From: Fibrobacter sp.
Lineage (GTDB): Bacteria; Fibrobacterota; Chitinivibrionia; Chitinivibrionales; Chitinispirillaceae
Direction of reading: 5' to 3'
DNA: 33,654 bases
Assembly (NCBI GenBank): GCA_012515615.1
Contig: JAAYYB010000203.1
Location: 1-33,654, forward strand
Under the pieces are notes generated by a model. It worked only from the letters and a program-made list of their open reading frames with translations. It had not been told where the DNA came from and made no database searches. Numbering within the stretch: the first letter of the stretch is position 1; every line of letters starts with the position of its first letter. The position numbers and the translations under genes are program-made. Shown here one piece after another: positions 1 through 33,654 of this stretch.

Positions 1-2
1 CA

Positions 3-485
3 GTTAAAGATCAGGACAAACTGGACCAGTGGACAGCTGAATTTGATGCTCTTCAGGCTGAAGTGCAGTCAATCGTCGACAATTCTATGGTAGACGGAAA
101 ACAGGTTACTGGAACTGACGAGATTACCTCTGTAGCACTTGATCCTGATGCAACCAATTCTCTAAGTGTTACATTTACCACTGATCTTTCTACAATAAGT
201 GCACTGGCTATTACAGGTGGAGCTGCCGGGGTAACTACAGAAATGGGAAAGGCTCTTTCCTATCTCACTGAGGCAAAAAAGTTTGATAATATTGTCGATC
301 AGCAGGTTAGAATGACCGATACCATTATCGCCAGCAAGCAGGCAGTCATGTCACTTATCACAGACATTGACGAAGCTGAGCAGATGAATGAGGTAGTAGA
401 CCTCAGTATCCGTCAGCAGGCAGCAGTTTCAATGATGGCTCAGGGCAACATGCTCCAGAGCTCTCTGGCAAGACTTTACGAATAG
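3..485 (+). CDS. Flagellin-like protein, 3' part (5' end outside the window)
   Basis: Open frame from nt 3 (VKDQDKLDQWTAEFDALQAEVQSIVDNSMVDGKQVTG...). Flagellin C-terminal helix pattern ...IRQQAAVSMMAQGNMLQSSLARLYE. Confidence 0.85.
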   Translation, partial: VKDQDKLDQWTAEFDALQAEVQSIVDNSMVDGKQVTGTDEITSVALDPDATNSLSVTFTTDLSTISALAITGGAAGVTTEMGKALSYLTEAKKFDNIVDQQVRMTDTIIASKQAVMSLITDIDEAEQMNEVVDLSIRQQAAVSMMAQGNMLQSSLARLYE

Positions 486-494
486 GAGTCAACC

Positions 495-607
495 GGAAAA
501 TAGATAAATAACCGCTAAAACGGTTTGATGCTCGTCGGGGGAAGGCTTGGGGAAGCCCTTCAACCGGCAGAAGAGCGTCCAGGGATGGTCTGAATACACA
601 AGGGAGG
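495..607 (+). promoter_or_regulatory. Structured leader before the second flagellin gene, with hairpins, GGA motifs and a Shine-Dalgarno
   Basis: AACCG(510-514)/CGGTT(521-525); GAAGGCTT-GGGG-AAGCCCTTC (541-561); GTCCAGGGATGG (577-588); SD GGGAGG (602-607) 6 nt before ATG at 614. Confidence 0.45.
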
Positions 608-613
608 TGTCGC

Positions 614-1432
614 ATGTTGACTGGTGCTTTGAGCTTAGGTTATGCCAATATTGCTCTTTTCTACAAAAAAAATGATAACCTTTATGCCGACAATCTCATG
701 CATATCGGCAGCGGTAAAAAGGTAAACAGCCCGCAGGATAACATCCCTGATTATTTCTACGCAAAGAAAATCAACAGCGAAAACAGAGGCTATTCCCATA
801 TCAGGCAGGAACTCGGTGAAGCATCAATACTGATGCAAGTCGCCTCTGAAGCCGGGGAGACCGTATTCAACGCCCTGGACCGAATGAGAGTTCTTGTCAA
901 GATGTATTATGACCCTAACTCCGATTCTGATGAACAGAACGCAATCAAGGCTGAGTTCGATTCACTGAAAGGTCAGGTCGATTTTACTGTCGCAAACGCT
1001 GCGTATGATGGCAGAAAACTGATTGAGGACAATGGCAGTGGAGCTCTGGACAGTGTGAACATCGATCCTTACGATATTAATGTGAAGTATGACATTTCCT
1101 TCACCGGTGATGATGTCGCAGATGTCTCAACTTTGACTCTCGGTTCGGGCAATAAAGAAGATGATTCAAATGCTGTTCAGGCAGAGCTCAATAAAGCCGG
1201 ATCATACCTGGCAAAGGTGAGCGCTTATTCGCAGGGTCTGCGGTCACAGAGTAACATAATCTCCAAAAAAATGACTGTAAACTCTTCAGTCGAAGAGCGA
1301 CTGGTTGAGACTGATACCGGAGCCGAGATTGCCAAAGCAGTTGACAGGGATATCAGAAGTCAGTCTTCGCTGGCAATGATGGCCCAGGCGAATGTCATGC
1401 GGGGTTCGATCATGCGGCTCTTTGGGATGTGA
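614..1432 (+). CDS. Flagellin-like protein (272 aa, complete)
   Basis: Flagellin N-terminal-type helices (MHIGSGKKVNSPQDNIPDYFYAKKI...) and C-terminal ...IRSQSSLAMMAQANVMRGSIMRLFGM, parallel to the upstream paralogue; SD GGGAGG. Confidence 0.85.
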   Translation: MLTGALSLGYANIALFYKKNDNLYADNLMHIGSGKKVNSPQDNIPDYFYAKKINSENRGYSHIRQELGEASILMQVASEAGETVFNALDRMRVLVKMYYDPNSDSDEQNAIKAEFDSLKGQVDFTVANAAYDGRKLIEDNGSGALDSVNIDPYDINVKYDISFTGDDVADVSTLTLGSGNKEDDSNAVQAELNKAGSYLAKVSAYSQGLRSQSNIISKKMTVNSSVEERLVETDTGAEIAKAVDRDIRSQSSLAMMAQANVMRGSIMRLFGM

Positions 1433-1628
1433 TTATTACGGAATGTCGACAATTTGTTTCCTGAAATGCGGAAGAAAGTAGCTGAATGCCTTTCAAGATA
1501 ATACAAAAAATGGTTTGAAGAATAATTGTAGTTTGTAGAATCACCATTTAGGTGATCTTTAAACCGTTTCCTGATTAAACTTCTGCTTGTTTTACTTGTC
1601 TGCGATTTGCAACCTGAGGCTCCTTAAC

Positions 1629-3554
1629 TCAAGCCGCCTCCATCTCTGCTTTCAGAAGCCCGGTAAAGCGCCCGATTCTCTCTGTAATGCTTTCTGTGTC
1701 AAGCTTAAGCTCTTTATACAGAAGAGCCGAATCACCATGAGGAACAAACTGATCGGGAAGACCCAGATTGAGAAACTTTGGGACTTTTTCAAGATCAAGT
1801 GTACTTGTCAGTTCAAGCAGAGAAGAACCGAAGCCGCCGCAAAGCGAGTTGTTTTCCATCGTTACTATGAAACGGTTTTCCGAGAAAAGTTTTCTGTAGA
1901 AATTGATATCAAGCGGCTTTGCAAAGCGCGCGTCAACCAGAGTGGGGGAGAGACCCTTTTGCTGCAGAGCATCGCAGACAGAACGGGCAGTGCAGAAGAA
2001 ATCCCCGATAGATATTATTGCGATATTTTTTCCCTTTGAGATTATTTCCGGGGTTGTTTCAATAGCTTCAGGGTTGCTATCCAACTCTACGCCCACACCG
2101 CACCCTCTTGGGTATCGGATGAAAACCGGTCCTTTCAGGTGGTCAACTGCGGTGACCATCATTCTGCGGAGCTGATTTTCATCACGGGGAGCCATTATCG
2201 TTACACCGGGAATAGTACGCAAAAATGAGATATCGTATGCTCCATGGTGTGTCGGGCCGTCATCACCTACCAGTCCGGCTCTGTCAATGCAGAAAATTAC
2301 ATGCAGATCATCCAGAGCAATATCATGAATCAACTGATCGTATGTTCTCTGAAGAAAAGTCGAGTAGAGGGCTACAACCGGTTTCATTCCTTTAAGGGCA
2401 AGACCTGCGGCAAATGTAACAGCATGAGACTCTGCTATTCCGACATCAAAAAATCTCTGGGGGAACGCTTCATTGAACTCAGAAAGTTTCGTCCCGTCTC
2501 TCATTGCTGCTGTAATAGCTACAATGTCAGGTCTGCTTGACGCCATCTCTACAAGTGTTTTCCCGAATATATCACTATAGGTAGGAGCCTGCGTGCCGCA
2601 TTTTATCACATCTCCAGTATCCTTTGAAAAACGGCCGATTCCATGATACTTGGTGGCATTGTTTTCAGCGAAGGAATACCCTTTTCCTTTTTTGGTGATT
2701 ACATGAACCAGTGTCGGGGCGGGTGTGAAATCCTTTAATGAACGGAAAATCTCAACCATTTCAGAGATGTTATGTCCGTCGATGGGGCCCAGATATCTAA
2801 TCCCCATATCCTCAAACAGTTTGCCCGGAACAACTATGTTTTTCAGTGTATAGTCAATGTTGCTTACTAAGCCTCTTATGTTTTTTCCGACATTTGAGCC
2901 GCCCAGCAGATCCCAGATTTCTGATTTGATTTTGTTGTATCGCTTATCGGCAAGTACTCTTGTGAGATATCTGGAGATTGCCCCTACATTCTTACTGATT
3001 GACATCTTGTTATCATTAAGCACTATAGTCATACCGGTAGCCATTGATCCCAGGTTATTAAGTCCCTCAAGAGCAAGCCCGCCGCCTAATGAACCGTCAC
3101 CTATTACAGCTACTACTGAATGCTTCTGCTTCTTTAAATCTCTTCCGGCCGCCATCCCCAGTGCGGCGCTTATCGAAGTGGATGCGTGTCCGGCTGAAAG
3201 GGCATCATATTCGCTCTCGGAATGACGTGGAAAGCCGCTGAGTCCGCCGTACTGTCTTATAGTGTGGAACTGGTCACGTCGCCCGGTAAGTATCTTGTGG
3301 GCATAGGCCTGGTGCCCTACATCCCAGACTATCTTGTCTGTCGGGGTATTGTAGCAGTAGTGAAGAGCGACTGTAAGATCGATTACTCCCAGACTGGGTG
3401 CAAGGTGACCTCCTGTGCGGCTGACTACGTCGATCATAAACTCCCTTATTTCATCTGCTACCTGAGGCAGCTTATCTACAGGGAGTTTCTTGAGGTCCAG
3501 GGGAGAATTGATTGTTTCTAAAAGCTTTGTAGTAGACACTTTTATCCTTTGCAT
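1629..3554 (-). CDS. dxs: 1-deoxy-D-xylulose-5-phosphate synthase
   Basis: 641 aa; DXS motifs GGHLAPSLGVIDLTVALHY, DVGHQAYAHKILTGR, IGDGSLGGGLALEGLNN, DGPTHHGAYDISFLR. Confidence 0.97.
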   Translation of the reverse strand: MQRIKVSTTKLLETINSPLDLKKLPVDKLPQVADEIREFMIDVVSRTGGHLAPSLGVIDLTVALHYCYNTPTDKIVWDVGHQAYAHKILTGRRDQFHTIRQYGGLSGFPRHSESEYDALSAGHASTSISAALGMAAGRDLKKQKHSVVAVIGDGSLGGGLALEGLNNLGSMATGMTIVLNDNKMSISKNVGAISRYLTRVLADKRYNKIKSEIWDLLGGSNVGKNIRGLVSNIDYTLKNIVVPGKLFEDMGIRYLGPIDGHNISEMVEIFRSLKDFTPAPTLVHVITKKGKGYSFAENNATKYHGIGRFSKDTGDVIKCGTQAPTYSDIFGKTLVEMASSRPDIVAITAAMRDGTKLSEFNEAFPQRFFDVGIAESHAVTFAAGLALKGMKPVVALYSTFLQRTYDQLIHDIALDDLHVIFCIDRAGLVGDDGPTHHGAYDISFLRTIPGVTIMAPRDENQLRRMMVTAVDHLKGPVFIRYPRGCGVGVELDSNPEAIETTPEIISKGKNIAIISIGDFFCTARSVCDALQQKGLSPTLVDARFAKPLDINFYRKLFSENRFIVTMENNSLCGGFGSSLLELTSTLDLEKVPKFLNLGLPDQFVPHGDSALLYKELKLDTESITERIGRFTGLLKAEMEAA

Positions 3555-3662
3555 TTCCCGGCAGTGCCTGAAGCGGCAAAGTTACCGGGATTAGAATGAA
3601 AATACCACAAAATAGGCTTTTCTGGCAAGTTGTTTTGAGGGCTACAGGGGTTATTCATGTGT

Positions 3663-5159
3663 TCAACAGGGAAATCTCTTCATTTCTGATTCATCAATCA
3701 CCCCGGGATTCTCCACCAAATACCATAACAGGAAAGGAATGATCGTCTTTTTGACAGCACATGCTACCGATCTGCCGTATCCTATAGCTTCAGGGGTACT
3801 GAGGCCTGAGGCCTGGGCAGTAATCCAGGATGCAGGACAGCCGCCATGGCATAAAAATCTGTATTCACAATCTCCGCAGGATTCATTCCTATCGATATCC
3901 GTCTTCTCACTGAGCCAGTGCAGGGGTGCCAGGTTCAGATTATCAGGATCCTGAACGTTTCCGATTTTCAGCCGCTCCAGCCCGACATAGTAAATGCAGG
4001 GGTAAATATCTCCATTTACGTCAACAACCGGTGTGTTACCAAAAGGGGCACCGCAACAGCAAAGGTTCTCCCGTATCAGGAGATCTCTGAGCATCTCACT
4101 TATCGGGGATATATCATTTATCTTGTAAATACCGCTCTTCAGCACGTCAAGAAGACCATCCGCGAATACCTGCGGATCGGGGTACCAGTCAAGCGGCAGT
4201 GCGCATTCATCGCTTGTGATCGGCATGACCGGTACAAATGCTGTTCTTCGCCCGCCAAGGTCTTTATGTGTCTGAGCGATCTGGACCATTGATTTTACAT
4301 TGTGGCTGGTTATTGTGGCTCTTAACGTGAGTTCGAATCCCTCAGACACAAGTTTCCTGATGTTTGGAGAAATTCTGCTGAAAGATCCTTTGCCGTTAAT
4401 AAAAGGTCTGAGTTTGTCATGTAGTTCCTCTGGACCATCGATATCACATAGAATTCCCGCATTATACTCTTTGCCCCATGATACAAGATCAGGCGGTATT
4501 GATGCAAGATTTGATGTAAGATGATAGCTCAGCTTACCTTTAATCTTGCTCTTAAGTTCAGATTCGCAGTATCTGGTCACATTCTTTGCCGTTTCCCAGT
4601 TAAGAAGCGGCTCTCCGCCAAAAAGAATAATCTCCCCGTTTGCTCCCTCATTAAGGCGCTTAGAGAAGAAGTTAACTGCCTTAAATGCAATATCTTCAGG
4701 CATTTTAAGTTTGCTTTTTTTCTGGTAGGTAATGTCACCATTAAGGCAATAGATACAACTTAGATTGCAGAATTGCGTCAGCAGAAGGTAAAGCGCAAAG
4801 CCGTCTTCGCCAAGTGGAAAACTTTTTGATTTCGGGCAGATGTCTTCCTGGTTCTCAGTTGATCCTGAATTGAGAATGTTAAACGCGAGAAAAAGGTCAA
4901 TAAGCCTTTCGTAATCAGGGTGCAAAGGTGCCAGCAACGAACGTGAGCCATTTACAGATAAATCATTCAGGAACTGAACTACAAAGTCTTTTCCTTCGGA
5001 GAAATAGAGAGGGTCAAGATGACGCCCGTTTGTGAGGAGACATTCCTTGTTGTTGCGGGTGAGAAAGATAACCGGATCACAGAGAACAAATTTCTCGACA
5101 GTGTGTACTTCCTGTAATCTCTTGAGTCTTAAGTCGTTGCCTTCGGTACTTAGTGTCAC
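3663..5159 (-). CDS. Radical SAM/SPASM-domain protein, peptide-maturase-like
   Basis: GTG start overlapping the upstream stop. rSAM motif CNLSCIYC, FGGEPLL, C-terminal SPASM-like cysteines (CGAPFGNTPVVDVNGDIYPC... CGDCEYRFLCHGGC). About 110 aa N-terminal extension before the rSAM core. Confidence 0.88.
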   Translation of the reverse strand: MTLSTEGNDLRLKRLQEVHTVEKFVLCDPVIFLTRNNKECLLTNGRHLDPLYFSEGKDFVVQFLNDLSVNGSRSLLAPLHPDYERLIDLFLAFNILNSGSTENQEDICPKSKSFPLGEDGFALYLLLTQFCNLSCIYCLNGDITYQKKSKLKMPEDIAFKAVNFFSKRLNEGANGEIILFGGEPLLNWETAKNVTRYCESELKSKIKGKLSYHLTSNLASIPPDLVSWGKEYNAGILCDIDGPEELHDKLRPFINGKGSFSRISPNIRKLVSEGFELTLRATITSHNVKSMVQIAQTHKDLGGRRTAFVPVMPITSDECALPLDWYPDPQVFADGLLDVLKSGIYKINDISPISEMLRDLLIRENLCCCGAPFGNTPVVDVNGDIYPCIYYVGLERLKIGNVQDPDNLNLAPLHWLSEKTDIDRNESCGDCEYRFLCHGGCPASWITAQASGLSTPEAIGYGRSVACAVKKTIIPFLLWYLVENPGVIDESEMKRFPC

Positions 5160-5860
5160 TTGTCGTTAAGCTTCTGAAGAATAAGTGTCCAGGAAAGTGC
5201 GTATGTTCCCACTTTAGCCTTGAAATCGTTATTGGCGTCTTTGTACATGGGGAAATTATAATTGTAATGCTTGAGATCTACTCTGACAGAGACCGGAAAA
5301 TCAGGCAGGAAGTAGGCGCCTGTGGACCAGTTAATCTTCCATTCCAGTTTATTACCCTGAAATAAACCATCCCACTCTTTGTATCTTCCGAAATGAAGAG
5401 AATAGAATGGTCTGAAAACTTTATCTAATCGGGGGACTTTCAGTACAAACCGGGTATAAAAATTTCTGTAGCTTATGGCCCTTAAGGAATCCGCCATGCC
5501 ACCTTTTATCCATTCCCAGTCATCGATATTGAAGTAAGATTGATTGTACCTGACCTTATCAATGTTAGGATTAACGATATCAAAACTGTACCCGAATTCT
5601 GTCGCCAGCATGTAAAAAAAAGAAAACCCCAGATAAGTTTCTACACCACAGGTAAACTTGTTCTCGTCCCTGGCTTCCGGTGACCAGTAGTATCCCTGAT
5701 CACGAAAAAGTACCCCGTCTTCATCATTTGTCGTGGATTTGAAGGAAAGACCTCCAAGAAGATACACTCCAAACCCGTCGAATTTTGCAATCTGTCCTTT
5801 AACAGAAAAAGAACTGACCATCAGCAGGCATATCGCAATTATTAGTTTTCTATATATCAT
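5156..5860 (-). CDS. Probable outer-membrane protein with signal peptide, unknown function
   Basis: Start at MIYRKLIIAICLLMVSSFSVKG (ATG 5860) overlaps the upstream stop as ATGA. Alternating aromatic/polar strands typical of beta-barrels. The listed ORF start at 5884 is probably too long. Confidence 0.6.
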   Translation of the reverse strand: MIYRKLIIAICLLMVSSFSVKGQIAKFDGFGVYLLGGLSFKSTTNDEDGVLFRDQGYYWSPEARDENKFTCGVETYLGFSFFYMLATEFGYSFDIVNPNIDKVRYNQSYFNIDDWEWIKGGMADSLRAISYRNFYTRFVLKVPRLDKVFRPFYSLHFGRYKEWDGLFQGNKLEWKINWSTGAYFLPDFPVSVRVDLKHYNYNFPMYKDANNDFKAKVGTYALSWTLILQKLNDK

Positions 5861-6159
5861 TTTATGTTGCTTGCATATTGGCATGTGACATCACAGTTTG
5901 TTCTTAAGCTCTGACCGCAAGGCGCCTCTTTTCTGGGCCCGCTTCCACGCATATTGCCCCTGCATTCTCCAGCGGCTTTACCCATGGCTCCAAAAAAGCC
6001 GAATGGGTTGGCTTCCTTTTCTGAAATCCGGTACCCCATTCCGCATCCGCTTGTGAAAAGGGCTGCGGCGCAGAAAGCTCCGGTTTTCATGATAAGTTTG
6101 CCTGATTCTTTTAAGAATTGACGGCGATCGATTGCCTTTTTCTGCTCGCTTTTCTCCAT
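5857..6159 (-). CDS. Small Tat-signal Cys-containing peptide (100 aa), candidate rSAM substrate
   Basis: MEKSEQKKAIDRRQFLKESGKLIMKTGAFCAAALFTSGC: twin-arginine motif plus hydrophobic stretch. Mature part has 4 Cys (ECRGN, APCGQ, TNCDV, VTCQY). SD GAGGTG upstream of ATG. Confidence 0.75.
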   Translation of the reverse strand: MEKSEQKKAIDRRQFLKESGKLIMKTGAFCAAALFTSGCGMGYRISEKEANPFGFFGAMGKAAGECRGNMRGSGPRKEAPCGQSLRTNCDVTCQYASNIK

Positions 6160-6193
6160 TTAGCACCTCAGTATATAGATGACGGACTTTTAC

Positions 6194-6222
6194 AAAATAT
6201 ACTGTTTATTAAAGGTTGTCAA
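6194..6222 (-). promoter_or_regulatory. Sigma70-type promoter for the peptide/OMP/rSAM cassette
   Basis: Minus strand TTGACA (6217-6222), 17-nt spacer, TATTTT (6194-6199), about 35 nt upstream of the ATG at 6159. Confidence 0.6.
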
Positions 6223-6375
6223 TCAAAAGTCTTGAAACACTGAACAGGAACTGGTGAATTGTTGTATTTTAACCCCAGAGTCGCTGTTTGGGTGGAATAA
6301 CCTCATCAAACTGCGATTTTCAGGATTAAAGGTCAGCTCAACTTAATACCTTTTTAATGAAGGCCGGTTCAATAG

Positions 6376-7922
<1,547 letters not shown>

Positions 7923-7928
7923 GCTTAT

Positions 7929-10853
7929 TCAGCGCACCCAGTCGTTTCCGTTACTGTTTACAATCCGTGTTTCCTCTGTACCGTCGGGATTGATCCAGTA
8001 AATCTCTTTCTCGCCCGATTCATACTCTCGCGTATAAACTATCTTCTCGATCCCTTTATATACGACAAGCGCGGGATTCATTTCATTGTAGGTTTTAATC
8101 GTGTCCCGTACTGCCAGCTTTCTGTAGCGCTGGAGATCGATATCGGTGATATTCAGATCAAAAATGTTTACACCCGATGAATAAACCATGGTACGGCTGT
8201 CCGAGAGCCAGCAGTATCCCTTGACATCAGAATTTTCTGTGATCTGTATGTGTTTAGCTGTCGAACGGTCGTAGATCCAGAGATCAAGCCGGCCGCCGAA
8301 ATTTGACCGGTCAGAAAGATATGCTATCCTGGTTCCATCCGGACTGAATCGGGGGCTGAAGTGATTGGCTGATGAATCTGTCACAAGGAGCGGTTTCTCT
8401 CCTCCAGGATTTGTTATGTAAACCTGAAATGAGCCGTTGCGGTTTGAGCAGAAAAGCATATAGGCGTTGTCAGAAGAAAAATTGACAGAGTGTTCTGTTG
8501 AATTTTCCCAGTTGATTACAGGAAGAGGTGTTCCACCTACGGCCTTTACTCTGTAAATATCTGTAACTGTATCTCCGCATTGACTGCCGGCGTAATAGAT
8601 CCACACTCCGTCGGCAGAAAAACCGGTCTCCTTTATATATAAACTGTCATGCAGAATGCGTCTTGCCGTACCGTTAAGGCTCACTGTTTCAAGTCTCGGG
8701 CACTGCCCTGATGTATTCACATAGGCTAACTTTCCTGATGCAAAAGAAATCGAGGGGAAACTGCAGTTTCCCTGACCACGGGTCAGCGGAAATTCGGCAT
8801 TTTTATCAGCAATCTTCAGAAATACGCCATTAACACTGTCACGGTCTGAATTGAAGGGGAATGTCCCCTCTATAGAGCCTTTTATCAACATCTGCTCGTC
8901 AATTCCAAGAGCAGCAAGTTCCATTCTGGCAGTAATCAGTTCCACTGCCTGCTGTATGGCTGAGTCGGGAGTGATCTCAGGTACAACTGGAATAAGCTGG
9001 TTCTTCGCAGAAACGAGCTTTTTCTTTTCATCAAATCTCAATACCAGGTTCCCGACGTACTCACCTTTTTTACCTGCTGAGAGAACAAGTTTTGAGCCGA
9101 TTTTCATCGGTGCAGGGAAGTGCTGCACAAGGTTACCGCAAATGATAATATCCGCTTCTTTAACCATGGCTGCCTTTGTTTTAATATTCTCCCATGTATC
9201 ATGCATTATCAGCACACGGAGATCATATTCCTGAGCACGGGCCGGAAACAGTTCGTCTGGGTTGAACTTTTCCAGTGACTTGCGGCTGCTCTCGCCTGTG
9301 ATTGAATCATTGATGTATGATGCGACAAACATGTTGTAGTCGCCTGAGGCGATGATCTGGTGTGAGATCAGCGGGCTTTTTGTCGATTCGAGGTGATTGG
9401 TACATATCAGTTTCTGTTTGAAATCGGTTCCCTTCTCGATCATGCGTCTGAAACCGTAATCAGCCTCACCGTTGCCGCCTGCAGTAGCGCTGAACTGCAT
9501 CTGTTGGTAGTAGTAATCGGCGAGCTTGACTCTGGGAGGAATTGCGAATTTACTTATGAGATTTCCTGCCTCTATTGAAAAACAAACAGGAAATTTCTGC
9601 CTCAGGGATTTGATGATAGTGGCGTGTCGTGCCAGCCCGCCCAGTGTCAGTCCCGATTGGGGAGGCAGAAACTGGTCACTGATATTACCTGTGTAAACAA
9701 GAGAAATTTCCAGGTTTTTGCTTCTGAGTCTGTCTGATTTCAATTGTGAAAGCAGTGCCCAGGCTTTCCAGTTATTGGGATCCGCTTTCAGTGCTTTTTG
9801 GGCATAGTATTCGCACAGCGCAAAGCGCTTTTTACTGTAATGCTGCAAGGCTGTATTGTAGAAGTCATCTGATGTTTTTGGGAGTATCTCTTCAAGCTTG
9901 ATCTTTAAGGTCGCGGCCCACACCGGTCCCAGCTCAGCCGAGAGATTCCTCCAGCCTGCATCGAATCCATATTTCCCGATCTGAATCCCTGCCCCCAGGC
10001 CCAGTCCGGAAGCCGAGAGCTCTCTACCGAGTGCGTAATCATAACCTCCACGAAGCATCAGATATTTTCCCGTCTTTATCTCTGTGCTTATCCCGGCCGT
10101 TAATGGCTCGTCTGCCGTCTTTATGATCCCGGCACCAATGTCAAAGTCCAGAAATGATTTAAAGGGAACTTTTGAGGAAAGCGGCCTTACATTGAGTGAA
10201 AAACCGGCCCGGAATGGAAGTGGTTCGGCTTTGAATCCGTAATCTACTGCTGAGCCCAGGTTGGCAAAGTAGAGGCGGGAGGAAAGCCGGTCAAAAGGTC
10301 TGTAGAGCATATCAAGACTCCCGGCCCAGGCTCGCCCCGACTCGTCCGCAGGATGGCTTTCGATATAGGAAAAAACAACTCCGGCATTGAGCTTGCCGTC
10401 AAGAAAAATCTTGGAAAGTGACAATCCGAACGATGCTTCAACGTAGGAAATCTCTGAAGGCTGCTCGTCGATGTCCCTTGCATGTTCAAATTTTCCGGGA
10501 GTAAAAAGCTGTGAGTAAAATCCTAATGCACCGAAGTCCAGAATTGGAAAGAACGCCCCCAGATACTCTTTGCGCAGACCCATAAGCCATTCGGTATGAG
10601 TAGCTGCGAAATTGTTACGGTCCGAAACTGCTGCATTTGCACTGTAAAGAGGCAGATCCGTTGCATCCATGGCTCCAGGTGATGATGAACCACGGGCAAG
10701 CTCTACAGCAGAGACCGGCATTGTAAGAAATGTACAGGCTGTTCTGCCTGAACTTTCGCCTCTGAGACTGGTGAACCAGTCAAAGCTAAAAACAGGGTTT
10801 GCCATAATGGCAAAGAGAAATATCGAAAATATCGCTTTGTTGCTGTTCTGCAT
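7929..10853 (-). CDS. Multidomain envelope protein: PorV/PorQ-like barrel, TPR, 5'-nucleotidase-like domain (degenerate), TolB/PD40-like propeller
   Basis: 974 aa. N-terminal signal and barrel-like repeats; TPR (ALQHYSKKRFALCEYYAQKALKADPNNWKAWALL); 5'NT-like GGLARHATIIKSLRQKFPVCFSIEAGNL; PD40 repeats (FSPDGTRIAYLSDRSNFGGRLDLWIYD). Confidence 0.65.
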   Translation of the reverse strand: MQNSNKAIFSIFLFAIMANPVFSFDWFTSLRGESSGRTACTFLTMPVSAVELARGSSSPGAMDATDLPLYSANAAVSDRNNFAATHTEWLMGLRKEYLGAFFPILDFGALGFYSQLFTPGKFEHARDIDEQPSEISYVEASFGLSLSKIFLDGKLNAGVVFSYIESHPADESGRAWAGSLDMLYRPFDRLSSRLYFANLGSAVDYGFKAEPLPFRAGFSLNVRPLSSKVPFKSFLDFDIGAGIIKTADEPLTAGISTEIKTGKYLMLRGGYDYALGRELSASGLGLGAGIQIGKYGFDAGWRNLSAELGPVWAATLKIKLEEILPKTSDDFYNTALQHYSKKRFALCEYYAQKALKADPNNWKAWALLSQLKSDRLRSKNLEISLVYTGNISDQFLPPQSGLTLGGLARHATIIKSLRQKFPVCFSIEAGNLISKFAIPPRVKLADYYYQQMQFSATAGGNGEADYGFRRMIEKGTDFKQKLICTNHLESTKSPLISHQIIASGDYNMFVASYINDSITGESSRKSLEKFNPDELFPARAQEYDLRVLIMHDTWENIKTKAAMVKEADIIICGNLVQHFPAPMKIGSKLVLSAGKKGEYVGNLVLRFDEKKKLVSAKNQLIPVVPEITPDSAIQQAVELITARMELAALGIDEQMLIKGSIEGTFPFNSDRDSVNGVFLKIADKNAEFPLTRGQGNCSFPSISFASGKLAYVNTSGQCPRLETVSLNGTARRILHDSLYIKETGFSADGVWIYYAGSQCGDTVTDIYRVKAVGGTPLPVINWENSTEHSVNFSSDNAYMLFCSNRNGSFQVYITNPGGEKPLLVTDSSANHFSPRFSPDGTRIAYLSDRSNFGGRLDLWIYDRSTAKHIQITENSDVKGYCWLSDSRTMVYSSGVNIFDLNITDIDLQRYRKLAVRDTIKTYNEMNPALVVYKGIEKIVYTREYESGEKEIYWINPDGTEETRIVNSNGNDWVR

Positions 10854-10965
10854 TGTTTATTGCCGGATAAAATGATGGATCCTGAACAAAGTTCTGACCC
10901 TACCTTATTATATCGACAATGGCAATCAGAAACATTAAAAATCAGATCAAATCTCGATGCGGGGG

Positions 10966-11904
10966 TTACATGGCACGGTAGAACATGCAGTCATTAACAG
11001 TGTAGGCTGTAACCAGACTCTCTGATACCATGTTCTCGAGGATAACTGAAAGCTGACTGAGTGCTACTCCGCTTATTCCTGAGAGCTCTTCAATTGTGGA
11101 CGGACGTCTTTTCAGAAGGCTGAGGATAGTTTCTTCTGTTGTGTCGTCTGCTTTTTCATTTTTAAAGGTTTCCAGACTCTTCCTTGAAACGATTTCAACA
11201 GGAAGCGGGGCGAGGAAATCGGATATTTTTGAGAGCTGTTCAAAATCGGCTGTCCTTACCCAGCTGCAGGGGCCGGGCCTGTCAAGGCTGTTGAGCTGGA
11301 CCCGTGATGGATTCATCCTGAGAAGAGACTCTTTAAAGGCCTGCAGTTCAGAAGGATCATCATTTACTCCCGGTACGATGAATACCTCTATCCAGATGGT
11401 TCCCTTAAATTCCCTGCAGAAGGTGACAAGACCCTCAATGATCCTCTGGTTACTTAGCTCTTTGTGAGGCCTGTTTACTGCAGAGAACGCCTTGTCTGAA
11501 ATGGCATCCAGAGATGGGAGAATCAGGTCAAAAGGTTTTGCCGCTTCACGGACCTCCGGTAAATAAAAAAGAGTGCCGTTTGTGAGCAGTGCTGTTTTGT
11601 AATGGGGAAAATTATCTTTTATAAATCTGATCAGCGGACCAAAAGCCGTGTTCAGGGTTGGCTCTCCACTTCCACCGAAAGTCACATAATCGAGTTTTGG
11701 ATTACCTGAAAGGTAATCGGCAATTTCATTGGAGAGTTCCGAAAAACTGACATATTCTTTTCGCTCTATTGTCAGATCGGTAGTTTCACCGCATTCGCAG
11801 TAGACACAATCTAAAGAGCACGTTTTCCCCTGAACCATGTCGATTCCAAGCGAAACACCAAGGCGTCTGGATCTGACCGGACCAAATATGTGCTTGTATT
11901 TCAT
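10966..11904 (-). CDS. Radical SAM protein, COG0731/TYW1-like bacterial family, with C-terminal winged-helix-like region
   Basis: MKYKHIFGPVRSRRLGVSLGID...CSLDCVYCECG, FGGSGEPTLN. The listed start (11922) extends upstream; MKYKH at 11904 fits the family. Confidence 0.85.
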   Translation of the reverse strand: MKYKHIFGPVRSRRLGVSLGIDMVQGKTCSLDCVYCECGETTDLTIERKEYVSFSELSNEIADYLSGNPKLDYVTFGGSGEPTLNTAFGPLIRFIKDNFPHYKTALLTNGTLFYLPEVREAAKPFDLILPSLDAISDKAFSAVNRPHKELSNQRIIEGLVTFCREFKGTIWIEVFIVPGVNDDPSELQAFKESLLRMNPSRVQLNSLDRPGPCSWVRTADFEQLSKISDFLAPLPVEIVSRKSLETFKNEKADDTTEETILSLLKRRPSTIEELSGISGVALSQLSVILENMVSESLVTAYTVNDCMFYRAM

Positions 11905-11931
11905 CACTCGTCCAACTTGCAAATTACAAAT

Positions 11932-11963
11932 AAAAAAGCCCGTAGGTTTCAGTTCCCCGGGCC
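11932..11963 (-). terminator. Rho-independent terminator downstream of the DUF1573 gene
   Basis: On the minus strand GCCCG...CGGGC followed by CTTTTTTA, about 20 nt after the stop at 11983. Confidence 0.65.
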
Positions 11964-11982
11964 TGTTTTACAAACAATAAAT

Positions 11983-12717
11983 TTACTTCGACATTATCAT
12001 CCCCGGAACCGAGATTTCGGCTTTTTTGGGATGATTTGTTTTGATGATAAAATTCCCATGCTTACTCTGTTTATCAGGGTTGGTAAGGGTAAGCCTGAGG
12101 GTGTAATCATAATACCCGTCTGCTTTCACGCTGTCCGGTTCTATCAACTTATAAGATGGAAAAATAGGCATTGAGCGCTGCCATTCAGGAACATTATTCC
12201 CCTGATTCGGTTGTGACTTGAACTGAACTTCTGAGACTTTCAGCCCCTTTTTCGCTGTGCTCAGTTTCATTTCAACCGTTATGTTATTACTGCTGTCGGG
12301 AATAAAACGGAGATACCCTGGAGAATAATCGATATATGACATTATGTTGCCGCCAAGTGAAATCCGCAATGTCTGGGCATTCTTTGCATTTGAAACCACG
12401 GTGATATACTTCCTGAATGTACCTCCATGCATACCCCTGATGTCAACTTCCGAAGTTATTTTGCCTGTCTTACCGGGCTGGATGATCGAGTCGTGCCCTA
12501 CAGCTGTGCAGCCGCATCCGGGCTTGACCTGCTGGATGACCAGAGCGCTGTCGCCTGTGTTCTTGACAATGAATACGTTTTTGATAGATTTCACTTCACC
12601 TTCCTGCAGAATTCCAGCATCGTAATTTGCACTGTCAATAGAGATCATCGGTGCAGACATGAGCATGGCAGGAAGAGTCATCGATCCAAGGACCAATACT
12701 CTCAGTAAACTATTCAT
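11983..12717 (-). CDS. DUF1573-domain secreted protein
   Basis: MNSLLRVLVLGSMTLPAMLMSA signal; VFIVKNTGDSALVIQQVKPGCGCTAV is the DUF1573 hallmark; SD GGAGGAAGCGTT-ATG. Confidence 0.85.
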   Translation of the reverse strand: MNSLLRVLVLGSMTLPAMLMSAPMISIDSANYDAGILQEGEVKSIKNVFIVKNTGDSALVIQQVKPGCGCTAVGHDSIIQPGKTGKITSEVDIRGMHGGTFRKYITVVSNAKNAQTLRISLGGNIMSYIDYSPGYLRFIPDSSNNITVEMKLSTAKKGLKVSEVQFKSQPNQGNNVPEWQRSMPIFPSYKLIEPDSVKADGYYDYTLRLTLTNPDKQSKHGNFIIKTNHPKKAEISVPGMIMSK

Positions 12718-12780
12718 AACGCTTCCTCCTGAAAACAATTTATCCTGATACCTGTCTTTTGTATCCGCAAGTAACGAAGT

Positions 12781-12948
12781 GCAGATTGCCCTTCCGGGTG
12801 CATAAGTCAGATTACAATTAAAAATAATTAATGTCCCTGGCTTCGGTCATCTTTGTCCTATTACGAACGCACATTAGTTTTATTAATACTCTTAATCCAT
12901 CAGGGAAGGGATAAGAGCAGTTCGCCCTGATCCGGGTGCATAAGTCAG
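12781..12948. repeat. Pair of direct repeats, TCCGGGTGCATAAGTCAG
   Basis: 18-bp identical copies at 12793-12810 and 12931-12948, each preceded by a similar GCAG...GCCCT segment. Confidence 0.7.
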
Positions 12949-13074
12949 GTAATAGACGGTTTGAGTGCGAATAACCGCTCAGCTCTTCTATCCATGCATG
13001 CATCCACGTTATATTTTGTATAAGCAGAACAATTTTTCTCTGTGTATTCTGATAGTGGCCCGGTAAAGGAAACT

Positions 13075-14076
13075 ATGCCTGAAACTATAAATTTGCATTC
13101 TATACCTCCCGAAACCGCCAATGACCGTTCCGCAATTATCGGATTAGAAAACAAGGGCGAATTCTGGAAACCTTGCCCCGGAACAACCAAAGGTTATTTA
13201 TGCTGCGGTTACCAGATAATCACTCCTTCTACCGGCTGTGGTATGTACTGCAGGTACTGTATCCTGCAGGCTTATTTTCCTTATCAATGTCAGGTGGTTT
13301 TTACAAATTTTGACGACCTTGCAAACGAGATCAAAACAAGGCTTCCGCAGAAAAAAGGCGTTCTGAGATTTGGAACCGGTGAATTCGGGGACAGTCTTTT
13401 TTCTGAAAAACAATCGGGGGCAGCGGTAAAAATTGCGGATCTGCTCGATCCTTATGAGAACGTGATCGTGGAATTCAAGACTAAGTGTGCCGATATATCA
13501 CCGATTTTCGGCGTTCAGAATCCAGAAAAGGTGATTATCGGCTTTTCCATGAATACCCCGGCTATGATCTCCTGCATGGAGGAAAAAACCGCATCTTTAG
13601 ATCAACGGCTCAGTGCCGCTGAAAAATGTCTGGAAATGGGCTTTAAGGTGGCATTTCACTTTGATCCGATGTTTATTTACGATAACTGGGAAGAAGATTA
13701 CAGAAACGTTGTCAGAGCCATTTTCAGGGTGGTTAAAGATCCAGAGAAAATTGCCTGGATAAGCATGGGTGGATTTAGATCCATGCCTTCTCTGAAATCG
13801 GTTTTAAAAAACAGGGGAGACCACCTTTCGCTTTTTTCCGGTGAAATGATTTGTGGTGAAGATGGCAAATTGCGTTACTTCCGTCCTCTGCGGGTGGCTC
13901 TTTACAGAGCGATGCTTGATGAGTTTAACAGGCATTTTCCTCAGATAACACTTTATATGTGCATGGAAAGTCCTGAAGTCTGGGAGGAATCGGGAATGAT
14001 CGATAAAATCCCCGGGGGCCTTGTCAAGTATCTGGACTGCAGGGCAATGCGCCTGCTCGGTCTGGATCGTGCATGA
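13075..14076 (+). CDS. Radical SAM protein, spore photoproduct lyase (SplB)-like family
   Basis: TPSTGCGMYCRYCILQAYFPYQ is SplB-like with CxxxCxxC; FRFGTGEFGDS, EFKTKCADI. ATG 13075 with AAAGGAAACT upstream is preferred over GTG 13042. Confidence 0.8.
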   Translation: MPETINLHSIPPETANDRSAIIGLENKGEFWKPCPGTTKGYLCCGYQIITPSTGCGMYCRYCILQAYFPYQCQVVFTNFDDLANEIKTRLPQKKGVLRFGTGEFGDSLFSEKQSGAAVKIADLLDPYENVIVEFKTKCADISPIFGVQNPEKVIIGFSMNTPAMISCMEEKTASLDQRLSAAEKCLEMGFKVAFHFDPMFIYDNWEEDYRNVVRAIFRVVKDPEKIAWISMGGFRSMPSLKSVLKNRGDHLSLFSGEMICGEDGKLRYFRPLRVALYRAMLDEFNRHFPQITLYMCMESPEVWEESGMIDKIPGGLVKYLDCRAMRLLGLDRA

Positions 14077-14229
14077 CACCGACACCATGATAATTTATAA
14101 ATCCTGGATCTAACCGGTAAAACAGCATTTATTTTAACTGTTCACAATTCCGGGATTCAGTTCCTGAAGTAGTTGCTGAATACGTGGTATCTGCCCTGGA
14201 TCAATTGACTGTTTTGTAATGGAGTTCTT

Positions 14230-14910
14230 ATGATCAAAATCGGTGACCTTGAGTTAGGAACCAGACCCGAGATTTTAGCTGTTATTGATGAAAAAATACC
14301 GGTTCGCGAAATCCTGGATCTTAAACAGCAAGGGGTCGGGCTTTTGGAGGTCAGGGTCGATTGCTTTAATCTACCGATCTCAGAGATACTAGAGTATGTA
14401 AGAGAGGTGAGAGAGTCTGTTCATCTGCCCATCATAGGGACGGTGAGGGAGACAGAGTTCAACCACAAAAGCCGTGTAGATATTTTCAGAAAGATAATCC
14501 CTTTTGTTGACTGCATCGATATTGAACTCGGTTGTGAAATTTCAGATGAGGTGGTAAAGCTTGGCGAAGGAAAAACCATAATGGTGTCCGAGCATGATTT
14601 TACCGGCACACCATCTTTGACTGACCTTCAAATGATTGTGCAAAGGGCACTGACGCAGGGTGCGGATATAATAAAAATCGCTGCTATGGCTGATTCTACT
14701 GAAGATGTACGCAGACTTCTGAGATTTACTGATAATAGCAAGGAACCGCTTGTCACTATTGCAATGGGACCGGTCGGGGCTGTTACCAGGCTGATAGCTC
14801 CTTTGTTTGGTTCACTTTTTACTTATGGCTATGTAAATAAACCGGTTGCTCCCGGACAGCTTTCCGTTTATAAACTTCTTGAGGAATTCCATCTGTATTA
14901 CCGGCAATAA
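14230..14910 (+). CDS. aroD: Type I 3-dehydroquinate dehydratase
   Basis: 226 aa; LLEVRVDCF, PIIGTVRE, VSEHDFTGTPS, ADIIKIAAMA, VTIAMGPVGAVTRL, GQLSVYKL. Confidence 0.93.
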   Translation: MIKIGDLELGTRPEILAVIDEKIPVREILDLKQQGVGLLEVRVDCFNLPISEILEYVREVRESVHLPIIGTVRETEFNHKSRVDIFRKIIPFVDCIDIELGCEISDEVVKLGEGKTIMVSEHDFTGTPSLTDLQMIVQRALTQGADIIKIAAMADSTEDVRRLLRFTDNSKEPLVTIAMGPVGAVTRLIAPLFGSLFTYGYVNKPVAPGQLSVYKLLEEFHLYYRQ

Positions 14911-14980
14911 CGTTCCGCGCTATGCCGGGGGTAGAAGCGTTGCTTTTCACAGGCAGATCAGGAAAATCGGGTGCAGGATT

Positions 14981-17900
14981 TTATTGCCTTGCAATATTCT
15001 GTCTGTAGTCGGGAAGCATTATAGTAGACCAGTTATCAAAATCGTAACCCAGTGAGAAAGAGAAACGGTTTCCACCCAGAGGCGGCTTTCTGTCGATACC
15101 CCGATCCCAGCGGAATTTAAGTGCAAGGGGGTAGCTGCTGAAAGTCTGAGCCTCAAGTCTCATCTCCAGTCCGTATGAAACAAGCCAGTCTTCACGATTG
15201 AACTCAAAGAAGTCCTTTGGTTGATCCCAGCCGGCTCCTGCACTGACATTTATGCATCCGTAAAGTCTTTCCAGGTACAGGAACCAGAACTTTTTATCTA
15301 TCAGTTTGGGCCAGAGTGGAAATCTGTAGGAAACCTCACCGCTGATAACAGCTTTTCCGGTAACAAGAAGTGTGTCCTGACTCATCCTGACAGTGTCCTG
15401 ATCATCGGTGTACTTGGTCTTGGCATCGCGAAAATAGTAGGAATATCCCTGAACCCACGCTCCCGGATAGTAAAAAGAGGGCAGTTCCTGGTCCTGGCGT
15501 TTTTCAATAATATTAAGGTATGTGCCTTGCATATCAAGGTGCAGATCATGCTTGCCGTACCATGGTGCTGCCACGCCCGCCTTTACATGACTCATTACCT
15601 GCTGAAAAAGATACTTGTCGTATAATTCTTTCGGGGTGCTGCTTTCAGGATCAAAACTGTTCTCCTCTTTAAGTGAATTCTGGCTCCAGAGGTCATACTG
15701 CACTTTGGAGGCGATACCCCTTGGAGAAATATTCATCTTTGATTCCGGCACTCTTGCTGCCATGATGCCCATCGTGCCGAAACGGAAGCCCTTGCTCAAA
15801 TTGTAATTGAAAACTCCTATATCGTAAAGATCTTCCAGATATATGTTTACATCGTATATGTTTGCGCCAAAGAGCAGATTCAGGGCAAGCAGGTTATTAT
15901 CATAAGTGCTTGAACCGGCGAAGAAATGAGAAATGAGGAGGTTGAAATTCTGAAGCTGCATATTGTAAGGCTGGACAACAACACTGTCTATGGATTCATC
16001 AAGAAACTCATCCCTGTCAGCTATTCCTCTGAGCATGTAATCAAAAGAAACGGTCAGAGGAAGGACTTTTGTGGTGGCAAAAAGTCCCAGATCATAACTT
16101 GCTTCAGTGTTTATTCCACCCTGATCGGGGTCAATGAAATCAAAAAGATGCTTTGGTTCAAGGAAGAAGAACCCGCCGATCTCCGACCCACCGCCGGAAA
16201 GCGTCAGCGGTTCAATGAGGTTGAAGACAGCCCCGAATTTAAAGGTTGTAATACCTTTCTGTGAGTTTGACTCTTCTGTGACAAGCTGTTCTGCCATCAG
16301 AACCGGGGAGACAAGGAACTGTCTTGGAAACCATTGGTAGGGGCGTGGTGCGCTCAAATCCACGGGGTTGGCGCTGTCCGATGATAATTCCCGTTCTGTC
16401 ATGAAAACCGCGGTATCTGCAGCCAATGATACTATAGAATCAAGGACGTATATGCCGTAGCCCTGATTGTCATATCCAGAATAAACAAGCTTTGAGTTAT
16501 CCGGCGATACGGATGGCTGAAATGCACCGCCTGAAACGTTTGTAACCTGTTCTGTTCTCTTATTTGCCAGATCGTACCTGTAGACATTGAATATTCCGGT
16601 ACAGTCAGAGGAATAGTAAAGATATTTGCCGTCAGGGCTGAAAGACGGGTCACGTTCGTCTTTGCCTGAATCCGGCAGAACGATACATTTTTTTGTGAGT
16701 GTATCATAAATACCGATGTTGCGGTTTTTGCTGTCAAAGAAGCTGAACGCTATACTCCTGCCGTCAGAGGACCAGTCCATGCTGTAAATGAAGTCTATCT
16801 GCAGAGAGTCGGCAGCCGTGGCGGGATAAAGCACGTTGACCTTTTTACCTGCGGTGTCGGTAACTGCAAGGTAAAAACGATTTACATCTCTGCGCGCGAA
16901 TGCCAGCATTCTGCCGTCAGGTGAAAATGTGGCGTTGAAAACAGACTTTTTTTCTGTCAACTGACGTTCGGATTTCTTCCTGAACAGTTTGAACTCTTTT
17001 TTCCATGTTGGAAGAGTATCGATGAAAAGGTCAAGTACTCTGCTGCCGCCGTTTTTGGCAGGAACCACAGATTTTCTGCTTTTATTGCTTATGAAGCTGA
17101 TTTTCCCGCTACCTGCATGAATATCATAGTACCCGCCGACCGGAAAAACAGGGTTTTTGATTCCGGTAGTATCTGCAGTATCGCTGACTGGAAGAAGGTA
17201 AAGCTGTTTGCGACCGAAGTCACTTTTACCGTTTGACAAGAAATAAACATTGCTGCCGTCCGGTGAAAACCGGGGCCAGGCATTTTCATAACCATTCCTG
17301 TTGATTTTTCGCCCGTATACCTGAGTGCCGATCTCTTTAATCTGCTCTTTATAACGCAGCTCCAGGGATCGTTTCCAGTCGCTGTAAAGTTTTTTTGCTG
17401 TAATACCCAGTACTTCTTTGACTGACTTATCAAAATTCAACCTGGTTACTTTTGAACTCTCACGAAGCAGGGAAACGATTTTGTCATAACCGTAGGTTTC
17501 AGCAATGTAGCTGACCAGTGAAAATCCGTGATTGTAGGATTTTTCGTAATCGTCACCTTTTCCGGCAAAAACCTGCATGTGGTCCCAGGAGAGCAGCTTG
17601 TCGGAAATCGTAAGGGTTCTCAATATCATGTCTCTGTGAGAATCCCATGTATCACCTTTCTGTCTTGTACTTTCGTATTGTGCTATACCTTCTGTAAACC
17701 ATGCCGGAAGGATATCGGAAGGAAAAGAGTGGAATGCTTCGACCCGGCCCCGTTCATTTGGATGAGAGAAAAAACCGAGCCGCAGATCGAGAACCTGGGG
17801 CTGAAATTTCAGTCCTGACCAAATAGAAACAATATGGGCGAATTCATGTGCTATAACATCGTCAAACCAGTTATGGCTTCCCCTGAGATTAAAGTCGAAA

Positions 17901-18271
17901 TCGTGTGACCAGAATGTAATTGTATTGGAATTTGCGAATGCCCATCCGTTGCTCTCGTCGCTGTCAAGGATCATCACTTCGGTTTTTTTGGGAAGGACAA
18001 GGCCATATGTGTTGCGGTAAATATCATAGAGTTGCTCGAGCCTCGCTGCGACAATTCCGGTCAGGTGTTCGCATCCATCCATGTAGCTGATCCGGAAGTG
18101 ATCTGAGTCCACAGTGTAGTATTTCAGCCCGTAGCCGTTGAATCTTTCCGCTGATGCTTCTGATAACAGAAAAGAATGCACGAAGAAAAAGCAGAACAAA
18201 AGAATGCGCATAAGTCCGTGATTATGCTGGACGGATGACCTGTGGTTTATCGGCATATTTCTTTTTATCAC
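14981..18271 (-). CDS. Peptidase-MA-like (HEFAH) protein with TolB/PD40-like propeller and C-terminal barrel-like region
   Basis: 1096 aa; VIAHEFAHIVSIWSG zinc motif at 17834-17848; repeated SPDG..(L/I)xYxSD motifs; beta-rich C-terminus. GTG start overlaps the upstream stop (GTGA). Confidence 0.75.
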   Translation of the reverse strand: MIKRNMPINHRSSVQHNHGLMRILLFCFFFVHSFLLSEASAERFNGYGLKYYTVDSDHFRISYMDGCEHLTGIVAARLEQLYDIYRNTYGLVLPKKTEVMILDSDESNGWAFANSNTITFWSHDFDFNLRGSHNWFDDVIAHEFAHIVSIWSGLKFQPQVLDLRLGFFSHPNERGRVEAFHSFPSDILPAWFTEGIAQYESTRQKGDTWDSHRDMILRTLTISDKLLSWDHMQVFAGKGDDYEKSYNHGFSLVSYIAETYGYDKIVSLLRESSKVTRLNFDKSVKEVLGITAKKLYSDWKRSLELRYKEQIKEIGTQVYGRKINRNGYENAWPRFSPDGSNVYFLSNGKSDFGRKQLYLLPVSDTADTTGIKNPVFPVGGYYDIHAGSGKISFISNKSRKSVVPAKNGGSRVLDLFIDTLPTWKKEFKLFRKKSERQLTEKKSVFNATFSPDGRMLAFARRDVNRFYLAVTDTAGKKVNVLYPATAADSLQIDFIYSMDWSSDGRSIAFSFFDSKNRNIGIYDTLTKKCIVLPDSGKDERDPSFSPDGKYLYYSSDCTGIFNVYRYDLANKRTEQVTNVSGGAFQPSVSPDNSKLVYSGYDNQGYGIYVLDSIVSLAADTAVFMTERELSSDSANPVDLSAPRPYQWFPRQFLVSPVLMAEQLVTEESNSQKGITTFKFGAVFNLIEPLTLSGGGSEIGGFFFLEPKHLFDFIDPDQGGINTEASYDLGLFATTKVLPLTVSFDYMLRGIADRDEFLDESIDSVVVQPYNMQLQNFNLLISHFFAGSSTYDNNLLALNLLFGANIYDVNIYLEDLYDIGVFNYNLSKGFRFGTMGIMAARVPESKMNISPRGIASKVQYDLWSQNSLKEENSFDPESSTPKELYDKYLFQQVMSHVKAGVAAPWYGKHDLHLDMQGTYLNIIEKRQDQELPSFYYPGAWVQGYSYYFRDAKTKYTDDQDTVRMSQDTLLVTGKAVISGEVSYRFPLWPKLIDKKFWFLYLERLYGCINVSAGAGWDQPKDFFEFNREDWLVSYGLEMRLEAQTFSSYPLALKFRWDRGIDRKPPLGGNRFSFSLGYDFDNWSTIMLPDYRQNIARQ

Positions 18272-21200
18272 CTGACTACTGCCATTTTCCAGTACTTGAC
18301 ATGCTTTTTACCCCGGATTGTCGCTTCGAGCCTGCAGCGGTAAACAGCCGGGCCTAATTTACTGATGTCAACTATGTGCTCGTTCCAGTCAGGATAACTG
18401 CCGGTAAGGTCCTCTGGAGCCGTACCCATTTTAGATTTGGAGTAAACAGTGAATCCCGAAAGACTGAGAATGTCGAGTCTGACAATTTTTGCAGGACCCG
18501 AGAAAGCATAGCGGAATATCGCTTTTTTACTTCCGTTTGTGGGATTGGGGTAATTAAAGAGTTGAATCGGTTCTTTTACCGTGACAATTTCAGGAGGATT
18601 TCCGCCTGCATAAGCAAATGTCCGCCCCCCGTTGGATCCGGTCATGGGCCAGAAAAGCGTATCTGGAAGGATCGACTCGGGCAGATTCCATCTGTAAATC
18701 CATCCGGCAGTGGAAACGGCAAAAAGATCAGGTCCCTTTCCCACACCTGTGAAAGCAGCCATGGGGGAGAGACCCAGAGAAGAGCCAGTTGTAAGCGGCC
18801 AGTTTGATTGCAGAAATGATGAGCCGGACTTAAGGGGACGCTTCCCGCTTTCATCTACGGCATCCAGAAAACCACCGGGAATTACATAGGGGGAGATCAA
18901 GGAATCATTCAAGTTTAAAAGTGTGTCAATCTGTAATGGAGTCAGGTCCCATATACTGTCCCTGGTACCATCAGGATTTACATACCACACTGTTCCTTTT
19001 GAACGGCTCGCCTTTGTTATTTTGGATATCGAGGAGGTAATGTTTTCACCTGTCATTGATGAAAATACCACCAGTGGTTTTTTCTCTTTCCCGGTGAGCA
19101 CCACAGGCGATGACATTACACTGCCACGCTGGTACCAGTTGCGGGTATCCAGATATGCCGGCCACCCATAACTGAGTACCCCTTTGTAATTATAGGCATA
19201 CAGGCCGTTTGTACCGCTGACCAGAATGTCAAGGTATCCGTCACGGTTGATGTCAGAGAGCGCCGGCGGGGAAAGATTCTCCGGCAGCCTTGAACGATCA
19301 TCTTTTTCACTTTTATTTTTTTCACCATCATCGTCATTGTAGGTGTAGAAGCTTGCCCAGTCGATCCCGTCCGATACCCAGCCGGGAGCAAGAGAGAAAT
19401 CCTGTTTAAAAACCCAGACTCCGTGTCTGCTGTCACAGACAACGATTTCACTTTCGCTGTCCCGGTCAAGATCACCGGTAACAAGCGTGTACGGGCCTAT
19501 TCCGGGTACTTTTACCGAATCATCAACGCTGCCGCTCTTGATGTCGCACATTGATAGAGTGCCGTTATTTTGGATAACGGCAATGCTTGAAGTGTTTTCC
19601 CTAATTGCAGCGATTGCGGATACAGCGCTGTCTGATCGCAGTTTGATGGTTAAAAGCTTTTCAAGTGATTTTCCTGACACTACGTTTCCATCTCTGCAGC
19701 CGATTGCCCACGATGAGTCGCTGTGGTTACAGACGTACGTGGATGGAATTTTGCCAAGGGAAATAGAATCGATATCGGCAGCTGAAGTAAGACTCAGCTT
19801 TTTCAGGACATAGATCAGTCTGTTCTCTGAGGGAATCATCACATTACCCGACACTGTGGACGGCATTGCTGAAATACCGGCAAGTTTTTGCAGATAAAAG
19901 ATCGTGTCCGCGTTTTCCACCGTGTCACCCAGAAGATCTACCCGGTCCACTGCCAGAGCCGTTTTGTTGTAGGAATATGTCTCCGACGTGTCTGTTGGCC
20001 ATGCGTAAAGATACCCTGATTTACTGACAAGAACAAACTCTTCACCCCTTGTTTGGGCATCGAGTTCACAGATGACCGGATCAAAATATTGCCCCGGAGC
20101 CGCGCATCTGGGCCAGGACTTGACTAGATAATCCCATTTGACTTTAACACTGAAAACACTGTCGGAGATATTGGCAACCTTATGGTAGTTTTCCCCTCTG
20201 GCAAGAAGCATGTATTCCTTGCGGCTTTTTGAGGAAACCGGATTTATCGTTATATCCAAATATGTGTGCCCGCCATCGTTTGAATGCGTTGACGGTCTGG
20301 TATAAGGACCGAAATTGTTGACAAGCACGGCTTTCTTGCCATCTACCGATGTTTCATGCGGGAACACATCTTCGGCCCCTCCGTAATCAAAAGCCGCCTG
20401 GTAGAATACATCGGTGAACATAATCCCCAGATCTGTAACACCGTCTGCCTCAACCAGGGAGATTCCACGGTAGGAGGAGTCGGCGTTGACCATGTTGTAC
20501 TTTATTTTTTCCTGTATCACACGTTCGTCAACATGCCACACCAGTACTCCCGATGCAGGAAGACTGATGTCGTTATTGCGTACTTTCTGGATCACTCCGG
20601 ATGAGACTTCCTGAACATTGGAGTCGATGTTGATGTTGTAGGGGTAGGAGGCGATTACAACTCCGTGATCATCGGTGGTGTCGTATTTGAAAAGTTTCTT
20701 GTTTCCGGTAAGGTTCCTCTGGCGGTTCTCAATCAGGTAATACTCATGATCATTAATCGGGATCATCAGTATCGTGGTATCATCACCGGCTGCTTCCGTG
20801 CCGTCAAGCACAGAGGCAAGCGCCTTGACATTATAGGAACCGGCAGTGCCGATCGGGGCTACCTTCACCTGGTCCCAGCCCATGAATGCTCTTACCCAGG
20901 CAGAAGGGTAGGGTGGTATAAAGCCGTTTCCTGCAGAGTAACCAGCAAAATCCATGATACAGAATGCGCCAATTCCGGATATGCCGCTTGATGTTGAAAA
21001 CAGGTCCGGAATCCCGATCTGGCGGGCTATCTGATTGACAAGTATTCCCTGTATTCCCCAGTTCAGACCGTCCTGGTTGGATGTCTCGGAGCACATCATT
21101 ATTTCTTTTATCAGCAGAGGACTTTTACCCTGTACCGTTACTCCGTTTGATGGCAGATCGAGAGTATCCCCGAAATAGCGGAAAAATTCCTGGTCGATGA

Positions 21201-22020
21201 AGGCGTCAATCATATCGGAAGGGGTGTCCTGCCCCATGCTCCCCTGTTCACCGCCATCGGTCAGATATGACGAGCCGGCATGGAAAATCAGGAAGACGGT
21301 TTTTCTGTTGCGGCTGTCACGAATCGTGCTGTCGGATTCTTCAAACCTCAGATCGGCAAATGGAGAATTTTTCAGATCTTTCCCGGCATTCTCTATGGCA
21401 TCCTTGACAAATTTCATCAGTCCGTAACTTTTACGGTAATAATAATCATCCCATGTTTCCGATCCCTTTTTTCCGCCGGGAGAATAGTGCGTCATGGAAT
21501 TGGGAACTGCATATCCGGTCTCACCGTACCCTTCAGGGTAGATAGAGTATTCGATTTCGAGTTTTCCTCCCGAGACCTTCCTGTAATAGGACTTGACTGC
21601 ATCGAGCTGACGAGAGAAGTAAAGAGAGTCGTGGGGCCGTGAATCGTACTTGTATACAGTGTCGCTGTTGTAGAAGTTGTTCTCTTCTCTGTCTCCGCCG
21701 CCTCTGATGCCAAAGAGACCGTTTCCTGTTGTCAGTAGAGAGGAGTCTTTTTTTCCGCCGTTGAATTCAACCCTTATTGCAACAACATGAAGTGTATCTT
21801 TTTTCCCCTTGTGGAAAGTTATTGACCACTGGTTGTCACGGGCGGTTTCAACCAAATTCTGTGTTGATACACCCTTGAACAGGTAAGGGTGTATTCCTCT
21901 GGGACCGCCTACAACGTTTTGCTGACGAGTGGAAGCTGCTGTAAGAACAGATGGCAAAAGAAAAACGACTAATGCAAGAATACGGGAAAAATGCATGCTC
22001 TCATCCTGTAAAAAAGACAA
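18268..22020 (-). CDS. Secreted M6-family-like (immune inhibitor A-like) protein, active site degenerate, FG-GAP-like repeats and T9SS-type-A-like C-terminal domain
   Basis: 1250 aa; GILVNQIARQIGIPDLFSTSSGISGIGAFCIMDFAGYSAG...PSAWVRAFMGW matches the M6 layout without HExxH. FG-GAP-like DLDRDSESEIVVCDS, DINRDGYLDILVSGTNG. C-term NYPNPTNGSKKAIFRY...KYWKMAVVR. Real start may be the internal MHFSRILAL. Confidence 0.75.
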   Translation of the reverse strand: MSFLQDESMHFSRILALVVFLLPSVLTAASTRQQNVVGGPRGIHPYLFKGVSTQNLVETARDNQWSITFHKGKKDTLHVVAIRVEFNGGKKDSSLLTTGNGLFGIRGGGDREENNFYNSDTVYKYDSRPHDSLYFSRQLDAVKSYYRKVSGGKLEIEYSIYPEGYGETGYAVPNSMTHYSPGGKKGSETWDDYYYRKSYGLMKFVKDAIENAGKDLKNSPFADLRFEESDSTIRDSRNRKTVFLIFHAGSSYLTDGGEQGSMGQDTPSDMIDAFIDQEFFRYFGDTLDLPSNGVTVQGKSPLLIKEIMMCSETSNQDGLNWGIQGILVNQIARQIGIPDLFSTSSGISGIGAFCIMDFAGYSAGNGFIPPYPSAWVRAFMGWDQVKVAPIGTAGSYNVKALASVLDGTEAAGDDTTILMIPINDHEYYLIENRQRNLTGNKKLFKYDTTDDHGVVIASYPYNINIDSNVQEVSSGVIQKVRNNDISLPASGVLVWHVDERVIQEKIKYNMVNADSSYRGISLVEADGVTDLGIMFTDVFYQAAFDYGGAEDVFPHETSVDGKKAVLVNNFGPYTRPSTHSNDGGHTYLDITINPVSSKSRKEYMLLARGENYHKVANISDSVFSVKVKWDYLVKSWPRCAAPGQYFDPVICELDAQTRGEEFVLVSKSGYLYAWPTDTSETYSYNKTALAVDRVDLLGDTVENADTIFYLQKLAGISAMPSTVSGNVMIPSENRLIYVLKKLSLTSAADIDSISLGKIPSTYVCNHSDSSWAIGCRDGNVVSGKSLEKLLTIKLRSDSAVSAIAAIRENTSSIAVIQNNGTLSMCDIKSGSVDDSVKVPGIGPYTLVTGDLDRDSESEIVVCDSRHGVWVFKQDFSLAPGWVSDGIDWASFYTYNDDDGEKNKSEKDDRSRLPENLSPPALSDINRDGYLDILVSGTNGLYAYNYKGVLSYGWPAYLDTRNWYQRGSVMSSPVVLTGKEKKPLVVFSSMTGENITSSISKITKASRSKGTVWYVNPDGTRDSIWDLTPLQIDTLLNLNDSLISPYVIPGGFLDAVDESGKRPLKSGSSFLQSNWPLTTGSSLGLSPMAAFTGVGKGPDLFAVSTAGWIYRWNLPESILPDTLFWPMTGSNGGRTFAYAGGNPPEIVTVKEPIQLFNYPNPTNGSKKAIFRYAFSGPAKIVRLDILSLSGFTVYSKSKMGTAPEDLTGSYPDWNEHIVDISKLGPAVYRCRLEATIRGKKHVKYWKMAVVR

Positions 22021-22040
22021 CCGGGTATTGTCTTAGAGTT

Positions 22041-24455
22041 TTAAAAATTAACCAGAAAAGACGCTCTATATTGGCCATCCCTCACGCCTGTGGCTCCTTC
22101 TTTATCGGGATTGAACCAATTAAGAACACCTTTCATGAAGCCCTCCGGTGCAACAATATAGGACCAGTCAAAATTCAGTGTCCCGTAACGTAACCCGACC
22201 CCGAGGGTAAGCTCGTAACGTTCGCCGATGTAGTCACCAAGAAGTCCTGACCTCAGTGCCAGAAAATTGGTGTACCAGTATTCAATACCCAGATTCACAT
22301 TGATTTCCTGCATCTCGTATTTAAAATCTTCATCTTTGTCAAATAGAAGGTCGGTTCCGATCGCTTTCCAGAATGGATCCGGTTTGCCTGAATCTGTGTT
22401 TTTTACGATCTCTTTATGAAGATCAACCAGAATCTTTAAATCGTGCACAGGAGTCTGCAGCGCACGGTAAACAAGCCCAAGCCGCAGTGTGAATGGAATC
22501 GGGTCAGGGTTATCCCTGTCGATATAGAAAATGTTAGGTCCCATATTCTGGGCCATAAAGCCGATGTCAAAATTGCGTAAGAGAAAATCCCGTTTCAGCA
22601 CCGCTGCATCGATTCCAAAAGTATGTCCGACACCTTCACCGTTACTGCCGTAACCAGGTGCAAGAGCGCTCACAACATACTTTACATTCATCCCGACAGA
22701 AAAATCTTCCTTTAGCGGGAGACCGTAAGAAAGTCCGAAAACACCCTCCCAGGAGCGTACCTTTCCTTTATCCCTGCCAAGTGCATCGGTGATCTGGTTC
22801 TCTCCCATATTAATGTAGTTAACTGAAAATCCCAGAGTACCCCAGTCCTCCGTAGGCAATACAAAAGCACCATAAAGGTGCCACAACTCGCGCAGATGCA
22901 GTGCAGGAAGCAGCGGCTCAAAAGCCAGATACGCCTGCTTTTCAGCTATATCGTACTGATTGATAGCCTTGTTGGTTGCAATCCAGACATCATTGCCGCA
23001 TACGCTCATTGCACTGATATGGTCACCTTCAAGAGCATTTTTTGAGTGAAAGGATTTCCATTCAGGCTCCTTTTCCACGGTGTTGCCCTTTTCATCAGTA
23101 TATTCTTTTCCCCTTTTGTAACTGATAGCACCCTTGTCCGTGCCGACCCAAACCATCCCGGAGCTCTGTTCTGTAAATGAAGATACATGGCTCTGTGGAA
23201 ACTTGTGCTGTTTCCATGTAACCTCATCATAGATGGTCACTCCATTCTCACCGCCTATCCAAAGCCTTTTATCCGAATCCATCAGAAGAGCTGTGACTTT
23301 TAAAGAGAGCAGGCCGTTTGAAGTGTCAAACATTGTTACTTCTTTACCGTTGACTCTAAGTAGCCCCATATCCGTTCCGGCATAACAGGTTTTTGCCTTT
23401 CCAAAGGCAACTGCAGTGATGCCTGATGCTGGAATGCCGGAAAGAGTGTCATAGGTATTCCATTTGCCGGAGCTGTAAACTGCGAGCCCCTTGTCGGTTC
23501 CCACGGCTATATCCCCGTAAGGACCCGGAGCAAGACACGTGATACTGTTTGATGGGAGGCCGTCAAGAATGGTAAAGAGATTCCATTCTGTACCGTTGCA
23601 GCGCCACAATCCTTCTGTGGTCCCAATCCACACCCTTTCTGATTCGTCGACTATAAGTGCTGTCACACTGTCATCAACTGCAATTCTGAATGGAACTTTG
23701 AGTTCCTGAAGATCTTTGAGTTCTTTATCTTCCGTTGTGAAGACATTGTCAAGCAGGTCTGAAAGGGTATCTGCTCTTGAACTGTCAACACTTTCAGCCA
23801 GTACCTTGCGTATTGAAGATGTCGAGCGTTCAAATGAGGGAATCTCAGTTACCAGCCGGGCAAATGCCTTTGACAGAGAATCGGCTTGTTGCGGTGCACT
23901 CCTGAGATACTCCTTCATAAGAAGTTCCTTAACTGCCGCATAACGCTTCATTCCGATACCGTTCTCGGTTCTCAGGATCCAGGCCGCATCTTTTATAAGC
24001 TTTTCATTGTCGATTTTCAGATATTTGCTTACTATACTGTTGAGATCGTCATCCTCCTCAATAAGGTATATCTCAGCTGATTCCCAACTCTTGCCGTTAA
24101 AACGCAGAACGCCTTTATCTGTTCCGACCCAGATTTTGTCTTTTGGTCCGAACTCCTTCTTTTTTTTCGATGATACGGCGGTAAAAACGTATCCTTTGTC
24201 AAGCAAATGAGCTTTCCAGGAGTTCGCTTGTGGAGCCTGACCAAGACCCGCGGGGTTATAATAGGTTGCACTTACATCTTCGGCTAAACCGGTAAATGCC
24301 TCACCCATACCCGTGGCACGTGCTCCGGGGGGGAAGATCAGAGTTATAACAGCGGATTCCCCGACTCCAGCAAAAAGCTCTTTTCCGCCAAACAGCAGGA
24401 GAGCAGAAATCAATGCAAAACGTTTAAATTGATTCCCTATAGATCTTACATTCAT
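22041..24455 (-). CDS. PorV-like outer-membrane barrel with an inserted two-component-regulator-type propeller
   Basis: 804 aa; GARATGMGEAFTGLAEDVSATYYNPAGLGQ (PorV/PorQ N-terminal signature), repeats VWIGTTEGLWRCNGTEWNLFTILDGLPSNSIT, LWIGGENGVTIYD; terminal ...FLVNF. Confidence 0.8.
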   Translation of the reverse strand: MNVRSIGNQFKRFALISALLLFGGKELFAGVGESAVITLIFPPGARATGMGEAFTGLAEDVSATYYNPAGLGQAPQANSWKAHLLDKGYVFTAVSSKKKKEFGPKDKIWVGTDKGVLRFNGKSWESAEIYLIEEDDDLNSIVSKYLKIDNEKLIKDAAWILRTENGIGMKRYAAVKELLMKEYLRSAPQQADSLSKAFARLVTEIPSFERSTSSIRKVLAESVDSSRADTLSDLLDNVFTTEDKELKDLQELKVPFRIAVDDSVTALIVDESERVWIGTTEGLWRCNGTEWNLFTILDGLPSNSITCLAPGPYGDIAVGTDKGLAVYSSGKWNTYDTLSGIPASGITAVAFGKAKTCYAGTDMGLLRVNGKEVTMFDTSNGLLSLKVTALLMDSDKRLWIGGENGVTIYDEVTWKQHKFPQSHVSSFTEQSSGMVWVGTDKGAISYKRGKEYTDEKGNTVEKEPEWKSFHSKNALEGDHISAMSVCGNDVWIATNKAINQYDIAEKQAYLAFEPLLPALHLRELWHLYGAFVLPTEDWGTLGFSVNYINMGENQITDALGRDKGKVRSWEGVFGLSYGLPLKEDFSVGMNVKYVVSALAPGYGSNGEGVGHTFGIDAAVLKRDFLLRNFDIGFMAQNMGPNIFYIDRDNPDPIPFTLRLGLVYRALQTPVHDLKILVDLHKEIVKNTDSGKPDPFWKAIGTDLLFDKDEDFKYEMQEINVNLGIEYWYTNFLALRSGLLGDYIGERYELTLGVGLRYGTLNFDWSYIVAPEGFMKGVLNWFNPDKEGATGVRDGQYRASFLVNF

Positions 24456-25072
24456 ACAGACGTACTCCGAGAAACGTTAATTTTAAAAGTTACTTTCCAC
24501 TCCGGCAATGGCGGGAGCTCTTCCCCTTTGAAAAAAGGAAGCAGACCCAGTTCTGTGGTATCGCGGAGTTTTTCTTTCCCATGGTGCGGATAAAGACGGC
24601 AGGTACAGCCCAGATGGAACGGGGGAATTGTAGCTGGATACTTGAAAATCTCTTCACGGGTCACAAATTGTCCCTTGTTGAAGAATTTCGTGCATTCAGG
24701 GCAATCATCGGGAGAAAATTCATAATAATAAAACTCTACACCCTCTCTGTCACCCTGTTCTATCAGCTCAAGATTCCTGGCAATTGACTGCTCCCAATGC
24801 TCAAGAATGAGTGCTTTATCTTTTTCTGAAAGCAGGTACTTACCTATATCTTCGTTTAAGGACTCCAGATATTTTTGAATTTCTTCTTTTCCCGGCCTTA
24901 CCTTCAGTAATTGTTCCTTGGGGCTTCGCCGCACTATAGAATATATCCCGCTTGCATGTATGACCGGAATCGGAATCTGTTCCTCCCGGGTATCATTTTT
25001 ACTGAGACCGACTTTAGCTGCTAAAATAAACAGTATCAGTAAAAGCAACAATCCGATAATCGCCAATACCAT
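24452..25072 (-). CDS. Membrane-anchored protein with phage Mu-F-like C-terminal Cys/His motif
   Basis: MVLAIIGLLLLLILFILAAKVG TM anchor; FYYYEFSPDDCPECTKFF...IPPFHLGCTCRLYPH (CxxC...PPxHxxCxC). ATGA overlap with the next gene. Confidence 0.55.
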   Translation of the reverse strand: MVLAIIGLLLLLILFILAAKVGLSKNDTREEQIPIPVIHASGIYSIVRRSPKEQLLKVRPGKEEIQKYLESLNEDIGKYLLSEKDKALILEHWEQSIARNLELIEQGDREGVEFYYYEFSPDDCPECTKFFNKGQFVTREEIFKYPATIPPFHLGCTCRLYPHHGKEKLRDTTELGLLPFFKGEELPPLPEWKVTFKINVSRSTSV

Positions 25073-25114
25073 ATCTATCCTTCTGCCATTGTTAATAAAT
25101 CAACAGAGGCGTTT

Positions 25115-26320
25115 CTACATGCACTCAACAATTCTCTGACCGAATCCGGAGCAGGAAACCGTCTCGGCGTTTTCCATCAGACGTGCAAAATCGTAGGTGA
25201 CTTTTTTTGATTCGATTGCTTTTTCAACCCCTTTTATCACCAGATCCGCGGCTTCTGTCCATTTCATATACCTCAACATCATTTCACCTGAAAGGATAAC
25301 AGATGACGGGTTTACTTTGTCTTGATTTGCATATTTTGGCGCGGTTCCGTGGGTAGCCTCAAAAATTGCATGCCCGGTGATGTAATTGATGTTTGCACCG
25401 GGAGCTATGCCGATACCACCCACCTGTGCTGCCAGAGCATCAGAGATGTAGTCACCGTTGAGGTTCATTGTAGCCACCACATCAAACTCATCGGCGCGGG
25501 TAAGGGACTGCTGGAAGAAGATGTCAGCAATAGCATCTTTGATTAAAATCTGTCCCTCGGATGGTTTCCCCTGACAATCATCCCAGGAAACCACTTTACC
25601 GCTGAACTCCTCTTTTGCCAGTTCATACCCCCAGGCCCTGAATGCCCCTTCTGTGAACTTCTGGATATTACCTTTGTGAACCAGTGTGATACTTTTGCGG
25701 TTATTGGCAATCGCATATTCGATAGCTGCCCTTATCAGACGCTTTGATCCGGCTTTGGAAATTGGCTTGATACCAATACCTGAATCCTCACGGATATCCC
25801 AGTTATACTCATTTTTCAGGAAGGCCATCAGCCTGGCCACTTTCTCGGATCCAGCTTCAAGCTCTTTACCGGAATAGACATCCTCTGTATTTTCCCTGAA
25901 GATCACCATGTCCACTTTTTCCGGGTTCTTTACCGGTGAGGGAACGCCCTGAAAATACCTTACAGGTCTGAGACAAACATAGAGATCAAGAAGCTGACGC
26001 AGCGCTACATTGAGGGAACGGATTCCACCGCCCACAGGTGTTGTAAGAGGCCCCTTTATTCCCAGAAGATACTCTTTAAAGGCATCGACAGTTTCCTGGG
26101 GAAGCCAGCTGCCTGTGTTTTTAAAAGCTTTTTCACCGGCTAAAACTTCTTTCCATTCAATACGTCTTTTTCCATTATAGGCTCTTTTTACAGCCTCTTC
26201 GAGCACAAACTTTGATGCGCGCCAGATATCCGGTCCTGTACCGTCACCCTCGATGAAAGGAATAATTACGTTGTCCGGAACGTTGAGCTTACCATTAACC
26301 ATCGAAACTTTGTCTGCCAT
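25115..26320 (-). CDS. icd: NADP-type isocitrate dehydrogenase
   Basis: [81 protein letters not shown] at 26320 has correct SD spacing (GGAGAG). Confidence 0.96.
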
Positions 26321-26381
26321 CATCTCTCCAGAAATCACTGTTAACCTGCTTGAAATTTAAACGGCTTTTACCTGAGCCGCT

Positions 26382-26411
26382 AAAAAACCCGGAGTTAAAA
26401 ACCAACCCGGG
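26382..26411 (-). terminator. Terminator-like hairpin in the icd upstream region
   Basis: Minus strand CCCGG-loop-CCGGG followed directly by TTTTTT, about 60 nt before the icd start. Confidence 0.5.
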
Positions 26412-26680
26412 CAGAAATTATCTGCTAATCATGAACCAATCGAATAATTACTCTGATCTGATCTGCTCTCGCAAGGTCAGATCTTGCTTGCCCTCACCCG
26501 GATCGTCTGGTGTTTACCCTGATCATGCCAGAGAAATCTGCTCCAGCGCTAAACAGCGAGCGGAATAGAAGGTTCAATCTAAAAATATCTTTGTGCCCGC
26601 TCTCTCTCCAGTTTTGCCGGTATGAGTCGGGCTAAACAAGTAAAATAGTTCTCCCTCGTACCAGATTACAAGAGAGGCTA

Positions 26681-26709
26681 TTGACAGCAACTCCTTTTTG
26701 GATTTATCT
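26681..26709 (+). promoter_or_regulatory. Promoter for tRNA-Gly
   Basis: TTGACA (26681-26686), 17-nt spacer, TTATCT (26704-26709), 11 nt before the tRNA 5' end. Confidence 0.5.
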
Positions 26710-26720
26710 TCTTGTCTGTT

Positions 26721-26792
26721 GCGGGAGTAACTCAATGGTAGAGTGTAACCTTCCCAAGGTTAAGGTTGCGAGTTCGATCCTCGTCTCCCGCT
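26721..26792 (+). tRNA. tRNA-Gly (anticodon CCC)
   Basis: Cloverleaf: acceptor GCGGGAG/CTCCCGC, anticodon stem TAACC/GGTTA with loop TTCCCAA, T arm GCGAG-TTCGATC-CTCGT, no encoded CCA. Confidence 0.93.
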
Positions 26793-26887
26793 TTAATTCA
26801 CCTCCAGTATTTTTATCTATTCTGATCCCCCGGGTAATTGTTTTATACCAGCCATTCAGCTATTTTCATTTTAATCCTGAGGCCTTT

Positions 26888-28006
26888 ATGCACAGAATCT
26901 CTCTTTTAGTGTTCATTATCTTTTTGCTCCTGCCTGCTTGCATTTTTGCTGACGACCGTACAATAGAGGTCAACGGTATAACCAGAGAATATATCATAGA
27001 TATTCCGGCCAATTATAACGGATCCGGACAGTTCGGGCTTATCATCTGCTTTCACGGACTGACTGGAACAGCAGGAAATGTCCGTACTTACGCCTCTTTC
27101 TATCAATTCGGGGCACAGGACAATTTCATCACAGTTTATCCCCAGGGGCTTCAGATTGACAACCCTCTCTCTCCGGGTACAACCGCCACGGGATGGCTTT
27201 TTGAATTGACAAACAGCCGCGATATAGAGTTTGCTGATATGCTGATTGATACTCTGCTTGAAAACTATCAGATAGATCCATCAAAAGTTTTTGTTACCGG
27301 TATCTCAAACGGAGGCTTTTTCTCTGATATTCTGGGATGTAAGCTGGGTGACCGTCTGGCTGCCATTGCTCCTGTTATCGGGGGATATCCGATTCTGACG
27401 GGGTGTGTTTCAGATATTCTTCCTGTTTTCAGGCTTGTCACTATGGAAGACGAGCTTGTGGATACTAATTTTGTGATTGCCGCAAATGAATTCTGGGTAT
27501 CTCATAACGATTGTGACCAGTCCCCGGCAGTGGACGGGATCTGTAAAAGATATTCAGGGAACAGCGCTAATTCAGAGGTAATCTACTGTGTATACGAATG
27601 CAAAAAGTCCACCTATCAGCCATCCTGTCATACATGGCCGCTGCCTCCTTCATATAATTTTTCTACCACGGAAATGGTACTTGACTTTTTCAGGATTCAT
27701 GGCCTGGGGACCTCGACCGGTACTCAGCATGTAAAAAACATAAGAGCCGGTAGTGTACCTGCGAATCTGAAGGTTGTAAGATCAGGCAAGTTCATTAATA
27801 CCTATATTACAGGCTTTTCCGCAACAGGACCGGTTACTGCTGAAATTGATGATATCCTTGGACGGACGGTATTTACAGAAAAGATTAATTTATCTGCCGG
27901 CGAAGAGCTTGTTCTGAGAAATGTACAAATCAAAAGAGGTCTCTATTTTATCAGGGTTAAGTCTGGAATGACCCGGGTTGTCAATTTGCCTCTCTTTCTG
28001 TATTAA
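26888..28006 (+). CDS. Secreted PHB-depolymerase/feruloyl-esterase-like hydrolase with T9SS-like C-terminal domain
   Basis: LIICFHGLTGTAGN oxyanion region, nucleophile GISNGG; C-term VTAEIDDILGRTVFTEKINLS...IKRGLYFIRVKSG. ATG 26888 chosen because the longer ORF runs through the tRNA. Confidence 0.8.
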   Translation: MHRISLLVFIIFLLLPACIFADDRTIEVNGITREYIIDIPANYNGSGQFGLIICFHGLTGTAGNVRTYASFYQFGAQDNFITVYPQGLQIDNPLSPGTTATGWLFELTNSRDIEFADMLIDTLLENYQIDPSKVFVTGISNGGFFSDILGCKLGDRLAAIAPVIGGYPILTGCVSDILPVFRLVTMEDELVDTNFVIAANEFWVSHNDCDQSPAVDGICKRYSGNSANSEVIYCVYECKKSTYQPSCHTWPLPPSYNFSTTEMVLDFFRIHGLGTSTGTQHVKNIRAGSVPANLKVVRSGKFINTYITGFSATGPVTAEIDDILGRTVFTEKINLSAGEELVLRNVQIKRGLYFIRVKSGMTRVVNLPLFLY

Positions 28007-28020
28007 AAAAGGAAACGTTT

Positions 28021-28068
28021 AGAGGTTCAGCGTTCAGAGGTTCAGCGTTCAGGGTTTAGAGGTTCAAG
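28021..28068. repeat. Short tandem repeat, 15-bp unit AGAGGTTCAGCGTTC
   Basis: Two perfect copies (28021-28035, 28036-28050) and a degraded third (AGGGTTTAGAGGTTCAAG). Confidence 0.85.
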
Positions 28069-28200
28069 TAAAAATGCACTCGATTTAAAATTCAAAGGCT
28101 TTATCATTTGAGCAACGGCCTGAATTTTCAAAGTCTGTTCTATTATTGATCAAAACCACCTCTTGCTTAATTTCGACTCCGTCCGGGCGTAATAGTATCT

Positions 28201-31200
28201 ATGAATTACCGATACCAGGAACACCTCCCGATTTTTCAAATGAGAGAAGAGATAGTTAACTCTATCCGCTCCAATCAAGTAACTATTGTTGCCGGAGAGA
28301 CAGGATCGGGAAAAACAACACAGCTTCCTCTTTTCTGTCTTGAAGCAGGACGGGGGAGAGGGGGGCGGATCGGGTGCACCCAGCCCCGCAGAATTGCCGC
28401 TCTCTCCCTTGCTGGGTTTCTCGGATCACAGTTTACCGTTCCCGGTCAGGTGGGGTATAAAATCAGGTTTCGTGAGGACCTGGCCCCGGATGCAAAAATA
28501 AAGTTCATGACAGACGGAATTCTTCTGGCCGAGATCGCCGGTGATCCCCTTCTTAAAAAATACGATACCATCATTATCGACGAAGCTCATGAAAGATCCA
28601 TCAACGTGGATTTTCTCCTTGGCTGTATGAGAAAAATTCTCCCCCGCAGACCTGATCTGTGCCTGATCATCTCCTCCGCAACAATCGACACGAAACTCTT
28701 CTCGCGGGCTTTCCACAATGCCCGGGTAATTTCGGTCTCAGGGCGACTCTTTCCTGTTGAAATCAGGTATAAGCCTGTTATAGAGCTTTGGAAAGGGGAG
28801 AGCATGGACTCCTACATTGAAGGGGTGGTTACCTCGGTCCAGGAGATAATTGCTTCAGGTGAAGATGGTGACATACTTGTTTTTCTGCCTACTATAGATG
28901 ACACAACAGAAACACTGAACCGTCTCAGGCACATTGCCGGACAAACCTGCACCGTTTTACCGCTTCACAGCCGCATATCACCTGTTCTTCAGCAGAAAAT
29001 TTTCCAGCCATCCTCTCAGCGGAGAATCATAGCCGCAACCAATATTGCCGAGACATCGATAACTGTCCCCGGCATCCGCTTTGTCATAGATTCCGGGCTG
29101 GCCAGACTGCTTCGTTATGAGCCTATGGCCGGATTCAGCCGCATGCCTATAGAGAAGATATCAAAAGCCTCAGCAGATCAGCGCGCTGGAAGGTGCGGAC
29201 GGGTCCAGGATGGGATCTGCATCAGGCTCTATTCTGAACAGGACTATATGTCACGCCCTTCATTTACAACACCGGAACTGCGCAGAGCCAATCTTTCAGG
29301 AGTTATCTTAAAGATGCTCTCTCTGGGGTTTGGTGACGCGGCAAGGTTTCCGTTTTTGCAGCACCCTGTTCCTAAAGCGGTTCATGATGGATACAGGCAG
29401 CTTAAAGAGCTTGGTGCAATTGACAAGAAATACAGGCTGACTCAACTTGGCAGAAAAATGGCTCTCCTGCCTGTCGATCCAAGGCTCTCCCGGATTTTGC
29501 TGTCTGCAAAAGAGTTCGGTGCCGGAAAGGAGATTCTCGCCATTGCCTCGGCACTTTCAGTCGAGGACCCGATGTGCAGCGCTGAGGACAGTAGTGCAAA
29601 CAGTTCGCCGAAAGCTTTCCGTAATCACGAATCAGATTTCCTCAGCTATTTAAATCTCTGGAATGCATTGCAGAAAAATCTTAATGGTAAAAAACTCTCC
29701 ACATCTGTTCTCAAGAGGTTCTGTTCCGAATACGGGCTTCTTCCTCTTTATATTAGAGAATGGTATGATGCCCATAATCAATTGGAAAGGATTTGCAGAT
29801 CGGTTCAGGGATTCTTTTACAGGAAAACAGCAGAGGCATCATCAGAGCAGATTCATAAAAGCCTTCTTTCCGGGCTGCGTGATGGAATCGCCTTCAGGGT
29901 AGATAACGGGCTTTATCACGGGATAAACGGGGAGATCCGTGTATTTCCCGCGTCCTCACTTTTCAGGAAGAATTTCCCATGGGTTCTTTTTGCCGAAGTG
30001 GTTGAGACCAGCAAAGTTTACGGGCGCATCGCTGCTGTTATAAAGCCCCGGTGGATCGAAGAGATTTTCAGGGACCAGTGCAGCTACACCAGTCACGATC
30101 CCTGGTTTGATGCTCAGAGCGGCACTGTGAAGGCTTATCAGGAAGTCTCATTCAAGGGCTTATCACTTGTACACAACAGAATAGTTGACCTCTCTGTCAG
30201 AGACAGAAAACTGGCCCATGGTTTTTTTATCCGGGAAGCACTGGTAAAGGAGCTGGCCGGTTTAAATTACCGCTTTCTGCGTAAAAACCGTGATCTTCTC
30301 GACCGGATTTCTGAAATCGAACACAAGATACGAAAGAAGCTTATTCATAATGATCTGGACAGGGAATCCTTTTATGAGGAGAAACTTCCAGACGTCCTGA
30401 GCATAAAGGATCTCAACAACGCCATCAATAATCAGGGCTCAGACGCATTTCTCATGCTGAAGCCCGGGGACCTCTCTATCGAAACTCTTCCTGATCTCTC
30501 CGGGCAATACCCCGATAGTTTGACTATATGCGATCAGGTGCTGCCGGTTTCATACCGCTTTAATCCTGAAGATCCGCAGGATGGTGCTACTGTTGTAATT
30601 GACGGGGAGGTTTACCGATCAGTGCCGCTTTTTTACTGGCAGTGGCTGCTTCCTGTTTTCAATGAAAACAGGGTAGAGAGGGTGCTGAGCTCAATAAGTG
30701 ACAAACTTCTGCACCGGGGGCTTTCAGTAGCTGATGCCGCAGGGATACTGCTTGACAAATTAACTGTTGCAGAGGGTCCTTACCTGGATACGCTCTGCAG
30801 GCTTGTCAGGGAGACTTTCAGTTTACAGATTACTCCTGACCAGGCTCTGAGGTGTATTCCGGAGTACCTGTGGCTTAACGTGATTGTCAAGGATCACAGC
30901 GGGGTGATAAAAACCACATTCCGGCCGCCGCTGAGTAACCCCTCAATAGATCATCCAGGATGCAGAAAACGGGGCAGAATCTGGGGGGGCGTCTGTTCTG
31001 AACTGGAAAAGGATTTTGATGGCGTTCTGGATGATGCCTCTTTTCTAAAGCCATTTCCTGTAAAGCCCTCAGGAAGCCTTGTTCCAGTTTATCTGGTTCC
31101 AGCACTTTGCAGAGAAGATCATAAGATCTCTGTTAAAACTTTTTTCTCCGGGCATTTTGCGCAGAGTGCCCACTGCGATGCTCTGACCCACCTTCTTGAG

Positions 31201-31890
31201 CAGCATCTTGCAGAAAAACTTGCCTGGGAGATGGAGTCGTTCAGGGTACCACAACCTTTAGTTTACAGGTATAAGGAGATCTGCAGCGAACAGGAACTTG
31301 ATGATGCCGCCGGTCGCATCTTTACCGGGCAGGTACTTTCAATTCAGCCGGATTTACCCGATAATCAGGAAACTTTCTGTAATCTGCTTGGTAAAGCTGA
31401 AAAGAGAATACCTTCTGCAAGTCTCCGGACTATCGAAATTCTTGAGAGGATAATTACAGAACTCGATAAGTGTATGTCTCTATTGAAGAAAAGGGCTGGA
31501 AAATACAAAGATGCCGTTAAATATGAGGAGTTCCTGTTGTTAATCAATGAATATGTGGATGCATTGTTCACAGAAGATAACCCGGCCGGGTTTATTGAGA
31601 GACTTCCTTCTTATCTTGGCTGTCTGGCTGGTCGGATAGATATGGGTTATCTTGAGCCGGTAAAATACCGGGATCTTTCCGGAAAGGTTTCTCTTTTCTC
31701 CGGCAGAATACGGGAACTGTTTACCCGGGATAACCTGGTGCCTTTTGAGCGAAGGAGCCTCTGGGAGCTTAAAATTCTCCTTGAAGAGATCATAATTCTG
31801 CGTTTTTCAACTAATTCCGCAAAGAACAGGATCTCCGCAAATGAACAGATACTGGCTGAGAGACTCGGACAGTGGAATCCCCTCTCATAA
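28201..31890 (+). CDS. hrpA: ATP-dependent RNA helicase HrpA
   Basis: 1229 aa; GETGSGKTTQLP, TQPRRIAA, DEAHERS, SSATID, TNIAETSITVPGIRFVIDSG, QRAGRCGR; long HrpA C-terminal region. Confidence 0.93.
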   Translation: MNYRYQEHLPIFQMREEIVNSIRSNQVTIVAGETGSGKTTQLPLFCLEAGRGRGGRIGCTQPRRIAALSLAGFLGSQFTVPGQVGYKIRFREDLAPDAKIKFMTDGILLAEIAGDPLLKKYDTIIIDEAHERSINVDFLLGCMRKILPRRPDLCLIISSATIDTKLFSRAFHNARVISVSGRLFPVEIRYKPVIELWKGESMDSYIEGVVTSVQEIIASGEDGDILVFLPTIDDTTETLNRLRHIAGQTCTVLPLHSRISPVLQQKIFQPSSQRRIIAATNIAETSITVPGIRFVIDSGLARLLRYEPMAGFSRMPIEKISKASADQRAGRCGRVQDGICIRLYSEQDYMSRPSFTTPELRRANLSGVILKMLSLGFGDAARFPFLQHPVPKAVHDGYRQLKELGAIDKKYRLTQLGRKMALLPVDPRLSRILLSAKEFGAGKEILAIASALSVEDPMCSAEDSSANSSPKAFRNHESDFLSYLNLWNALQKNLNGKKLSTSVLKRFCSEYGLLPLYIREWYDAHNQLERICRSVQGFFYRKTAEASSEQIHKSLLSGLRDGIAFRVDNGLYHGINGEIRVFPASSLFRKNFPWVLFAEVVETSKVYGRIAAVIKPRWIEEIFRDQCSYTSHDPWFDAQSGTVKAYQEVSFKGLSLVHNRIVDLSVRDRKLAHGFFIREALVKELAGLNYRFLRKNRDLLDRISEIEHKIRKKLIHNDLDRESFYEEKLPDVLSIKDLNNAINNQGSDAFLMLKPGDLSIETLPDLSGQYPDSLTICDQVLPVSYRFNPEDPQDGATVVIDGEVYRSVPLFYWQWLLPVFNENRVERVLSSISDKLLHRGLSVADAAGILLDKLTVAEGPYLDTLCRLVRETFSLQITPDQALRCIPEYLWLNVIVKDHSGVIKTTFRPPLSNPSIDHPGCRKRGRIWGGVCSELEKDFDGVLDDASFLKPFPVKPSGSLVPVYLVPALCREDHKISVKTFFSGHFAQSAHCDALTHLLEQHLAEKLAWEMESFRVPQPLVYRYKEICSEQELDDAAGRIFTGQVLSIQPDLPDNQETFCNLLGKAEKRIPSASLRTIEILERIITELDKCMSLLKKRAGKYKDAVKYEEFLLLINEYVDALFTEDNPAGFIERLPSYLGCLAGRIDMGYLEPVKYRDLSGKVSLFSGRIRELFTRDNLVPFERRSLWELKILLEEIIILRFSTNSAKNRISANEQILAERLGQWNPLS

Positions 31891-31986
31891 TAGTGCCAGA
31901 GTCTGATACTGTTGTTTAGTTGTTCAGATCATGGTAATATTAAGGATATTATTACTTGAGCATGACTTAATTTGCATCTAAAACTG

Positions 31987-32160
31987 TTTAACCTGAAAAA
32001 CGCAGTTGGATGAGGCAAAAAATCGTTATCTATTGAGCGCTAAGGCTTTCAGGCATCTTGATCTTATCACCCTGCTGATAAGACCTGCAATGCCTTCAAG
32101 CCTTATCATCTCAACATCTTGCGTTTTTTTGCACTCCCCAGCTGCGACTTTCAGGTTTAA
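31987..32160. repeat. ~170-bp imperfect palindrome
   Basis: Arms TTTAACCTGAAAAACGCAGTTGGATGAGGCAAAAAATCG...TAAGGCTTTCAGGCAT and the reverse complement of ATGCCTTCAAGCCTTA...GCGTTTTTTTGCACTCCCCAGCTGCGACTTTCAGGTTTAA; central CTTATCA/TGATAAG. Confidence 0.75.
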
Positions 32161-32178
32161 TTAAGCCTCAGGTATAAA

Positions 32179-32916
32179 TTGAAACACAATACCCTGATAT
32201 CGATCGTATCACTGCCTGCATTGGTTCTTCTATCATTTGCCCTGGCTGAACTGGGCAAAAGAAAACCTTATGACCTGCATCTTCCTTTTATCTCGACAAC
32301 TTTCAAGGCAAACGGAGAAATCGATGAGGTGTTTGTGTCGTATGAGAATTCCGATGAGGGGTGGGCAGTTTCGCCCGGTGATGACCGGTATGTGAAAGAT
32401 AACCGAAAAACGCGTGTTGATCATACATATAAAGAAAACCCGCGGCAGGCATATCTTATCAGCCCCTTTGAAGCTGAACTGATAAACAGAGTGGCAGAAA
32501 ATATGAAGGGGGCAGTTGCGGTATTTGAAAAAGATCTGAAAGGGGAGAAGTGGGACAGAATCCTGTACCTTGATGCATACCTGCCGGAATTTTTAAAGAA
32601 CTTTTATTATCTGTTTTGTGCTGCACGCAGTTCCTTCTCTGCGCTTCCTTCCGTAACTGCAATAGCAGATTCTCTTCTTTATGATAGGAATGCCGAGCCT
32701 GAGAAAAGCGACTTGAGAGTACAAAAATGGCGTGCGAACTCTGATAAGATAATGAAGCTGCGCATAAGCGCCAAAGAAGTGACTTTCCAGATAGAACAAT
32801 GGCAGCAAAAAGAGCTGGATAATCCAAAGAGAGATCTCTGGGAAGACAATTCAAAGAAGTTTGCTGATGTTTACGAACTTTTTATAAGGCTTTACTTTAA
32901 CCTTCCGCCCATGTAA
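32179..32916 (+). CDS. Hypothetical protein with N-terminal signal/anchor (TTG start)
   Basis: 245 aa ORF; MKHNTLISIVSLPALVLLSFALAELG hydrophobic N-terminus; AGG about 8 nt upstream; no family recognised. Confidence 0.55.
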   Translation: MKHNTLISIVSLPALVLLSFALAELGKRKPYDLHLPFISTTFKANGEIDEVFVSYENSDEGWAVSPGDDRYVKDNRKTRVDHTYKENPRQAYLISPFEAELINRVAENMKGAVAVFEKDLKGEKWDRILYLDAYLPEFLKNFYYLFCAARSSFSALPSVTAIADSLLYDRNAEPEKSDLRVQKWRANSDKIMKLRISAKEVTFQIEQWQQKELDNPKRDLWEDNSKKFADVYELFIRLYFNLPPM

Positions 32917-33055
32917 ATCTTCTGTTGACACCTTAGTAGTGGAACTTGTTTGGAGGTGGCCGGGGAAAATATCACCACAAACTCACAGAGGTCCCAGAGA
33001 TTAGATTCTTTGAATGCGCCGTGCCTGTGGTGAAATTTCAGATGCAAAACGTCGT

Positions 33056-33188
33056 GGCAAATGCTGAAGTTGTGACTAAAAGTGTTGTAGGATTATTGCC
33101 TGTCAGGCGAGTCTTTGAAGCTTGAAAGGCAATAATTCTACCTGCCTTAGTGTAAAGCAATTTGGGGTGTACTCACCCAGCATTTGCC
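33056..33188. repeat. Nested inverted-repeat element
   Basis: Outer arms GGCAAATGCTG (33056-33066)/CAGCATTTGCC (33178-33188); inner arms GTAGGATTATTGCCT (33087-33101)/AGGCAATAATTCTAC (33127-33141). Confidence 0.65.
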
Positions 33189-33263
33189 TGTTGAGTGCTG
33201 TACTTTTGCGCTCTTATTCCTGCCGGCATTCTCAGCCAGGACGGCTTATCTTTTCTTATATCA

Positions 33264-33469
33264 TTATTTTGCGTAAAGTAAATCATCTGGAATGCCAAAT
33301 TTATGGTTCTCTTCAATTGCTTTTTGAACTGCAGTATTGGCGATTCTTCTATTTTCTGCAAATTGACGTAGGGTGACAATTGCATTGGACTCAGACAAAA
33401 TTGAATCTATTTGGTCTAAGTTTTCCTTATTTGTCCAAGCATATGATAGAAATAAGGCCCTTCAGACAT
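33264..33469 (-). pseudogene. Probable frameshifted small ORF ending ...ENRRIANTAVQKAIEENHKFGIPDDLLYAK
   Basis: Start-less open frame 33461-33264 reads RALFLSYAWTNKENLDQIDSILSESNAIVTLRQFAENRRIANTAVQKAIEENHKFGIPDDLLYAK*. An ATG (33469, MSEGP...) lies in another frame. Confidence 0.35.
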
Positions 33470-33540
33470 TTTCGGGTGTTTTTTCGTAATGTTACAAGCT
33501 ATTGTCAACTGTAAATGATTTTTTAAGATTAGAACGGATG

Positions 33541-33630
33541 CCTTGGCGACCTACTTTTGTCCAAGGCAACAAAAGTAGGCAAAAATGCCTGGGAGCCCCG
33601 CACTGGCGCTTATGCGCGTTTTCGCCGGGG
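33541..33630. repeat. Structured intergenic element, CCTACTTTTGT/ACAAAAGTAGG dyad and GC-rich tail
   Basis: 11-bp perfect stem (33550-33560/33569-33579), GGCA-aaaa-TGCC hairpin (33578-33589), CCCCG/CGGGG (33596-33600/33626-33630) enclosing GCGC-ttat-GCGC. Confidence 0.6.
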
Positions 33631-33654
33631 AGGGGCCATAAACTCGCAGACTCA

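Follow-up and report, generated by a model that had tools for sequence, protein, structure and literature searches.

A unit of three minus-strand genes in the window, by which we mean the whole 33,654-nucleotide stretch analysed (one of the 430 contigs of a Fibrobacter sp. draft genome totalling 5.0 Mb), is a real, rare and orphan-like radical SAM (rSAM)/SPASM cassette. It most likely represents a rare form of a theme found repeatedly in unrelated bacteria, the pairing of an exported peptide that bears a cysteine tail with a radical-SAM enzyme of its own, and we incline slightly to the view that its output is a small secreted peptide matured by that enzyme. The genes encode a Tat-signal Cys peptide, a middle protein and the rSAM/SPASM enzyme, and are bracketed by dxs (1629-3554, minus strand) and tgt (6376-7530, plus strand), both assigned by model. 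The initial annotation had described three genes joined by 4-nt overlaps, and a check of the sequence reproduced all coordinates: the ATGA at 5860-5857 joins genes 1 and 2 and the GTGA at 5159-5156 joins genes 2 and 3, each exactly over 4 nt. Codon usage favours the annotated frame for all three. The sigma-70-like promoter TTGACA-17-TATTTT that had been placed before them is present in the sequence (6194-6222, minus strand, 10/12 matches), but promoter-like matches as a class are not enriched in the window, with 3 against 6.0 expected from shuffles.

The first gene (5857..6159, minus strand) encodes a peptide of 100 aa, the presumed substrate, with an ATG start, a Shine-Dalgarno-like GAGGTG and favourable codon usage. 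As first described, it carries the twin-arginine motif DRRQFLK (residues 11-17; 6109..6129, minus strand) and four cysteines in its tail. The motif is followed by a hydrophobic region and a TatC gene is found in the same genome (E 9.7e-67), which together formed our criterion for a Tat substrate; the Pfam TAT_signal model scored 11.6 bits, below its cut-off of 22.7. A detail absent from the earlier reading is the lipobox-like FTSGC at C39 (6043..6057, minus strand), which we take to be consistent with the loose PROSITE lipoprotein rule. Since it closes the hydrophobic segment, the gene 1 product is predicted from its sequence to be, probably, a Tat lipoprotein. The same lipobox arrangement is seen in the precursor of a CXXX system from the window's family and in the partner of the nearest enzyme relative, both described below. 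Besides C30 and C39, the cysteines of the peptide are C66, C81, C89 and C93 of the tail (5881..5964, minus strand), spaced 15, 8 and 4 apart, with C89 and C93 as CDVTC and hence a single CX3C step. The combination of an RR motif, an uncharged stretch, a lipobox and at least four cysteines occurs in one ORF of the window and in 1/150 random windows of equal dinucleotide make-up, a motif chosen after the ORF had been seen. No Pfam or NCBIfam model was reached by the peptide, nor did it match any model of the six-Cys SCIFF peptides. Its tail had no significant similarity to CXXX repeats (p 0.16) or to the tail of the partner of the nearest enzyme relative (p 0.58).

The third gene (3663..5159, minus strand, GTG start) encodes a peptide-maturase-like rSAM/SPASM enzyme of 498 aa. 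Membership in the radical SAM superfamily is indicated by Pfam Radical_SAM (PF04055, 49.4 bits against a cut-off of 29.5), and the SPASM domain by TIGR04085 (57.8 against 27), with the Pfam SPASM model PF13186 slightly below its cut-off (20.3 against 21.5). The CX3CX2C AdoMet cluster motif CNLSCIYC (C131, C135 and C138; 4746..4769, minus strand) and the SPASM-like cysteines noted at the outset are real. The SPASM region C369-C467 (3759..4055, minus strand) has seven of them, at 369, 388, 428, 431, 437, 441 and 467, and all ten cluster cysteines are invariant in an 18-sequence alignment. No named NCBIfam peptide-maturase equivalog scored above its cut-off. The PapB ranthipeptide maturase model NF047865 gave 178.7 bits (E 1.7e-52) against 340, the nif11 maturase model 142 against 519, the SCIFF maturase model TIGR03974 139.7 against 425, QhpD TIGR03906 126.6 against 453, the anaerobic sulfatase maturase TIGR03942 108 against 349 and the CXXX maturase TIGR04115 69.6 against 350. 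The peptide and thioether maturases PapB, nif11, SCIFF and QhpD thus all outscored the sulfatase maturase. The nearest solved structure is CteB (5wgg), both by sequence and by fold, the latter compared by means of an 18-sequence AlphaFold model with a pLDDT of 74. PADLOC returned nothing beyond a weak match to its viperin model, which was attributed to the shared fold, and the viperin identity was rejected.

The enzyme has an N-terminal region (residues 1-118; 4806..5159, minus strand), possibly an RRE-like leader-binding domain, which the initial annotation had suggested examining and most of which can be aligned with the nearest relative. Its 118 residues are modelled in the beta3-alpha3 order expected of an RRE, at low confidence in this part of the model. 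This arrangement is in keeping with the suggestion; a profile comparison with PqqD-like N-termini was not significant (E 0.17), and Pfam gave no PqqD match for the enzyme.

Between the two lies the gene of a Sec-signal protein of 234 aa (5156..5860, minus strand, ATG start; an alternative reading of 242 aa starts at 5884), which had been labelled OM-like. It has no relative in Pfam, NCBIfam or the PDB, and was found neither in 151 relatives of the window genome nor in plasmid records. Aromatic residues make up 21% of the protein. An AF2 single-sequence model had a pLDDT of 38 and is uninformative, and a crude test of beta-strand alternation was not above shuffles (p 0.59). Because of this last result, and because the nearest relative of the enzyme lies at a locus with no counterpart of this gene, the earlier proposal of a working OM-like partner is not supported. 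Nor do the family searches, the model or the alternation test lend support to an outer-membrane beta-barrel.

Several other features were noted in the window and in related genomes. Two more radical SAM genes lie at 10966-11922 (minus strand) and 13042-14076 (plus strand) of the window, one of them with no NCBIfam model and one weakly similar to spore photoproduct lyase (88.5 bits against 400). At 14981-22020 (minus strand) a TolB-like propeller protein of 1096 aa overlaps by 4 nt with an M6-like inactivated metalloprotease of 1250 aa, of a T9SS-type family (355.7 bits against 600). A tRNA-Gly (CCC) gene occupies 26721-26792 (plus strand); a 441-aa ORF opening at 26681 runs across it, and the real start of this ORF therefore lies further downstream. 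In the same family as the window, an rSAM protein of 473 aa, below all maturase cut-offs, adjoins a 70-aa precursor-like ORF with eight cysteines (L057:1-1647). Fibrobacter-type rSAM/SPASM proteins of ~695 aa, extended at the C-terminus by a long additional domain, were seen at L061:7089-9170, L062:7831-9915 and L063:6865-8964, with no adjoining Tat Cys peptide.

The cassette is rare. The enzyme was not found at E<=1e-30 in 201 relatives, one of them a member of the same genus. Its matches inside the window's own phylum were mostly 24-30% identical, and none of the loci inspected had a Tat Cys peptide next to such a match. Scans with exact peptide patterns, which detect close relatives only, returned none in 84,980 species genomes and none in IMG/VR viral contigs. 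In plasmid records the matches were only ~20-30% identical, to nif11, PeaB and other maturases. When 168 genomes of the phylum were scanned with TIGR04117, two matches were convincing and the remainder noise. Co-conservation of the three genes had been set as the test of the cassette in the initial annotation; the absence of the enzyme from the 201 relatives and of the middle protein from the 151 means that they do not form a conserved three-gene cassette there. None of the papers searched brings together RiPPs, a twin-arginine signal, radical SAM and a precursor peptide.

One clear and close relative of the enzyme was found. It occurs in a Desulfobacterota-type genome designated G320, one of 395 genomes sampled from the phylum to which a Desulfobacteraceae record belongs, and is 36% identical (E 8e-90) and alignable from residue 33 onward. 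No further relatives at E<=1e-45 were detected in 390 relatives of G320, or in 396 genomes of the phylum that includes a Bacteroidales record, a scan run without a positive control. At this locus (L161:8163-11425) the G320 enzyme gene comes first and overlaps by 10 nt the gene of an LRV/HEAT-repeat lipoprotein. This partner has 601 aa and a hydrophobic segment that ends in the lipobox VGGC, with no RR motif, and its C-terminus is a CTxx/CXXX cysteine tail, CTGCISCTSACTGGCTMQCTGY (...CTGCISCTSACTGGCTMQCTGYTAGSPDAFKLKTY), which opens as CX2CX2CX3C and matches genuine CXXX repeats more closely than its composition would predict (p<=0.001). The two targets resemble each other N-terminally (p 0.004), which may reflect signal-peptide make-up only. 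The G320 coupling supports the pairing of this enzyme with an exported Cys-tail lipoprotein. With a single close relative, co-conservation rests on two loci, and homology between the targets does not extend along their length.

Together with the scores that peak among the peptide and thioether maturases, the coupling at G320 upholds the original view of a peptide-type rSAM/SPASM enzyme beside a Tat-signal Cys peptide. The central idea of a modified, exported Cys peptide is plausible and has gained strength from G320, although the ideas of a conserved cassette, an OM partner and an unusual arrangement that came with it are not supported. We propose, tentatively and with rather less confidence than for a matured secreted peptide in the window, that the window and G320 enzymes form a distinct rSAM/SPASM subfamily whose substrates are C-terminal Cys tails on exported, lipid-anchored proteins, in one case a small Tat peptide and in the other a large LRV/HEAT lipoprotein.

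How might such a cassette work? The 100-aa peptide would be synthesised in the cytoplasm, where the rSAM/SPASM enzyme, probably holding on to the long N-terminal part of the peptide, would reductively cleave SAM and install cross-links in the tail at C66, C81, C89 and C93. Judging from the nearest families, these would probably be thioethers, most likely from Cys to nearby side chains. The modified and folded peptide would then leave through Tat, and C39 would probably be lipidated, which would retain the peptide at the face of the periplasm or outer membrane and leave its rigid tail exposed. The middle protein, co-expressed and Sec-exported, may be a local partner. In this best reading the identity of the substrate, its lipidation, the timing of the steps and any role of the middle protein are all inferred. 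Against it stand the two non-homologous targets, the one CX3C step in a tail that resembles neither CXXX repeats nor the G320 tail significantly, the lack of a significant RRE match and the scores below every maturase cut-off. Of the rSAM/SPASM peptide products that have been characterised, the majority are freed by cleavage from a leader. The Tat signal and lipobox on the same peptide would entail cytoplasmic modification followed by anchoring at the cell surface, and the cross-linked tail, once anchored, would act as a fixed element, whether structural, redox or metal-handling. At G320 the tail sits on a repeat protein of 601 aa, and the same type of enzyme should then modify such a tail whatever its carrier. 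If the subfamily is real, its enzymes would be tail modifiers for surface proteins, not makers of a free natural product.

The main rival explanation, which we regard as unlikely, is that the peptide is a Tat-exported Fe-S or metal-binding lipoprotein and that the rSAM enzyme acts elsewhere, for example on another protein. Tat is the normal route of cofactor-loaded proteins, and a cofactor bound by the tail cysteines in the cytoplasm would explain its use. Some LRV proteins carry Fe-S clusters, and the ferredoxin-like opening of the G320 tail, CX2CX2CX3C, could bind such a cluster instead of being modified. That tail, however, carries on in CTxx repeats that can be aligned with rSAM targets of the known CXXX kind, the spacing of 15, 8 and 4 in the window matches no ferredoxin or HiPIP pattern known to us, and the coupling of a SPASM enzyme gene to the lipoprotein gene at both loci is left unexplained. 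Less probable again is that the window cassette is a degenerate local CXXX-repeat system with the same function and fewer cysteines. TIGR04117 is the top match of the peptide, though a weak one (E 0.03, 14.3 bits against a cut-off of 50), and CXXX systems exist in the same family and order; nevertheless the enzyme falls far short of the TIGR04115 cut-off, the peptide tail has only its single CX3C step, and no TIGR04119 partner occurs in the immediate neighbourhood, where the flanks are dxs and tgt and the middle gene belongs to no family.

Approximately unbiased (AU) tests of the window/G320 pair bear on this rival, as on the last one. Groupings with nif11, SCIFF, CXXX and sulfatase-context enzymes were all allowed: one clade of the pair with the CXXX enzymes was not rejected (p 0.41), nor was grouping with the sulfatase-context clade (p 0.22). 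The initial annotation had asked whether the enzyme belongs to a sulfatase-maturation clade. The score of 108 bits, behind those of the peptide maturases, tells against it, while the p of 0.22 still allows such a deep placement. That the enzyme acts on a different target, either a sulfatase or some protein encoded elsewhere in the genome, its position in the operon being incidental, seems to us the least probable of the three. The anSME-type matches and the allowed sulfatase-context clade agree with it, whereas the score far under the sulfatase maturase cut-off, the lack of a sulfatase among the flanking genes tested and the pairing, at two independent loci, of such an enzyme with a lipoprotein that is exported and has a Cys tail tell against it. 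We continue to prefer modification of the Cys tail by the enzyme encoded beside it.

Among comparable systems, the nearest enzyme found is that of G320, which belongs to no named family and whose gene overlaps that of a lipoprotein with a C-terminal Cys tail; it differs in its large LRV/HEAT target with no RR motif, in its gene order and in having no middle Sec protein. CXXX systems (TIGR04115, TIGR04119 and TIGR04117/TIGR04114) resemble the window cassette in that an rSAM/SPASM enzyme adjoins a Cys-rich target with a twin-arginine signal. True examples occur in the window's order (L054:2713-9046) and family (L055:392-4192), where the TIGR04115 enzymes score 569 and 598 bits. Both systems include TIGR04119 partners and Cys-repeat precursors with an RR signal, and the L055 precursor also has the lipobox VTGC. 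Both also have a similar extra gene of ~105 aa downstream, and a large secreted protein lies upstream at L054. Cys targets of rSAM/SPASM enzymes that have an RR signal are thus known, even in the order and family of the window, and the earlier description of the arrangement as unusual was too strong. The window differs from these systems in the low TIGR04115 score of its enzyme, in having no TIGR04119 alongside and in four spaced cysteines in place of long CXXX repeats. The SCIFF and ranthipeptide maturases (CteB TIGR03974 and PapB NF047865) share the layout of catalytic and SPASM cysteines, and CteB is the nearest structure; the window enzyme lies under both cut-offs, and their known substrates are, to our knowledge, small leader-core peptides with no Tat or lipoprotein signals.

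A three-gene cassette with a Tat precursor was found in two Krumholzibacteriota genomes (L070:3910-8470 and L158:1133-5752), one of whose enzymes was the best of the matches listed in a broad scan of species genomes. The rSAM/SPASM enzymes of the two are 61.7% identical and their secreted proteins 43.6%, with CARDB and sorting-tail domains in the L070 copy. The precursors have an RR signal and a Cys at every ninth residue (26/30 and 25/31 intervals), matched no Pfam or NCBIfam model and possibly represent an undescribed target class. The trees allow both a single lineage and several for the Tat-linked groups, that is, window/G320, CXXX and Krumholzibacteriota. QhpD/PeaB is, like the window enzyme, an rSAM/SPASM protein, and it forms cytoplasmic thioethers in a protein destined for the periplasm (PMC7876137). 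It differs in the score of the window enzyme, far below the QhpD cut-off, in the amine dehydrogenase subunits, none of which was recognised near the window cassette, and in the exit of QhpC, which takes an ABC transporter and not Tat (PMC7876137). In the QhpD/QhpC system, cytoplasmic rSAM thioether formation precedes export (PMC7876137). If our proposal is correct, the window and G320 enzymes would belong, with the CXXX systems and the Krumholzibacteriota cassettes, to a broader strategy in which radical modification comes first and export follows.
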